NCBI RefSeq assembly: GCF_030532195.1
Contig: NZ_JAUNLP010000001.1
Span: 310,001-374,000 of the forward strand
Direction of reading: 5' to 3'
Origin: Corynebacterium sp.
GTDB lineage: Bacteria; Actinomycetota; Actinomycetes; Mycobacteriales; Mycobacteriaceae
DNA: 64,000 nt
Shown: positions 1-64,000 of the stretch, in pieces
How positions within the stretch are numbered: the first letter of the stretch is position 1
Layout of the letters: the number at the start of each line of letters is the position of its first letter
Notes under the pieces: generated by a model
The model's database searches: none
Told to the model about the DNA's origin: nothing
Seen by the model: the letters and a program-made list of their open reading frames with translations, nothing else
Position numbers and translations under genes: made by a program

Positions 1-4
1 TCTC

Positions 5-2155
5 ATGTCTTCCTCGGCTGATTTTTCCTCCACCGCGGCACAATTAGCCGATGAATCGACGGTTTTCCTCGATCTCAATGCGGGTTCAAGTAAGGAACAG
101 GTACTCAACCATCTGATTGGTGCTGCTGTTACTTCCGGTCGAGCTACAGATAGCGCGGGCATCGTTGCAGCTGCACTCGAACGCGAGGAGCAAGCGCCTA
201 CTGGGCTGCCCGGCGGTATCGCAATTCCGCACTGCCGTCATGAAGACTGGACTCGACCAACACTGCTGTTTGCCAGACTGGCAAATACTACGGAGTTCAC
301 TACTCCCAACGGGCCCGCTGACCTGCTCTTTTTCATTGGCGTACCGACAAGCAACAGCGATGTTCACGTTGAAATCCTGGCGGCATTAGCCAAAGCTCTG
401 CGCGACAAGGGCTTCCGAGCTGCACTGCGTGGTGCGGAAACAGACGCTGAGGCAGCTCGCATCATCACTGAGCACCTTTCTCGTGCGCCAAAGCGGAAAT
501 CCAAGAAGCGCACAACGAAGACCAACATTGTCGCTATTACCGCATGCCCTACTGGTATCGCACACACCTATCTGGCTGCAGAAGCACTCAGCGGTGCCGC
601 GCAAAACATGCCGGATGTATCACTGACCGTAGAAACCCAAGGCTCGGCCGGCACGCAAGAAGCACCAGCAGACGCAATTCGGCGTGCAGATATCGTCGTC
701 ATTGCAGCTGATATCGGGGTGACCGGACTGAAACGTTTTGGGGACCGACCGCAGCTAAAGGTTCCGATTCGACAGGCCGTCAATAAACCGGCCGATGTCA
801 TCAATGAAGCCAAGAAACTCGCGGAGAAGTCCCGCACTCGTGCGTATGAGCGCGGTGACTCCGCAGGCAAGGATGCCGAGGACAATGACAAGCCGCAGGC
901 AGGCGATGCCGTAAGCGATGGCGCAAATGGTGGGGCATCATCCTCTGATAAGGCTCAGTCGCAGGGACCGTCGATAAGCGGTGGCAAGAGCATCGGGCAC
1001 TGGATTCGGGATGCTGTAATGACCGGCGTGAGCTACATGGTGCCGTTCGTTGCGGCATCGGGCCTGCTAATTGCGCTGGGATTTTTGGTCGGTGGTCATC
1101 AGATTGGCGCTGTCGCCGATGCAGTGATGAGCAATCTGACTATTTCGGAGGCGCTTGGTTTGCGCTCTCCTATTTCAATCCCGACAAGTAGCGGTGTGGT
1201 CCAGGTAGAGGGCAACGGTTTGTGGCTGTACCTGGGATCGGCGCTGTTTGTAATAGGCAGCCAAGGCATGCAGGTCATCGTGGCGATTATGAGTGCGTAC
1301 ATCGCTTTCGGCATGGCTGGTAGGCCGGGTATTGCGCCGGGATTTATTGGTGGCGCCGTGGCGATTTCCGTGGGCGCGGGTTTCCTCGGTGGCCTGGTCA
1401 CAGGTATTTTGGCCGGTTTCATCGTGGCATGGCTGCTGCAACTGCGGGTGCCTGATTTCCTCAAGCCCCTGATGCCGGTGGTAGTCATTCCGCTCATCGG
1501 CGCGCTGGGCGTGGGGCTGACAATGTACCTACTGCTGGGTGCTCCACTGGCATCGATGATGACGGGTCTGCAGCACTGGTTGCAGTCGCTGGATACTGGT
1601 GCGGCATTCCTCTTCGGCGGCATTTTGGGTGCAATGATGTGTGTGGATATGGGCGGCATGATCAATAAGGCTGCATACCTCTTCGCCGTGGCCGGCGCCG
1701 CCTCCGCCGATCCTGCGTCATGGAAGGTGATGGCCGCAGTCATGGCAGCGGGAATGGTTCCGCCACTTGCCACGTCGCTGGCGGCCATTACGCGCCCAAA
1801 GTTGTTCAGCCCGGCAGAACGGCAGAACGCGAAGGCAGGCTGGGTGCTTGGCGCGGCGTTTATTTCTGAAGGCGCCATCCCATTTGCTGCTGCCGATCCA
1901 CTGCGTGTCATTCCATCAGTGGTGGTCGGTGGTGTCATTACCGGCGGTACTTCCATGGCGCTGGGGGCCGCTACCCGCGTTCCGCACGGCGGCATCTTTG
2001 TGCTGTTTGCCATCGATAATCCGCTGGCCTGGCTGCTCGCAATCGTGCTCGGCAGTATTGTGGCTGCGGCGCTCATTGTGGTGTTCAAGCAGTTCTGGCC
2101 ACCGAAGTCGGCGACGGAAGTTGGGAGCGCCTCGCATGTGAAAACTGCGGTGTAG
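5..2155 (+). CDS. fruA: Fructose-specific PTS EIIABC permease
   Basis: Imports and phosphorylates fructose with phosphate from HPr. The 716-residue chain reads as EIIA (about 1-160, motif GIAIPHCRHE with the likely phospho-His76), EIIB (about 172-270, motif ITACPTGIAHT with the likely phospho-Cys181), a polar Ser/Asp/Gly linker (about 285-325) and a membrane EIIC domain (about 330-700) with many hydrophobic segments. The domain order and length fit bacterial fructose/mannitol-family FruA (ptsF in C. glutamicum). The start is the ATG at the very edge of the window, so its ribosome-binding site and any upstream fruK/fruR partner cannot be seen. ptsH follows on the same strand, consistent with a general PTS locus. 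Substrate choice is inferred from the family. Confidence 0.93.
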   Translation: MSSSADFSSTAAQLADESTVFLDLNAGSSKEQVLNHLIGAAVTSGRATDSAGIVAAALEREEQAPTGLPGGIAIPHCRHEDWTRPTLLFARLANTTEFTTPNGPADLLFFIGVPTSNSDVHVEILAALAKALRDKGFRAALRGAETDAEAARIITEHLSRAPKRKSKKRTTKTNIVAITACPTGIAHTYLAAEALSGAAQNMPDVSLTVETQGSAGTQEAPADAIRRADIVVIAADIGVTGLKRFGDRPQLKVPIRQAVNKPADVINEAKKLAEKSRTRAYERGDSAGKDAEDNDKPQAGDAVSDGANGGASSSDKAQSQGPSISGGKSIGHWIRDAVMTGVSYMVPFVAASGLLIALGFLVGGHQIGAVADAVMSNLTISEALGLRSPISIPTSSGVVQVEGNGLWLYLGSALFVIGSQGMQVIVAIMSAYIAFGMAGRPGIAPGFIGGAVAISVGAGFLGGLVTGILAGFIVAWLLQLRVPDFLKPLMPVVVIPLIGALGVGLTMYLLLGAPLASMMTGLQHWLQSLDTGAAFLFGGILGAMMCVDMGGMINKAAYLFAVAGAASADPASWKVMAAVMAAGMVPPLATSLAAITRPKLFSPAERQNAKAGWVLGAAFISEGAIPFAAADPLRVIPSVVVGGVITGGTSMALGAATRVPHGGIFVLFAIDNPLAWLLAIVLGSIVAAALIVVFKQFWPPKSATEVGSASHVKTAV

Positions 2156-2300
2156 ACAAAGGCATAGACGAATGCTTTCTTAAGCCTTGCTGACCTGAAG
2201 CAAATTTTTAGGCAAACTCGCTCTCTTAGCCACCGCCGAGATACTAAGCTCCACAGCAGACGCGGAAGAACTCAATTAGCAGGAAGGCATGGTGCCGCTT

Positions 2301-2573
2301 ATGGTCACGAAACACGTCCACGTGGGTTCCAAGGTGGGCATCCACGCTCGCCCCGCGACCGTTATCGCGCAACGCGCTTCCCGTTTCCAAGAGGAAATTC
2401 TGGTTGAGCTGTTGGATTCTCCTGAGCCCGATAATGAACCGGCTGATGCCACCTCATCGCTGATGCTCATGGCACTTGGCGCCGAATATGGTGATGAAGT
2501 CACTGTCACCAGCACTAACGCGACAGCGGTCGACACCATCTCAAGTCTCATCGCCAAGGAACTGGGAGATTAA
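2301..2573 (+). CDS. ptsH: HPr phosphocarrier protein
   Basis: General PTS energy coupler that passes phosphate from enzyme I to EIIA domains. With the ATG at 2301 the protein has 90 residues and the motif KVGIHARPAT places the active histidine exactly at position 15, as in canonical HPr. The segment TSSLMLMALGAEYGDEV holds the equivalent of the Ser46 regulatory region. An earlier in-frame ATG at 2289 sits only one base after GGAAGG, too close for good initiation, so 2301 is preferred on homology. The gene is separated from the EIIABC gene by about 145 bases and ends six bases before a very strong hairpin. Confidence 0.92.
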   Translation: MVTKHVHVGSKVGIHARPATVIAQRASRFQEEILVELLDSPEPDNEPADATSSLMLMALGAEYGDEVTVTSTNATAVDTISSLIAKELGD

Positions 2574-2578
2574 AAAAG

Positions 2579-2635
2579 AAGGCTTAACGACGAAACCTGG
2601 TGGCTGCGGTCGCCAGTTTTTCGTCGTTAAGCCTT
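2579..2635. terminator. Strong hairpin terminator after ptsH
   Basis: Perfect 17-bp inverted repeat (2579-2595 pairs with 2619-2635). It lies just after the ptsH stop and 39 bases beyond the convergent permease stop, so it probably ends transcription from both sides. Confidence 0.88.
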
Positions 2636-2673
2636 CGCTTTGCGCTGTGTGCGCCTGCCCCCCTCCCCCTTAG

Positions 2674-4005
2674 CTAAGAGCGGTTTTCGCCAACTGTGTT
2701 GTAGAGCCAGTTCAAAATTGGGTAGCCGACGATGATGCCGACCGAGCCCCAGGCGATACCCTCGAGAGTAAGGGAACCGACGTTGAGGGTGAGGTTGCCG
2801 ATACCGGCAATCAGCGCAGTGGCGGCGGCCATGAGGTTGACGGGGTTGTTGAAGTTGACCTTTTCATCAATCCAGATTCGCACACCCAGCAGACCAATTA
2901 AGCCGTAGAGCACCATGGTCGCACCGCCGAGTACGCCGGTTGGAATGGTGAGAATGAGTGCGCCAAATTTCGGGATAAAGGCCAGCGCAATAGCGGTGAA
3001 GGCGGCCACCCAGTAGGCAGCCGTGGAGTACACGCGCGTAGCGGCCATAACACCGATGTTTTCGGCGTAGGTCGTGGTGCCCGAACCACCGGCAGAACCG
3101 GCGATGGTGGTGGCCAGGCCGTCGGCAATGAGGGCGTCGCCAGCGATATCGTCAAGATTGCGGCCGGTCATGGCGGCAACGGCCTTGACGTGGCCGACGT
3201 TTTCCGCAATTAGCACCACAATGACCGGCAGGCCAATAAGCATGGCGTTGAGGTGGAATTCCGGGGCGTGGAACTGCGGCAGGCCAAACCATGCGGCGTT
3301 TCCCACCGTCTCGGTGGCCTCAGGCGATAAGTTGCCCGTAGCTGCGGCGAATGCCCAACCCACGAGCACACCGATGAGAACACCGAGGCGGCTGACCATA
3401 CCGCGACCGGCAACCGTTGCAATGAGGATGGCAAGCATCGTGATAAAAGCCACCAGCGGCTGCGATGCAAAGTTCTCCGTTGCAGCCGGCGCCAAGTTAA
3501 AACCAATCAGAGCAACGATGGCACCTGTGACTGCCGGCGGCATGATCAAATCCAGTACACGCTTACCGGCAAACTTCACTGCAAACCCGACCAGCATCAA
3601 CGCGATACCAGCGGTGAGCACCACGCCCAGCTGCGCGCCAATTCCCTGTGCCTGTGTGGCGCTCAGCGGTGCGATAAACGCGAAGGATGAGCCGAGGTAC
3701 GACGGCAGCCGGTTACGGGTAATCAGCAGAAAGACGATTGTGCCGATACCGGAAAACAGCAGCGTGGTGTTGATGGGAAACCCCGTCAACAGTGGCACCA
3801 GCAGGGTGGCACCAAACATGGCAATGACGTGCTGCGCGCCGATGCCAATAGTTCGAGGCCAGTTCAGTCGCTCATTTGGAGCGACCACTGCCCCAGGTTC
3901 AATTTTCCGACCATCACCATGAATGTCCCAGCCGAATAGGCGTCCGCGCTCGGCTGGGTCTGCGGAGGAATTCGTTTCAGCCTCCGACGAAGAAGTGGAT
4001 TTCAT
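2674..4005 (-). CDS. uraA: Uracil-xanthine permease (NCS2 family)
   Basis: Membrane nucleobase transporter, most like proton-coupled uracil permeases. The 443 residues have a hydrophilic start of about 40 residues followed by roughly 12-14 hydrophobic segments. The family signature with a conserved Glu is visible in the stretch IAENVGHVKAV, and the later segment SAGGSGTTTYAENIGVMA matches the second conserved block of UraA-type carriers. It starts 10 bases after the hflX stop on the same strand, so the two are probably cotranscribed. Uracil is the likeliest substrate, but a xanthine or other pyrimidine role cannot be excluded from sequence. Confidence 0.85.
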   Translation of the reverse strand: MKSTSSSEAETNSSADPAERGRLFGWDIHGDGRKIEPGAVVAPNERLNWPRTIGIGAQHVIAMFGATLLVPLLTGFPINTTLLFSGIGTIVFLLITRNRLPSYLGSSFAFIAPLSATQAQGIGAQLGVVLTAGIALMLVGFAVKFAGKRVLDLIMPPAVTGAIVALIGFNLAPAATENFASQPLVAFITMLAILIATVAGRGMVSRLGVLIGVLVGWAFAAATGNLSPEATETVGNAAWFGLPQFHAPEFHLNAMLIGLPVIVVLIAENVGHVKAVAAMTGRNLDDIAGDALIADGLATTIAGSAGGSGTTTYAENIGVMAATRVYSTAAYWVAAFTAIALAFIPKFGALILTIPTGVLGGATMVLYGLIGLLGVRIWIDEKVNFNNPVNLMAAATALIAGIGNLTLNVGSLTLEGIAWGSVGIIVGYPILNWLYNTVGENRS

Positions 4006-4015
4006 GGTTGTAATG

Positions 4016-5578
4016 CTAGTTCATGCGGTACGGAGATAACTCCTCAGCCAGGCTGGTTGGCAGCCGAACATCCATCTCAGTTCCCTGCTCCGTCCAGGTC
4101 TCTTCGAGGACCGTGGCATCCTCGTGGAGCATGGAGACAATATTGCCCTTGTCATAGGGAATGAGCAGCCGCACATGCGACTCCAGCTCATTGAGCGCGA
4201 GCTCAAGTCGGGTCTCCAACTCACCAATGCCCTCGCCTGTACGGGCGGAGACAAAAACTGCGTCGTCAAGCGTATGGCGAAGCTGTGCGAGTGTGATGCC
4301 GTCAGCCTTATCTATCTTGTTGACGACCAGCAGCTCTGGCGGCATCTCGGCGTGCTCTTCTTCGGCAATCTCATTGATGACCTTGTTGACCGCCTTGATC
4401 TGCTCCAGCGGGAATGGATCAGAGCCATCGACGACATGCATGATGATGTCGGCTTCGAGCACCTCTTCCAGAGTCGAACGAAATGCTTCAATCAACTGGG
4501 TTGGCAGGTGGCGGACAAATCCAACTGTGTCGGTCATGATTACCGTGCGCCCGTCGCGAAGCTTGGTACGGCGCGTTGTCGGATCCAGCGTGGCAAACAG
4601 GGCGTCTTCAACGAGCACGCCAGCGCCGGTCAGCGCGTTGAGCAGCGAGGACTTGCCGGCGTTGGTATACCCGACAATCGCGACGCGCGGGAGATGTCCC
4701 GCTTTACGACGAGCACGCTTGATTTCTCGCGCGGTTTTCATGGCTGCCAGTTCCTTGCGGATTCGTGCCATGTCGCGACGCAGGCGCTGACGGTCGGTCT
4801 CAATCTTGGTTTCACCCGGACCACGCAGACCCACGCCACCATTCGAGCCAGCGCGACCGCCGGCCTGACGCGACAGGCTGCCACCCCAACCACGCAGGCG
4901 CGTGTAGAAGTATTGCATCTGTGCCAGAGAAACCTGCGCCTTGCCTTCCTTGGACTTGGCGTGCTGAGCGAAAATATCCAAAATCAGCATGGTTCGGTCA
5001 ATGACCTTGACGTTGAGGCGGTCCTCCAGCGCGACCAGCTGGCCCGGCGAGAGCTCACCGTCACAAATCACCGTATCCGCGCCCGTGGAGGCGACAATAT
5101 CGCGCAGCTCGTTAATCTTGCCCGAGCCAATATACGTGCCGGGATCCGGCTTATCACGGCGCTGCAGCACCATTTCGAGGACCTCAGAACCAGCGGTTTC
5201 TGCCAGCGCCGCCAATTCCTCCATGGCAACTTCGGCCTCTTGCAAAGTGCCCGTAAGCCACACACCCACCAGCACAACGCGTTCCAGACGCAGCTGGCGA
5301 TACTCGACCATCAGCTCATCAGAGTCATCAGTATGAGCTACTGACCTGGTCAAACGGCGCAGTGAGGAGCGCGCTTCCAGGTCCAGGTCACCGACTGTCG
5401 GTTCAAAGTGCGTGCCGACGTGTTCCGCGAACGCATCATCCGAGGAGTCCTCGTCGGCATTAGCAGTGTCGACCCCCGCCACAGCGTCAGCATCTTCTGA
5501 GTCGTCGGTAAAGAAGTTGTCGAACTCATGCGACGAGTCGTCGCTGACCTCATCAAAGTTGTTGGAAAGATTAGTCAT
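4016..5578 (-). CDS. hflX: Ribosome-associated GTPase HflX
   Basis: GTPase that binds 50S and 70S ribosomes and rescues stalled or heat-damaged ribosomes. The HflX N-terminal domain has the family blocks GTYIGSGKINELRD and the glycine-rich GGSLSRQAGGRAG. The GTPase domain has G1 GYTNAGKSS, G3 DTVGF and G4 NKID. The chosen ATG gives MTNLSNNFDEV and 520 residues; upstream in-frame codons to 5626 are possible but encode an unconserved stretch. The acidic N-terminal extension of about 60 residues (many Asp/Glu/Ser) is longer than in E. coli HflX and typical of actinobacterial versions. It precedes the uracil permease by 10 bases. Confidence 0.93.
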   Translation of the reverse strand: MTNLSNNFDEVSDDSSHEFDNFFTDDSEDADAVAGVDTANADEDSSDDAFAEHVGTHFEPTVGDLDLEARSSLRRLTRSVAHTDDSDELMVEYRQLRLERVVLVGVWLTGTLQEAEVAMEELAALAETAGSEVLEMVLQRRDKPDPGTYIGSGKINELRDIVASTGADTVICDGELSPGQLVALEDRLNVKVIDRTMLILDIFAQHAKSKEGKAQVSLAQMQYFYTRLRGWGGSLSRQAGGRAGSNGGVGLRGPGETKIETDRQRLRRDMARIRKELAAMKTAREIKRARRKAGHLPRVAIVGYTNAGKSSLLNALTGAGVLVEDALFATLDPTTRRTKLRDGRTVIMTDTVGFVRHLPTQLIEAFRSTLEEVLEADIIMHVVDGSDPFPLEQIKAVNKVINEIAEEEHAEMPPELLVVNKIDKADGITLAQLRHTLDDAVFVSARTGEGIGELETRLELALNELESHVRLLIPYDKGNIVSMLHEDATVLEETWTEQGTEMDVRLPTSLAEELSPYRMN

Positions 5579-5677
5579 ACTACGTGCCATTGTTGCATGA
5601 CATGGCGAAATCTCCGCATTGAGCACCGAGGGAAAACCCGAAACCGCCTAAGGTGCGGTGAGAATTAAGCGGCGGAG

Positions 5678-6037
5678 TTATGCGTTGCGGGCGCTGGCGG
5701 CGATATGATCGTCGCGATCGTTGTGGGGGCGACGAGTCAGTACAAGTGCCACCGGACCGTTGTTAGAGGTACCGCCAGCGCACGTACCAGAGGTTGACAT
5801 GCCACAGCTGGAGCAACCGCCGCCCGGGCACATGCCGCCGAGCGGCTCACGGCGCAGCTGACCGGTTCGCTCCATTCTTTCTAGGATGAGGTCCACAGTT
5901 GTCGGCTGCAGTCCGGTCATCTCGGCGATTTTTCGGCGGGAGCTAATTCCCTGAGCAATTGCTTCTTGCACGGCTTCGGCTGGTTGACGAGATGCTTCAG
6001 CCTTCTTTCGAGTGCCGAGAGAACTAAAAAGTGCCAT
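5678..6037 (-). CDS. FeoC-like small winged-helix protein with Cys cluster
   Basis: A 119-residue protein directly downstream (40 bases) of feoB. Residues about 20-65 look like a winged-helix HTH (ISSRRKIAEMTGLQPTTVDLILERME), followed by a cysteine group CPGGGCSSCGMSTSGTC. FeoC proteins have this layout: a small winged helix with a Cys loop that can hold an iron-sulfur cluster and regulates or stabilises FeoB. The family match is inferred from layout and position, because FeoC proteins are poorly conserved. The ATG (MALFSSLGTRKK) has a good AAAGGAG ribosome-binding site. It may be a redox or iron sensor that acts on the transporter rather than on DNA. Confidence 0.7.
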   Translation of the reverse strand: MALFSSLGTRKKAEASRQPAEAVQEAIAQGISSRRKIAEMTGLQPTTVDLILERMERTGQLRREPLGGMCPGGGCSSCGMSTSGTCAGGTSNNGPVALVLTRRPHNDRDDHIAASARNA

Positions 6038-6077
6038 GAGATTAGCTCCTTTCTATATCGATGTCTGTATTCGAGGA

Positions 6078-8063
6078 TTAGAGGAACAGCTTCAGCCCCT
6101 GGAACACCACAACTGCCAGAATCCATGCTGTCAGCAGCTGTGTCGCCACACCGAAGGCTGTCCATTTGGCGCCAATTTCACGACGTTGTGCGGCCATGGT
6201 CGCCACACACGGGGTGTAGGCGAGCAGGAAGATCATGTACGCCCACACTGCAGCCAGTCCGTGTCCGCCAGAGGCTTCATCGAAGTCCCGCTTGATGTTT
6301 TGTGCCAGCGGGCTGCTTGCTTGCTCCGTTGCCTCAGCGTCAGTGACATCTTCCACCGCATACGTCTGCGCCCATGTCGAGATCACAGCTTCCTTGGCGA
6401 CAAAACCAGTCACCAACGGACCGGTTAGAGACCAGGTACCAAAGCCAGCCGGATTGAAAACCGGTGCAATGGTTTCGCTCACCGCGCCGTAGGCGGAATC
6501 GCGTGGAGCCAGATCCTCATCGGCGAACGAATGCCCCGGAGCGACAGGAATAGACATCAACAGCCAGACCACAATCACGGTACTGACGATGATGCCACTG
6601 GCGGTCTGCAAAAAGCCCCTCAATCGCATCCACATCACCGACAGTGCCAGACGTGCCGTTGGCAGCTGATACGTCGGCAGGTCAATAACCAGCGGTTCCG
6701 ACGGCATCGTGCGCCACAGTGTCTTGCGCATCACTAAACCGGCCAGAATAACCAGCAGAATTGAAATCACGTACATGGCAAAGACCACGGTGCCTGCATT
6801 TTCCGGAAAAAACACCGCGCCCAACATCACGTACACAGTCAATCGAGCTGAACAGGACGTAAACGGCACCAGCAGCGCTGTCAAAATTCGATGCCGTGGA
6901 TTACTCAACACTCGCGTCGCCGAGATTGCTGGAACGTTGCAGCCAAATCCCACGATCAGCGGGATGAAGGCCTTACCCGGCAAGCCGATTGCGCGCATGG
7001 CACGGTCGGCCACCACCGCCGCACGCGCCATATAGCCGGAGTCCTCCAGCACCGCCAGGCACAGAAACATCAGCGCCATCAGCGGCACAAAGGTCAGCAC
7101 CATGCCGACACCGCCGATGATGCCGTTGACCAGCAAACCGGTCACAATCGGATGTGCCCAGCCGATCGCCTCCAGCCCACGAGTGACCAAGTCAGCGAAG
7201 TCGCCGGTAATCAGCGTCTCCAGACCGTCCTGCAGAGGTGCCGCCACCGTCGTGGTGATCTGGAAAACACCCCACATCACTGCCAGGAAGATAATTGGCC
7301 CCACCACTGGGTGAAGGACAAAATCATCAATTCGGTCAGATACGGTCTGGCGATCTTCCACATCCCCGGTCGCCGCCGCGACCGCCGCGTCGATGGCGGC
7401 AAAGCGCGCATCATCGAGGCTTTCCTGGGACTGTCCCGCTGCCGGTCGCGCTGGCGCCATCACCGTGCTGCAGCCTGCCAACGACGCAGCTACAGCATCC
7501 GCCAAGAGCGTCATGCCCGCTTTACGACGGGGGTCGAGAGCAACAACCGGCATTCCCATCGCCGACTGCAACGCGGCTGGGTCCACGCGAATGCCCTTAG
7601 CCTCGGCAACATCGAGCTTTGTCAGAGCCAAAACAATGCGCTGTGGCTGCTCTGCCAACTCGGCAGCCATGTAGAGACCACGACCAAGTGCTGTGGCATC
7701 GACTACGACAACCACCAAGTCCGGCCGCTCCGCCAAGGGTTTTTCCACCAACATTTCGCGGGTGAGCTCTTCATCTGGGCTCATCGCATCGAGCGAATAC
7801 GCGCCGGGAAAGTCAATGACGTCATATTCCGCGTCTGCGGTCTGCCATGCACCGCGACTGACCTCGACGGATGTACCAGGCCAATTGCCCATTTGGGCCT
7901 TGGCCCCGGTCAGTCCATTGAAAAGAGTGGACTTTCCGGAGTTTGGTGCACCGACTACTGCGATTACAGGCGCGCCGTCCCTAGCTGGTGCTCCCCCACT
8001 ACAGGCGTGGCAGCTCGGCGTGGCGGCAAACTTTCGGGACGTCGATTCCGTGGGTGTTGGCAT
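6078..8063 (-). CDS. feoB: Ferrous iron transporter FeoB
   Basis: Inner-membrane Fe(II) uptake protein with an N-terminal G domain. The 661 residues show G1 GAPNSGKST (about 38-46), the G3 region DFPGAYSLD, G4 TKLD, and then about 8-10 membrane segments with the paired gate motifs (GFGCNVPAI and FTSCSARL). It is shorter than E. coli FeoB (about 770). The start carries a short extra segment with Cys18 and Cys21 in CHAC, which may bind metal. It sits between feoA (112 bases upstream) and the FeoC-like gene, making a feoABC-type operon. A DtxR-like box lies upstream of feoA. No strong ribosome-binding site precedes this ATG. Confidence 0.95.
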   Translation of the reverse strand: MPTPTESTSRKFAATPSCHACSGGAPARDGAPVIAVVGAPNSGKSTLFNGLTGAKAQMGNWPGTSVEVSRGAWQTADAEYDVIDFPGAYSLDAMSPDEELTREMLVEKPLAERPDLVVVVVDATALGRGLYMAAELAEQPQRIVLALTKLDVAEAKGIRVDPAALQSAMGMPVVALDPRRKAGMTLLADAVAASLAGCSTVMAPARPAAGQSQESLDDARFAAIDAAVAAATGDVEDRQTVSDRIDDFVLHPVVGPIIFLAVMWGVFQITTTVAAPLQDGLETLITGDFADLVTRGLEAIGWAHPIVTGLLVNGIIGGVGMVLTFVPLMALMFLCLAVLEDSGYMARAAVVADRAMRAIGLPGKAFIPLIVGFGCNVPAISATRVLSNPRHRILTALLVPFTSCSARLTVYVMLGAVFFPENAGTVVFAMYVISILLVILAGLVMRKTLWRTMPSEPLVIDLPTYQLPTARLALSVMWMRLRGFLQTASGIIVSTVIVVWLLMSIPVAPGHSFADEDLAPRDSAYGAVSETIAPVFNPAGFGTWSLTGPLVTGFVAKEAVISTWAQTYAVEDVTDAEATEQASSPLAQNIKRDFDEASGGHGLAAVWAYMIFLLAYTPCVATMAAQRREIGAKWTAFGVATQLLTAWILAVVVFQGLKLFL

Positions 8064-8175
8064 TGAGAACTTTCAGAAATTGGAGCCCGTGGACGCAGGT
8101 CGCGATTCGGGCCGACACCACGGTGAACAAGAACGGTTTTATAAAGCAGAAAAGGAAAACAGCGCGTCACGTGCG

Positions 8176-8448
8176 CTAAGCAGCCACCGCCATGTGACGC
8201 AGCGTGGCGCCATCAATGGCGTAGCGCGTTGCACCTGAGTGAATAATGCGACCGCCGCCGCTGGTGTTGCGGCCGACAGTGACACGCATACCGGGGCGAA
8301 GGCCAAGCTGAGAGAGCCTGCGGCACAGCTGCGCATCTACTTCAGGCGCCCCTAGTACGACGGTGCTGCCCACCGCGACATCGGCAAGCGATTGTGCGCA
8401 ATCCGTACGAGCAATGTTGGCTCGAGTTCGTAACCGCAATCCAAGCAT
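8176..8448 (-). CDS. feoA: Ferrous iron transport protein FeoA
   Basis: Small cytoplasmic SH3-like partner that supports FeoB. The 90-residue protein starts at the ATG at 8448 (MLGLRLRTRAN), which has AAGGGAAGG at good distance. Longer in-frame starts up to 8529 lack such a site and encode unconserved residues. The pattern RRLSQLGLRPGMRVTVGRNTSGGGRIIHSG is the FeoA core: a Leu-Gly-Leu-x-Pro-Gly turn followed by beta strands. First gene of the feoA-feoB-feoC-like unit; its leader contains the DtxR-like site at 8555-8573. Confidence 0.9.
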   Translation of the reverse strand: MLGLRLRTRANIARTDCAQSLADVAVGSTVVLGAPEVDAQLCRRLSQLGLRPGMRVTVGRNTSGGGRIIHSGATRYAIDGATLRHMAVAA

Positions 8449-8554
8449 GAGTGGCCTTCCCTTTAATCGAGAACATTCATGCAATATCCGCGCTGCCAAA
8501 CCCCAAGTCAGCCATGGAAAAGCAACCAATTTTGGCTAAACGAATATTGTTTAC

Positions 8555-8573
8555 AAAGGCTACCCTACTCTTA
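8555..8573. promoter_or_regulatory. Candidate DtxR iron-repressor box
   Basis: This 19-mer agrees at about 14 positions with the known DtxR consensus (TWAGGTTAGSCTAACCTWA). It lies about 107 bases upstream of the feoA start and about 185 bases from the divergent gene at 8758. DtxR control of ferrous iron uptake is well known in corynebacteria; use of this site is inferred. Confidence 0.5.
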
Positions 8574-8720
8574 GCCCGCCCTAAATGGAACATAATTAGC
8601 AGACCCTAGGAAAGTCTTTTATGTCACATTTAGGAATTAGTTATATGGCATGCGAGCACTATTAACTCCTACATATCTAAGACCGCTAAACAAATCACGC
8701 ACGCAAAATACGCAAAAGGG

Positions 8721-8749
8721 TTCACACTTTAAGATTGCGCAAGTATCAT
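8721..8749 (+). promoter_or_regulatory. Promoter for the gene at 8758 (leaderless)
   Basis: TTCACA (8721-8726) and TATCAT (8744-8749) are separated by exactly 17 bases. The ATG at 8758 begins 9 bases after the -10 element, so transcription should start at or next to the start codon, giving a leaderless mRNA. There is no ribosome-binding site ahead of this ATG. The rest of 8449-8720 is AT-rich non-coding DNA holding the feoA promoter and DtxR-like box. Confidence 0.55.
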
Positions 8750-8757
8750 CGACAGTT

Positions 8758-9537
8758 ATGACTACTGACTTGCGAAGCATTGGCATGGACTACTCCAACT
8801 GGCGTGAGGCGATGGAAGCCGCGATTGCCAGCGATAATCTCTCGGTTCTCGGCGAGGTTCGTGGTGGCCAGCTAGTTCGCTTCGAAGATCCGTCGGGCGC
8901 TCGTCTGCACATGCTCGGCGTTGAACCTTTCTCCACCTACGCCGGTTTTGCCGGTGACCCGACCGTGACAGCACATGTCTCCAGCGTGGATGATGTCCTC
9001 GCTCTGGTGGAAATCGTCGGTGACGACCCATCTTCTGAGGACTTTGACAAGGTCATTGAAATTGCGTGCTGCGTTCTTGCACAGGGCCCGATGATTGTCG
9101 ATGCCGGCACGCAGACTTTTGAACATGTCGCACTGTCGGCACTGGCCACGGACTACGCATTCGACGAATCAGCTGAGGAATACGAAAAGCGCACTGGCGA
9201 AAAGCCGAACAAGCTCAATTTTGTCGGCGCAAAGCCGCTCATTGGCAAGCAGGCTGGTGCGACCTCCCCCAGTGCTGCCGTCGAACTGGCAGGTGTTATC
9301 AACAACTCCCGCAAGCATGTCAACGAGCTGACCGGTAAGAAGTTCTGGGTGCTCAACCTGGCGCTGCCAACCCCAATGGATGTCCTGGTGCCGGGTGGCG
9401 ACGTAGCCCCGCAGCCAGGCATGGTTGTCTCCGGTAAGTTCCTGCTCACCGGCGAAATTATTGCACCGCAGGGCTGCGGTGGTGGCTGCGGCGACGGCGG
9501 CTGTGGCTGCGGTGATGGCGGCTGCGGTGGGCACTAA
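8758..9537 (+). CDS. Unknown protein with Cys/Gly-rich C-terminal tail
   Basis: I do not recognise this 259-residue family. It has no signal peptide and no membrane segment and looks like a soluble mixed alpha/beta protein, with acidic stretches around 100-160. The last 22 residues are extraordinary: five cysteines spaced by Gly/Asp (GCGGGCG, GGCGCG, GGCGGH) and a terminal His, a likely metal-binding tail. An open frame extends upstream to 8650, but that part is AT-rich and promoter-like, so the ATG at 8758 (MTTDLRSIGMDY) is preferred. It is divergent from feoAB, and a DtxR-like box lies between them, so an iron-related role is possible but unproven. Confidence 0.75.
   Translation: MTTDLRSIGMDYSNWREAMEAAIASDNLSVLGEVRGGQLVRFEDPSGARLHMLGVEPFSTYAGFAGDPTVTAHVSSVDDVLALVEIVGDDPSSEDFDKVIEIACCVLAQGPMIVDAGTQTFEHVALSALATDYAFDESAEEYEKRTGEKPNKLNFVGAKPLIGKQAGATSPSAAVELAGVINNSRKHVNELTGKKFWVLNLALPTPMDVLVPGGDVAPQPGMVVSGKFLLTGEIIAPQGCGGGCGDGGCGCGDGGCGGH
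9472..9534 (+). repeat. Short tandem GGC-TGC-type repeat coding the Cys/Gly tail
   Basis: The end of the preceding gene is built from repeated ggctgcggtgatggc-like units encoding Gly-Cys-Gly-Asp-Gly blocks. Such a low-complexity repeat could vary in copy number between strains. Confidence 0.6.
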
Positions 9538-9561
9538 CCGCTAAAGACCTCGAGCGTGCTG

Positions 9562-10482
9562 CTACAGCGCCTCGAGGTCGATTTGTCCGTGGGTGTGAAT
9601 GACACTCGGACCGGTCAGCGTGGCCGCAAAGGCACCGTCTTTGGCAGGCGCCTCACTAATGGTCACCGTAACCTGGCCTCCTGGAACATTAACTGTGACC
9701 TCGCCCTCCGTGCGACCGGCATCGGTCAGCGCGGCAATCGCTGCTGCGACAGTGCCTGTGCCACAAGAACGGGTCTCTCCCACTCCCCGCTCAATTACAC
9801 GCATGTTCACCGCACCGGAGTCATCCAATGGGGTGACAATTTCCAGGTTCAGCCCGTGTGGGAACATGGCTTCGTCGGCAAGCACTGGCTTGGCAGATGA
9901 GCCCGCCCCCTCCAAATCCAGCTTTGCCAGCCCCTCAGCGTCGAGTCCGGGCATGACACACGCCAAATGCGGGTTCCCCACATCCACGCCGATGCCCGCG
10001 AACTTTGCGTCGCCCGTAGAACCGATGAAGGCGGTGCCCACGCCCAGAACCTCGGGCAGTCCCATATTGACGCCAACGGTGGCGTGAGTATCGCTGAGAT
10101 CACCAATACGGACCTCACGCAAACCAGCCCGCGTCCCGACGCGGAGTTTTCCATCCGCAACACTGCCCGGGCTGTGGATTGTCGCCACGTAGTGCGCGAA
10201 AACACGCACGCCGTTGCCGCACATCTCAGCGATTGAACCATCGCCATTGCGGTAGTCCATGAACCAATCGCTGGCCTCGACATCAGCCGGCAAGGCTTCT
10301 AACACACCTGCAGCGACCAGATCGCCTGCACGCGCAACCCGTAAGACACCGTCGGCACCCAGACCGCGCTGACGGTCGCATACTGCTGCCACCAATGACT
10401 CCGTCAGATTGAGGCTGACCGAATCGTCCGGAAAAATGAGGAAATCATTTTGCGTGCCGTGACCTTTAGCGAAAGAAACCAT
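9562..10482 (-). CDS. dapF: Diaminopimelate epimerase
   Basis: Converts LL- to meso-diaminopimelate for lysine and peptidoglycan synthesis. The 306-residue protein starts MVSFAKGHGTQNDF at 10482; the frame is open further upstream but overlaps miaA and is not conserved. Both catalytic cysteines are in place: the first in AEMCGNGVRVFAHY and the second in ETRSCGTGTVAAA. It starts 22 bases after the miaA stop and is probably cotranscribed with miaA, the usual actinobacterial arrangement. It converges with the gene ending at 9537. Other lysine-pathway genes in the window are dapA and dapB. Confidence 0.95.
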   Translation of the reverse strand: MVSFAKGHGTQNDFLIFPDDSVSLNLTESLVAAVCDRQRGLGADGVLRVARAGDLVAAGVLEALPADVEASDWFMDYRNGDGSIAEMCGNGVRVFAHYVATIHSPGSVADGKLRVGTRAGLREVRIGDLSDTHATVGVNMGLPEVLGVGTAFIGSTGDAKFAGIGVDVGNPHLACVMPGLDAEGLAKLDLEGAGSSAKPVLADEAMFPHGLNLEIVTPLDDSGAVNMRVIERGVGETRSCGTGTVAAAIAALTDAGRTEGEVTVNVPGGQVTVTISEAPAKDGAFAATLTGPSVIHTHGQIDLEAL

Positions 10483-10504
10483 GGGTGCTATTTTAGCGCC
10501 ACGA

Positions 10505-11443
10505 CTAAAGCCCCAGGGCCGAAAATGCCTGTCCCGGCACATCGCCTGCAGCATCCAGCCAGCTAATACGTCGATCGCGGTTGAACCAGGAGCGCTGGCG
10601 GCGCACATAACGGCGCGTTGACGTAATCGTGCGTTCACGCGCGGTGTCCAGGTCATATTCGCCGTCAAAGTGCGCCAGGACTTGTGCGTACCCAATCGCA
10701 CGGCTGGCTGTCACCCCCTCGCGAAGCCCCTGCTCAATCAGCGTCTCAGTTTCTTCCACCAGCCCGGATTCGAACATCTTATTTGTCCGCAGCTCAATGC
10801 GCGGATTCAGCCACTCAGATTCGGTGCGCAAACCCAAAATGCGCGTTCCCCAGCGTGGCGGCGCATCCACCGAGGGCTTCGACGCGGCAAAGGGTTTGCC
10901 GGTCAGTTCGATGACTTCCAGCGCACGCACAGTGCGACGCGGATCGTTTGTCTCAATAATCGCCGCCGCATCCGGATCAACTTCCGCGAGGCGAGCATGC
11001 AATGCCGCAGGCCCGATCTCCTCCTGCACTGCTTCCCATTTCGCACGTACCTCAGGGTCCGTTGGCGGGAACTGCCAGTCATCCACCAGCGCCTGGACAT
11101 ACATCATTGAGCCACCGACAAGGATGGGAACTTTCCCACGAGCGCGAATATCCTCGACATCCGCAACGGCATGACGCTGGTACGAAGCCACCGATGCCGG
11201 CTGCGTGACATCGAGCACGTCCAACTGGTGATGCGGAATCCCCCGACGCTCAGCCACCGACAGCTTCGCCGTGCCGATATCCATTCCCCGGTAGAGCTGC
11301 ATCGAGTCAACATTGACTACCTCACCGCCGAGCTGCTCTGCCAGCACCAACCCCAAATCCGATTTGCCCGACGCCGTCGGCCCCACCACTGCAATCGGAA
11401 CCGGCAGGCTCACGCCTTGCGATGTCGTCACTTGTTTCTTCAC
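10505..11443 (-). CDS. miaA: tRNA dimethylallyltransferase
   Basis: Adds a dimethylallyl group to A37 of tRNAs that read UNN codons; MiaB, also in this window, then methylthiolates that base. The 312 residues begin [11 protein letters not shown] and contain the P-loop [11 protein letters not shown], then the family blocks [17 protein letters not shown] and HHQLDVLDV, and the substrate block [14 protein letters not shown]. Length is normal. It lies between a dioxygenase-fold gene (31 bases upstream) and dapF. Confidence 0.95.
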
Positions 11444-11474
11444 ACTCCTGGAAAACTATCTCCTGGCTGGGAGC

Positions 11475-12161
11475 TTACTTCCCCACACACTGCCAGCTAG
11501 CCACGTGGTAGCCGATACCGTAGGGCGCGTGACTGTAATACACATGCTTGACGACGTCCACGTTGTCCGACTTCTCCCACCTTGCCGCGACCTCGTACAA
11601 CTCCCGCCACAGAGCTGCCGCATACTCACCTGGCGCGGGGAACTTGGTACCGACTAGGTCAACTGATACGCAGCTGTGTCCTGCAATGGTGCGGCACAGG
11701 GCGTCTGTCTCCGCAGCACCCGCTATTTCGCCGACCGGGGAATTGTCCGCAAGCCCGAATGCGCCGTCGACAAGCACGAGCAAACGAGATTGACCGTCGC
11801 GCAGCGCGTCGTCCGCGTGGGCGTAACAGGTGGCCGCTACGGTGTCACCAAAGAGACGCTTGGCGCTGTCTTCGATGAGCCACCGGCCGAGGAGTTCCGG
11901 CAGTGCTGTTCCTGCCGCCACACGCACATCGGCACCGTAAGGGCGAAAGCTACCTGGCGTGCTGTCGTGATATTGCTCGGCTGCTGGAATGTCGCCGGTG
12001 ATGATGGCCACTTCCCCAGGGCCATCGGCGCCCCACAGCGTTGCCACGGCCTCGCGAGCCGCCTCCCGCAGAGCGACTGCAACGGCAGGCGTGCCACCGA
12101 GCTCATCGACGATGAGGAGCGCACGGGGGACGATTACAAGCCGAGGAAAACGCGAATTCAC
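11475..12161 (-). CDS. Dioxygenase-fold (class III extradiol B-like) conserved protein
   Basis: A 228-residue cytoplasmic protein. Its position between DUF349 and miaA-dapF matches, from memory, M. tuberculosis Rv2728c and C. glutamicum cg2131, annotated as alanine-rich or as class III extradiol dioxygenase subunit B-like. The centre has HADDALRDGQSRLLVLVDGAFGL and a later block APGEYAAALWRELYEVAARW. No catalytic residues can be assigned, and its function is unknown even in model species. The start is the GTG at 12161; GGGAGC just before it is too close to be a normal ribosome-binding site, so the start is uncertain. Confidence 0.65.
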   Translation of the reverse strand: MNSRFPRLVIVPRALLIVDELGGTPAVAVALREAAREAVATLWGADGPGEVAIITGDIPAAEQYHDSTPGSFRPYGADVRVAAGTALPELLGRWLIEDSAKRLFGDTVAATCYAHADDALRDGQSRLLVLVDGAFGLADNSPVGEIAGAAETDALCRTIAGHSCVSVDLVGTKFPAPGEYAAALWRELYEVAARWEKSDNVDVVKHVYYSHAPYGIGYHVASWQCVGK

Positions 12162-12322
12162 GCTCCCAACGCTACCGTGAGGGGCTAATCAGTGCCTTAT
12201 TCCGGCGGGGTTACGCGCGCTGCGCTAGATTTTTTGGGATACTCGACCACATACAGCAAGTGTTTTATGGCAGCCGTGTCGCGCGGCAGTTCTAAAAGAA
12301 GATTGGAAGAGGTTCACCCACT

Positions 12323-13693
12323 ATGACCGGTACCAGCAATACTCCGAAGCCAGGTCCTCGCCCCGGACCGCATCCCGGGCCACGACCGGGTGCAATGCCG
12401 GCTCACCGTAGGGTCCCAGGCGCTGCTGCAACGCCAGCTGGTGCTACCACAGCCGCCACGCCTCACGCAGTCCACAGTGACCCGAAGAAGTTTGGTCGTA
12501 TTGACGCGGACGGCACTGTCTGGCTGAAGACCGCTGCTGGGGAACGCAACATTGGTTCTTGGCAGGCCGGCACCGTCGAGGAGGGCTATGCCCACTATGG
12601 CAAGCGCTTCGATGACCTTGCCACGGAGGTCGAGCTGCTGGAGTCTCGAATTGTGACTCACCCGCAGGAAGCACAGAGCATTTCTCACAATGCCGCGGAC
12701 CTGCGTGAAAGCTTGGCCACGGCCACGGTGCTCGGCGATCTCGATGCGCTTGATGCTCGTTTGGCGCAGGTTATTGAGTCCTCCAAGGTGGCAGAGGAAA
12801 AGGTCGCCCACGATAAGGCTGAGCGCCGGAAGAAGGCCATTGCGCGCAAGGAAGAGCTTGCCGCCGAGGCCGAGGACATTGCGGAAAACTCCACTGAGTG
12901 GAAAGCCGCTGGTGACCGCATCCGCGAGATCCTCACTGAGTGGAAGCAGATTCGCGGTATCGACCGCAAAACGGATGACCAGCTGTGGCGACGCTACTCG
13001 CGCGCTCGCGACGCCTTCAACCGTCGCCGTGGTTCCCACTTCGCTGAGCTCGACCGCAACCGCGCGGCCGCTCGTCGTGCGAAGGAGGACATCATTGAGC
13101 GCGCCGAGGCACTGAAGTCCTCGACTGATTGGGGCCCAACCGCGGCCGCGTTCCGCGATTTGATGTCGGAATGGAAGGCCGCTGGTCGCGCACCGCGCGA
13201 GGTCGATGACAAGCTCTGGGCGCAATTCAAGGCCGCTCAGGATGAGTTCTTTGGCGCTCGCAACGCAGTCAATGCCGCCCGCGACAGGGAGTTCGAGGAA
13301 AACGCTGCGGCCAAGGACGCGCTGTTGGCTGAGTATGACTCCCGTATTAATCCGGAAAAGGGCCTCGACCACGCTCGCGCCGAGCTGCGTCAACTTCAGG
13401 AAAAGTGGGAGGCCATTGGCTACGTGCCGCGTGGCCGCGTCCGCGAATACGAAAACCGAATTGGTGAGCTGGAAAAGCGTGTCGCCGATGCCGCAGACTC
13501 GCAGTGGCGTCGCACCGATCCGGAGGCACAGGCACGCGTGCAGCAGTTCGCTGACCGCGCAGCGGAGTTTGAAAAGAAGGCCGCAGACCTGGAGGCCAAG
13601 GGCAAGGCTTCCCAGGCTGCAAAGGCCCGCGAGCAGGCCGAGCAGTGGCGTCAGTGGGCTGACCAGGCTGCTGAGACGCTCAAGGAGCTCTAA
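12323..13693 (+). CDS. DUF349 repeat coiled-coil protein
   Basis: A 456-residue, highly charged helical protein with several DUF349 repeats of about 75 residues (visible around 190-260, 265-335 and 340-410; each has a W-K-x-I/A core such as ILTEWKQIRGIDRKTDDQLWRRY). The first 55 residues are Pro/Gly/His-rich and probably disordered. The orthologue in M. tuberculosis is Rv2731 (from memory), of unknown biochemical role. The ATG has GAAGAGG about 8 bases upstream. It is transcribed opposite to its neighbours and ends at a bidirectional hairpin. Confidence 0.85.
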   Translation: MTGTSNTPKPGPRPGPHPGPRPGAMPAHRRVPGAAATPAGATTAATPHAVHSDPKKFGRIDADGTVWLKTAAGERNIGSWQAGTVEEGYAHYGKRFDDLATEVELLESRIVTHPQEAQSISHNAADLRESLATATVLGDLDALDARLAQVIESSKVAEEKVAHDKAERRKKAIARKEELAAEAEDIAENSTEWKAAGDRIREILTEWKQIRGIDRKTDDQLWRRYSRARDAFNRRRGSHFAELDRNRAAARRAKEDIIERAEALKSSTDWGPTAAAFRDLMSEWKAAGRAPREVDDKLWAQFKAAQDEFFGARNAVNAARDREFEENAAAKDALLAEYDSRINPEKGLDHARAELRQLQEKWEAIGYVPRGRVREYENRIGELEKRVADAADSQWRRTDPEAQARVQQFADRAAEFEKKAADLEAKGKASQAAKAREQAEQWRQWADQAAETLKEL

Positions 13694-13736
13694 GCCTGCA
13701 CGCGGCTAGAACCGCACCGCACACCCAAAAAAGATG

Positions 13737-13764
13737 GCCTATCCCCAAACCACTGGGGATAGGC
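13737..13764. terminator. Bidirectional hairpin terminator
   Basis: A perfect 10-bp stem (GCCTATCCCC with GGGGATAGGC) around an 8-base loop lies between the convergent DUF349 gene and the membrane-protein gene. A run of A at 13728-13732 gives a U-tract on the minus strand. Confidence 0.85.
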
Positions 13765-13791
13765 TCTCTTGCTATGTCAAAGAAGCTACGA

Positions 13792-14487
13792 CTAGGACTC
13801 AGCTCGATTTCGGCGGCGAGCACGTGCACGGCGGTCATCTACCACCTTGACATCCGTGGACGTATTCGGAGTCAGGCCAGAGCGCAGGTACACCTGCTGC
13901 GCGCGCAGAACCGGATCGGTGTCGTGGTGTTCGCGTCGCTTCGACGCGAGTTCCAGCTGCTTCTTGTTCCGTCGAAAAGCGATGAACGTCATGGCGATCG
14001 CCAGAGTGAAACTGCAGCCGATGCTGAGCCCCAGACCAAAGGAAATGCCCTCCCCCGGAAGCTCCTGCGGGCGCGCCTGACGCATCCAACCGGCGAACAC
14101 CGAGTAGACCGCCTGAATGCACGACACTACCCACGTTACAAACGCCAGAATCGTCGTGCGCGTAATCAGGGTGGCAATGGCCAGCAGCACGCCCAACAGC
14201 ACGAAAATCGTGTAAATGCGCTCCGGGCGCGCCGTGAAGTACTCACGTGCCACGTCCGTATCCAGGAGCACGTCGAAGCCGAGCACAACGCCCGAGTGCG
14301 GAAGGAAGAAAGCGGTAATCAGGCCGACGACCGCAATCATCATGGGTATGGCGGCCGGGCCGAGATCCAGCTCGCCGGCAGCCTTGCGCTCTTCAGCACG
14401 CAACTGCTGCGCGGACTCCATTGCCTGCGTCGATTCCATGTCACCTTCCGGCGAAGCATTGTCACTACTCACAGCCGCATCCCTCAC
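13792..14487 (-). CDS. Conserved membrane protein next to miaB
   Basis: A 231-residue protein with four predicted membrane segments (about 48-70, 88-105, 112-135 and 155-175) and a basic C-terminus ([13 protein letters not shown]). Its place directly after miaB, overlapping it by 23 bases, matches the conserved transmembrane gene Rv2732c in mycobacteria (from memory). Function unknown. The start could be the codon at 14487 or the later ATG near 14439 (MESTQAMES); the overlap suggests translational coupling to miaB either way. Confidence 0.72.
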
Positions 14488-16012
14488 TTACACTCGTTTT
14501 CTCCGGGCGCCCGATCTTTGGCAGGCCCAGACCGACTCCGATGGGAGCGGTCGTCGGAGTTTGACCAACCTCCACATTATCCCCCGCCTTGGTGCGGCGG
14601 TGAGACAGCACGCCGGAATCCGCGATGAGGAAGTGCGGCGCCGAATCGGTAACGCGCACAGTCACATAATCTCCCGGGCGAATCTTCCGGTCAATAATTC
14701 CCGGCTCGCTTTCCGACGGGCTGAAGTGCACCAGGCGGCCATCTCGACTACGACCCGACATGCGGTGTGTCTCCGAATTCTTGCGGCCATCGGACTGGCT
14801 GACCAGCAGCTCGACCTCGCGGCCGACAAGCCTTGCGTTTTCCTCTTCCGAGATACGCTCCTGAAGTGCGAGCAGGCGACCGTAACGGTCCTTGACCACC
14901 TCCGGTGGCACCTGATTTTCCATCGTGGCCGCCGGAGTACCCGGACGTGGCGAGTACTGGAACGTAAATGCAGAGCTAAAGCGGGCCTTTTCCACTACAT
15001 CCAGGGTCTGCTGGAAGTCCTCTTCGGTCTCGCCCGGGAAGCCAACGATGATGTCGGTGGTGATAGCAGCATCCGGCATTTTCTCGCGCACCTTGTCCAA
15101 AATGCCCAGGAACTTCTTGGTGCGGTAGGAACGGCGCATGTCCTTCAAGACACGGTCCGATCCAGACTGCAGCGGCATGTGCAGCTGGTGGACGACGTTC
15201 GGGGTCTCAGCCATGGCGTCGATGACATTATCGGTGAACTCGGCCGGGTGCGGCGAGGTGAAACGCAGACGCTCAAGGCCTTCAATTTCGCCGCAGGCGC
15301 GCAGCAACTTGGAAAATGCCGAGCGGTCACGCTCCATGTCCGGATCAGCAAAGTTCACGCCGTAGGCGTTGACGTTCTGGCCGAGCAGGGTGACATCGGT
15401 AACGCCCTGGTCAACAAGTGCCTGGACCTCGGCCAGAATATCACCTGGCCTGCGATCGCGTTCCTTACCACGCAAGCTCGGAACGATGCAGAAAGTACAG
15501 GTGTTGTTACAACCCACCGAGATACTGACCCAGCCCGCGTAGGTCGATTCACGTTTCGCCGGCAGCACCGACGGGAATTCCTCCAGCGCGTCCTTGATTT
15601 CCACCTCAGCGCGCTCATTGTGCGCAGCGCGCTCCAACAGCGCCGGCAAAGAACCGAGGTTGTGAGTACCAAAGACCACGTCCACCCACGGCGCCTTCTT
15701 GACGACAACGTCCTTGTCCTTCTGCGCCAGGCAGCCACCAACGGCAATTTGCATGCCGGGATTTGCATCCTTGACTGGTTTGAGCTGCCCCAACGTACCG
15801 TAGAGGCGGTTATCCGCATTTTCGCGCACGGCACAGGTGTTAAAGACCACGAGGTCTGGGTTTTCACCTTCCGCAGCTGCTACATAACCGTTTTCTTCCA
15901 ACAGACCAGACAGACGTTCCGAGTCATGGACGTTCATCTGGCAGCCGAAGGTACGTACCTCATAGGTGCGAGGCGAGGATTGCTGCTGAGAGTTCAAAGA
16001 AGGGGTAGTCAC
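14465..16012 (-). CDS. miaB: tRNA-2-methylthio-N6-dimethylallyladenosine synthase
   Basis: Radical-SAM enzyme that adds a methylthio group to i6A37 in tRNA, acting after MiaA. The 515 residues contain the N-terminal UPF0004 domain with its cluster-binding Cys residues ([21 protein letters not shown]), the radical-SAM motif [10 protein letters not shown] (CxxxCxxC) and a C-terminal TRAM domain of about 380-450 ([21 protein letters not shown]). A further tail to residue 515 ending GCGCE is typical of actinobacterial MiaB. Start ATG at 16012. Confidence 0.95.
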
Positions 16013-16052
16013 GGCAGTTTAGGTTAGCGGTTTGCCGCCCATTTCCACAATT

Positions 16053-16093
16053 AGGACTCGTGTTTGACCTGGGCACTTCAACGCCCAAGTCCT
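16053..16093 (-). terminator. Possible terminator after recX
   Basis: Outer arms AGGACT/AGTCCT enclose an inner TGGGC/GCCCA stem, directly overlapping the recX stop. No clear U-tract follows, so termination strength is uncertain. Confidence 0.4.
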
Positions 16094-16710
16094 TAGTCTG
16101 CATCCTGCTGCAGGCGGCGGTACTGCTCGTCCAATTCCTCACGAGCAATTTCCATGGACAGCTCCGCGGGGAAGCCACGCCGCGCGAGTACTCCCACCAC
16201 TCGGCGGAGGTCCTTCTGCTTAGCGTTGTAGTCCGCCGCTACAGTCTTAATAGTCGCTGCCTTCTTCGCCGCTAGCTTGCGGGCGACAACTTTTTCATCA
16301 TTGTGAGTAATCTGCTCCAGCGCTGCCGCACGCTGCGAGGAACCGATGCCCTTGTCCCGCAGTTCCCTGTCGAGCACCATCTTGGACTTGCCACGAGCGG
16401 CGAAACGCTGCCGCACCCATTCAGACGCAAATTGATTATCATTGACCAGCCCGCTTCGCGCGAGGTCCTCAATGACTTCTTCAATCATCTCCGCCGGAAA
16501 CTCCTCAACAGCGCTGAGCCGGTCAAGGAGTTCCTGCCGAGACCGCATCCGCTGGTCCAGCAACCGCAGTGCCTTGGCACGAATGGGAGCCTTGGATTCT
16601 TCACGTCCGGCGTCATAAAGCGAGCTGCCATCTGCTGCTGCAATTTGTTCTGCCAGCTTTTCGATGGTTTCTCGCACATCGCGACCGTCGCGATTATCCA
16701 CAATCCTCAC
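16093..16710 (-). CDS. recX: RecA regulatory protein RecX
   Basis: Binds RecA filaments and limits recombinase activity. The 205-residue protein has the RecX three-helix repeats (RALRLLDQRMRSRQELLDRL, then LVNDNQFASEWVRQRFAARGKS, then RRVVGVLARRGFPAELSM). It follows recA after 17 bases on the same strand, the classic recA-recX operon. The codon at 16710 is a GTG; another GTG nine bases later is equally possible. Confidence 0.92.
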   Translation of the reverse strand: MRIVDNRDGRDVRETIEKLAEQIAAADGSSLYDAGREESKAPIRAKALRLLDQRMRSRQELLDRLSAVEEFPAEMIEEVIEDLARSGLVNDNQFASEWVRQRFAARGKSKMVLDRELRDKGIGSSQRAAALEQITHNDEKVVARKLAAKKAATIKTVAADYNAKQKDLRRVVGVLARRGFPAELSMEIAREELDEQYRRLQQDAD

Positions 16711-16727
16711 TTCTCATTCTCGAGTGG

Positions 16728-17834
16728 CTATTCTTCATCCAAATCATCGAAATCAATGTCTGGGACAACATCAACCGGAGCATCAATATCAGTCTCTTCC
16801 TCCATGTCAGCGTATTCACCGACACCGAGCTTTTTCTTAATCTTGATTTCGATTTCCTTGGCGACCTCAGGATTTTCCCGCAGGTACGTACGGGCCTTCT
16901 CCTTGCCCTGCCCCAGCTGATCGCCCTCATAGGTAAACCAGGATCCAGACTTTTTGACAATGCCATTGTCAACGCCCATGTCAATCAAGGAACCTTCACG
17001 GGAGATGCCTTCACCGTAAATGATGTCAAACTCTGCCTGCTTGAACGGCGGCGAGACCTTGTTCTTAACAACCTTGAGGCGGGTACGGTTACCGACCGCG
17101 TCCTGTCCATCCTTCAATGTCTGAATTCGGCGAACATCACAGCGCACAGAGGCGTAGAACTTCAGTGCTTTACCGCCGGTGGTAGTTTCCGGCGAACCGA
17201 ACATAACGCCAATCTTTTCACGCAGCTGGTTAATGAAGATCGCCGTCGTGCCCGTGCTGGACAGCGCGCCGGTCATCTTACGCAGCGCCTGACTCATCAA
17301 CCTTGCTTGCAGGCCGACGTGAGAATCACCCATCTCACCGTCAATCTCTGCCTTCGGCGTCAAGGCAGCCACGGAGTCGACCACAATAATGTCAATCGCG
17401 CCAGAGCGAACCAGCATGTCCGTAATCTCAAGCGCCTGCTCACCCGTATCTGGCTGAGAGACCAGCAGATTGTCCGTATCCACACCGAGCTTGCGCGCAT
17501 ACACCGGATCCAGTGCGTGCTCCGCGTCAATGAAAGCGGCAATGCCGCCCTGACGCTGTGCCTCCGCAATTGCATGAAGAGCAACTGTGGTCTTACCCGA
17601 AGACTCCGGACCGTAGATCTCTACAATACGACCGCGTGGGAAACCACCCAGGCCCAGCGCCACGTCGATCGCGATATTGCCAGAGGGAATGACCTGAATC
17701 GGTGGGCGATTGTCATCGCCCAGACGCATAACTGCGCCTTTACCAAAATCCTTCTCAATATTCGCCAGCGCTACATCCAGCGCCTTGAGACGATCATTGC
17801 CCTGGTTCGAAGCCGTAGTCTTCTTACGAGCCAT
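16728..17834 (-). CDS. recA: Recombinase RecA
   Basis: Strand-exchange ATPase and co-protease of the SOS response. With the ATG at 17834 ([12 protein letters not shown]) it has 368 residues; AAGGAAG lies about 10 bases ahead. It shows the P-loop GPESSGKTT, the Walker B region [10 protein letters not shown], and loop segments [18 protein letters not shown] and [12 protein letters not shown]. The C-terminal tail is strongly acidic ([10 protein letters not shown]), as usual. The frame stays open upstream to a GTG at 17942, but that start has no proper ribosome-binding site. No intein is present. A LexA-type SOS box lies far upstream at 18065-18080. Confidence 0.96.
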
Positions 17835-18134
17835 AGTGTGTTGTTCTTCCTTATCGTCATTGTCACGTACGGTATCGGGTTCCGGAGCCGTACTCAGAGA
17901 AACTGCATCCCGATTTTCATCCACAACGGTAAATTCGCTCACACCTAGTTAGGCGCGAAAAATCCCATTCTGGTTCCAAATTGATCGGCGACACCGCTGA
18001 GGTTGGTTACACCCGGAAGATACCGGCTAGAACGGATTGACTTCGTTAACACAACCGATAATATGCGAAATCCTGTTCGAATGGCAACGCCACGCTGCAA
18101 TCGTCGTCAAGCATCGAAAACGCGTGCCTGGCGC
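17835..18134 (-). other. Long recA leader / intergenic region
   Basis: About 300 bases between the recA ATG and the DUF3046 stop. It holds the SOS box and a 36-codon in-frame extension of recA (GTG at 17942; first residues [11 protein letters not shown]) that is acidic and polar. No independent gene is seen. Either recA has a leader longer than 200 bases, or an alternative longer RecA is made. Confidence 0.5.
18065..18080. promoter_or_regulatory. LexA SOS box upstream of recA
   Basis: The 16-mer GCGAAATCCTGTTCGA closely matches the actinobacterial SOS box (TCGAAC-N4-GTTCGA): the right half-site is perfect and the left nearly so. It is about 230 bases from the recA ATG and about 55 bases beyond the DUF3046 stop. 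Confidence 0.72.
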
Positions 18135-18341
18135 CTATTCGTCGGGGCCGTACCAGCGCTCTTCCGGCACGTCGAACTCCTTGCACAGCGCCCACCAGAT
18201 GTCGCGCGGTTCGACTCCGTCCTCCAATAAATCCGTTGGTGTCTTGCCGTAGCCCATCAAAACGTGAGAGTGCAGGAGCCACGGACCTTGTTCAGGACCA
18301 AATTCGTGGATGACGAAGTTGTGGAAGTCAGCCAATCGCAT
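18135..18341 (-). CDS. DUF3046 family protein
   Basis: A 68-residue protein starting MRLADFHNFVIHEFG. The tryptophan-rich pattern (GPWLLHSHVL, DIWWALCKEFDVP, ERWYGPDE) is DUF3046, which in actinobacteria is normally encoded just upstream of recA (M. tuberculosis Rv2738c, from memory). Function unknown; the constant recA linkage suggests a link to DNA repair. The frame is open far upstream into bioY, but only this ATG gives the conserved length. Confidence 0.85.
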   Translation of the reverse strand: MRLADFHNFVIHEFGPEQGPWLLHSHVLMGYGKTPTDLLEDGVEPRDIWWALCKEFDVPEERWYGPDE

Positions 18342-18434
18342 GAGACCAACGTACAAGATGCATTTTGCGGATAGCCATTTTTGAAGGCACACTTTCAATA
18401 ATTTTCGAACGGCCGCACGCCTACTAGCCCCTCC

Positions 18435-18464
18435 TGAACAGCGCTCAAGTGCGAGGATTAAGAT
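18435..18464 (+). promoter_or_regulatory. bioY promoter with BioQ-like operator
   Basis: TGAACA (18435-18440) and TAAGAT (18459-18464) form a promoter with 18-base spacing. The bioY GTG begins eight bases further on, so the mRNA is probably leaderless. The -35 element is part of TGAAC-AGC-GCTCA (18435-18447), an imperfect inverted repeat resembling the TGAAC-N3-half-site operator of the corynebacterial biotin regulator BioQ (recalled from the literature). Confidence 0.45.
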
Positions 18465-18471
18465 AGAGCCT

Positions 18472-19074
18472 GTGAATAACTCAAAGGTATATGACCTCAC
18501 CATTATTGCCGCCTTTGCAGCACTGATTATTGTGCTCGGCGGTATTGCTATCCCAGTTGGCGGTCTCGGCGTTCCGATTGTCCTGCAGAATATGGGCATC
18601 GCGCTGGCCGGCATGATTCTGGGCTTTAAGCGTGGCGGGCTTGCCACTACCCTGTTCCTCGCTGTCGGCCTTGTCGGCGTTCCTAACATGGCAGGTTGGA
18701 AACCACTGATTGCTGCGCTCCCAGGCCCGACCGTGGGCTACATTGTTGGCTACCTGATTGCCGGTTTCGTCATCGGCGCAATTGCTCAGCAGGCTCCGCG
18801 CGCTAAGGCCGCCCGCGTCGGAGTTTTCATCGGCGCTGGTGTAGTCGGTGTCATAGTTCAGTACCTCTTCGGCGCCCTCGGCCTGGTCTGGCGTATGGGC
18901 CTCGGCTTCGGCGAGGCACTGGCTACCAACGTGCCGTTCATTGTTGGCGATCTGATTAAGGTTGTCGCCGCAGCCGTAATTGCCACCGCCGTATTGCAGG
19001 CATTTCCAGATTTGCTTCCCGACGCTGTCAACCGCAAGCAAAACCGCGACATCGAAGAAGCAAAGGCTGTTTAA
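18472..19074 (+). CDS. bioY: Biotin ECF transporter S component BioY
   Basis: Membrane biotin-binding subunit of the BioMNY importer. The 200 residues have about six hydrophobic segments and family blocks GGIAIPVGGLGVPIVLQNMGIALAGMILGFKRG and MAGWKPLIAALPGPTVGYIVGYLIAG. The start is GTG (MNNSKVYDL). bioM and bioN follow on the same strand. Corynebacteria are often biotin auxotrophs, so import can be essential; no biotin synthesis genes occur in this window. Confidence 0.93.
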   Translation: MNNSKVYDLTIIAAFAALIIVLGGIAIPVGGLGVPIVLQNMGIALAGMILGFKRGGLATTLFLAVGLVGVPNMAGWKPLIAALPGPTVGYIVGYLIAGFVIGAIAQQAPRAKAARVGVFIGAGVVGVIVQYLFGALGLVWRMGLGFGEALATNVPFIVGDLIKVVAAAVIATAVLQAFPDLLPDAVNRKQNRDIEEAKAV

Positions 19075-19127
19075 GTCGTTTACTCACCGCCTCACAAACT
19101 CGTACTGAAAGACCTTTAAGGCACACC

Positions 19128-19826
19128 ATGCCCACTATCACTTTCAACCAGGCCGCCGCGAACTATTCGGGCCGCCAGATTCTGCAGCCGACTACGCTGA
19201 CTCTGTCAGAAAATCGCATTGGCATTATCGGTGAGAATGGTGGTGGTAAATCCACGCTCGTCCGATTGATCAATGGGCTTGGCGCGATCACTGGTGGCAC
19301 AGTAATGTACGAGGGTTTGAACGTCGCCAAGCAGGCAAAAGAAGTCCGCAAACAAGTCGGTTTTATCTTCTCGGATGCGGACAACCAGATTGTGATGCCA
19401 ACGGTTGCGGAGGACATTGCTTTTTCGCTGCGAAAGCGCAAGCTCCCGCGCCAGGAACGCGACCAACTGGTCCATGCAGCGCTTAAGCGTTTCGGCCTGG
19501 AAGATCATGCGGATACGTCGCCGCATCTGCTGTCAGGCGGGCAAAAGCAGCTTTTGGCGCTTGCTGCGGTGCTGATTCTTAGTCCTACGACCATCATCGC
19601 CGATGAGCCCACTACTCTGCTAGACCTGCGCAATCGTCTGCATATTCGCAATATTTTCGCAGAGCTTGACCAGCAGGTGATCGTTGTTACGCATGACCTG
19701 GATTTCATTGCCGATTTCGACCGCGTCATCCGCGTCGGTGGCGGACAAATTGTCGATGACGGTGCACCGAGCGAGGTCATCGCACGCTATGTTGACGAGA
19801 TGTCGCGGGCGGAGGGGAATCGCTAA
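19128..19826 (+). CDS. bioM: Biotin ECF transporter ATPase BioM
   Basis: ATP-binding subunit of the energy-coupling-factor biotin importer. The 232 residues contain Walker A GENGGGKST, the Q-loop region SDADNQIVMPTV, the signature LSGGQKQLLALA, and Walker B ILSPTTIIADEPT followed by the H-loop VVTHDLDF. One ATPase is encoded here; ECF modules can work with a homodimer. It begins 53 bases after bioY with an AAGG ribosome-binding site, and its TAA overlaps the bioN ATG by one base (TAATG). Confidence 0.93.
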   Translation: MPTITFNQAAANYSGRQILQPTTLTLSENRIGIIGENGGGKSTLVRLINGLGAITGGTVMYEGLNVAKQAKEVRKQVGFIFSDADNQIVMPTVAEDIAFSLRKRKLPRQERDQLVHAALKRFGLEDHADTSPHLLSGGQKQLLALAAVLILSPTTIIADEPTTLLDLRNRLHIRNIFAELDQQVIVVTHDLDFIADFDRVIRVGGGQIVDDGAPSEVIARYVDEMSRAEGNR

Positions 19827-20446
19827 TGATTCACGCCGCCAATGTTCCGCTCGGGCTGTATCTCAACCACACTTCCCCAATTCATAAGCTGCCAACCGCC
19901 GCTAAAATTGTTGGTGTTATCGTTTTCATGCTGGCCAGCGCAATTTTGGTGGAAAGCTGGGTCGGCGGCGCCGTTTCCGTCGGCATTGTGGCACTCGCCT
20001 ATGCAGTAGCGAAAATTCCGCCACGCGTTGCCTTTCGGCAACTGCGCGGTGCCGTCATTATCCTGGCACTGCTATCGCTTCTGCTGTGGTGGCGTGCCGA
20101 CGGGCTGACGGCTCTGACTACATTTCTGACGCTTTTGGCCGCAATTGCTGCGGCAATCTTGCTCACGCTCACAACTCGCGTCAGCGACATCATGGATACG
20201 CTGACCCATGCAATGCAGCCGCTAGCCCGCTTTGGCGTGCCGGTAGAAACCATCTCGCTGGCTCTGTCTTTGACGCTGCGCATGATTCCGCTGCAGGTCA
20301 TGGCCGCCTCTGAAGTACTGGAGGCCCGCAAGGCACGTGGTGCCAACGCCTCCATTGTTGCCTTTGGCGTACCGGTTATCATCCGCACGATTAACCGTGC
20401 CAAGGCAATGGGAGACTCACTTATCGCCCGCGGCGAGGGTGAATAA
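19826..20446 (+). CDS. bioN: Biotin ECF transporter T component BioN
   Basis: Membrane scaffold that couples ATPase movement to BioY. The 206 residues have four to five membrane segments and the EcfT coupling motif near the C-terminus (SEVLEARKARGANAS, the Ala-Arg-Gly type pattern). Its start overlaps the bioM stop, implying translational coupling, with GGAGGGG upstream as ribosome-binding site. Confidence 0.92.
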   Translation: MIHAANVPLGLYLNHTSPIHKLPTAAKIVGVIVFMLASAILVESWVGGAVSVGIVALAYAVAKIPPRVAFRQLRGAVIILALLSLLLWWRADGLTALTTFLTLLAAIAAAILLTLTTRVSDIMDTLTHAMQPLARFGVPVETISLALSLTLRMIPLQVMAASEVLEARKARGANASIVAFGVPVIIRTINRAKAMGDSLIARGEGE

Positions 20447-20478
20447 AACTAGGTGTAAAACCTATGTAAAACCTAGTT
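20447..20478. terminator. Hairpin between bioN and pspA
   Basis: AACTAGGT pairs with ACCTAGTT around a 16-base loop that contains another copy of the aaaacct motif. It overlaps the pspA stop and lies just after bioN, so it probably serves both convergent genes. Confidence 0.6.
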
Positions 20479-21309
20479 GCCCTCACGCAGCTGGCGCATA
20501 CGCTCAGCGACCGCCGGATCAACATTGGATGCACCGGTGTTGCCAGTGCCCTCAATGGACTTCTGCTGCTGGCCACCAGAAAGCTCATTCGAGCCATTCA
20601 TTTCTGCGCGAATCTGCTCCAGGCGGGAGTGACCAGCAAGCTGTACACCTGCTGCCTCAACCTCAGCCATACGCCCCTGTACGGAGTTCTGTGCAAGTTC
20701 TGCCTGCCCCAGAGCATTAGCGTAACGACGCTCAATCTTGTCACGAACCTGATCGAGGTTCGGGGTCGAACCAGAAGAAATCTCATTCATAGACTGCAGG
20801 GATTCCGAAACCTTTTCCTGCATCTTGGCCTGCTCCAGCTGGCTGAGCAGCTTTGCGCGCTCAGCGACCTTCTGCTGCAGCTGCATGGAGTTGCGCTCCA
20901 CAGCCTTCTTAGCCTGTGCGGCCTGCTGCAGCGACTGGTCGTGCAGTGCCTTGAGATCCTCTACCGACTGCTCTGCGGTAACCAGCTGAGCTGCAAATGC
21001 CTCAGCGGCATTTTCATACTCAGTTGCCTTCGCAGCATCTCCCTCTGCGCGCGCCTTATCAGCCAACTGCAGTGCCTGGCGGGCATTGCCCTGCAGCTTC
21101 TCAATCTCAGCGAGCTGGCGGTTAAGGCGCATCTCCAGCTGACGCTGGTTACCAATCACAGCTGCCGCCTGCTGTGACAGTTCCTGGTGCTGGCGCTGTG
21201 CGTCCTCAATGGCCTGCTGAATCTGAACCTTCGGATCAGCGTTTTCCTCAATCTTGGAATCGAAAGCGGCCATCAAGTAATTCCACAGCTTCACAAAGGG
21301 ATTAGCCAT
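20473..21309 (-). CDS. pspA: PspA/IM30 family envelope-stress protein
   Basis: Peripheral membrane coiled-coil protein that protects the cell membrane. The 278 residues begin [34 protein letters not shown], typical of PspA/Vipp1 (amphipathic start helix), followed by long heptad helices rich in Gln/Ala/Glu and a polar tail. It corresponds to M. tuberculosis Rv2744c (35 kDa antigen) by context, where ClgR and PspA act together. It lies downstream of clgR with a ClgR-like site and a hairpin between them. Ribosome-binding site AGAAAGGTG. Confidence 0.93.
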
Positions 21310-21409
21310 AGTGTTCCATACACCTTTCTAAAGGTAACTACCGTATGAGCAGGTTAGCGTTAATTGCGCAACTAATCTTAACGAACAGTGCGCAGTTTGG
21401 GGCACTAAG

Positions 21410-21420
21410 CGCCAATAGCG
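21410..21420. promoter_or_regulatory. Candidate ClgR operator ahead of pspA
   Basis: On the minus strand this reads CGCTATTGGCG, close to the ClgR core CGCYNANRGCG with one mismatch at the central A. It lies about 100 bases upstream of pspA. ClgR activation of pspA is known in mycobacteria; this site is inferred. Confidence 0.42.
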
Positions 21421-21438
21421 GGAAACAATTCCCGCTAT
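21415..21438 (-). terminator. Hairpin after clgR
   Basis: Perfect 10-bp arms (ATAGCGGGAA/TTCCCGCTAT) with a four-base loop, 12 bases after the clgR stop. No U-tract follows on the minus strand, so it may attenuate or stabilise rather than fully terminate. It overlaps the ClgR-like site. Confidence 0.5.
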
Positions 21439-21449
21439 CAACAAAAATT

Positions 21450-21842
21450 CTACATAGCCGCCATTTCGGGGCTTGCGGAGTGCAAAGCCATCGCGGTTGC
21501 CGCTTCCATCATGAGGTCCGACACCGTCACCCCCAGCGCGGCGCACACCGAGGCCAGCAGCTCCGAGGACACCTCCTTGCGTCCCCGCTCCAGCTCCGAG
21601 AGATAACCAGGGCTGATGGCAGCATTTTCCGACAGTTCACGCAGAGTCTGACCACTGCGCGAACGAATGTCGCGCAAGGTCTCCCCCAGTGCTTCGCGCA
21701 ACAGCGGCTCACGCGACTGCGTTACAGAGCCCAGCTGATCCGCCAGGGCCGCGCGCGCGGACTCCGCCGAAGCAGCGCCATCTACCTTGGGCCCATCAAC
21801 CTTTGGGTAACGAACGGTCATAAGTGCAGTATTGTTGCTCAT
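21450..21842 (-). CDS. clgR: Stress transcriptional activator ClgR
   Basis: HTH-XRE regulator of protease (clpP/clpC) and envelope-stress genes. From the ATG at 21842 it has 130 residues: a polar start, an HTH domain (REALGETLRDIRSRSGQTLRELSENAAISPGYLSELERGRKEVSSELL) and a short tail ending SPEMAAM, which may act as a protease-recognition end. A GTG lies directly before this ATG. An ECF-type promoter places the transcript start at these codons, so initiation is probably leaderless; no ribosome-binding site is present. Longer starts up to 21881 lie inside the promoter. Confidence 0.9.
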   Translation of the reverse strand: MSNNTALMTVRYPKVDGPKVDGAASAESARAALADQLGSVTQSREPLLREALGETLRDIRSRSGQTLRELSENAAISPGYLSELERGRKEVSSELLASVCAALGVTVSDLMMEAATAMALHSASPEMAAM

Positions 21843-21850
21843 CACTATCT

Positions 21851-21879
21851 CTAACGTCTTAGCGGGCCGACCTGTTCCC
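21851..21879 (-). promoter_or_regulatory. ECF sigma (SigH/SigE-type) promoter of clgR
   Basis: On the minus strand GGGAACA (21879-21873), 16 bases, then CGTTAG (21856-21851). This fits the GGAA(C/T)...CGTT pattern of SigH/SigE promoters in actinobacteria and agrees with known ECF control of clgR. Confidence 0.65.
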
Positions 21880-21891
21880 AATTTCTAAAAA

Positions 21892-22422
21892 TTAATCAAC
21901 ATTCACGTTTCGAATCAGCAACTCCAAGGCTAATTCCACTGCTTGCCGACGAATCTGCGAACGCGAACCGCTCTCATCCACTGGTAAGCGCACTGCAGTT
22001 ACGTCCTCTACAGTCTGTGCACCAGGTCGCCGTACTCCGCACCATACTTCACCGACGGGATGCCCGTCCTGCATGGTTGGGCCGGCTACACCGGTCAGCG
22101 AAACGCCCCAGTCGGCCACTACCCTGCTGGCGGCGCCGAACGCCATGTATCGCGCAGTAACTTCGGCCACTGGGCCGTAGGTGTTAAGTACGTCCTCCGG
22201 GACGTCGGCAAGCAGTGTCTTGACATCCGTGGCGTAAGTGACCACGCCGCCGCGCAGAACCGCAGAGGCTCCAGGCACGGATGCGACGGTGGCACACAGC
22301 AAGCCTGCGGTAAGAGATTCGGCAGCGGCGAGTGTCTCACCGCGTGCCGAAAGCAGTGTGACCAGCCTGTGAGCGGCGCTATCCACGTCGTCGATAAGGC
22401 CGTCATTTAGTGTCGTGCTCAC
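21892..22422 (-). CDS. cinA: CinA C-terminal domain protein (nicotinamide-nucleotide amidase type)
   Basis: A 176-residue stand-alone CinA C-terminal domain, which in other bacteria deamidates NMN in pyridine-nucleotide recycling. Motifs: AAAESLTAGLLCATVASVPGASAVLRGGVVTYA, and later GVSLTGVAGPTMQDGHPVGEVWCGV. The N-terminal molybdopterin-binding-like half of full CinA is absent, as usual in actinobacteria. GTG start with AAAGGA at good spacing, 13 bases after the pgsA stop. Confidence 0.88.
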   Translation of the reverse strand: MSTTLNDGLIDDVDSAAHRLVTLLSARGETLAAAESLTAGLLCATVASVPGASAVLRGGVVTYATDVKTLLADVPEDVLNTYGPVAEVTARYMAFGAASRVVADWGVSLTGVAGPTMQDGHPVGEVWCGVRRPGAQTVEDVTAVRLPVDESGSRSQIRRQAVELALELLIRNVNVD

Positions 22423-22435
22423 AGGCGGAAATCCT

Positions 22436-23011
22436 TTACTTCGGCTGCTCTACTTTTCGGGCGTCCACAATGTACTGAACGCCGGTGACGACGGTGACGA
22501 TAATCGCCGCAATCATGACAATCCAGGCCGGCCAGAGCATCCACGACACTGGCATGAGGAATAGCCCCACTGCCACAGACTGCAGCACAGTCTTAATTCT
22601 GCCGCCACGCGATGCCGGCACTACACGTCCCTGACGCAGGGCAAACATGCGCCAAATGGTGATACCGCCTTCACGAATCACGATGATGACCGTGACCCAA
22701 ATCGGCAGGATGCCGATGATGTTCATACCAATCAGCGCAGCGAGCATAAGCGCCTTATCGGCGATGGGGTCTGCAATCTTGCCGAAATCAGTAATGAGAT
22801 TGCGGCTGCGCGCCAAATGACCATCCAGCTTGTCGGTCGCCATCAGAAGCGCGAATACAGCGAACGACCACCACCGCCAGGTGGTGTCCATTCCGCCCTC
22901 CTGAAGCAACACCCACAAAAACACCGGTACACCGATGATGCGCAAGACAGTCAGGACATTCGGCAGATTCCAGTTGGAGACGGGGCCCGATTCAGCAGTA
23001 GAAGCAGTCAC
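22436..23011 (-). CDS. pgsA: CDP-alcohol phosphatidyltransferase (PgsA-type)
   Basis: Membrane enzyme that condenses CDP-diacylglycerol with glycerol 3-phosphate for phosphatidylglycerol and cardiolipin synthesis. The 191 residues have four to six hydrophobic segments and the family motif D-G-x2-A-R-x8-G-x3-D-x3-D seen as DKLDGHLARSRNLITDFGKIADPIADKA, with the first Asp-Gly shifted to DKLDG as in PgsA proteins. GTG start. Placed between terC and cinA-clgR, equal to pgsA3 (Rv2746c) by context. Confidence 0.9.
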   Translation of the reverse strand: MTASTAESGPVSNWNLPNVLTVLRIIGVPVFLWVLLQEGGMDTTWRWWSFAVFALLMATDKLDGHLARSRNLITDFGKIADPIADKALMLAALIGMNIIGILPIWVTVIIVIREGGITIWRMFALRQGRVVPASRGGRIKTVLQSVAVGLFLMPVSWMLWPAWIVMIAAIIVTVVTGVQYIVDARKVEQPK

Positions 23012-23042
23012 AATTGCTACCTTATCTCACAATCGCGTTCGA

Positions 23043-24149
23043 CTAGCGCCCAGTCGACTTCTGTGAATCCCCACCGGTGGTGGAGGATTCTTCCGCAGTT
23101 GCCGATGCCGTGCCACTGTCGCTGACGTCGTGGGGATCATCATGCTGCTCGCGCGGCAGGGCGATGCCGCCCATGTTCTCATCGCGCTTGATCTTGAGCC
23201 AGGAGGCCAGAACAGTAACGACCAGCACGATGACAATGAATGCCAGCGACGTCCAAGTGGATACCTCCGGCACACTGACGTTTTCACCGCCGTTAATAAA
23301 CGGCAGGTTGTTTTCGTGCAGTGCGTGCAGCAGCAGCTTGACACCAATGAATGCCAGGATGACACCGAGGCCGTAGGCGAGGTAGACAAGGCGGTCAAGC
23401 AGGCCGTCCAGCAGGAAGTACATCTGCCGCAGGCCCATCAGGGCCAGCGCATTGGCGGTAAAGACGATGTATGCCTCATCCGTCAGGCCGTAAATGGCCG
23501 GAATGGAGTCGAACGCAAACATGACGTCAATGAGACCAATGGCAACCAGAGCAATAGCCAGCGGCGTCAGGTAGTGCTTGCCATTTTCCTTCTTGGTCAG
23601 CTTGTCACCGTTGTAGTGATCCGTAATCGGCACGACGCGACGCAGCCACTGAATAATCTTCATGTCTGAAGGGTCGGTTTCTGGCTTATCGACGGCTTCG
23701 TCGTAAATCGTCTTGATAGCCGTGTAAATCAAGAAGATGGCAAACAGGTAGAAGACATCCGACCATGCGCTAATGACGGCGGCACCAGCCCAAATGAACA
23801 GACCTCGGAATACCAGGGCCAGGCCAATACCGAAGAGCAGCACCTTCTGCTGGTACTTGCGGGGAATTTTGAACGCACCAATAATCAGCGCAAAGACGAA
23901 CAGATTGTCAATACTGAGCGCCTTTTCGGTGATGTAGCCCGATAAGAACTCGATACCACGGTGGTGATCCCACAGCAGCCACACCATTCCGCCGAATATC
24001 AAGGCCAGGACGACATAAAACAGCGTCCAAAGACCAGCTTCTTTGATGGTGGGTTCGTGCGGGGTGCGAACGTGTGCGTAGAAGTCGAAGGTGAGGAAGC
24101 CCAAGACAACCACAATGGTGATAATCCATACCAATGCGGGCACATGCAT
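23043..24149 (-). CDS. TerC family integral membrane protein (probable Mn exporter)
   Basis: A 368-residue TerC/Alx protein with about nine membrane segments. Conserved acidic membrane motifs are FLSGYITEKALSIDNLFVF and VMFAFDSIPAIYGLT. TerC proteins of this type are linked to manganese export and metal loading of secreted proteins. The last 50 residues are polar (Ser/Thr/Asp-rich). The ATG is 10 bases from a hairpin that contains the GGAGG ribosome-binding site, and a riboswitch-like leader lies upstream, supporting a role in Mn balance. pgsA starts 31 bases after its stop. Confidence 0.9.
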   Translation of the reverse strand: MHVPALVWIITIVVVLGFLTFDFYAHVRTPHEPTIKEAGLWTLFYVVLALIFGGMVWLLWDHHRGIEFLSGYITEKALSIDNLFVFALIIGAFKIPRKYQQKVLLFGIGLALVFRGLFIWAGAAVISAWSDVFYLFAIFLIYTAIKTIYDEAVDKPETDPSDMKIIQWLRRVVPITDHYNGDKLTKKENGKHYLTPLAIALVAIGLIDVMFAFDSIPAIYGLTDEAYIVFTANALALMGLRQMYFLLDGLLDRLVYLAYGLGVILAFIGVKLLLHALHENNLPFINGGENVSVPEVSTWTSLAFIVIVLVVTVLASWLKIKRDENMGGIALPREQHDDPHDVSDSGTASATAEESSTTGGDSQKSTGR

Positions 24150-24159
24150 TTTTAAATAT

Positions 24160-24367
24160 GACCTCCGGTCGTGCGAACATGAACCGGAGGTCTCTCCTGC
24201 TCCTACCGCTGGTCTCCCCGCCTCATCGGGCGGGCCGAGCCTGTGGCAGAAGTGACGGCACCGGGATTGTCTGACGCGAGCCGTGGCTACGCCCTCAATC
24301 CGTGCTGACGATAACCGTCACGGAAAAGTGAGAAATTCTCACTTACCGGGGATACTCCCCTCCACGT
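24160..24367 (-). promoter_or_regulatory. yybP-ykoY-type (Mn2+) riboswitch leader of terC
   Basis: The minus-strand leader begins with GGAGGGGAGTA (near 24363) and continues with the block ATCGTCAGCACGG, as in yybP-ykoY riboswitches. A GC-rich stem follows (24217-24234), and the leader ends with GAGAGACCTCC and a perfect hairpin (24183-24192 with 24160-24169). That last stem buries the GGAGG that should start terC translation. The 5' purine block could pair with GACCTCC instead and free it. A -10-like TATAGT lies at 24374-24379. Family assignment is by eye; mode (translation control) is inferred. Confidence 0.72.
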
Positions 24368-24434
24368 GATGAAACTATACACGTCGGTATGGGGTCTAGG
24401 AGCGCCGGGCACCAAACTCAGTGCGTATCGCCCG
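24368..24434. other. terC promoter region
   Basis: Between the riboswitch and the ftsK terminator. It holds the minus-strand -10 element TATAGT (24374-24379). I see no gene here. Confidence 0.5.
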
Positions 24435-24444
24435 AATAGAAAAA

Positions 24445-24478
24445 GTGACGTGCTGAGAAAACAATCTCAACACGTCAC
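24445..24478 (-). terminator. Terminator after ftsK
   Basis: GTGACGTG-CTGAG pairs with CTCAA-CACGTCAC, and a run of T follows on the minus strand (rich A at 24440-24444). It separates ftsK from terC. Confidence 0.85.
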
Positions 24479-24493
24479 CGTATTCTCCGTTGC

Positions 24494-27400
24494 CTATGCC
24501 ATCGACTGATTTGGGTCGGCGTCGACGACATTGACTTCTTCCTTTGGCGCGTCTTCTGGGTTGGCGCCCTTAATCATCCACTGGATGGTTTCAAGTTCCT
24601 CCGGTTTGACCAGTACCTCACGGGCCTTGGAGCCTTCCGAAGGGCCGACCACGCCGCGAGTCTCCATCAGATCCATCAGACGACCGGCCTTGGCAAAGCC
24701 GACGCGCATCTTGCGCTGCAGCATCGACGTCGAGCCGTGCTGGGCAGTGACGACCAGCTCGACTGCCTGCAGCAGGTCTTCGAGGTCATCGCCAATGTCC
24801 GGATCAATGTTTCGCTCGGCCTCTGCGTTCTTGTCCTCGGTGACACCCTCGGTGTAGTCCGGTTCCGCCTGAGACTTAGCGGCTTCCACGACGGCCTGAA
24901 TCTCTTCGTCAGTAACGAAGGCACCCTGGATACGGCGTGGCTTGCCGGCGCCCTGCGGAATGAATAGGCCATCACCCATACCGATGAGCTTTTCTGCACC
25001 GCCCTGGTCCAGAATCACTCGGGAGTCGGTCAGCGATGAGGTGGCAAATGCCAGGCGGGAAGGCACGTTGGTCTTAATCAGACCGGTAACCACGTCAACA
25101 GACGGGCGCTGCGTTGCCAGCACCAGGTGGATACCGGCGGCGCGAGCCTTCTGCGTAATGCGAACGATGGCGTCTTCGATATCGCGTGGCGCGGTCATCA
25201 TCAAGTCAGCCAACTCGTCGACCACACAGACGATGTACGGGTACGGGCGGTACTCGCGCTCCGAGCCCAGCGGTGTCGTAATCTCACCGGACTTGACCTT
25301 GCGGTTGAAGTCCTTGATGTGACGCACGCGAGCAGCCTTCATGTCCATGTAGCGCTGCTCCATCTCCTCCACCAACCACTGCAGTGCGGCAGCGGCCTTC
25401 TTTGGCTGAGTGATGATTGGCGTAATCAGGTGCGGAATGCCCTCGTACGGAGTCAGCTCCACCATCTTCGGGTCCACCAGAATCAGGCGAACCTCCTCCG
25501 GCGTGGCACGGGTGAGCAACGACACCAGCATGGAGTTGACGAATGCCGACTTACCGGAACCGGTCGAACCAGCGACGAGCAGATGCGGCATCTTCTGGAT
25601 GGAGTGCGAAATGAACTCGCCCTCAATATCCTTACCCAGGCCAATCAGCATCGGGTCATCGTTGGCAACGGTCTTCGGCGCCCGCAGTACGTCGGAGAGC
25701 CTGACCATCTCGCGGTCATTATTCGGCACCTCAATGCCGACTGCCGACTTACCCGGAATCGGAGTCAGCAGGCGCACATTGTCAGTCGCCACAGCGTAGG
25801 CAATGTTGGACTGCAGGTTCGTGATCTTCGAAACCTTCACGCCCGGGCCCAGCTCGACTTCATAACGGGTCACCGTCGGGCCACGCGAGAATCCAGTCAC
25901 CGCGGCATCGACCTTGAACTCCGCAAAGACTTCCGTGATTGCCTCGATCATGCGGTCATTGGTCGCAGTGCGAGTCTTCGGACGCTCACCCGGAATCAGC
26001 AAGTCTGTCGACGGCAGCTGGTAGTCGGATTCGGCCTCGCGTGCCGCCGAAGATTCATTGCCAGCGTTGTCCTTTTCCAATTCCGACTTTGGAGTCGTTG
26101 CCGGAATCTTGGAGGCATCGATACCGGAGCGCGCAGCGATAGCATTCATCGTGCGACGGGTGGCATCAGAGATTGCATCGTCATTGCCCTCGGCAGCAGT
26201 CGGCCGCGCCTGTTCCGCCTGTGGTGCGGACTGTTGCGGCTGCGGCTTGGTCGCAGGCTCCACTGGCTTATGCTCCACTACCTCATGCTGCGACCGCTGC
26301 TGAGCAGCCCGCTGTGCCTGGGCAGTTGGGTACTCGGAGTATTCGTCATACTCCGGGGCAGCATAGTCAGGCTCATGCTGCGGCTGAGCAGAGGTAGCCC
26401 CAACTGCCGGAATGGTCGATTCCGTCTCTTCAGTATCGCGGTGGACAGCATCCGAGGTCGGTTCATCGACATACTCGGCTGCCGGGAATTCCGGCTCCGG
26501 CTGCGCACGCTTTGCCGAGGCACCAAAATCGGCGCGGTCAAACTGCATTGTGCGAGCGGAGTCGTAATCGATGTCCTCCACAGACTGCGTATTCTTCGGA
26601 ACACTCCGGCGGGAACGCGGAGCCTCATCTAGAAGATCGTAGAGGTTGCCGTCACCATCATGATCGTCGTAAGGCGCAGCACTAGCGCTACGACGCGACT
26701 CGGCCTCACGGCGTGGTGCGCGATAACGGGAGCGCTCAGCCGAACGGGACGAGCGGCGAGGGCGACGCTCAATTAGCTGCGTGGGCTTATCGAAATCTTC
26801 GTCGGCGTAGTCCGAATCGGACGGTGCACTGGCACGGCGATTGAGCATGGCGTCCACATCGCCGTAGGGGTCATCGGATTCGATCTCATCATTTTTGCCG
26901 CGTGAGGACCATTCGCTGAAGTTGAGGTACTCCTTGACGGCATCAATAAGCTGACGCACAGTGGCGCCAGAGAGCACAAGCGCGCCATAGAAGATAATGC
27001 CGAGCAGCAAAATGACGGCGACCCATGACGTAAAGCCAGCAGCAAGCGGCGAACCGATGTATCCGCCAATCGCACCGCCGGCGGCGCGTCGGCCTTCCCA
27101 GTCAGCAGGACAGCCCGACCCGATGTGGACGATCGCCAGCAGACCGACGGTAATAAGGGTCGCGCCCGTGGCGACGGCTGGCAGACGCTCCGAGCGCGGA
27201 GTCGTCTCCAGCATCATCATCACGGAAATCGCGCCGAGCGCGATGGGCAGCACAAAGGCACCGATGCCGATGATGGTTCGCACCGATGTCTCAATGACCT
27301 CTCCCACCGGACCGGCCAGGTGGAACCATGTCGACCCGGCGAGCACAATGGCCAGCGCCATGACCAACAAGGCCACGCCGTCCTTCGAGCCAGACTCGCC

Positions 27401-27793
27401 GCTGTCATGAACATCCAGGTCAACGTCGTCAACGTCGGTTGGTGCCGGTGGGTCAATCAAGCCATCGTCATATCCGCTGGCAGCTTTACGACGCTTCCTG
27501 CGAGGCGTCGTCGTTGAAAAATCGGCGTCACTTTCGCGCCGCGCCATATTCTCCTCATCATCTCGCTTTGATTTGCGACCACCAATCTTCCGGGCAACAC
27601 CTGCCACGCCACGGGCCGTTTCCGACCAGGCGTTGGCAAGGCTTTTACCGACGAAGGACATCGCACTTGGCGTGCGCTCAAACTCCTCCGTCGCATTGTG
27701 CACGGGATAGCGACGAGTGGCATCGATGTCCGCATTGCGGTTCGATGCTCGACGATTGTCGGTTCTGGTTCGGCTGGTCGCTGACATGCCCAA
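24494..27793 (-). CDS. ftsK: DNA translocase FtsK
   Basis: Membrane-anchored motor that pumps chromosomal DNA through the division septum. The 1099 residues have four to five N-terminal membrane helices (about 135-285), a long acidic, Pro/Gln/Ser-rich linker (about 300-590), and the RecA-like motor with Walker [16 protein letters not shown], Walker [10 protein letters not shown] and the motif [17 protein letters not shown]. The winged-helix gamma domain closes the chain ([39 protein letters not shown]). ATG at 27793. Operator-like dyads lie upstream at 27830-27869. Confidence 0.96.
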
Positions 27794-27829
27794 TACCTTA
27801 CAGCCAATCCCGGACCGTTTTCACATTAG

Positions 27830-27869
27830 TAACACGCGTGTCATTGCTTAACACCAGTAATACGGTGTT
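27830..27869. promoter_or_regulatory. Operator-like nested dyads upstream of ftsK
   Basis: Two copies of TAACAC (27830-27835, 27849-27854) start 19 bases apart. The first lies in the palindrome ACACGCGTGT (27832-27841), and the second pairs with GGTGTT (27864-27869). The regulator is unknown. Confidence 0.4.
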
Positions 27870-27983
27870 CACTACGTGATCAGGGAGGGCTGGCCTCAAG
27901 CGAGGCATTAGGCATAGTAGCGCACGATGAGATGGCTGAATTACGAGGTTGGGGTAAAGCCGGAGTTAAATTGAAGCACTCAA

Positions 27984-28601
27984 TTAGATGCTGTTGCGCT
28001 TAATGCCAGACTCATCACCATCAATGGTGACGCGAACCTCATCACGGCCATAGAGCCACAGCACAAGTTCACCGACGCTACCGCTCACAGTCACAACCGG
28101 AGCACTCTTGTCACTATTGTCGACCAAGGTCGCAGCAACTCCGTCGTCACGCATGAAAACAACCGTCGAGGTCGAGCCACGTAGCATCATGCGGCCAGAG
28201 GTAGTGACCATCTTCCACAGATCGGTCTTTGCGGACGGCGGAAGCTGACGGACTGTCCAGCCTTCCTGTGCACGACGCACGTCTTCGTGGTGAACGAAGT
28301 TCTCGACAGTGTTGACATATTTGTCCGCCCACTTCATCGGGTTCCACTTTGGAGCACCACTGCCCCACTTCCCCACGACCTCTGCGTACGGCATCTGATC
28401 AACCTCTGCCGTTACGGAGTTCAGACGATCAGTCAGAGCCTTGACAAACATTCCGCCGGCAGCATCCGGGCGATTTTCACGGATATAGAGGTGATTAGCC
28501 AGATCTCGAGTGGTCCAGCCCTCACACAGCGTTGGCGCGTTGGGGCCGACGGCGAGCAGCAGGTTAGCTAGAGCTTCACGTTCCTGTTCTGCAAAAGTCA
28601 T
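27984..28601 (-). CDS. TIGR03085 / mycothiol-dependent isomerase-like (DinB fold) protein
   Basis: A 205-residue soluble protein. Start MTFAEQEREALANLLLAVGPNAPTLCEGWTTRDLANHLYIRENRPDA is the N-terminal helix pattern of the TIGR03085/MDMPI family, a four-helix DinB-like fold that commonly binds a metal through conserved His residues (here H37 in the LANHLYI block and a later HHEDVRR). The reaction is not known for this subfamily; some relatives are mycothiol-dependent isomerases. It lies between ftsK and rnj, an order also seen in C. glutamicum. Confidence 0.78.
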   Translation of the reverse strand: MTFAEQEREALANLLLAVGPNAPTLCEGWTTRDLANHLYIRENRPDAAGGMFVKALTDRLNSVTAEVDQMPYAEVVGKWGSGAPKWNPMKWADKYVNTVENFVHHEDVRRAQEGWTVRQLPPSAKTDLWKMVTTSGRMMLRGSTSTVVFMRDDGVAATLVDNSDKSAPVVTVSGSVGELVLWLYGRDEVRVTIDGDESGIKRNSI

Positions 28602-28628
28602 GGCACCAGCCTAGACCAGAAACACTAA

Positions 28629-28671
28629 AGCCCGCATCCGCACGAAAACTCGTGCTTATGATGCGGGCTTG
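28629..28671 (-). terminator. Terminator after RNase J
   Basis: Outer AAGCCCGCATC/GATGCGGGCTT arms (perfect 11 bp) hold an inner GCACGA/TCGTGC hairpin, 44 bases beyond the rnj stop. Confidence 0.8.
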
Positions 28672-28714
28672 TCAGCGACCTATGGCGGGTAGTCGCCCCA
28701 CGATGCGCGTCGGT

Positions 28715-30790
28715 TTAAACGCTCTCGCGGGACTCCCGGATATCGTCGTCGGTGACCTCATCGGTGGACTCAGAGGACATCGGAACGATCGTTGGGACAA
28801 CCATTGGGCTACGGCGCCACTTCTGGTTGATGACGCGCTCGGTGCGACGACGGACTTCCTGTGCCATGCGGTACGGATTGTTTTCGCCGCTGCCAGCCAA
28901 GTCGAAGAGCGTGTCATCGACAACTTGCTCTACGGTAGCGAGCACTTCCTTGGCATCGTCGGAGTAACCGCGGGCCTGCGCCTTCGGCTTCTCCAGCGGG
29001 CGGCCAGTACGGTTGTCGATAACGGCGGTGACAGTGATGAGACCGCCTTCGCGCAGTTCAGCGCGGTCAGCTAGAACGTCGGCATCGACATCGCCCATGG
29101 TGACACCGTCGACGTAGAGATTACCGACCGGAATCTGGCCAACCACGCGAGCGCGACCGTCGACGAGGTCCACAACAACACCATTTTGTGCCAGAACGAC
29201 GTTCTCCGGCTTCACACCGGTAGAGATTGCCAATTCCTTATTGGCGCGGATGTGGCGCCACTCACCGTGAATCGGCATGACGTTCGACGGACGAGCAGCG
29301 TTGTAGAGGAATAGCAGCTCGCCTGCGAAACCGTGGCCCGAGGTGTGAACCTTGGCGTCCTTGGAGGTGATAACCGTCGCACCAATCTGGGCGAGCATAT
29401 TGATGACACCGAAAACGGCCTCTTCGTTGCCCGGCACCAGCGAGGAACTCAGGATAATCAAGTCACCATCGCGAACCGTAATCTGGCGGTGCTCACGACG
29501 AGCCATGCGCGACAGAGCGGCCATCGGCTCACCCTGCGTACCGGTGGTAACCAGCACCACCTTGTGCGGAGCCATCCGAGCTGCCTCGTTCATCTCCACA
29601 ATGGTGTTCTCCGGCGCGGTCAAAAGACCCAGCTCCTGCGCGATGCGCATGTTACGAATCATCGAACGACCGTTGAAAGCGACCTTACGGCCGGCCTTCA
29701 CGGCAGCATCAATAACGGCCTGCACGCGGTAGACGTTAGAGGCAAACGCGGCAACAATTACTCGCTGCTTGGCATCCATAATCAGACGACGCAGAGTCGG
29801 AGCCAATTCTGCCTCCGAGTCCGAGAAGCCCGGAATGGTTGCGTTGGTGGACTCACACAGGAACAGGTCAATGCCTTCATCACCGTAGCGGCTCAGTGCC
29901 GGCAGGTCAGTCGGCTTTCCGTCCGGCGGAGTCTGGTCCATCTTCACGTCACCGGTGTGAACAACCATGCCGGCACCGGTCTTGATGACGATGCCCAGAC
30001 ACTCCGGAATGGAGTGGTTAACGTTGAAGAAGCGCAGGTCGAACGGGCCACGCTGGATGTGGCTGGTGTCGTTGACCTCGATAACCTTCGGACGCTGACG
30101 GTGCTCCTGCGTCTTGGCCTGAATCAGCGCCAAGGTAAAGCGGGAAGCGATAATCGGAATATCCGCGCGCTGCTTCAGCAGCCACGGGATAGCACCAATG
30201 TGGTCCTCGTGACCGTGGGTTACTACCAGTGCTTCAACGCGATCCCACTTGTCCTCCATGTAGGAGAAGTCCGGCAGAATCAGGTCAACGCCCGGTTCGT
30301 CGGAGCTCGGAAACAGCACACCACAGTCAACGATGATTAGGCGGTTCTTGTACTCGAGCACGGTCATGTTACGACCGATCTCCGAGATACCGCCGAGCGC
30401 GACAACACGCAGACCGTCCTTCGGCGCCTTCGGCGGTGCGGGCAGACGCTGAGTCAGGTCAGCACCCTGCATCGACTGCACGACGTTACGGCGATTTCCG
30501 CGTCCGCCGCGACCGCCACGGCCACCGCGATTGCCGCCACGCCCGCCACGTCCCCCACGGGAATTGCGTGACGACGAATTCTGCGACTTCTTAGCTCCGC
30601 CGCGAGAGTCGTTCTTCTCCGAACGTCCATTGCCACCGGAGTTCTTACGGTCCCCGGAGCGCTGAGAAGACTTCGACTCGTTCGAACCGGAGTTCTTCTT
30701 CTGCTGCTGCTCTGCTACAGCAACATCGGACTCAGACGGCGGGCCAGCCTTCCGAGTCACCTTGCGGGCGCGATTGCGTCCTTCAGCCAC
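28715..30790 (-). CDS. rnj: Ribonuclease J
   Basis: Metallo-beta-lactamase-fold RNase with endo- and 5'-exonuclease activity for mRNA decay and rRNA processing. The 691 residues have the zinc motif THGHEDHIGAIPW, beta-CASP motifs (FASNVYRVQA, then GTQGEPMAALSRM) and the late metal block SGHGF. The first about 110 residues are a low-complexity extension rich in Lys/Ser/Asn and then RGG/GRGG repeats, probably RNA-binding and disordered. The GTG start shares its first base with the dapA TAG stop (TAGTGG), so the two are translationally coupled. Confidence 0.95.
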   Translation of the reverse strand: MAEGRNRARKVTRKAGPPSESDVAVAEQQQKKNSGSNESKSSQRSGDRKNSGGNGRSEKNDSRGGAKKSQNSSSRNSRGGRGGRGGNRGGRGGRGGRGNRRNVVQSMQGADLTQRLPAPPKAPKDGLRVVALGGISEIGRNMTVLEYKNRLIIVDCGVLFPSSDEPGVDLILPDFSYMEDKWDRVEALVVTHGHEDHIGAIPWLLKQRADIPIIASRFTLALIQAKTQEHRQRPKVIEVNDTSHIQRGPFDLRFFNVNHSIPECLGIVIKTGAGMVVHTGDVKMDQTPPDGKPTDLPALSRYGDEGIDLFLCESTNATIPGFSDSEAELAPTLRRLIMDAKQRVIVAAFASNVYRVQAVIDAAVKAGRKVAFNGRSMIRNMRIAQELGLLTAPENTIVEMNEAARMAPHKVVLVTTGTQGEPMAALSRMARREHRQITVRDGDLIILSSSLVPGNEEAVFGVINMLAQIGATVITSKDAKVHTSGHGFAGELLFLYNAARPSNVMPIHGEWRHIRANKELAISTGVKPENVVLAQNGVVVDLVDGRARVVGQIPVGNLYVDGVTMGDVDADVLADRAELREGGLITVTAVIDNRTGRPLEKPKAQARGYSDDAKEVLATVEQVVDDTLFDLAGSGENNPYRMAQEVRRRTERVINQKWRRSPMVVPTIVPMSSESTDEVTDDDIRESRESV

Positions 30791-31695
30791 TACAGAACAC
30801 CTGCCTTCCGCATAGCTTCTTCAAGCAACTCAAGTTGCTGGTCATTAGGTGCGATTTGCGGCAAGCGCGGATCTCCTATCTCAATGCCCTGCAGACGCAG
30901 AGCGGACTTAGCAAAACTTACACCACCGAGCGCAGCCTGAGCTGCAAACAGCGGAGTCATCTTTGCGTGGGCCGCCTGAGCTCCAGCCAAATCGCCCTTG
31001 TCAAAGCACGAGCGAACTTCTGCCAGAAGCTTCGGAGCAGCATGCCCGATAACGGAGATAAAACCAGTAGCGCCAATCGACAGCCACGGCAAGTTCAATA
31101 CATCGTCACCGGAGTACCACGCCAAATCAGTATTAGCGATAATTCCTGCGGCAGCGCCCAAATCACCCTTGGCATCCTTAACAGCCTTAATGTTTGGGTG
31201 CTCCGACAGTCGGTAAATGGTATCAACTTCGATTGGAATAACCGAACGCGGCGGAATGTCGTACAGGCACACAGGCGCGTCAGCGGCATCTGCTACCGCC
31301 GTAAAGTGGCGGTACAGACCTTCTTGATTCGGCTTGGAGTAGTACGGCGTGACCACGAGCAGCGAATCCGCGCCCGCAGCCACCGAAGCCTTGGCCAGCT
31401 CAATCGAGCTAGCGGTGTTGTTCGTGCCAGCACCGGCCATAAGCTTGACCGAATCACCGAGTTCAGCACGGACGGCCTTGAGCAGAGTGAGCTTCTCCTC
31501 CGTCGTGGTCGTCGGCGACTCACCGGTAGTACCAGCCAAAATCAGGGCATCCAGGCCGTTGTCAACGAGGTGGCCGGCAAGCCGTACACCAGCGTCAACA
31601 TCCAGGTTGCCCTCCTTATCAAAAGGGGTCACCATAGCTACGGCAACGGTGCCGAAAATGTCAGCACCGCGTGTTGAGACAAGTCCTGTGCTCAT
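30790..31695 (-). CDS. dapA: 4-Hydroxy-tetrahydrodipicolinate synthase
   Basis: First committed enzyme of the lysine/DAP branch, condensing pyruvate with aspartate semialdehyde. The 301 residues have the motif [16 protein letters not shown], the tyrosine block [12 protein letters not shown], and the Schiff-base lysine in [11 protein letters not shown]. Start [15 protein letters not shown]. It sits in the order dapB-thyX-dapA-rnj on the minus strand. The 58-base gap from thyX may hold its own promoter. Confidence 0.96.
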
Positions 31696-31753
31696 TGTTG
31701 ACTACCTTTTCCTAAAAATTCCTATCAACTATATCTTCACACTGTACGTGTCA

Positions 31754-32506
31754 TCAGCCTTCGAAGGCGTAAGGACTCGATGCGATGACCGATCCGTCAC
31801 GCAACGTGTTGATCTCAAAGTCCCCGAATGCCACGGGCGCACAGCGCTGTAGCTCTTTCAGACAAGCGACCGCCAACTCGCGGATTTCACCGTCGGCGTG
31901 CTCGGTTGCGCGCATAGAGATGAAGTGACGCCACGAGCGGAAGTTGCCTGTGACCACGATTCGAGTCTCAGTGGCATTGGGCAATACTGCCCTGGCAGCC
32001 TGCCGCGCTTGCTTACGGCGCAAAATAGCATTGGGCTCGTCCGCCCACTTCTCCTCAAGCGCATCTAATAATTCACCATAGGCGAAACGCGACTGATCGA
32101 CCGCACTTTCAAAAACTCGCAACAGCTCGGGGTCTTGCGCAATGGCGGGTGGAACAACCACATTGTTCGAGCTAGCAGGCACAAATCGCTGTGATAATTG
32201 CGAGAAGGAAAAATGACGATGCCGCGTCAATTCGTGTGCACACGACCGCGAGAGTCCGCGAACATAAATGCTGGCGCTAGCGTGCTCAAACAGCGAGGTA
32301 TGCCCCACCTCGAGGACATGGCGCAAATAGCCCTCGTTGGTCGCCGTGCGCGGATTGGGCTTGTCCCACGTTTCGTAGCACGCACGTCCCGAAAACTCGA
32401 TAAGCGCTTCCCCACCGTCGGCGTCGGTCTCGAAACCGATGTCCTCCGGTGGGAAAAAATTAGTCGCGGCAATCAGCTGCGCCGATAAAGTGACGTTTTC
32501 CGACAT
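31754..32506 (-). CDS. thyX: Flavin-dependent thymidylate synthase
   Basis: Makes dTMP from dUMP with FAD and methylene-folate. The 250-residue protein carries the ThyX signature in [17 protein letters not shown] (RHR-x7-S) and the block [22 protein letters not shown]. The ATG at 32506 has AGGAG about 10 bases upstream; the GTG at 32512 is too close to it. It lies 20 bases after dapB and before dapA, a conserved actinobacterial arrangement. Confidence 0.95.
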
Positions 32507-32526
32507 TTTCACGTAACTCCTGGTGC

Positions 32527-33318
<792 letters not shown>

Positions 33319-33435
33319 TTACCTTAGGATGTTCGTGGCAACTTGTGTGCCAACGCCCCCAGTCATTGGGTCGTCAATATCCCAAGATTTTGATTTTTTG
33401 ATTTTTCAATAACGATAACTAGAAAGTAGCTTCAC

Positions 33436-34914
33436 TTGGTTTCTGAGTCTCACGATTCCGAGCCCTCATCGCACGTCTCATCTAACTCGGAATCCCATTC
33501 CGCCTCGGCACCTGCCAACGCTTATATGGCAATCTATGTGCTGCTGGCAGCGGCATTTATGGCAATTTTGAATGAGACTGTCATGAGTGTCGCAATTCCG
33601 GTCGTCAAAGCCGATTTGGGTATCACCGCTGCGACTGCCGGTTGGCTGACGACGTCGTTTCTGCTGACCATGGCCGTCGTCATTCCGATGACCGGCTACT
33701 TGATTTCCACAGTTCCCATCCGCACGCTCTTCACCGTCTGTCAGGGACTCTTCGTCGCAGGTACCGCTATCGGTGTCTTTGCGCCGAACTTCGCAGTCGT
33801 TCTGCTCGCTCGTATTGTGCAGGCCAGCGGCACCGCCGTGCTTCTGCCGCTACTTATGACCACGGTGCTCAATGTCGTACCCGAGCACGAACGCGGTCGC
33901 ATGATGGGACGCATGAGCGTGGTCATCGCCGTGGCACCTGCTATCGGCCCGACCATCTCCGGATTAATTCTGCAGGTCGCCAACAACAATTGGCACGCAC
34001 TCTTCGACACGATGCTGCCGTTGAGTCTCATTGTTTTGGTAGTCGGCGCATTCCTCGTCCCGAAGATCGAAGAGGACTCCACCAAGCATCTCGACGTCCT
34101 CTCCGTGTTCCTCAGCGCCGGCGCGTTTGGCCCGCTGGTGTACTCGCTCAGCCGCGTGGGTGCGGAGTTCACGCTTATCGACGGAATCCTCGGCGCGGCC
34201 GGAGTTGTGCTGCTTGTGCTCTTTGTGGTGCGTCAGCGTCGCCTCGCACCCGACAATCGTGCCCTCATTGATTTGCGGGCTTTCCGTACCAAGAGCTTTA
34301 GGCTTTCCACCATTATTCTGTCGGTCGGCTTCATGTTGATGTTCGGTGTCATCATCATCCTGCCGCTCTACCTCAGCCAGCGTGGTGTCGATGTCAAGAC
34401 CATCGGCTTGATTGTCATGCCTGGTCCGCTGATTATGGGTCTGATGGGCCCAGCCATCGGCCGGCTCTTTGACAAGTACGGCCCACGGCCATTGGCAATC
34501 CCCGGCGCTGTACTGCTGGCCCTGGGACTCTTTGGCTTGGGCTTTATTTCGGCTACGACACCACTGTGGTGGATTGTCACCTGCCACATTGTGTTTGAGA
34601 TTGGCCTTGGTCTGCTGTTTACGCCGCTGTTTACTTTCGGCCTCGGCGACCTGCCACGCGATCTTTACCCGGATGGCTCGGCAATTATGAATACGCTGCA
34701 GCAGGTTGCCGGTGCAGTTGGTACGGCACTGTTTGTGGCAATGTCCGCCATTATTACCGCGGGCCTGTCGGGTGCCGGAGTCGCCGATGCCAACACCGAC
34801 GACATCATTCGCGGTTACGGCATCTCGATGTTTGTCTCAGCGGCTCTCGGCATTGTGCTGATCTTTATGACCACGCTGCTCAAACCTCAGCGTAAGAAGT
34901 TTGAGCTGCAGTAG
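33436..34914 (+). CDS. MFS drug exporter, DHA2 (LmrB/EmrB-like) family
   Basis: A 492-residue membrane protein with about 14 hydrophobic segments. After a Ser-rich start, the DHA2 signature appears (MAILNETVMSVAIPVVKADLGITAATAGWLTTSFLLTMAVVIPMTGYL), and motif C-like SGTAVLLPLLMTTV follows. The closest known type is the lincomycin/multidrug exporter LmrB. The start is probably the TTG at 33436, but it lacks a strong ribosome-binding site, so the first residues are unsure. An AT-rich promoter (TTGATT with GATAAC) lies in the gap from dapB. It is an accessory gene not in the core order. Confidence 0.85.
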   Translation: MVSESHDSEPSSHVSSNSESHSASAPANAYMAIYVLLAAAFMAILNETVMSVAIPVVKADLGITAATAGWLTTSFLLTMAVVIPMTGYLISTVPIRTLFTVCQGLFVAGTAIGVFAPNFAVVLLARIVQASGTAVLLPLLMTTVLNVVPEHERGRMMGRMSVVIAVAPAIGPTISGLILQVANNNWHALFDTMLPLSLIVLVVGAFLVPKIEEDSTKHLDVLSVFLSAGAFGPLVYSLSRVGAEFTLIDGILGAAGVVLLVLFVVRQRRLAPDNRALIDLRAFRTKSFRLSTIILSVGFMLMFGVIIILPLYLSQRGVDVKTIGLIVMPGPLIMGLMGPAIGRLFDKYGPRPLAIPGAVLLALGLFGLGFISATTPLWWIVTCHIVFEIGLGLLFTPLFTFGLGDLPRDLYPDGSAIMNTLQQVAGAVGTALFVAMSAIITAGLSGAGVADANTDDIIRGYGISMFVSAALGIVLIFMTTLLKPQRKKFELQ

Positions 34915-34951
34915 TTTTCCTTTTCCCCGCAGGGGCGCGGGAGGGAGGCGA

Positions 34952-37363
34952 CTAGACTAGCCGGCTTGCTCCCGGCCCCGGGTTGGCAACGAGGAATTCC
35001 GGTTCAGGCATTCCTCGGTCACGGAAGGCTGTAGCGATTGCATCGGCTGCAGCCCTGACGTGGTCATGTGGCAGCAGCGCAATGGCGCTGCCACCAAAGC
35101 CGCCGCCGGTCATTCGGGCACCTAGTGCCCCCTGCTCTAGTGCCACATCTACGGCCACATCCAGCTCAGGACAGGAAACTTCGTAGTCCTCCTTCAGTGA
35201 AAGATGGCTTGCCACCATCAAAGTGCCAAAGGCATCGAAGTCGCCCTCAGCGAGCTTTTCAATGGCCTGCGCAGTCCGATCGGTTTCGGTAACAACGTGA
35301 CGAACTCTGCGCGCTACCGTATCCACCCACTGATCTTTATCGGTGTCTGCAGGAACATTGTCCTGGGCCCAATCGATAGCAGCTCCCACAGCATCACTCA
35401 TCCCGCGGAAGTTCGGTACCGCAAGACCGCTTGTCACAGCATCGATAATTCCTCGACGCGACGCATACTGTCCATCAGAGAGGCTGTGCCGCACATTGGT
35501 GTTGATTACTAAAATTTCGAGGTCCTTGTCTGCGAAGGCGGCCTTTACAAGCTGGTCCGAATTCTTCGCAAAGTCAATGGCCAGCGCGTGATTTTCCTTG
35601 CCCTTGATGGAAATACGCTGATCCAGACCACCGGTAGAGGCACCAACTACCTCATTTTCTGCGCGGATGGCCGCCTCAATGATTCCCTGCTTCTCCTCCT
35701 CGTTGGCACTGCGACCGTGCACGAGCTCGAAGGCTGCAACGCCGACGGAGCACTCCAATGCGGCAGAGCTGGACAGCCCAGAGCCGATTGGAACATCCGA
35801 GGAAATTGCAATGTCAAAGTTTGGGCAATCTGCAGGCAGCAGCCCTGCCTCACGCATCGCCCAGACGGTGCCGACTGCGTAGCCTGTCCAATTCGCAGGT
35901 GAACTCGGGCCGACATCGGACATTGGAATGACAACGGGATTGTCACCTTCTGCGGCATCGTCCTTTGTCATCAGGTCCGAGACGATTCGCACGGTCCACG
36001 GGCTACTATCCGTATGAGCACTCACCGCTGCAAAAGTATTCTGCGTCAACGCGAACGGCAGGCAGATACCGTCGGCATAGTCGACGTGCTCACCAATCAG
36101 GTTCACCCTGCCTGGGGCTGCGAAAACGCCCTGTGGTGTTGATCCGAAACTACGGCGGAATTGCTCAGTTACATCAGAAACTGCCTGCTTATGGGTACGA
36201 GTAGGCAGCCAGCGAGTCTGGCCAACTTCCCGGAAGCGGTCCGCGATTGCCTCTGGTGTTGTATCCGAAATCCAGGCTCCCTGCCCGGACTCTGAACCGG
36301 CAAGGAACTTCATGCGTCCTGCGGAGCGCATCATGGAATAGAGCTGTAGGTGGAAGCGCCCAAATTGATGATCCTCGCCTACCGGAGCTTGGTTCCAGGC
36401 TGCGATGTACGGCGTTTTGTCGATGCCGGGGAAGAACCGGTCAATACGTCGCAGCAGGTCAAGATACATTGCCGCCAGCTCGTCCTTTTCCGCATCGGTC
36501 AGCTCCTGGAAGTCGCCGACGGCGCGGTTTGCCATCAGCATGACTTCGACTGGCCACTTTGCTGCAGCTGGCACGAAGGCGGTGAAGTATTCCCCTTCTG
36601 CGATGATGCGTCGACCTGAAGTCTTTTCAGCCGCCAGGACATCATCAAAAAGGTCGCGACCGGTGGTGTCAAAGTGGGCCTTCGCGCGTGCCGCGATGGC
36701 GGCCGCACGAGGTGGCAGATAAGGGTAGGAGTAAATCTGCCCATGCGGATGCTGCAGTGTCACCCCGATTTCCTTGCCCCTGTTTTCAAAGGGGAATACC
36801 AACCGCACGCCGTCAATCTTGCTGAGTTCCGCTGTGCGGTGCGCCCACGCTTCAATAACGGTGCGGGCACGTGTGAAGGTCAGATCGCGGAAGGAGTCGG
36901 AAACATTCGGCGTGAAACACACAACTTCACACCGAGCCAAGGCCGGCTTGCGAGGGAATATCTCGGCACCGTCGACTGTTGTGGCAAAGTCATCTGGAAC
37001 CTCCATGTGCATCGACAACGATGGGAAGCGGTTTTCAAACACCACCACGTCGTAGTCGCTGGCAGGCACCTCTGTGGGAAGCTGACCAGGCAGCGTCGGC
37101 GCCAATGGGTTCTCACCGGCAGGAGGCATAAAGGTGCGGTTCATACGGTGTGCCGCGTAGCAGTACCAATCACCTGTCAGAGGGTCTTGGCGCAGCTCTG
37201 ACTCCGTAATCGCCTTGGGCAGATCACGTTCGTCCGTTAACTTTCGAGTCTTCTTACCCGAAACATAGTCCGGTTCATCGTCGAAGTAGATTAGCTCGCG
37301 ACCGTCGGCAAGCGTAGTGCGCGTTACCGAAAAAGCGTGAGAATGCGGGGTGTCGGTTGTCAC
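34952..37363 (-). CDS. galTK: GalT-GalK fusion: galactose-1-P uridylyltransferase and galactokinase
   Basis: One 803-residue chain carries two Leloir enzymes. Residues about 1-385 are GalT, with the active HPHGQ motif at about 205-209 (GVTLQHPHGQIYSYP) and the C-terminal block KFLAGSESGQGAWISDTTPE. Residues about 390-803 are GalK, with GRVNLIGEHVDYADG (about 418), the GHMP ATP loop DVPIGSGLSSSAALE (about 523-537) and TGGGFGGSAIAL near the end. No stop or frame change lies between them. Start GTG at 37363 with a perfect AAGGAGG; it lies 10 bases after the small membrane gene, in the operon behind the symporter. galE is not in the window. Confidence 0.93.
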   Translation of the reverse strand: MTTDTPHSHAFSVTRTTLADGRELIYFDDEPDYVSGKKTRKLTDERDLPKAITESELRQDPLTGDWYCYAAHRMNRTFMPPAGENPLAPTLPGQLPTEVPASDYDVVVFENRFPSLSMHMEVPDDFATTVDGAEIFPRKPALARCEVVCFTPNVSDSFRDLTFTRARTVIEAWAHRTAELSKIDGVRLVFPFENRGKEIGVTLQHPHGQIYSYPYLPPRAAAIAARAKAHFDTTGRDLFDDVLAAEKTSGRRIIAEGEYFTAFVPAAAKWPVEVMLMANRAVGDFQELTDAEKDELAAMYLDLLRRIDRFFPGIDKTPYIAAWNQAPVGEDHQFGRFHLQLYSMMRSAGRMKFLAGSESGQGAWISDTTPEAIADRFREVGQTRWLPTRTHKQAVSDVTEQFRRSFGSTPQGVFAAPGRVNLIGEHVDYADGICLPFALTQNTFAAVSAHTDSSPWTVRIVSDLMTKDDAAEGDNPVVIPMSDVGPSSPANWTGYAVGTVWAMREAGLLPADCPNFDIAISSDVPIGSGLSSSAALECSVGVAAFELVHGRSANEEEKQGIIEAAIRAENEVVGASTGGLDQRISIKGKENHALAIDFAKNSDQLVKAAFADKDLEILVINTNVRHSLSDGQYASRRGIIDAVTSGLAVPNFRGMSDAVGAAIDWAQDNVPADTDKDQWVDTVARRVRHVVTETDRTAQAIEKLAEGDFDAFGTLMVASHLSLKEDYEVSCPELDVAVDVALEQGALGARMTGGGFGGSAIALLPHDHVRAAADAIATAFRDRGMPEPEFLVANPGPGASRLV

Positions 37364-37373
37364 TTTCTCCTCC

Positions 37374-37655
37374 TTATGATTCTTCGACAACCGTTGGGCG
37401 CAGTTTTGCCCAGACAAAGAAAACGATTGCAAAGACGACCAGTGCTACTCCGCTGTACAGGTTATACATCGGTTCTTTGGCAACGTTGGTCTCTGGGTTT
37501 ACTCCGGGATCGAGGAACAGCCACGACAGCAGCAAAATGATGCCGTAGAGACCAATCAGAGCCCCAATGACGTTGCGAATGTCAAAGGCACCTGCCTTCT
37601 TTTTACCGGTGCTGGCAGTCGCTTTGTCAGCTGAATTGTTTTGTGTGCGCGACAT
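37374..37655 (-). CDS. Small two-helix membrane protein linked to symporter
   Basis: A 93-residue protein with a polar, Lys-rich start and two membrane helices (about 30-48 and 67-86). It lies 16 bases after the sodium symporter gene and 10 before galTK, so it is part of the same transcript. Small membrane proteins accompany several SSS carriers (E. coli YjcH with ActP; a similar small gene beside mctC in C. glutamicum, recalled). A role in folding or modulating the galactose carrier is inferred. I do not recognise a named family. Confidence 0.8.
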   Translation of the reverse strand: MSRTQNNSADKATASTGKKKAGAFDIRNVIGALIGLYGIILLLSWLFLDPGVNPETNVAKEPMYNLYSGVALVVFAIVFFVWAKLRPTVVEES

Positions 37656-37671
37656 GATCTCTCACTAGCTC

Positions 37672-39333
37672 CTATGCGAAAACGATGTTGAGAACTACGA
37701 CCATCACCAGGCACAAGATACCCAGCGGAACAGTTCGCTGTAGAAGTGGCAATTCTGCTTCGGCAGCATCTGTGAGGTTGGCCTTCGGAGTGACAGACTT
37801 GACGAAGCCCACCAGCTCCTCATCGGGTTTCGGCGTTGTCATGAGGGAAACGACCACGGCCACCGCGATATCGACGACGAATGCGACGGAGGCGGCGACG
37901 AAGGCAGTGCCCTGCCCCGGCAGGTCAAAGATGGTTGCGCTTGCCGACGTGAACTCGGAGATGTACCAGTACAAAATCGCAGCACCTGTACCTGCGAGCA
38001 GAGACGACCAACCTGCTGCCGGTGTCATGCGCTTCCAGAACATGCCGATGAGGAAGGTGGCGAACAACGGTGCGTTGAAGAAGCCGAATAGCGTCTGCAA
38101 GTAGTCCATGACGTTGCCGAAATTATCAGCAATCAATGCGGTGAACACTGCGATGACGGTGGCGCCAACGGTAGCGATACGGCCGACCTTGAGGTAGTAG
38201 TCATCAGCTCGATCTTTGATGACATAGGTCTGCCAAATGTCGTAGCTAAAGACTGTATTGAACGCGGAGATATTCGCTGCCATGCCTGCCATGAAGGCTG
38301 CTAGTAGACCGGCGATTGCGATGCCCAGCAGACCGTTGGGTAGCAAATCTCTCATTAGGTAGAGAATTGCGTCGTTAGGCTTGGCGGTCTGATCCATGAT
38401 TGGTGCGACGGTGGCACCGGCGATCATGCCCGGCAGCACGACGATGAACGGGATGAACATCTTTGGGAAAGCACCGATGATTGGAGTCTTGCGTGCGGCC
38501 GACAGTGAATCGGCGGCCATGGAGCGCTGAACCTCCACGAAGTTGGTTGTCCAGTAGCCAAACGACAGCACGAAGCCGAGACCGAACACCAGTCCAATGA
38601 CGGAAATTACGGGGTTATCAAAACCGGAAATATCCGTGCCCGGCCAGGTGTGGAAGTGCGATTCTGTGGCAACTTTTTCCTTCAGCCCAGACCATCCGCC
38701 GACGCTGTGCAAGCCGATTAGAGTCAGTGGCAACAAAGCTGCGACAATCACGAAGAACTGAAGCACCTCGTTGTAGATTGCCGCGGACAGTCCGCCCAGC
38801 GTGATGTAGGACAGCACGATGACTGCCGCGACAACCAACGTCAGCCACAGTGGCCAGCCAAGTAGTGCATTGACCACTTTGGCCAGCAACAGAAGGTTGA
38901 TACCCGCGATTAGCAGCTGCGCGATAGCGAATGAAATCGCGTTGACCAGGTGTGCACCGGGGCCGAAACGACGCAGCATGAATTCCGGTACTGAACGGAC
39001 CTTGGAGCCGTAGTAGAAGGGCATCATGACAATGCCCAAAAACACCATGGCAGGGACGGCACCAATCCAGAAGTAGTGCATGGTCTGGAAACCGTATTGC
39101 ACACCATTTGCGGACATACCGACGATTTCCACGGCACCGAGGTTGGCTGAGATGAACGCCAACCCTGTCACCCAGGCCGGCAGCGAGCGCCCTGAGAGGA
39201 AGAAGTCAATGGAACTGGACACCTTGGCTCGAGCAGCCCAGCCAATGCCGAGAACGAATAGGAAGTAGAGAGCAACGATGGAGTAATCCACCCATGTCGC
39301 GTCGAGTCTTAGGGCTGATTGCGCCACTATCAC
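37672..39333 (-). CDS. Sodium/solute symporter (SSS family), probable galactose carrier
   Basis: A 553-residue carrier with about 13-14 membrane segments. SGLT-like motifs are visible: DFFLSGRSLPAWVTGLAFISANLGAVEIVGM and the later segment GMAANISAFNTVFSYDIW near the SSS sodium site. GTG at 39333 (VIVAQSALRLD) follows AAGGAGG by five bases; a GTG six bases on is a good alternative. Galactose is inferred from its neighbours galM and galTK. It begins about 284 bases after galM, behind its own promoter and palindrome. Confidence 0.88.
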   Translation of the reverse strand: MIVAQSALRLDATWVDYSIVALYFLFVLGIGWAARAKVSSSIDFFLSGRSLPAWVTGLAFISANLGAVEIVGMSANGVQYGFQTMHYFWIGAVPAMVFLGIVMMPFYYGSKVRSVPEFMLRRFGPGAHLVNAISFAIAQLLIAGINLLLLAKVVNALLGWPLWLTLVVAAVIVLSYITLGGLSAAIYNEVLQFFVIVAALLPLTLIGLHSVGGWSGLKEKVATESHFHTWPGTDISGFDNPVISVIGLVFGLGFVLSFGYWTTNFVEVQRSMAADSLSAARKTPIIGAFPKMFIPFIVVLPGMIAGATVAPIMDQTAKPNDAILYLMRDLLPNGLLGIAIAGLLAAFMAGMAANISAFNTVFSYDIWQTYVIKDRADDYYLKVGRIATVGATVIAVFTALIADNFGNVMDYLQTLFGFFNAPLFATFLIGMFWKRMTPAAGWSSLLAGTGAAILYWYISEFTSASATIFDLPGQGTAFVAASVAFVVDIAVAVVVSLMTTPKPDEELVGFVKSVTPKANLTDAAEAELPLLQRTVPLGILCLVMVVVLNIVFA

Positions 39334-39528
39334 GACGGCCTCCTTGCGGTTAGGCGGTTGAAACGTATTCAGGAAATGCACGAATAGGGATTTCCCTTAT
39401 TTCGGCACCTGAGATATGGCGCACGCCCAGCGACGGCCGTGAAAGTGGTTAGACCTACCGCGAACTGTAGGGTCAGATTGCCACTACCCCGCACAAAAGG
39501 AAGACCTATTCTTTTACATTCGTCCTCC

Positions 39529-39563
39529 AGTGTATTTTTCTTTCTTAATTCAAGATGAATTAA
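39529..39563 (-). promoter_or_regulatory. Symporter-operon promoter with palindromic operator
   Basis: TTAATTC-N5-GAATTAA (39545-39563) is a perfect 19-base palindrome. On the minus strand it covers the probable -35 zone ahead of a -10-like TACACT (39534-39529). A sugar-responsive repressor or activator is likely, but no regulator gene is nearby. The rest of 39364-39528 is non-coding leader with no other clear structure. Confidence 0.5.
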
Positions 39564-39583
39564 TCAAGAAGGATTTAACCCGA

Positions 39584-39607
39584 TTGAGGGGGCCGCACGC
39601 CCCTCAA
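39584..39607 (-). terminator. Hairpin after galM
   Basis: TTGAGGGG/CCCCTCAA arms (perfect 8 bp), 11 bases past the galM stop. The U-tract is poor, so read-through into the symporter operon is possible. Confidence 0.55.
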
Positions 39608-39617
39608 CTGGGCAAAA

Positions 39618-40574
39618 CTAATCTTCATTCGTGAACGCTAGAAGCCCCATTGCCAAAGTCTTGGTCGCTCCCGATTGAATTCGCAGCAAACCGGTACCGG
39701 AGCGCAGCGCATCCGGCGGACATGTCATTGGTTCCACCGCAATCGCACTTCCGTGCCCAGGAAAACCTTCTCGACGCCCCGCGTCGGCAATGTAGACCTG
39801 GAAGAACCGGAATTCATCATCAGCCCAGAGTGCTGCCCCCTTGCCACTTGGTCCAACCAAGTGCGCTTCACGACGGCGCGGTGAGCCGCCTTCCGCTGTC
39901 TCCTCGGCGGCAACGAAGCAGTGGTCCAGCCACAGCCCCTCCATTGATACTCCCTCTCGAACACCGGGGAGCACCGAATCCGCTGACACCGCCGGACCAG
40001 CTGGCAAGTTTCGAATTGGCTCTAGCGGCAGATTTTTATCCACGGGCAGCCGCAGTGTGCAGCTGGCAAAATCAGCGCCCAAAGCGCTTAAGTACGGATG
40101 CCAGCCCAGGCCAAACGGGCACTCACTATCGCTGCGATTATGCACTGTGAACTGGGCTGATAGACCATCTTCAGCCGTGACCTGCCAACGCACGGTCATT
40201 TCGAGTTCCCAAGGCCAGCCCGGCTGTGGCTCAACTTCTACCTGCAAGGTGACGCTACTGGCATCAACATCGGCAACAGACCAGATGCGGTCGGCGACAA
40301 AGCCGTGAATAGCATTGGCCCGCGACGGCTCGGAAATATCTAGCCGATGTACTTCCCCATCGAAGATAAATACTCCGTCGGCGACTCGGTTCGGCCAGGG
40401 TGCCAGGAGGGTACCTGCGGACAGGGGTGGATTAAATCCTTTGGGATAGTCCGTCAGCAGTGGCAGGCCACGGTACTCCAGAGCTCTCGGGCCGCCACCG
40501 AACTGGGAAATGCTCGCAGCATAGTCACCGGCGGCAATGTCGATGAATTCATGATCGTGCGCGAAAAGTTGCAT
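39618..40574 (-). CDS. galM: Aldose 1-epimerase (galactose mutarotase)
   Basis: Interconverts alpha and beta anomers of galactose, feeding galactokinase. The 318 residues have the catalytic-His region NAIHGFVADRIW, the second His block FGLGWHPYLSALG, and the catalytic Glu near the end (SAIAVEPMTCPPDAL). The ATG at 40574 has GAAGGTGA about eight bases ahead. It is the first gene of the galactose cluster in the direction of transcription. GATTAATT-type half-sites occur just upstream and again in the symporter promoter. Confidence 0.92.
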   Translation of the reverse strand: MQLFAHDHEFIDIAAGDYAASISQFGGGPRALEYRGLPLLTDYPKGFNPPLSAGTLLAPWPNRVADGVFIFDGEVHRLDISEPSRANAIHGFVADRIWSVADVDASSVTLQVEVEPQPGWPWELEMTVRWQVTAEDGLSAQFTVHNRSDSECPFGLGWHPYLSALGADFASCTLRLPVDKNLPLEPIRNLPAGPAVSADSVLPGVREGVSMEGLWLDHCFVAAEETAEGGSPRRREAHLVGPSGKGAALWADDEFRFFQVYIADAGRREGFPGHGSAIAVEPMTCPPDALRSGTGLLRIQSGATKTLAMGLLAFTNED

Positions 40575-40643
40575 GCGCAAATCACCTTCCACGTGGGTTC
40601 GAAAATTAATCCCTTCGCAACCCGAGATTAACCCAAAACAAAA

Positions 40644-40675
40644 GCGCGGTTAGGTCAATTATGACCTAACCGCGC
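40644..40675 (-). terminator. Strong terminator after pnp
   Basis: Perfect 14-bp arms (40644-40657 with 40662-40675) and a four-base loop, followed by TTTTGTTTT on the minus strand. It insulates pnp from galM. Confidence 0.93.
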
Positions 40676-40731
40676 CGTCGCTAATCGCGTTGTCGGAGGC
40701 TACATAGAGCAAATCCTTACGTCGTCACGCA

Positions 40732-42999
40732 TTAGTCGTCTTCGACCGGAACCAGCGAGATCTTGCCGCGGTTGTCGATGTCAGCGATTTCGACCTGAAT
40801 CTTGTCGCCGACGTTGATGACATCCTCAACCTTCTCAATGCGCTTGTCGCCACCGAGCTTGGAGATGTGGATCAAGCCGTCGCGGCCCGGGGTCAGGGAG
40901 ACGAAAGCACCGAAGGCAACGGTCTTGACGACGGTGCCCAGGTAGCGCTCGCCGACCTTCGGCAGCTGCGGGTTAGCAATCGCGTTGATCTGCTCGAGTG
41001 CCGCGTCAGCAGCCTCACCGCTGGTGGCGGAGACGAACACGGTGCCGTCATCCTCGATGGAGACCTCAGCGCCGGTTTCCTCGGTAATACCATTGATGGT
41101 CTTGCCCTTCGGGCCGATCAGCTCACCAATCTTGGAAGCCGGAATCTTGACCGTGGTGATCTTCGGAGCCAGCTTGCTCATCTCATCCGGGGACTCGATG
41201 ACCTCTGCCATGGTGGACAGAATTGCCAGGCGAGCATCGCGTGCCTGCGACAGCGCATCAGCCAGGACCTTCGACGGAATGCCGTCGAGCTTGGTATCCA
41301 GCTGCAGGGCGGTGATGAAGTCAGCAGTACCGGCGACTTTGAAGTCCATGTCGCCGAATGCGTCCTCCGCACCCAGGATGTCGGTCAGGGCGACAAAGCG
41401 GTTCTCGCCGTCAACCTCGCCGGAAACCAGACCCATAGCGATACCAGCGACCGGAGCCTTCAGCGGCACACCGGCGTTGTACAGCGACAGCGTCGATGCA
41501 CAAACCGAACCCATCGAGGTCGAACCGTTGGAGCCCAGCGCCTCAGAGACCTGGCGAATGGTGTACGGGAACTCCTCGCGGGACGGAATGACCGGCACCA
41601 GTGCGCGCTCAGCCAGCGCACCGTGACCAATCTCGCGGCGCTTCGGGGAGCCGACGCGACCAGTCTCGCCGGTGGAGTACGGCGGGAAGTTGTAGTGGTG
41701 GATGTAGCGCTTGGACTTGGTCGGAGTCAGCGAGTCGATCTGCTGCTCCATCTTCAGCATGTCCAGGGTGGTCACACCCAGAATCTGAGTCTCGCCGCGC
41801 TCAAACAGCGAGGAACCGTGCGCACGCGGAACCAGGCCAACCTCAACGCCCAGGTCACGGATGTCGGTGACACCGCGGCCGTCAATGCGGAAGCCCTCGG
41901 TCAGGATCTTGTCGCGGACGATCTGCTTCATGACAGCGTTGTATGCCGCACGAATCTGCTTGGATGCATCCTGCTCATCAACATCATCGCTGACGAAACG
42001 GTCAACCAGCTGCTCCTCGACTTCCTCCATGTAGGAGTTCGTCGCCTCATCGCGCTCCTGCTTACCCGGCAGGGTCAGCAGCTTGGCCAGCTTCTTGGTG
42101 GCCTTCTTCTCGACCGCAGCGAACACATCGTCGCTGTACGCCGGGAACAGCGGGAATTCCTGAGTCTCCTTCGCCGTGCGCTCAGCCAGGCCCTTCTGTG
42201 CCTCACACAGCACCTTGATGTGCGGCTTCGCAGCCTCAAGGCCAGCGGCAACGATGTCCTCGGTCGGTGCCGGCGCACCGTCGGCAACGCGCTTGACGAC
42301 GGTCTCCCCTGCCCCGGCCTCCACCATCATGATGGCGACATCTTCGACATTCTTGCCGCGACGCTTGCGGGTGACAATACGGCCAGCGACAACCATCTCG
42401 AACAGAGCCTGCTCATGCTGCTCCTCCGTCGGGAAAGCAACCCAAGCGCCCTTCGGGTGATCCTCATCTGCAACCAGTGCAATGCGAACGCCGCCGACGG
42501 CGCCGGAGACCGGCAGGCCGGATAGCTGCGTGGCGGCAGAAGCACCGTTGATGGCCACGACGTCGTAGCGGTCCTTCGGATCCCAGGACATCACGGTGAC
42601 GACAACCTGAACCTCATTGCGCAGGCCCTTGACAAAGGTCGGGCGCAGCGGGCGGTCAATCAGACGGCATGCCAGGATGGCATCGGTGGACGGGCGACCT
42701 TCACGGCGGAAGAACGAACCCGGAATCTTGCCCGCAGCGTACATGCGCTCTTCGACATCGACGGTCAGCGGGAAGAAGTCAAAGCCCTCACGGGGCTGGT
42801 TGGAAGCGGTGACGGTGGACAGCAACATTGTGTCCTCGTCCAAGTAGGTGGTCACCGAACCGTCTGCCTGACGGGCCAGCTGACCGGTTTCAAAACGAAT
42901 GGTGCGGGTACCGAAATCGCCATTATCGATTGTGGCTACTGCCTCGGTAATTCCGTAATCCTCGTCAAAAAAGTATTCAACAGCCTTGCTGTTGGCCAT
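40732..42999 (-). CDS. pnp: Polyribonucleotide nucleotidyltransferase
   Basis: Phosphorolytic 3'-5' exoribonuclease (also called gpsI in actinobacteria). From ATG 42999 ([16 protein letters not shown]) it has 755 residues. It shows two RNase PH domains with [26 protein letters not shown] and [22 protein letters not shown], a KH domain ([28 protein letters not shown]) and an S1 domain at the C-terminus ([33 protein letters not shown]). GGAG precedes the start. rpsO lies upstream, as in most bacteria. Confidence 0.96.
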
Positions 43000-43168
43000 A
43001 GGTGTCTTACTCCTAGAACTAGCGGCGATCATCGATGTCGCCTTCATCAAATCGAGTGGACTTTGTTTGCGCCCAGCATTCTACCAGGTAACTCGGGAAG
43101 TTCTCGTATCAACTATGCACCCGGTGCCCCTGGCAGGTACATCCCGCATCCAATTCACAAATGCAAAA

Positions 43169-43216
43169 ACCCGCCGCAGTGAGCTTCCCAACTAAGGGAA
43201 TTCACGCGCGACGGGT
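43169..43216 (-). terminator. Terminator after rpsO
   Basis: Long stem with ACCCGCCGC/GCGACGGGT outer arms and an inner TTCCC/GGGAA loop, followed by TTTT on the minus strand. It separates rpsO from pnp. Confidence 0.75.
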
Positions 43217-43254
43217 GAAAAGTCTTAAGCTACGAAAGATGCAGCTGCAGAGGC

Positions 43255-43524
43255 TTAGCGACGCAGGCCCAGGCGGTCAATCAGCTTACGGTAACGCTGA
43301 ATGTCATTGTCCTGCAGGTACTGCAGCAGACCCTTGCGGCGACCAACCAGCAGCAGCAGGCCACGACGGGAGTGGTGGTCGTGCTTGTGGTGCTTCAGGT
43401 GCTCGGTCAGCTGACGAATGCGAGCGGTCAGCAGTGCAACCTGAGCCTCCGGGGAACCGGTGTCGGTCTCGTGCAGGCCGAACTCCTTGAGAATCTCTGC
43501 CTTCTGTGCAGTGTTCAAAGCCAT
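43255..43524 (-). CDS. rpsO: 30S ribosomal protein S15
   Basis: An 89-residue primary 16S rRNA-binding protein. The S15 signature is clear: [50 protein letters not shown]. Start [12 protein letters not shown], with a GAGGAGC ribosome-binding site. Upstream of pnp, as usual. Confidence 0.97.
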
Positions 43525-43687
43525 GAAAATCTAGCTCCTCAAAAATCCAATTGTAATCGTTGTTTCAGTCCACTAACTCGGCATCAAGCAACCAAGCAAC
43601 GCTGCGGCGAATAACCGCCGTAATCAATCGCTCAATCGTGGTAACTGCTTGTGGACCGCAGTTACAGCCGAGGAGATACTCTATCAG

Positions 43688-44698
43688 CTAGCTGTTCTTA
43701 TCCAAAATGGCCTCATCGAGGATGGCCTTGGTATCGACAACATCCTGATTCATGCGCTCAATGAGAGCTTCCACAGAATCGAACTTTTCCATCCCGCGGA
43801 TACGGCGAACAAACTCAATCTGACCGTATGTGCCATAGAGATTGGACTCGCGGTCAATGACATATGCCTCAACCGTGCGGTCAGTATCGCCAAAGGTGAC
43901 ATTGGTGCCGACCGACACCGCTGCCGGGTAGCGCTCGCCGAACTCAATATTGCCCTGACCATCGGCCTCTGGCCGCGCCTCGGTCGGCTGAGCGCTAAAC
44001 CAGGCGGCGTAGACACCATCGGCCGGAATAGCCAGGCCGTCGGCAAAATCAATATTGGCCGTAGGGAAGCCCAGCTGTGCGCCCCCTCGACCCTGGCCTG
44101 GGATAACACGGCCATCGACACGGTAGTAGTACCCCAGGCACTCGGCGGCTGCGGCCACGGCGCCGTCGTTAAGCAGACCGCGAATACGTGTCGACGAGTC
44201 ACGGTCCGTGGTGCCCTCTGCGGTGACGGCAAGCAGGTCGACAATAGTGACCTCTACCCCAGCCGCACGACCATGTTCCGGCAATGTGTCCGCATTGCCC
44301 TTGGCTTTTTGGCCATAAGTGAAGTTCTGGCCGACAAACATCGCCTTGGCGTGCAGCTGATCGCGAATGACGGTGCTGACAAATTCGTCAGCGGGGATGC
44401 TGGCAAACTTCTTGTCGAATGCGACGACCAACATCGCGTCGATCCCCGCGGCCTCGGCGAGTTCCGCGCGGCGAGCAACCGTCGACAGCGCCGGTGGGAC
44501 CTTATCCGGGGCGAACAGCGCGACCGGATTGGGGTCAAAAGTCATCAGAATCGACTTCACCCCGCGCGCCTGCGCATCCTGCACGGTCTGGTTAATCAAC
44601 TGCTGATGACCGCGGTGAATACCGTCGAAAACTCCGACGGTAACTACCGAGTCACCGAAGTCAGCGGGCACCTTGTCCAAGCCATTCCAAATCTCCAC
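43688..44698 (-). CDS. ribF: Bifunctional riboflavin kinase / FAD synthetase
   Basis: Makes FMN and FAD. The 336-residue protein has an N-terminal adenylyltransferase domain (VTVGVFDGIHRGHQQLI; FDPNPVALF) and a C-terminal kinase domain (GYYYRVDGRVIPGQGRGGAQLGFPTANI). The GTG at 44698 (VEIWNGLDKVPADFG) has no ribosome-binding site, but a -10-like TACACT ends eight bases before it, so the transcript is probably leaderless. Upstream in-frame codons to 44812 cross the truB promoter and are rejected. It is divergent from truB. Confidence 0.94.
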   Translation of the reverse strand: MEIWNGLDKVPADFGDSVVTVGVFDGIHRGHQQLINQTVQDAQARGVKSILMTFDPNPVALFAPDKVPPALSTVARRAELAEAAGIDAMLVVAFDKKFASIPADEFVSTVIRDQLHAKAMFVGQNFTYGQKAKGNADTLPEHGRAAGVEVTIVDLLAVTAEGTTDRDSSTRIRGLLNDGAVAAAAECLGYYYRVDGRVIPGQGRGGAQLGFPTANIDFADGLAIPADGVYAAWFSAQPTEARPEADGQGNIEFGERYPAAVSVGTNVTFGDTDRTVEAYVIDRESNLYGTYGQIEFVRRIRGMEKFDSVEALIERMNQDVVDTKAILDEAILDKNS

Positions 44699-44706
44699 AA
44701 GGAGCA

Positions 44707-44755
44707 AGTGTAACTGGTTGCCGTTTAACACACTGCAAATGCCGCAACATAGGAT
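44707..44755. promoter_or_regulatory. Divergent leaderless promoters of ribF and truB
   Basis: The minus-strand -10 TACACT (44712-44707) serves ribF, and the plus-strand -10 TAGGAT (44750-44755) serves truB. Each lies 7-8 bases before its start codon, and neither gene has a ribosome-binding site. The -35 elements are weak. Confidence 0.5.
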
Positions 44756-44762
44756 TGCCACT

Positions 44763-45749
44763 ATGACCGACCTCGATCCGATTGCAGACTCCGGAATCGT
44801 CATTGTAGACAAGCCTCAGGGCTGGACAAGCCATGATGTCGTGGGCAAACTTCGCCGTATCTTCCGCACCAAGAAAGTCGGCCACTCCGGCACGCTCGAC
44901 CCCATGGCCACCGGCGTGCTCGTCCTCGGCATCGGCCGTGGCACACGCTTTCTACCGCACGTGCACGCCGATACCAAGTCCTATCGCGCAACTATTCGGC
45001 TGGGCGCCGCCACGCTTACCGACGACGCCGAGGGCGAATTGCTCTCCACATCATCGGCGGCAGCGGTAACCGATGAGATGATTCGGGACAAAGTCGCGGA
45101 ATTTACCGGCACGATTATGCAAAAGCCCGCTGCGGTGTCAGCCGTCAAGATTGATGGTGTGCGTGCCTATGAGCGTATTCGCCGTGGCGAGAAGGTCGAT
45201 ATCCCCGCCCGTCCAGTCACGATTAGCCGCTACGAGGTAGTGGATATCCGCCACGACACCGACCCCGCGCGCCCAGGAGAATGTATTGACATCGATGTGG
45301 AGGTCGATTGCTCCGCCGGCACCTTCATTCGCGCTCTCGCCCGCGATTTGGGTGAAACCCTCGGCGTGGGCGGTCACCTGACGGCACTGCGTCGCACGGC
45401 TGCCGGCGTCTTCACACTCGATGATGCTCTGACCATCCCGCAGCTGACAGACATGGCCGAAAAATACGATGCCGAGCACCCAGAAATTGCCGAGATGCGC
45501 CGTCCTTTGCCACAGCGCGCGGCACATCTGCTGCCGATGAGCCTTGACCAGGCTTGTTTGCGCTGCTTTGCGTCCCGCGAGGTCACGGAGCAAGAAGCAC
45601 ACGATTTGACCCAAGGTAAGTGGCTTGAGCCGATTGGGATGCGCGGTGTCTACGCGGCAGTAGCACCAAGTGGTCGCGTCCCCGCACTGGTCACTGAGTC
45701 TGGCAAACGCGCCAAGACGGTGTTCGTAGTGCGCCCTGCGACTCTCTAA
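44763..45749 (+). CDS. truB: tRNA pseudouridine-55 synthase
   Basis: Makes the universal pseudouridine-55 in the tRNA T loop. The 328 residues include the catalytic Asp motif GHSGTLDPMATGVLVLGIGRGT and the block QKPAAVSAVKIDGVRAYERIRRGE. A C-terminal actinobacterial extension follows residue 220. The ATG at 44763 (MTDLDPIADSG) is probably leaderless. It converges with the phosphopantetheinyl transferase gene, leaving an 11-base gap. Confidence 0.95.
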   Translation: MTDLDPIADSGIVIVDKPQGWTSHDVVGKLRRIFRTKKVGHSGTLDPMATGVLVLGIGRGTRFLPHVHADTKSYRATIRLGAATLTDDAEGELLSTSSAAAVTDEMIRDKVAEFTGTIMQKPAAVSAVKIDGVRAYERIRRGEKVDIPARPVTISRYEVVDIRHDTDPARPGECIDIDVEVDCSAGTFIRALARDLGETLGVGGHLTALRRTAAGVFTLDDALTIPQLTDMAEKYDAEHPEIAEMRRPLPQRAAHLLPMSLDQACLRCFASREVTEQEAHDLTQGKWLEPIGMRGVYAAVAPSGRVPALVTESGKRAKTVFVVRPATL

Positions 45750-45760
45750 CCTGCGGTATT

Positions 45761-46468
45761 TTAGTCACGCGGGAGCCACACAGCGGTGGCTACCACACTA
45801 GCGCCACGTACCCAACATCCATTGATGTTTCGGAAGATCTGCGGCACGTCGCGATGAAACGTGATTCCCAACTCTCCGGAGGTTAGACCGCTGCGCTTTC
45901 GAAATAGATGTGCCAGCGGCTGCCGTCTGAGTCGGACAGGCTGCACAGAAACTTCCGAAAAGTCCAGCCACTGCCCCATGATTGGTTCCCAGGCCTTGTA
46001 CATCGATTCCTTGGCACTGAACTGCACCAGGGAGTCGATACGTTCCTCATCGGCGCGCAGCACAGCGTCAATGGCACCCGGTTCCATGTCCTGGTCAACC
46101 TCGACATCGAGACCAATGCCACGCAACTGCGCAGCATGCGCCACCACCGCAGCGACCGCAACATCGCAGTGACTAATCGAGCCCACGACCCCGCTCGGCC
46201 ACAGCGGCGCTTTGGCGGCCGACACACCAATGCCATCGCTTTCCGGGAGCCCCAACTGCTCAAGCGCTTCGTGCGCGGCTTTGCGGCCACGGGCAAAATC
46301 TCGCTGCCGAGTTGCCACGGCACCATCGCACACTTTCTGCTCGAGCACGTGGAGCTGCTGCAGTTCCTGCGGGTCAAAAGGGCGCGTGGCATTGGGTTCC
46401 AGCACCAGTTTTGTTCCCGCTGGCAGATTGGCGATGAGCGTCTCGTGGACGTCGTCAAGCGAAATCAT
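45761..46468 (-). CDS. pptT: 4'-Phosphopantetheinyl transferase (PptT-type)
   Basis: Transfers phosphopantetheine from CoA to acyl, peptidyl or mycolate-synthesis carrier proteins. The 235-residue protein has the Sfp/EntD-type motifs GSISHCDVAVAAVV, GIGLDVEVD (Mg-binding Asp) and FSAKESMYKAWEP. Its ATG at 46468 (MISLDDVHETL) overlaps the MATE gene stop by a few bases, implying coupling. By context it is the orthologue of M. tuberculosis PptT (Rv2794c, from memory). Confidence 0.9.
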   Translation of the reverse strand: MISLDDVHETLIANLPAGTKLVLEPNATRPFDPQELQQLHVLEQKVCDGAVATRQRDFARGRKAAHEALEQLGLPESDGIGVSAAKAPLWPSGVVGSISHCDVAVAAVVAHAAQLRGIGLDVEVDQDMEPGAIDAVLRADEERIDSLVQFSAKESMYKAWEPIMGQWLDFSEVSVQPVRLRRQPLAHLFRKRSGLTSGELGITFHRDVPQIFRNINGCWVRGASVVATAVWLPRD

Positions 46469-47808
46469 GCCGTGACGCCGTACCACTTCTCACCGCTAAA
46501 GCGCGTGGCGACGAACACCAGTCGCAAAATCATAAACAGAAGTAGGCCGCACCAGATGCCGACCAAGCCCCAACCAAAAGCCTGTGCCAACCACACCGGC
46601 GGCAGGAAGCCTGCGAGCACAGCGATGACGGTGGCGTTGCGAAGATAGGCGGCATCGCCGGCACCGAGAAGCACGCCGTCGAGAGCGAAGACCACGCCGC
46701 CGATGGGAATCATCGCTACGAGTATCCACCATGGACCCGATGTAATCGCATCGGTGACGCCCTGGTTATCGGTGAAAATGCGGACAATCAAGACGTTTCC
46801 CAGCGCGAAAATTGCTGCCAGACCGAGCGAAATAATTGACGACCAGAGTGTGACGCGCTTGCCGGTCCAGCGTGCGACCTTTGTGGAGCTGGCACCGAGA
46901 GCGGCGCCAGCTAGCGTCTGCGCGGCAATCGCAAGCGAATCGAGTACCAGGGAAATCAGGTTCCACAGCTGGAGCATGACCTGGTGTCCGCCAAGGGCGG
47001 TAGGGCCGACGCGACCAGCGACGCCAGCGGCGGAAAGAAACGCCACCTGGAACGACAGGGAACGCACGATTAGATCGCGGCCGAGAACCAGCTGGCTCTT
47101 GATGGTCGAACCATTCGGGCGAAGTGGCAAGTGGCGGCTGTTGCACTCCACAAGCAGGGCGCGCAGGAAGAGTCCACCGGTAATCAGTTCACCGACCAGG
47201 ATTGCCATGGCCGAGCCCACCAGCCCGAAAGCGCGGACCAGCGGGACAATAATAATTGCCGCTGGGATAAGGCCTGAGAGGACATACACAAGTGGCGCAC
47301 GCGTATTTTGAATGCCGCGTAGCCAGCCATTTCCCGCCTGCGCGATAAGCACCAGTGGAATGGCGAAGGCGGCTGTGCGCAACCATTGGCCGGCATCGTG
47401 GGCAACATCTGATTGTGGTGCCAACCAGCCGGTAAAGGTGGGCGCAAAGCCCAGCATGATTACGCAGAGAGTAAGGCCGACGAAAACCGCGACCCACGTC
47501 GCTTGCAGGCCCTCCGCCACTGCCTCATCGACATTGCCACGCCCAAACGCGCGGGCAGACCGCGCAGTTGTGCCGTAGGCGAGGAATGTCAGTTGCGTGG
47601 TGACAACCGAAAAGACCGTCGACCCCGCAGCAAGGGCCGCCAGTTCAATGGCTCCCAGTCGACCGATGACGGCGGTGTCCAGCAGCACATACAGCGCTGG
47701 AGCCGCCAGCACGCCCAGCGCCGGCAGCGCCAGGGAAACTATTGCCCGGAGGCTGACGTCGCTTGGGGCGTGTGTCTGTTGAATTTCAGTATGAGCCGAG
47801 TCCGACAA
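46465..47808 (-). CDS. dinF: MATE family efflux transporter (DinF-like)
   Basis: A 447-residue membrane carrier with about 12 hydrophobic segments in two related halves (for example LPALGVLAAPALYVLLDTAVIGRLGAIELAALAAG in the first). DinF-like MATE proteins export cationic drugs or oxidised compounds by Na+ or H+ exchange. It starts six bases after the nrnA stop and overlaps pptT, so it belongs to the infB-rbfA-nrnA line, the order seen in mycobacteria. Substrate unknown. Confidence 0.9.
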   Translation of the reverse strand: MSDSAHTEIQQTHAPSDVSLRAIVSLALPALGVLAAPALYVLLDTAVIGRLGAIELAALAAGSTVFSVVTTQLTFLAYGTTARSARAFGRGNVDEAVAEGLQATWVAVFVGLTLCVIMLGFAPTFTGWLAPQSDVAHDAGQWLRTAAFAIPLVLIAQAGNGWLRGIQNTRAPLVYVLSGLIPAAIIIVPLVRAFGLVGSAMAILVGELITGGLFLRALLVECNSRHLPLRPNGSTIKSQLVLGRDLIVRSLSFQVAFLSAAGVAGRVGPTALGGHQVMLQLWNLISLVLDSLAIAAQTLAGAALGASSTKVARWTGKRVTLWSSIISLGLAAIFALGNVLIVRIFTDNQGVTDAITSGPWWILVAMIPIGGVVFALDGVLLGAGDAAYLRNATVIAVLAGFLPPVWLAQAFGWGLVGIWCGLLLFMILRLVFVATRFSGEKWYGVTA

Positions 47809-47813
47809 TCCTT

Positions 47814-48881
47814 TTAGGCCTCGCTAGAGCTGTCGTCGGTCAGTGTTTTTGCGGCAACATCGCTGGTGTCCAGGATTGCCTGGAGCAACTCCGCGCGGGT
47901 GCAGTCGCGTGTCAGTCCTGCCGCACGCTGGTGGCCGCCGCCACCGATTGCCAGGGCGACCTGGGATACGTCGACACGCTCACGCGAGCGCAGCGACACC
48001 GCCCACTGCCCCGGCTCATACTCCTTGAGCACCGCGCACACATCAGCGGCATTAGTGGTGCGAACGATATCAACCACCGACTCAATTTCGTCGTGGCCGA
48101 CACCTTCAGTCTGGTCGTAGTCGACAACGACATGAATCAGACCTGCGCCGCCGCCCCATTCCGGCACCAGTGTGGCCGTCGACAGAACGCGGCCGAGGAA
48201 TGGCAGGTACTCAAAGGGGTGTTCTTCCAGCAGCTGCGCGCCAATGGTGCGCGGGTCCAGGCCCTTATCCAGCAGACGCGCCGCTGCAGTGTGCATGCGG
48301 GAGCGACCGAACTGGAAGGAAGCCGTATCTGTCAGCAGACCCGCGTAGAGGGCATGCGCCATCTCACGGGTCAGCTTGATGCCCCACACTCCGAAGAAGT
48401 CCAGCAGCACCATCGTGGACGACTCAGCCAGTTCATCGACCAAGTTCACAGTGCCGAAGCGAGTGTTGGTCGAATGGTGGTCGACATTGATGATGCGATC
48501 AGAAGCCATCACGCGCTCTTCCAGCGCGCCGAGGCGCCCCGGGCTGGCACAATCAACCGTGATCCAGGTGTCGATGTCTTCTTCCAGGTCAACGTACTCA
48601 ACAAAGCGGTCCCAACCTGGGATTGTCAGCAGCGACTTAGCCGGTAGGTCGCTTTCGCCGTAGGAGGCTTCAGCGAAAATGCCGCGCTGCCGGAGAGCCA
48701 TCACCATCGCAGACGCGGCGCCAATGGCATCCGCATCGGGGTGAACATGGCAGATGACACCGACTTTCTTCGCGTCGGCAAGCATGTCTTGCGTCTGCTG
48801 AATCGGCTTTGACATACGGCGACCAATCGCCTGAGAAAGCTGGTGAGCGGCCTGCTCCTGAGCCTGCGGAGAAGTGGTCAC
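47814..48881 (-). CDS. nrnA: DHH-family phosphoesterase (NrnA-like oligoribonuclease/pAp phosphatase)
   Basis: Degrades short oligonucleotides and pAp or, in mycobacterial relatives, pApA from c-di-AMP. The 355 residues show HPDADAIGAASA (metal Asp residues), ITVDCASPGRLG, the DHH motif IINVDHHSTNTRFG, and the DHHA1 tail GGGGHQRAAGLT. The GTG at 48881 has AAAGGGG 10 bases upstream. It lies 46 bases after rbfA on the same strand. Confidence 0.9.
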   Translation of the reverse strand: MTTSPQAQEQAAHQLSQAIGRRMSKPIQQTQDMLADAKKVGVICHVHPDADAIGAASAMVMALRQRGIFAEASYGESDLPAKSLLTIPGWDRFVEYVDLEEDIDTWITVDCASPGRLGALEERVMASDRIINVDHHSTNTRFGTVNLVDELAESSTMVLLDFFGVWGIKLTREMAHALYAGLLTDTASFQFGRSRMHTAAARLLDKGLDPRTIGAQLLEEHPFEYLPFLGRVLSTATLVPEWGGGAGLIHVVVDYDQTEGVGHDEIESVVDIVRTTNAADVCAVLKEYEPGQWAVSLRSRERVDVSQVALAIGGGGHQRAAGLTRDCTRAELLQAILDTSDVAAKTLTDDSSSEA

Positions 48882-48927
48882 GGTAAAAGTGCCCCTTTCA
48901 TCAGAGAGTGTGGCGTCTGCGAAGAAC

Positions 48928-49359
48928 TTACTCTTCGTCGCGGTATGGATTGGCGTCGCCGGCAGGCTTGGCGTTCTTTGCCTGCTCTGCAAGCTCCGCG
49001 TCGCGAGCGCGAGTCTTATCCAACAACGCCTCCATATGCGCGGAAATTTCCGGCACCGTGTCGACCTCGAAAGTCAGCGTCGGCGTGTAGCGCACGCCAG
49101 TGCCGCGCCCGACCAGGGAACGCAGCTGGCCCTTGGCCTTTTCCAGCGCCGCCGCTGCGGACTCGTAATCGGGTTCATCATCCAGAGAACGACCGCGCAC
49201 GGTGTAGTACACCGTCGCGTCGTGCAAATCGCCGGTGACACGACAGTCGGTAATAGTCACGAATTCAAGACGCCGATCCTTAATTTCGCGCTCAATCGAG
49301 CTGGCGACAATCTCCTGAATTCGCTTGGACAGGCGACGTGCCCGTGCCGGATCTGCCAT
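48928..49359 (-). CDS. rbfA: Ribosome-binding factor A
   Basis: Assists maturation of 30S subunits and 16S rRNA 5' processing. The 143-residue protein begins [28 protein letters not shown] and has the KH-like core ([33 protein letters not shown]). Ribosome-binding site GAGGAG nine bases from the ATG. The last 25 residues are charged. It lies between infB and nrnA. Confidence 0.94.
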
Positions 49360-49560
49360 GACCATCATCTCCTCGATCAGTTGGCGGAAGGTTTTTCCAA
49401 ACTGCGTAATTGTATCAGTTGTTCTAGTCGCCGACGGCGCACGGAAAAATCACCGCCTGCGCGTTACGCATTGCGTTACGACGATTTTCAGCGAGCCCTC
49501 CTTCTAAGCACGCTCGTGACCACCATCGTTGTCTAACCCCCATATGCTGGATGGTACGCA

Positions 49561-49588
49561 AAAAGGCGCCCCTTGCGGGACGCCTTTT
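49561..49588 (-). terminator. Hairpin after infB
   Basis: AAAAGGCG-CCCC pairs with GGGA-CGCCTTTT around a TTGC loop, with T-rich ends on both strands. It sits 42 bases past infB and may terminate or shape infB-rbfA transcription. Confidence 0.75.
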
Positions 49589-49630
49589 ATAGCAGTTATG
49601 CGCTTGTTAACGCGGAAGCAAATCCAGCGA

Positions 49631-52504
49631 TTAGGTGCGCGGCACCTCAACCATCTCGTAGACCTCGATGATGTCATCGACCTGGATGTCCGGGTAGGAC
49701 AGCACCATACCGCACTCGTAACCAGCTGCGACCTCGGTGGCATCGTCCTTCTCACGCTTCAGCGACTCAATAGTCGCCGAGTCGGTGATGACATTGCCGT
49801 CACGCACCAGGCGAGCCTTGGCGTTACGGCGAACCTTGCCGGACTCGACCATACAACCAGCGATGAGGCCGACTGCAGAGGACTTGAAGATGGCGCGGAT
49901 CTCTGCGCGACCCAGCTCCTTCTCCTCGTAGACCGGCTTGAGCATGCCCTTCAGAGCAGCCTCAACGTCCTCGATAGCGCGGTAAATCACCGTGTAGTAG
50001 CGGATGTCAACGCCTTCAGCGTTGGCAACCTCGGTGGCCTTGCCCTCGGAGCGAACGTTGAAGCCGATGATGACGGCGTCAGACGCAGCAGCCAGCGAGA
50101 CGTTCGTCTGCGTGACAGCACCGACACCGCGGTCGATGATGTTCAGCGCAACCTCGTCGTCGACCTCGATCTTGAGCAGGGCTTCTTCCAGTGCCTCGAC
50201 GGTACCGGCGTTGTCGCCCTTCAGGATCAGGTTGAGGGTGTTGGTCTCCTTCAGAATCTCGTCCAGGTTCTCCAGGGAGACGCGCTTACGACGACGTGCC
50301 TGCATAGCGTTGCGACGACGTGCGTCACGACGGTCCGCAATCTGGCGAGCCGTGCGGTCCTCGTCGACCACCAGGAGGTTGTCACCTGCACCCGGAACCG
50401 AGGTCAGGCCGAGCACCTGAACCGGACGGGACGGACCGGCTTCCTCAACATCCTGACCGTACTCGTCGACCATGCGGCGAACGCGACCGTAGGCATCGCC
50501 AACGACGATGGAGTCACCGACGCGCAATGTACCGCGCTGGACAATGACGGTGGCAACCGGGCCACGGCCGCGGTCGAGGTGAGCCTCAATGGCAACACCC
50601 TGAGCGTCCATATCCGGGTTGGCGCGCAGATCCAGCGAAGCGTCTGCAGTCAGCAGCACTGCCTCCAGCAGCTGGTCGATGTTGGTTCCCTGCTTAGCGG
50701 AGATGTCGACGAACATGGTGTCGCCGCCCCACTCTTCGTCAGTGAGACCGTACTCAGTCAGCTGACCACGAATCTTCTGCGGATCCGCAGCTTCCTTATC
50801 AATCTTGTTGACTGCAACCACGATCGGCACATCAGCGGCCTTCGCATGGTTGATTGCCTCAACCGTCTGCGGCATGACGCCGTCATCAGCTGCGACAACC
50901 AGGATGGCGATATCCGTGGACTTTGCACCACGAGCACGCATAGCGGTAAAGGCCTCGTGACCCGGAGTATCCAGGAAGGTCACCTTGCGCTTCTCACCAT
51001 CGAGCTCCACCGGCACCTGGTATGCACCAATGTGCTGAGTGATGCCGCCGGACTCGTGACCACCGACATTCGCCTTACGGATGGTATCCAGCAGGCGGGT
51101 CTTACCGTGGTCGACGTGGCCCATGACGGTAACCACCGGCGGACGCTGCTGCAGGTCTTCGTCGTCGCCTTCGTCCTCGCCGAACTGCAGGTCGAAGGAC
51201 TCGAGCAGCTCACGGTCCTCGTCCTCTGGGGAGACAACCTGAACCTTGTAGTCCATCTCGTCGCCCAGCAGCTGCAGGGTTTCATCGGAGACAGACGCAG
51301 TTGCAGTCACCATTTCGCCGAGGTTGAACAGTGCCTGGACCAGCGATGCTGCGTCGGCATTGATCTTCTCAGCGAAGTCAGACAGAGATGCACCGCGCGC
51401 GAGGCGAATGGTCTTGCCCTTACCGTTAGGCAGCTTGACGCCGCCGACAACGGATGGGGCCTGCATTGCCTCGTACTCGTGCCGCTTCTGGCGCTTCGAC
51501 TTACGTCCGCGACGCGGGGCGCCTCCTGGCCGCCCGAATGCACCTGCAGTTCCACCGCGGCGGCCACCACGACCACCACGCGGGCCGCCACCTGGACCGC
51601 CCGGCCCACGGCCGCGACCACCGAAGCCGCCACCGCCACCGCGGTGAGCCTTTGCCGGCATCTGCCCCGGGTTCGGGTGCGACGGCATCATTGCCGGGGT
51701 CGGACGATTGCCACTCGGCTTATTGCCGCGGCCCTGTCCGCCCTGTGGGCGAGAACCACCCTGGCGTGCGCCTGGCTTCGGTCCCGGACGGCCGTGGCCG
51801 CCCTGTGGGCGCGGTCCGCCCTGGCGTCCGCCCGGCTTCGGGCCTGGACGACCCTGCGGACGCGGCATATTCGATGGCCGCGGAGCCGGGCGAGAGGACC
51901 CACCAGTGGAAAATGGGTTGTTTGCTACACGCGGAGCACGTGCGCCTGGCTTCGGACCCGGCTTCGGGCCAGCCGGCTTCTGCGGGCGTGGCATTTCCTG
52001 ACCCGGTTTGGGGGCCGGGGACTTTGCTGCTGGCTTGGCTGCCGGCTTGGGCTGTGCACCCGGCTTGGGCGCCGGCCCCGGTGTCGGGGTTGCCTTAGCA
52101 GCCGGCTTAGCACCTGGCTTTGCGGCAGGCTTTGCACCTGGCTTAGCAGCCGACGGGGCGGCAGACTTTGCACCTGGCTTTGCCGCAGGCTTAGCAGCCG
52201 ACGGGGCGGCAGGCTTTGCACCTGGCTTCGCTGCCGGCTTAGCGGAAGTCTTTGCAGCAGGCTTGGCGCCTGGCTTTGCGGCAGGCTTGGCCGCAGCTGC
52301 CTCACTGGAGGCGTCTGCAGCGCCGCCACCTGCGGCTGCATTCTTCTCTTCGTAGACCTTCTTCATCTTGCGAACGACCGGGGGTTCCACGGTCGACGAT
52401 GCGGTCTTGACAAACTCGCCCTGAGCCTTCAGCTCGGCGAGTAGTTCTTTGCTGGTGACCCCGAGCTGCTTTGCGAGCTCATGGACACGTAGCTTTCCGG
52501 ACAC
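49631..52504 (-). CDS. infB: Translation initiation factor IF-2
   Basis: GTPase that places fMet-tRNA on the ribosome. The 957 residues have an N-terminal IF2_N domain ([30 protein letters not shown]), a long low-complexity region of Ala/Lys/Pro and Gly/Arg/Pro repeats (about 60-330), a G domain with [12 protein letters not shown] (G1), DTPGH (G3) and NKID (G4), and C-terminal beta-barrel domains. The GTG at 52504 has AGGAGA close by. It lies between ylxR and rbfA, the usual nusA-ylxR-infB-rbfA order. Confidence 0.97.
51680..52330 (-). repeat. Coding low-complexity repeats within infB
   Basis: Degenerate tandem units encode AAKPGAKP-like blocks (about 52020-52320) and RPQGG/PGPKPG-like blocks (about 51690-51960). 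They are in frame and protein-coding, likely disordered, and prone to length changes between strains. Confidence 0.75.
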
Positions 52505-52634
52505 TGCTCTCCTCACTAGTGGGGGCCGAGCAGCGCCCGGTGACGGATTGGTCCGCGCACCGAGAGCGCCTGCTGGGCTCCCTCTTTACGTATTGCCGTT
52601 CATCGCTGATGCTTCATCGTGTGCTCATCAGTGT

Positions 52635-53018
52635 TTAGGACTTTCTGTTCTCATTTTTCCTGCCTCCCTGCTTATCGAAATCCACAGCAGCCGAGGAATC
52701 AGGCGATTCCGTGGCATAGTGTGTCGCGATAAACTGTTTAACCGGAAACGCGTCCACCTGCGTAGACACCTTCAGTGCGCGGCCAAATGCTCGGCGCCGA
52801 TTTGCTGTTTCCCAGGCATCCAGTGTCGGCGTAATCCATGCGCCTCGGCCCTGCATCTTCCGATACGGGTCTGGCACTACGGCAACCGATCCATCTGGGC
52901 GGGTAGTTGCGACAATGCGCAGCAGCTGCGAACGATCTCGGCGCTGCTTGGTTGCGATACAAGTACGCGTGGGTGCATGAGTAGCCGAATTCGGGTTTAA
53001 AACCCGCGATGTCGTCAT
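52635..53018 (-). CDS. ylxR: YlxR (DUF448) family protein
   Basis: A 127-residue, small basic nucleic-acid-binding type protein. The family patterns are RTCIATKQRRDRSQLLRIVA and GRGAWITPTLDAWETANRRRAFGRALK. It lies between nusA and infB, as in most bacteria. The first of the usual two Cys is retained, while the second is replaced (CIATK), as happens in actinobacteria. ATG at 53018 (MTTSRVLNPN); longer forms up to 53165 are unsupported. The C-terminal 25 residues are polar. Role likely linked to RNA or rnpB regulation. Confidence 0.82.
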   Translation of the reverse strand: MTTSRVLNPNSATHAPTRTCIATKQRRDRSQLLRIVATTRPDGSVAVVPDPYRKMQGRGAWITPTLDAWETANRRRAFGRALKVSTQVDAFPVKQFIATHYATESPDSSAAVDFDKQGGRKNENRKS

Positions 53019-53118
53019 ACTCTCGACGCACCCACCTTTCTGCGTTGTATCTCGGCGTGAAAAATCGCATAGAAAACCACGCCATGTCGTTTGGCCACCT
53101 CTAAGCATAACCCGAAAA

Positions 53119-53155
53119 GGCGGAAAAGTGCCAACCTCCAGGCAACTTCTCCGCC
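53119..53155 (-). terminator. Terminator after nusA
   Basis: A GGCGGAGAAGTTGCC...GGC-ACTTTTCCGCC stem is followed by TTTT on the minus strand. It lies 33 bases past the nusA stop, separating rimP-nusA from ylxR-infB, at least partly. Confidence 0.75.
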
Positions 53156-53188
53156 CTGACAGCAACTTCGCTACTGCGAAACCGGGGA

Positions 53189-54175
53189 TTACTCCGCGTC
53201 CGAGTGAATATCGATACGCCAGCCGGTCAGCCGAGCGGCCAGACGCGCGTTCTGACCTTCCTTACCGATTGCCAGCGACAGCTGGTAATCCGGAACAACG
53301 ACATGCGCGCGTCGCTCTTCCATATCGATAATCTTGACGCTAACCACCTTGGCCGGAGCCAAGGAATTACCAACGAACTTCGCCGGGTCTTCGTCGTAGT
53401 CGATGATGTCAATCTTTTCGCCCTTGAGCTCGTTCATAATCGAGCTCACACGCTGACCACGCGGGCCAATGCATGCACCCTTGGCGTTGAGACCCTTGAC
53501 GGTTGGACGCACAGCGACCTTGGTCCGGTGACCTGCCTCGCGGGCAATCGAAATCAGCTCAACTGCACCGTCTGCGACCTCCGGCACCTCCAGCTCAAAG
53601 AGCTTGCGAATCAGCTCTGGGTGCGTACGCGAAAGGTGAATTGCCACACCACGCGGAGTCTTATTCACGCCGACGACGTAGCACTTAATGCGGTCACCGT
53701 GCTTGAGTTCTTCGCCCGGCAGTTGTTCAGCCGGCATGAGGATGCCGTCACGGCCATTGGCCTCAGAGCCGATGTGTACGACAACGATGCCCTTTTCATT
53801 GGCATAGACATCCCGCTGGACGACGCCGGAGATGACCTGGTTAGACAAATCACCGTACTCGTCGAGAACCTTGTCGCTTTCCGCATCGCGCAGACGCGAC
53901 AGGATAGTCTGGCGCACTGCGTAGGCAGCGGTTCGCTCAAAGTCCTCTGGGGTGTCGTCCCACTCGGAGATGAGGTTGCCCTCGTCATCGCGTTCCTGGG
54001 CAAAGACTATGACGTCACCGGTCTCACGATCGATTTCGACGCGTGCGTAGCGCGCCGGCGCAGTGGTATCGCGGTAGCTCTCGCGCAATGCGCGGGCGAC
54101 CAGTCCCAGCATTTCGTCGACGGGAATGCCCTTTTCCTTTTCCAAGGTACGAAGGGCGGCTAGTTCAATCTTCAC
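53189..54175 (-). CDS. nusA: Transcription elongation/termination factor NusA
   Basis: Binds RNA polymerase and nascent RNA and affects pausing and antitermination. The 328 residues have the N-terminal NusA domain, an S1 domain (about 110-185) and two KH domains (SREAGHRTKVAVRPTVKG and CIGPRGQRVSSIMNELKGEKIDIIDYDEDPAKF). The C-terminal acidic repeats of E. coli NusA are absent, as in other actinobacteria. Its ATG overlaps the rimP stop by four bases. Confidence 0.95.
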   Translation of the reverse strand: MKIELAALRTLEKEKGIPVDEMLGLVARALRESYRDTTAPARYARVEIDRETGDVIVFAQERDDEGNLISEWDDTPEDFERTAAYAVRQTILSRLRDAESDKVLDEYGDLSNQVISGVVQRDVYANEKGIVVVHIGSEANGRDGILMPAEQLPGEELKHGDRIKCYVVGVNKTPRGVAIHLSRTHPELIRKLFELEVPEVADGAVELISIAREAGHRTKVAVRPTVKGLNAKGACIGPRGQRVSSIMNELKGEKIDIIDYDEDPAKFVGNSLAPAKVVSVKIIDMEERRAHVVVPDYQLSLAIGKEGQNARLAARLTGWRIDIHSDAE

Positions 54176-54744
54176 TTGTTATCCTCCAGCCTGGTCAAGG
54201 CATCGTCATAGTCTAGACCCGCAAATTCCGTTTCAGCTGCGGGTGGATTAGAGAATTCAACTTGTACCACTGCACGTGCGACATCGGTTAATTGGACACT
54301 TTGCCCGACAGCCTTCAAACGGCCCTTTGGCCCCTTTGAGGTGACCAGAATCACCGAATCTCCATCTGGCGACAGCGCGCCAATGCGGGCTGCCAGCGAC
54401 GTTCCGTCGGCAAGCGAAATCTCTGCGATGCGCCCACGGTTGCGGAGCCAATGGCGTGGCTGCGTCAGTGGGGCGTCGATTCCTGGCGTGGAGACTTCCA
54501 GCGTGTAGCCCTGTGTGCCGAAGTCGGCGTCACCGCGCGCCTCGGCGGCGTCTAGAGCTGCGGAGACCTCGTGGGTCGCCTGCTCTAGAACGTCCAGGTC
54601 AGGACGCTCATCCGCGTCAACCTGCACAATGATTTGGGACTTGGCCCCAGCGCGAATGACCTTGACGTTTTCCACATCAAGACCGATCTCCGTGAGCACG
54701 GGAGACACAAACTCTTCAATTTTCTCGGGTGCGGGTATCGCCAT
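54172..54744 (-). CDS. rimP: Ribosome maturation factor RimP
   Basis: Needed for 30S subunit assembly. The 190-residue protein reads MAIPAPEKIEEFVSPVLTEIGLDVENVKVI, then the family region DLDVLEQATHEVSAALDAAE and YTLEVSTPGIDAPLTQPRHW with the SPG-like turn (STPGID). It ends by overlapping nusA, confirming the rimP-nusA pair. The ATG used is the second one (54744). Confidence 0.92.
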   Translation of the reverse strand: MAIPAPEKIEEFVSPVLTEIGLDVENVKVIRAGAKSQIIVQVDADERPDLDVLEQATHEVSAALDAAEARGDADFGTQGYTLEVSTPGIDAPLTQPRHWLRNRGRIAEISLADGTSLAARIGALSPDGDSVILVTSKGPKGRLKAVGQSVQLTDVARAVVQVEFSNPPAAETEFAGLDYDDALTRLEDNK

Positions 54745-54846
54745 AACCACAGAGTGTACAGGTCACGAATCCTTAAGCGTGCAGGTGGGGCCGTTTCCTA
54801 GCACCACATTGACACAAAGTTCGCGCGGCCGTGGCACCATAGTGAG

Positions 54847-55812
54847 GTGATTGATCAGTCCTCCTCCCCCGCTTTTGGTTCCGCGTCAACCACTTCGCGC
54901 GCCGTCTCCCGCCGCGGTTTTCTCGGCGCGGCACTCGCGATGGGTACGCTGCCAGCGCTTGCCGCATGCTCGAATCTGGTGGCGCCACGGCCTGATTACG
55001 GCGTGGAGGTCCTCAGTGCCCTCGCATCGCGCGATGCCAAGGTGCTTAACGACGCCGACGCGAACCTCGCAGCGCTGCGTCAAGCGCAGCTGACTGCACT
55101 GAACGAGGAAATCACGCGTGCCTGCGGTACTCGTAAAGATGGCAAACCAGTTGAAGAATGTGGCACTGATCGGGCCATTGATGTGCCTCTGCCCCCGAAC
55201 GCCACACCTAAGGATGTGCTGATGGACGCACGGTCCAATGTGGCGCTAACTGACTGCCTGGAAAATCGCAATACGCTGCGCGCGGACCACACTGCTCGCT
55301 TGGCGACGGCGGTTGACGGCGGACTGGTCTTGGGCCTTCGTGCGGCAGGTGCGGACTGGGAGGAGTTAATCCCGCCCGTCCCCGTAGGCGATGGACTCAC
55401 CGCGGACGCGGAGGAACAGCTGACCACCGCGTTGAAAGCCGAGTACATGCTGATTTACGGCGTTGGTGTGGCGGCGCCTGCGACTACTGCCGATGCCACG
55501 TCCGCACTGATGGCTCGCGGTGATCGCCACCGCATGCTGCGCGACCGTGCCCGCACCGTGCTGGAGGCCAGCGGCGCAGAAGTGCCCGAGGGGGCTGCTG
55601 GCTATATGCCTAAGGATGTGCCATCACCACAGCAAAAGCCGGTGGAATACATCACTGCCCTGGAGCGCTACTGCGCGCAGGCCTGGGAGGATGTGTTCAA
55701 GGCGGCCAAGAATGGTTCAATGCGCCTGTTCGCGCTCCAGGCCGCTGGGGTGGCTGCCGGTGGTGCGGCAGCGATGGCCGGAAATGACCTAGAGCCCCTA
55801 CCGGGGCTCTGA
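54847..55812 (+). CDS. DUF4439 ferritin-like protein, probable Tat lipoprotein
   Basis: A 321-residue exported protein. The start has a twin-arginine signal (SRRGFLGAALAMGTLPALAAC), ending in a lipobox-like LAAC, so it is probably a Tat-exported lipoprotein. The C-terminal half (about 180-310) is a DUF4439 helical domain with conserved Glu/Tyr (EEQLTTALKAEYMLIYGVG; YITALERYCAQAWEDVFK). Mycobacterial relatives are Rv2843/Rv2844 (from memory); function unknown. GTG start at 54847. The gene is divergent from rimP and convergent with proS. Confidence 0.82.
   Translation: MIDQSSSPAFGSASTTSRAVSRRGFLGAALAMGTLPALAACSNLVAPRPDYGVEVLSALASRDAKVLNDADANLAALRQAQLTALNEEITRACGTRKDGKPVEECGTDRAIDVPLPPNATPKDVLMDARSNVALTDCLENRNTLRADHTARLATAVDGGLVLGLRAAGADWEELIPPVPVGDGLTADAEEQLTTALKAEYMLIYGVGVAAPATTADATSALMARGDRHRMLRDRARTVLEASGAEVPEGAAGYMPKDVPSPQQKPVEYITALERYCAQAWEDVFKAAKNGSMRLFALQAAGVAAGGAAAMAGNDLEPLPGL
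55791..55810. terminator. Hairpin between DUF4439 gene and proS
   Basis: AGAGCCCC-TACC-GGGGCTCT: a perfect 8-bp stem inside the last codons of the upstream gene and 18 bases past the proS stop. Probably acts on both convergent genes. Confidence 0.65.
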
Positions 55813-55827
55813 GTTAAATCTGACCAA

Positions 55828-57603
55828 TTAGGCCTGCCGGGTCAGCTCGATTAACTGCTCGGTAATCGAGTCAGCAGCCACGTCCATAGTCTCTCCGCTG
55901 AGTCGGTTGCGCAGCTCCACCTTGCCGTCGGCGTAGCCGCGGCCAAAGATGACCACAAACGGCATGCCCAGCAGCTCAGCGTCCTTGAACTTCACGCCCG
56001 GGCTGACCTTCGGACGATCATCGAAGATGACCTCAATGCCGGAAGCGTCCAAATCCTCTGCCAGCTTCTCAGCGGCAGCGGCGGCGTCGGCATTCTTCCC
56101 GGCCACAGCAATGTGGACCTTGTACGGTGCAACCGAGACTGGCCACTTCAGCCCCTTTTCATCAAGCTGCTGCTCAGCGAGCACAGCCACCAGGCGGGAG
56201 ACGCCAATGCCGTAGGAGCCCATGGTCGGACGAGCACGCTTGCCGTTGACGTCGAGGATGTCGATTTCAAAGGCGTTGGTGTACTTGCGGCCCAGCTGGA
56301 AGATGTGACCGATCTCGATACCGCGCTCAATCTTCAGCGTGCCGTGGCCTGCCGGAGCTGGGTCACCATCGCGAACCTCTGCGACATCGCAGATGCCCTC
56401 AATGGCAAAGTCACGGCCAGCGACCGCACCGACGATGTGCTTGCCGGATTCATTGGCACCGATGATCCATGACGTGCCCTCTGCGACACGCGGGTCCGCG
56501 AGAACCTTCACACCGTGGTCTGCCAGGCCCTTCGGGCCCACGTAGCCCTTGATCAGGAAGTCGTTGGCAGCGAAGTCCTTGTCTTCCAGCAGGCGCACCT
56601 CGCCCGGTTCGAAGGCAACTTCCAGGCGCTTGTCGTCGACCTCGCGGTCACCCGGAATCAAAATAGCGGTCAGCTGCTCCGGCAGTGCATTGCCCTCCTT
56701 GTCAACCTTTTTCGGGTCAACAGCGACGAGGATGCACTTCAGGGTATCGGCAGCGGTGATGTCGCGGCCCAGGTTGCCAGCAGTATTTGCCCAGTCCACC
56801 AATGCGGAAATGGTGGTGCAGTCCGGAGTCTCACGGACCTCTGCCGCCGGCTGGCCCGAAATCGGCTGCGGCTCGGCCGCTGGAATATCCACGGCCTCAA
56901 CATTTGCGGCGTACTGACCATCGGAGGAGACCACGAAGGAGTCCTCACCATTGGCGCTGACAGCCAAGAACTCCTCGGAGGCCGAGCCACCCATCGCACC
57001 GGAGGTTGCGTGGCAAATCTCGTACTTAATGCCGAGACGGTCAAAAATGCGCTGGTAGGCGCCACGGTGCTTGAGGTAGGACTGCTCCAGTCCCTCATCA
57101 TCCATGTCGAAGGAGTAGGAGTCCTTCATTACGAACTCACGGCCGCGCAGAATACCGGCACGCGGACGTGCCTCATCGCGGTACTTGGTCTGGATCTGAA
57201 ACAGCGTCGTCGGGAAGTCCTTGTATGAGCTAAACAGGTCCTTGACGGCCAGCGCGAACATCTCTTCATGCGTCGGGCCGAGCAGGTAGTCCGCGCCCTT
57301 GCGGTCCTTCAGACGGAACAGCTCCGGGCCGTACTCGGTCCAGCGGTTTGTGGCCTCATACGGCTCACGTGGCAAAAGTGCCGGGAATGCCAATTCCTGT
57401 GCGCCAATGGCTTCCATCTCTTCGCGCACAACCTTTTCCACGTTGCGCAGAGCCTTCAAGCCCAGGGGCAGCCAGGAGTACACGCCGGGAGCAGTTCGCC
57501 GGATGTAGCCGGCACGGACGAGCAGCTTGTGGCTAGGGACCTCGGCGTCAGCGGGATCCTCGCGCAGGGTGCGCAGGAACAACTGGGACATTCGCGTAAT
57601 CAT
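55828..57603 (-). CDS. proS: Prolyl-tRNA synthetase
   Basis: Charges tRNA-Pro. The 591-residue bacterial type has class II motif 1 ([22 protein letters not shown]), motif 2 ([25 protein letters not shown]), the editing insertion (about 230-390) and motif 3 ([16 protein letters not shown]), then an anticodon-binding domain. Start ATG 57603 ([15 protein letters not shown]). Confidence 0.97.
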
Positions 57604-57663
57604 GAGTGATGATTTTACCCGCCGACAATTCTTTGCAACATGTGGGGCATTACTATGGTGCCC

Positions 57664-58401
57664 ATGCTCGTTGTCCTACCCCCATCTGAGACCAAAGCCC
57701 GAGGTGGCAGCCATTCCAAACTCAATTTTTCCACCTTGAGTTTCGATTCACTCACCCCAATTCGCAGGCACATCGCATCGGACTTGGTAGCACTGAGTGC
57801 CGACCCCGCGCTCGCAATGGAAACACTGAAATTGGGGCCTCGGTTGGCAGATGAGGTCACCGCCAACGCAGAGCTCATGGCCTCCCCCACGATGCCCGCG
57901 CTCGAGCGTTACACCGGCGTGCTCTACGACGCGCTCTCCCCCGCGGATCTCCCCGCCACCGGCCGCGCGCGGCTCGCCATCGGGTCTGCCCTTTTCGGTG
58001 TCATCGGCGGTGAGGACCTCATCCCGCACTATCGGCTCTCCGGCACGGTCAAGCTCCCCTACGCTGATCAGCCAGGTACGCCTGCACCGACAATGAAACG
58101 TCGCTGGGGCACAGCGATTACCGAGGCACTTGAGCAGGTGGATTTCCTCATCGATCTACGCTCAGGCACCTACGCCAACCTCGGCAAAGTCAAAAATGCG
58201 ACGACCATGACTGTGCTCACCGCCGATGACAAGGTGGTCAGTCACTTCAACAAGCACTACAAGGGCCTGTTCGCGCGCACGATTGCGCTCGCTGACGAAG
58301 CCCCGGCCACCCCGGATGATGCCGTCGATATCGCACGCGCTGCTGTTCACGATGTCACGCTTGACGACGGCACCCTCATCTTCCGCGTCCCGGAAAATTA
58401 A
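57664..58401 (+). CDS. yaaA: Peroxide stress protein YaaA (DUF328)
   Basis: Binds DNA and limits iron-linked damage under peroxide stress in E. coli. The 245-residue protein starts [15 protein letters not shown], the family N-terminus, and has [15 protein letters not shown] and a late [30 protein letters not shown] block. Earlier in-frame ATGs (57640, 57655) add unconserved residues. A TACTAT element lies about a dozen bases upstream, so the transcript may be short or leaderless. It overlaps the convergent small membrane gene by four bases. Confidence 0.88.
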
Positions 58402-58655
58402 ACGTCGTCGTTATAGCGCTTCCGGCCTGCAATAACAGCGGCAATCAGCGCCACGACAGCGATAATGATGCTGTCGTAGCTGGAGCCGCTGCCGTCAACC
58501 ATGACTAAGCGAAGCAGCAGCATTGCGCCTAAGTAGAACACCAGGAAGGCCGCCGCACCGAACCAGATGGCGCTGCGCAACTGTTCGTCGGCAAGCAAGC
58601 GCGTAAAAAGCCCTGCCCTCTTGTTCTGCTTGTTCGGTTTATTCTGCTTCGTCAT
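58398..58655 (-). CDS. Small two-helix membrane protein downstream of SUMT
   Basis: An 85-residue protein with a Lys/Asn/Gln-rich start, two membrane helices (about 30-50 and 60-77) and a short charged tail (RKRYNDDV). The ATG at 58655 overlaps the SUMT stop by 17 bases, suggesting translational coupling. Related small genes sit here in other corynebacteria (recalled), but no function is known. A weak family match to DUF-type membrane proteins is possible. Confidence 0.65.
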   Translation of the reverse strand: MTKQNKPNKQNKRAGLFTRLLADEQLRSAIWFGAAAFLVFYLGAMLLLRLVMVDGSGSSYDSIIIAVVALIAAVIAGRKRYNDDV

Positions 58656-59739
58656 TGCTCGCATCCAAACCAGCGACCTCGCCGATAATGATGACGGCCG
58701 GGGGCTTGATGCCCGCCTCCACAATTTGCTCGCCGAGCTCGCCCAGTGTGCAGCGCAGGGAGCGCTCATTCGGCATCGTGCCGTCCTGAATGACAGCAGC
58801 CGGTGTTTTCGGACTACGACCGGCCTTCATCAGGGCTTCAGCGATCTTCGGACCGTTCTTCACGCCCATGATGATGACGATGGTGCCGTGCATGCGCCCC
58901 AGCGCATCCCAGTTGACCAGCGAGGTCTTATGCCCTGGAGGAACATGGCCAGAAACCACGGTGAACTCGTGGTTGATGCCGCGCATGGTCACCGGAATGC
59001 CGATTGAGCTCGGTACTGCCAGTGCGGAGGAAATACCCGGCACGACGCGCACGGGTACACCGGCCTTCTGCAGTTCCTTCAGCTCTTCAAAGCCACGGCC
59101 GAAGATGTATGGGTCACCGCCCTTGAGTCGCACAACGAAGTAGCCTTCACGAGCGCGGTGGACCAGCAGCTCATTGATGCGCTCCTGCGCCATGGCGCGG
59201 CCATAGGGCAGCTTGCCTGCATCAATAATCTCGACATCGGGTTCCAACTCACCGAGTAGCGACAGCGGCCCCAAGTGGTCGGCCACGACGACGTCGGCAA
59301 GCCGAAGGAGCCTGCGGCCTTCGACGGTAATCAATCCAGGATCGCCCGGGCCACCGCCGACGAGCGCGACCTGACCTGCCAAATCACCTGCGCGGGACGC
59401 GCGGCGTCCCGTCAGCGCGACTGGAGTCAGTGGCCGTGCGGAACCGGTTTCATCGTCGACCAGAATGCCGCGGCGATGCCCCTCCCGAGTAACTTCGCGC
59501 AGCAGGTTCTCATCGCAGCACACCATCAGGGCCTTGCCCCAGCTCATTGCCTCGGTAAAACCAGTGCGAGACAGTGAAATACGGCCATCTGCGGCCCAGG
59601 CTTCAATAGCGGTGGTTACTTCTCCGCCTTCACACACGGTGACGTCGGCGCCAGAGTCCAATAACCGAGGAATCACGCGCTCTGCAGCCGTGGAACCGCC
59701 AATCACCAACACACCGTAGTCTTTGAGAAGCAAACTCAT
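58639..59739 (-). CDS. cysG: Siroheme synthase-like: precorrin-2 dehydrogenase domain plus uroporphyrinogen-III methyltransferase
   Basis: A 366-residue fusion. Residues 1-105 are a Rossmann domain like the dehydrogenase part of CysG (LLKDYGVLVIGGSTAAERVIPRLLDSGADVTV). Residues about 120-366 are SUMT: VALVGGGPGDPGLITVEG, DAGKLPYGRAMAQE, GGDPYIFGRGFEELKEL and VPGISSALAVPSSIG. It makes precorrin-2 for siroheme and, with cobB/cobO/chelatase genes beside it, cobalamin. ATG at 59739 with AGGTAAAG upstream; the frame is open up to 59970 but overlaps cobB. It starts 10 bases after the cobB stop. Confidence 0.9.
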   Translation of the reverse strand: MSLLLKDYGVLVIGGSTAAERVIPRLLDSGADVTVCEGGEVTTAIEAWAADGRISLSRTGFTEAMSWGKALMVCCDENLLREVTREGHRRGILVDDETGSARPLTPVALTGRRASRAGDLAGQVALVGGGPGDPGLITVEGRRLLRLADVVVADHLGPLSLLGELEPDVEIIDAGKLPYGRAMAQERINELLVHRAREGYFVVRLKGGDPYIFGRGFEELKELQKAGVPVRVVPGISSALAVPSSIGIPVTMRGINHEFTVVSGHVPPGHKTSLVNWDALGRMHGTIVIIMGVKNGPKIAEALMKAGRSPKTPAAVIQDGTMPNERSLRCTLGELGEQIVEAGIKPPAVIIIGEVAGLDASNDEAE

Positions 59740-59749
59740 GGCTATTACT

Positions 59750-61126
59750 TTACCTGGCGCACGCGCGGACAAAACTACCGACGGTAGCTGGCGCACCCAC
59801 AGGGTGAACGTGCAGGTAACCAGCGTGAATTCGTCCTGACTCGGAAATGAAACCGTCGTGAACAGTCTCGCCGTGGTAGCCGCGCCACGCCCAGGCTGGC
59901 CGCCAGCCCGCTGCTTCTGCGGCCGCTGCGGTGTCTTTCGACAGCGCGGTCTTGTGGAACTCATGGCCACGAACCCTGGTGCCGGCGGGACACAAGGCCG
60001 AATCCGTCAACGACACTGCCTCGCGATAGCCGAGTTTCAGCCGTGCCATAAATGCGCGGCCCGGAATGACACCACACATGCGGCGACCGCCCAAGTCCTC
60101 CAGTAGCCACAGCAAACCTGCGCATTCGCCGTGGACTAGAGCCCCGTCATCGATAGCGCGGACAAGATCGCGACGAATATCATCGCGCAGTGACAGAGCT
60201 TCTGCGTGCTCCTCTGGAAAGCCGCCGGGGACAATGTAGCCATCGGCGGCGGGCAGGTCATCGACCAGCGGATCGAAATCCACAACCTCGGCACCGGCGG
60301 CGCGCAGCAGCTCGCGGTGCTCGGCATAGGTAAAGGAAAACGCAGGGCCAGCCGCAACTGCCACGCGCATGCGGCGCTTGTTTGGAAGTGGCTGAACCTT
60401 CCTCGAAGGATCCCAGGGCTCAGCGGGATACGGCATACTGGCCAGGCCTTGCAGCCGCTCGATATCGATAAAGCGCTCCACCAAGTTGGCCATCGATTCA
60501 ATGACGGCCTCCAGCTGTTCGCCCTGCTCAACTGCGGTGACCAACCCCAGATGCCTACTGGGCACCTCGATATCGGTCACACGCGGGATAGCGCCGAGTA
60601 CCTCAATTCCCATTGCCTCGACAGCGCGAGTGATGATGTCAGCATGTCGCTGGCTTCCCACCTGGTTAATAATGACACCGCTGACGCGCACATCGGTACG
60701 CAGAGTGGAAAAACCATGCACGACTGCGGCTGCCGATTGCGACATGTGCCGTGCGTCGACAACTAGAACGACCGGCAGGCCCAGGAGCGAAGCAATCTCC
60801 GCAGTGGATCCCTCGATGGACAGTGGGTCGTGCCCAATGCGGCCGTCGAAAAGCCCCATGACCCCCTCGATGACCGCGATATCGCAGCCGTCGGAGCCAT
60901 GCGCATACAGCGGACCGATAGTCTCTGGCGCGCACATGAACGAATCCAGGTTACGGCCCGGCCGCCCTGCCGCGACACCGTGGTAGCCAGGGTCGATGTA
61001 GTCAGGGCCAACCTTAAACGGCGCGACCTGGTGATTGCGTGACAACGCCCGCATCAAACCAGTGGAGATGGTGGTCTTTCCCGTCCCCGAGGCCGTCGCC
61101 GCGATGACAATTCCAGGAGCTACCAC
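59750..61126 (-). CDS. cobB: Cobyrinic/hydrogenobyrinic acid a,c-diamide synthase
   Basis: Amidates the a and c side chains of the corrin ring with glutamine and ATP. The 458 residues have the P-loop ASGTGKTTISTGLMRAL, then FKVGPDYIDPGYHG, and a class I glutaminase domain with nucleophile Cys in LVHGECAGLLWLLEDLGG and the final His in GYHGETVHDGFISE. Its start overlaps the cobO stop by seven bases. It shares the operon with cobO and the chelatase. Confidence 0.94.
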   Translation of the reverse strand: MVAPGIVIAATASGTGKTTISTGLMRALSRNHQVAPFKVGPDYIDPGYHGVAAGRPGRNLDSFMCAPETIGPLYAHGSDGCDIAVIEGVMGLFDGRIGHDPLSIEGSTAEIASLLGLPVVLVVDARHMSQSAAAVVHGFSTLRTDVRVSGVIINQVGSQRHADIITRAVEAMGIEVLGAIPRVTDIEVPSRHLGLVTAVEQGEQLEAVIESMANLVERFIDIERLQGLASMPYPAEPWDPSRKVQPLPNKRRMRVAVAAGPAFSFTYAEHRELLRAAGAEVVDFDPLVDDLPAADGYIVPGGFPEEHAEALSLRDDIRRDLVRAIDDGALVHGECAGLLWLLEDLGGRRMCGVIPGRAFMARLKLGYREAVSLTDSALCPAGTRVRGHEFHKTALSKDTAAAAEAAGWRPAWAWRGYHGETVHDGFISESGRIHAGYLHVHPVGAPATVGSFVRACAR

Positions 61127-61740
61127 TCGATGCCCTTCTGCCCCTTGCGCCCGACATCCATCGGATGCTTGATTTTGGTCATCTCGGTGACAAGGTCAGC
61201 GACCTCAAGGAGCTTCGGATCCGCATCGCGGCCGGTCATCACCACATGCTGGCGGCCTGGGCGGTTACGCAGCGTTTCCACCACATCGTCGACATCAATC
61301 CAGCCCCATTTGATGGGATAGGTGAACTCATCGAGGACGTAGAAGTCGTGCTCTTCATTCAAGAGGCGACGCTTAATCTCCTGCCAGCCCTCCGCCGCTG
61401 CCTGGGCGTGGTCCTCCTCGGTGCCCTTCTTGCGCGACCAGGACCAGCCCTCGCCCATCTTGTGCCATTCGACCGGGCCGCCCTCGCCCGTGTCGTCGTG
61501 AAGCGCGCCGAGCCGACGCATGACAGCTTCCTCGCCGACCTTCCACTTGGCAGACTTAACGAATTGGAACACGCCGATATTCATGCCTTGATTCCACGCG
61601 CGCATCGCCATGCCGAACGCCGCCGTGGACTTGCCCTTGCCGGGGCCAGTGTGCACGGCAGTGATCGGAATCATGCGACGCTGCCTCGTGGTCAGCCCGT
61701 CGTCGGGAATAGATTTGGGGTCAAGCTTTCCTTGTGCCAT
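61120..61740 (-). CDS. cobO: Cob(I)yrinic acid a,c-diamide adenosyltransferase
   Basis: Adds the 5'-deoxyadenosyl group to the reduced corrinoid. The 206-residue protein has the P-loop TGPGKGKSTAAFGMAMRAW, followed by GVFQFVKSAKWKVGE and VLDEFTYPIKWGWIDVDDVV, and ends KIKHPMDVGRKGQKGIEW. The ATG at 61740 ([10 protein letters not shown]) matches the actinobacterial CobO start; it has no clear ribosome-binding site but overlaps the VWA reading frame by 20 bases, which allows coupled translation. Confidence 0.93.
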   Translation of the reverse strand: MAQGKLDPKSIPDDGLTTRQRRMIPITAVHTGPGKGKSTAAFGMAMRAWNQGMNIGVFQFVKSAKWKVGEEAVMRRLGALHDDTGEGGPVEWHKMGEGWSWSRKKGTEEDHAQAAAEGWQEIKRRLLNEEHDFYVLDEFTYPIKWGWIDVDDVVETLRNRPGRQHVVMTGRDADPKLLEVADLVTEMTKIKHPMDVGRKGQKGIEW

Positions 61741-62608
61741 GGCTATGATGATATGCACGAACGACACCGGCAACGGATTCAGCACTCAGTTCGGTGAGGT
61801 TGACGCAGGTCGCGCCCATTTCCGCCGCAATTTCCTGCGCTAGTCCGAGGCGCACCCGGGAGCGCTCGCAGTCGATGACAACGGATGCCGCCAACGCTTG
61901 ACGACGAATCGTTGCGGCCGCCGCCCGCGCCTGCCGCAGGCCATCCTGGCCGGTGGCGCGGCCGTCAGAGAGCAGCACCATGATTGCGCGCCTCGATGGC
62001 TCCTTGCGAGCCTCCCGCGCCACCAGATCATGAGCGGTGATGAGACCCTGGGCAAGTGGAGTTCGGCCGCCGGTGCGGACATCTGCAAGCCTGCGCACTG
62101 CCGCATCAATCGACTTCGTCGGCGGCAACAGCACCTCTGCGCCACCGCCGCGGAAGGCTACAACGGCAACCTTGTCACGGTTCTGATAGGCGTCGCGCAG
62201 TAGCGAGGTCACGGCCCCGGTGACTGCGGCCAGGCGGTCGCGGGCCGCCATCGAGCCTGAAGCATCGACCACAAAGACCACGAGATCGGATTCAGTGCCC
62301 TGCCGAATCGCACCGTGAATGTCCGTAGGAATAAGCGGCAAAACCTGCGCATCGGTTGCTGTCTGATCAATACGGGCACCGCGGTTGGCGGCTGCCAGCA
62401 CGGTTGCCGGCACGTGGACTCCGTGTCCGCCGCGTTTGGCGCCAATGGTGCTGCCGCGCGGGCCGATAGCCTTGGACCTCCTGCCGGCCGAACCGTGGCC
62501 GACCCCGTCGATGCTGATCTTACGAACGGCGAAAGGGGGCGCCAGCGTTGGCGCGACCTGCCTTTCCGCCAGCAGCAGGCTGATTCTCGGGCTGCTCTGG
62601 CTGGGCAT
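61721..62608 (-). CDS. VWA (ChlD/BchD-type) chelatase subunit, second half of a frameshifted ChlI-ChlD
   Basis: Integrin-I-like domain of a Mg/Co chelatase. The MIDAS motif [11 protein letters not shown] is at about residue 114, with conserved Thr ([10 protein letters not shown]) and Asp (LLSDGRATG) following. It normally partners an AAA subunit to insert cobalt or magnesium. The only ATG (62608) has no ribosome-binding site and lies inside the upstream gene in another frame; its first 18 residues look like shadow coding. Protein homology begins only around 62560. It therefore reads as the C-terminal part of one ChlI-ChlD chain, joined by a frameshift. cobO overlaps its end. Confidence 0.8.
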
Positions 62609-63641
62609 CTTGTTCTGTCTGGCCTATCGAATCCGCATCATCCGGCTCTTCGATGGGTTCCTCCGGAAACTCCTCCTGTGCCTGATCTAAGGCATCGTCC
62701 AGCTGATCTTGGTCCAGACCGGGCTCGTCAAAGGGATCGCGGCGACGGCGGTGCGGCAGTGCCATCTCGGCGGCTACCTTGATGTCTTCCTGGTCAATCC
62801 CAATAGGCTCACCAGGCTGCGCGGACTCATCTTCGGCCACCCGCCATGCGGCATGAGCGCGGGCAGTGCGCGCAATGACGATATCCGCACGCATACCGTC
62901 AACATCAAAAGCAGCGCAGACGCTGGCAATTTGCCCCAGGACGGTCGGGGTCAGGGCGACGTCGTCAAGCAGCGTGCGCGCCCGTTCGATGCGATCCTTG
63001 AGCGCGGCATCCGCGTCGGCGAAGCGCGTGACAAAGTCCTCAGGATTGGCGTCGAAATCCAGCCGACGGGAGACAATCTCCGCGCGTATCGACGGATCTT
63101 TCGAGGCGACCACGTCGATGGCGAGACCAAAGCGGTCAAGAAGCTGTGGGCGCAGTTCGCCCTCTTCGGGGTTCATGGTGCCCACCAGCACGAAGCGTGA
63201 TGTAGCCGAATGAGAGATGCCATCGCGCTCGACGACGACGCGACCAGTAGCTGCGGCGTCGAGCACGGAATCCACCAGGTGATCCGGCAGTAGGTTGATT
63301 TCGTCGACGTAGAGAATGCCACCATCAGCGGCGCTGAGCAGCCCAGGATTAAAGCGGGCATGACCGGTGGTCAGCACAGTTTCGACATCGATGGAACCGA
63401 CGACGCGGTCCTCTGTCGCACCCAGCGGCAGATTGACCAGTAAGCCGCTGAGGAATGGCGCCAATGCGCGAACCGTCGTGGTCTTCGCAGTGCCCTTCTC
63501 ACCGCGAATGACAACACCGCCAATCTCAGGCACGAGGGCGGTGAGAATCAACGCCAGCTGGAGCCGCTCTTGCCCCACGATTGCGGTAAACGGAAAAGTG
63601 GGTTCCACATTGCGAGGGCTTGTCGACGCGATTTTTTCCAT
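62520..63641 (-). CDS. AAA+ (ChlI/BchI-type) chelatase subunit, first half of a frameshifted ChlI-ChlD
   Basis: MoxR/ChlI-type ATPase of 373 residues. Walker [12 protein letters not shown], the sensor loop [15 protein letters not shown] and Walker [19 protein letters not shown] are all present. The tail is an acidic, Glu/Gln/Pro-rich linker (about 295-360) of the kind that joins ChlI to ChlD in fused proteins (M. tuberculosis Rv2850c, about 629 residues, from memory). It ends early, at a TAA reached just after a C5-T3 run, while the downstream frame carries the VWA domain. Divalent-metal insertion, probably cobalt given the cob genes, is inferred. Confidence 0.85.
62535..62554 (-). other. Candidate frameshift site between ChlI and ChlD
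   Basis: On the minus strand, a perfect hairpin GCGCCA-ACGC-TGGCGC (62554-62539) is followed at once by CCCCCTTTC. In the first frame this reads GCC-CCC-TTT-CGC and stops at 62520; a +1 slip near CCC-T enters the VWA frame. A purine-rich GGAAAGG lies about 20 bases upstream. Confidence 0.6.
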
Positions 63642-63651
63642 AGATACAGTT

Positions 63652-63688
63652 CTACCCCACCGTGAGTGAAGCGCTCAGGGCGGGGTAG
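63652..63688 (-). terminator. Hairpin between mqo and chelatase gene
   Basis: CTACCCCGCCCTGAG and CTCACGGTGGGGTAG form an imperfect 15-bp stem about 40 bases past the mqo stop. There is no good U-tract. Confidence 0.6.
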
Positions 63689-63727
63689 ATAACTGTTAAG
63701 CGAGTTGAACTCTTTGGCCTATGCGGC

Positions 63728-64000
63728 TTAGCGCTCCAGCTTCAGGGTCTTCTGGGAAGCCTCCCAAACCTGCTTAAACAGAGCCGGGTCATCAGCCAGA
63801 GTGGTGCCGTAGGACGGGACGAGCTCCTTGAGCTTCGGAGCCCACTTGCCCATGTGGCGACCGAAGCAGCGCTCGATCAGGCTGATCATGACGGCCGGGG
63901 CGATGGAAGCGCCCGGGGAAGCGCCCATCAGGCCGGCGATAGTGCCGTCCCAGGAATTGATGACAGCGGTACCGAACTCGAGGGAACCGAACTTCGGAGC
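63728..64000 (-). CDS. mqo: Malate:quinone oxidoreductase (3' part, cut by window end)
   Basis: C-terminal about 90 residues of membrane-associated malate dehydrogenase (quinone). The sequence includes LEFGTAVINSWDGTIAGLMGASPGASIAPAVM and IERCFGRHMGKWAPKLKELVPSYG, diagnostic of Mqo. The upstream part lies beyond the window. It oxidises malate to oxaloacetate and feeds electrons to menaquinone. Neighbourhood (cob genes then mqo) matches other corynebacteria and mycobacteria. Confidence 0.93.
   Translation of the reverse strand, partial: APKFGSLEFGTAVINSWDGTIAGLMGASPGASIAPAVMISLIERCFGRHMGKWAPKLKELVPSYGTTLADDPALFKQVWEASQKTLKLER

Follow-up and report, generated by a model that had tools for sequence, protein, structure and literature searches.

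A yybP-ykoY-class Mn2+ riboswitch probably controls translation of terC in Corynebacterium

Results

The terC locus and the anatomy of its leader

The window analysed here is a 64,000-nt stretch of a Corynebacterium genome that carries terC and, across an intergenic stretch, its upstream neighbour ftsK (Table 1). TerC is a 368-aa metal transporter of the TerC/Alx family; the closest terC genes among named relatives include that of C. amycolatum (86% protein identity in a protein search), and comparison of TerC with solved structures by sequence gave no match. In the order of transcription, the ftsK-terC intergenic stretch holds a terminator-like hairpin, the hexamer TATAGT and a structured leader. 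The hairpin, a strong one followed by T-rich sequence, separates ftsK from the terC promoter and was the sole terminator-like match when the leader region of the window was scanned. A scan for consensus sigma-70 promoters found none; instead, comparison made visible a conserved TANNNT hexamer, which lies 16-22 bases 5' of GGAGG in 81 of 82 leaders and of which TATAGT, probably the -10 element of terC, is the copy in the window. Elsewhere in the set, two adjacent terC genes were observed (G074:C36:79934-82132), the second being more divergent (53% identity).

The initial annotation had described this leader as a yybP-ykoY-like Mn riboswitch that appears to mask the terC ribosome-binding site. 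We checked its sequence elements and found each of them in place: the 5' block, the CGTCA-CAC-type block, the perfect 10-bp hairpin, and an upstream purine block, GGAGG, able to pair with CCUCC. The spacing of 10 bases that it gave is exact for the distance from the end of the hairpin to the terC ATG (24149), with GGAGG itself lying 12 bases 5'. The hairpin is followed in the window by the tail ATATTTAAAA, which contains no U-tract.

Table 1. Features of the ftsK-terC region in the window, in the order of transcription.
Feature	Position	Strand	Remark
ftsK	24494-27793	minus	upstream neighbour of terC
Terminator-like hairpin	24444-24479	minus	runs 24479-24444; downstream of ftsK, then T-rich
TATAGT, probable -10 element	24374-24379	minus	TANNNT comparison
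Leader	24150-24374	minus	
5' block, GGAGGGGAGTA	24353-24363	minus	sequence and coordinates checked
P1.1 5' strand, GGAGG	24359-24363	minus	proposed to pair with 24186-24190 in ligand-bound form
L1 5' strand, GGAGUA	24353-24358	minus	invariant, 62/62
P1.2 5' strand, UCC	24350-24352	minus	pairs with 24195-24197
Extended P2 hairpin, GGUAAGUGAG...CUCACUUUUCC	24322-24347	minus	fold and alignment
P3 5' strand with L3	24300-24321	minus	pairs with 24252-24269
L3, CGUCAGCAC	24302-24310	minus	CGTCA invariant, 62/62
CGTCA-CAC-type block, CGTCAGCAC	24302-24310	minus	
P3 3' strand, CAAUCCCGGUGCCGUCAC	24252-24269	minus	alignment and covariation
P4 arm	24200-24252	minus	outer stem CUUCUGCC (24245-24252)/GGUAGGAG (24200-24207); inserted hairpin CCCGCCC...GGCGGG; fold
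Hairpin inserted in P4	24211-24234	minus	ends in a second GGGGAGACC; alignment
P1.2 3' strand GGA, L1 3' strand GAGA, P1.1 3' strand CCUCC (24186-24190)	24186-24197	minus	AGACCUC invariant, 62/62
Perfect 10-bp hairpin, GACCTCCGGT/ACCGGAGGTC	24183-24192/24160-24169	minus	
Anti-ribosome-binding-site arm, GACCUCCGGU	24183-24192	minus	carries shared CCUCC
Out-of-frame ATG in hairpin loop	24178-24180		90-aa ORF overlaps terC
Ribosome-binding-site arm, ACCGGAGGUC	24160-24169	minus	GGAGG at 24162-24166; extra pairs in 81/82 leaders
terC	23043-24149	minus	TIGR03718, E 3e-108; Pfam TerC, E 1.5e-49

The peripheral arms vary among relatives. By alignment, the window's own clade and the jeikeium clade have the extended P2, which is short or absent in most Corynebacterium. 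At the end of the hairpin inserted in P4 of the window lies a second GGGGAGACC, which nearly repeats the conserved L1/P1.1 3' block; this feature is missing from the aligned relatives. In C. propinquum and a close relative (L085, L099), the P4 arm is ~100 nt longer and the core is intact.

The fold is conserved and covaries across Corynebacterium

The leader folds at -105.7 kcal/mol, compared to -80.6 kcal/mol for dinucleotide shuffles (z -5.35), and GGGGAGTA and CGTCANCAC were found 5' of the terC start codon in 80 of 80 Corynebacterium loci that had been picked by protein similarity alone. On these two grounds, the features of the leader are far beyond chance. AGACCUC and the ribosome-binding-site hairpin are also present in the leaders of these loci.

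We then assessed covariation in an alignment of 62 non-redundant aptamers. Without a supplied structure, RNAalifold recovered P1.1, L1, P1.2, P3 and P4, with compensatory change in 14 of 26 pairs. In the structure named here, 90.2% of cells are paired, compared to 39-56% when the partners are slid, and two-sided changes occur in 213 cells against 65.5 expected from shuffles. Changes on both sides were seen at eight of ten pairs in P3, at three of five consensus pairs in P4 and at two of four pairs in P1.2, where column pair 12/198 is C-G in 48, U-A in 9 and A-U in 1 of the 62 sequences. The arrangement is a four-way junction of P1, P3, P4 and a possibly reduced P2. GGAGUA (L1), CGUCA (L3) and AGACCUC are invariant throughout the alignment. 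The P1.1 pairs are present in 60-62 of 62 sequences yet almost invariant, so that covariation lends this helix no support; this is what one would expect of a CCUCC with two partners and a GGAGG that must stay.

A Corynebacterium-trained model recovers proven Mn riboswitches

The initial annotation had named a search with RF00080, the yybP-ykoY covariance model, as a check, and the outcome depends on the model used. With the RF00080 model of Rfam 15, the window gave no match at the gathering threshold (45 bits), nor at E <= 10. The same model gave no match in 16 other Corynebacterium leaders, with the same result when one of them (L065) was rescanned alone, and its best actinobacterial score was 27.1 bits. 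Other Rfam families that appeared with low scores (DUF3800-XI, mir families and a plant-virus pseudoknot) all fell below their cut-offs and were dismissed as chance. As a control we ran RF00080 on two proven members from E. coli (alx leader, L112:1477-1599; mntP leader, L113:962-1058): alx was not reported, and mntP scored 41.6 bits, less than the gathering score of 45. Since the model misses alx and underscores mntP, its failure to match the window leader is uninformative. The RF00080 model of Rfam 15 seems overly narrow, with a long U-rich stretch in its 3' half.

A second covariance model, R1, was built from the Corynebacterium leader alignment only and contains no proteobacterial sequences. 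R1 found E. coli alx at the correct position with 51.5 bits (E 6.9e-11), and it placed mntP correctly with a weak score of 22.6 bits with filters off. One copy was found in the window's genome (E <= 1). In the same 41 related genomes, RF00080 finds one (E <= 0.001) and R1 finds 36 (E <= 1), or 35 at E <= 0.001. R1 matched all 37 Corynebacterium genomes scanned, where scores on terC leaders are partly circular because those leaders or their close kin trained the model; the matches in E. coli and in other genera are free of this circularity. Beyond the genus, R1 matches occur in 135 of 200 genomes of the order (E <= 0.1) and in 20 of 100 genomes of the phylum (E <= 0.001). The present Rfam RF00080 model loses the actinobacterial branch of the class. 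Of the two-part refuting condition in the initial annotation, no match to the family model and no Mn response, the first part did come about with the current Rfam model. The recovery of alx and mntP by R1, together with the annotation of C. glutamicum and C. pseudotuberculosis relatives by older Rfam releases, supports the terC leader as a genuine yybP-ykoY-class Mn riboswitch, as judged by sequence comparison.

Each of the best 20 order-level R1 matches lies 5' of a TerC-like gene and carries the same CCUCC/GGAGG hairpin, the gene calls having been made by eye from N-termini in translations and DNA. We also examined nine secondary R1 matches: one is 5' of a CDF cation-efflux gene and one 5' of a GDT1 cation antiporter gene, both assigned by Pfam, and seven are 5' of TerC genes assigned by eye. 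The CDF copy (L142:1896-1997, minus strand), directly 5' of its gene, is a second Mn-riboswitch copy in a Corynebacterium genome (G009); the GDT1 copy (L150:450-553), whose gene codes for a cation/proton antiporter, is in a genome of the same order as the window. That several cation-exporter families lie downstream favours Mn, the established ligand of the class, as the signal.

One CCUCC with two mutually exclusive partners

CCUCC is common to P1.1 and the ribosome-binding-site hairpin, and its two partners are mutually exclusive. In minimum-energy folds, the partner of CCUCC is the downstream GGAG arm for 78 of 82 leaders and the 5' GGAGG for none, which upholds, computationally, the proposed masking of the terC ribosome-binding site. 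At least two pairs beyond CCUCC/GGAGG extend this hairpin in 81 of 82 leaders, and its compensatory changes include G-C to A-T and C-G to T-A. By nearest-neighbour energies, which take no account of L1-L3 docking, the cost of forcing P1.1 is 12.5 kcal/mol for the window and has a median of 11.25 kcal/mol over the 82 leaders. With a gap of this size, Mn binding alone may not pay the cost at equilibrium, and a co-transcriptional, kinetic switch is assumed for this reason.

The family relationship, the conserved fold, the two exclusive partners of CCUCC and the linkage to terC come directly from these computations. Mn as the ligand, the direction of the switch and export by TerC are inferred. Transcription would start just 5' of P1.1. 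At low Mn, CCUCC would be held by the GGAGG ribosome-binding site within the 10-bp hairpin (24160-24192), and terC would be poorly translated. At high Mn2+, an ion bound between L1 and L3 of the four-way junction would stabilise P1.1; the 5' GGAGG would then take CCUCC, leaving the ribosome-binding site free for TerC to be made. The choice would be made during transcription, as P1.1 would be complete before the ribosome-binding-site arm exists. That Mn turns translation on is suggested by analogy with the stabilisation of P1.1 in L. lactis and the unmasking seen at E. coli mntP. Work on the yybP-ykoY class has established both the chemistry of L1/L3 and the switching of P1.1 (PMC11087558, PMC6754395); in this class an L3 adenosine, A41 in L. 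lactis and A48 in X. oryzae, contacts Mn2+ through N7 (PMC6754395). By its sequence context, A24306, the A of CGUCA, probably corresponds to this adenosine.

Discussion

Taken together, our data make it probable that a yybP-ykoY-class Mn2+ riboswitch in the terC leader controls a TerC-type exporter, probably of Mn, through a translational ON platform. The alternative that deserves most attention keeps the same Mn riboswitch and makes transcription its main target, through intrinsic or Rho-dependent termination; masking of the ribosome-binding site would then be secondary. Members of the class in B. subtilis and L. lactis use terminators, and Rho is known to act at E. coli riboswitches and at the C. 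glutamicum FMN riboswitch (literature). At least four consecutive T follow within 11 nt of the GGAG arm in 21 of 82 Corynebacterium leaders, including that of C. amycolatum (L032), among the window's nearest relatives, which has six T after a long-looped hairpin that our terminator scan, limited to loops of up to 8 nt, cannot judge. In the window, however, the hairpin and U-tract of an intrinsic terminator are not found together in the leader, the lone terminator-like match being the upstream one of ftsK; the reading of the initial annotation, control of translation rather than of termination, is supported for the window by this lack of a U-tract. Most relatives likewise have no U-tract, and the ribosome-binding site is kept in the hairpin in 81 of 82. 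We consider control mainly by transcription unlikely here. In L032, L060, L064, L065, L080, L087 and L094, a run of five or six T lies a short way past the ribosome-binding-site hairpin, and these runs suggest that termination and translation control may be combined in some species.

The remaining alternatives concern what the RNA senses, or whether it senses anything. An RNA of this fold might respond mainly to alkaline pH or to another divalent metal, given that alx, the closest characterised relative by score, is also responsive to alkaline pH (PMC9603457); in E. coli, however, pH and Mn act together, and the invariance of L1 and of the L3 Mn adenosine, along with the cation exporters downstream, makes this improbable. 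The hairpin could also be a static attenuator of translation, or belong to a leader-peptide system, with no ligand involved. Minimum-energy folds do prefer the closed hairpin, and its loop holds an out-of-frame ATG that opens an ORF overlapping terC, but the conserved L1/L3 and the covariation of the four-way junction are left unexplained, and we give this reading very little credence. Finally, an unrelated structured leader could resemble the family in short motifs only, as the lack of an RF00080 match in Rfam 15 might be taken to indicate. This is strongly disfavoured by the match to alx: RF00080 misses E. coli alx too, R1 locates alx and mntP correctly with no proteobacterial training, and older RF00080 gave the C. 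glutamicum terC leader 49.1 bits. Of all the readings it is the one we hold least credible.

Three things are added here: how the translational platform is built, how the element is distributed across the phylum, and that the present Rfam model fails to recognise it. A plausible but unproven riboswitch reading now has computational support, and the element is a ready target for work on Mn homeostasis in corynebacteria and other actinobacteria. A negative from the current Rfam Mn model is not to be trusted, as it misses a textbook E. coli member and finds one of 41 genomes, compared to 36 with the genus-trained model. More tentatively, and short of an even chance in our estimate, the leaders may represent a large, largely unexamined actinobacterial sub-branch of Mn riboswitches. 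Its members would have two identical GGAGG strings, one a 5' decoy and the other the true ribosome-binding site, that take turns at a single CCUCC, and repeated gain or loss of the U-tract within one genus would shift control between purely translational and combined transcription-and-translation modes.

The class itself was counted among widely distributed families already in 2013 (PMC3766115). C. glutamicum cg2157 (terC) is annotated as yybP-ykoY (RF00080, older Rfam) with a start site from RNA-seq (PMC3890552), another C. glutamicum study lists two yybP-ykoY leaders, and a C. pseudotuberculosis leader is annotated as RF00080, again with an older Rfam release (PMC3890534). Because Corynebacterium members were annotated in this way, the window element belongs to a known kind. 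The mapped C. glutamicum terC start lies 6 nt inside the old Rfam match (PMC3890552), a position that fits a transcription start just 5' of P1.1. Our search of open-licence literature yielded neither Mn-binding data nor data on regulation for actinobacterial copies; the Corynebacterium copies there are annotated or transcript-mapped only, and neither a mechanism nor an Mn response was seen to be described for them.

Compared to known systems, the C. glutamicum cg2157 and C. pseudotuberculosis leaders are of the same genus and element class, and that of C. glutamicum precedes the same gene. E. coli alx shares with the terC leader the fold, the L1/L3 blocks and the place 5' of a TerC/Alx-family exporter; it differs in the P2/P4 arms and the expression platform, and it also responds to pH. 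The platform that we propose for terC is more like that of E. coli mntP, a translational ON switch that unmasks the ribosome-binding site (PMC11647493). The mntP element, however, controls MntP rather than TerC, its L3 is GUCAACAUAC, and Rho-dependent termination has also been demonstrated for it. The L. lactis yybP-ykoY riboswitch, known from its crystal structure, shares the Mn-stabilised P1.1 switch helix (PMC11087558) and the invariant Mn-binding adenosine of L3 (PMC6754395), but it controls an intrinsic terminator instead of a ribosome-binding site.
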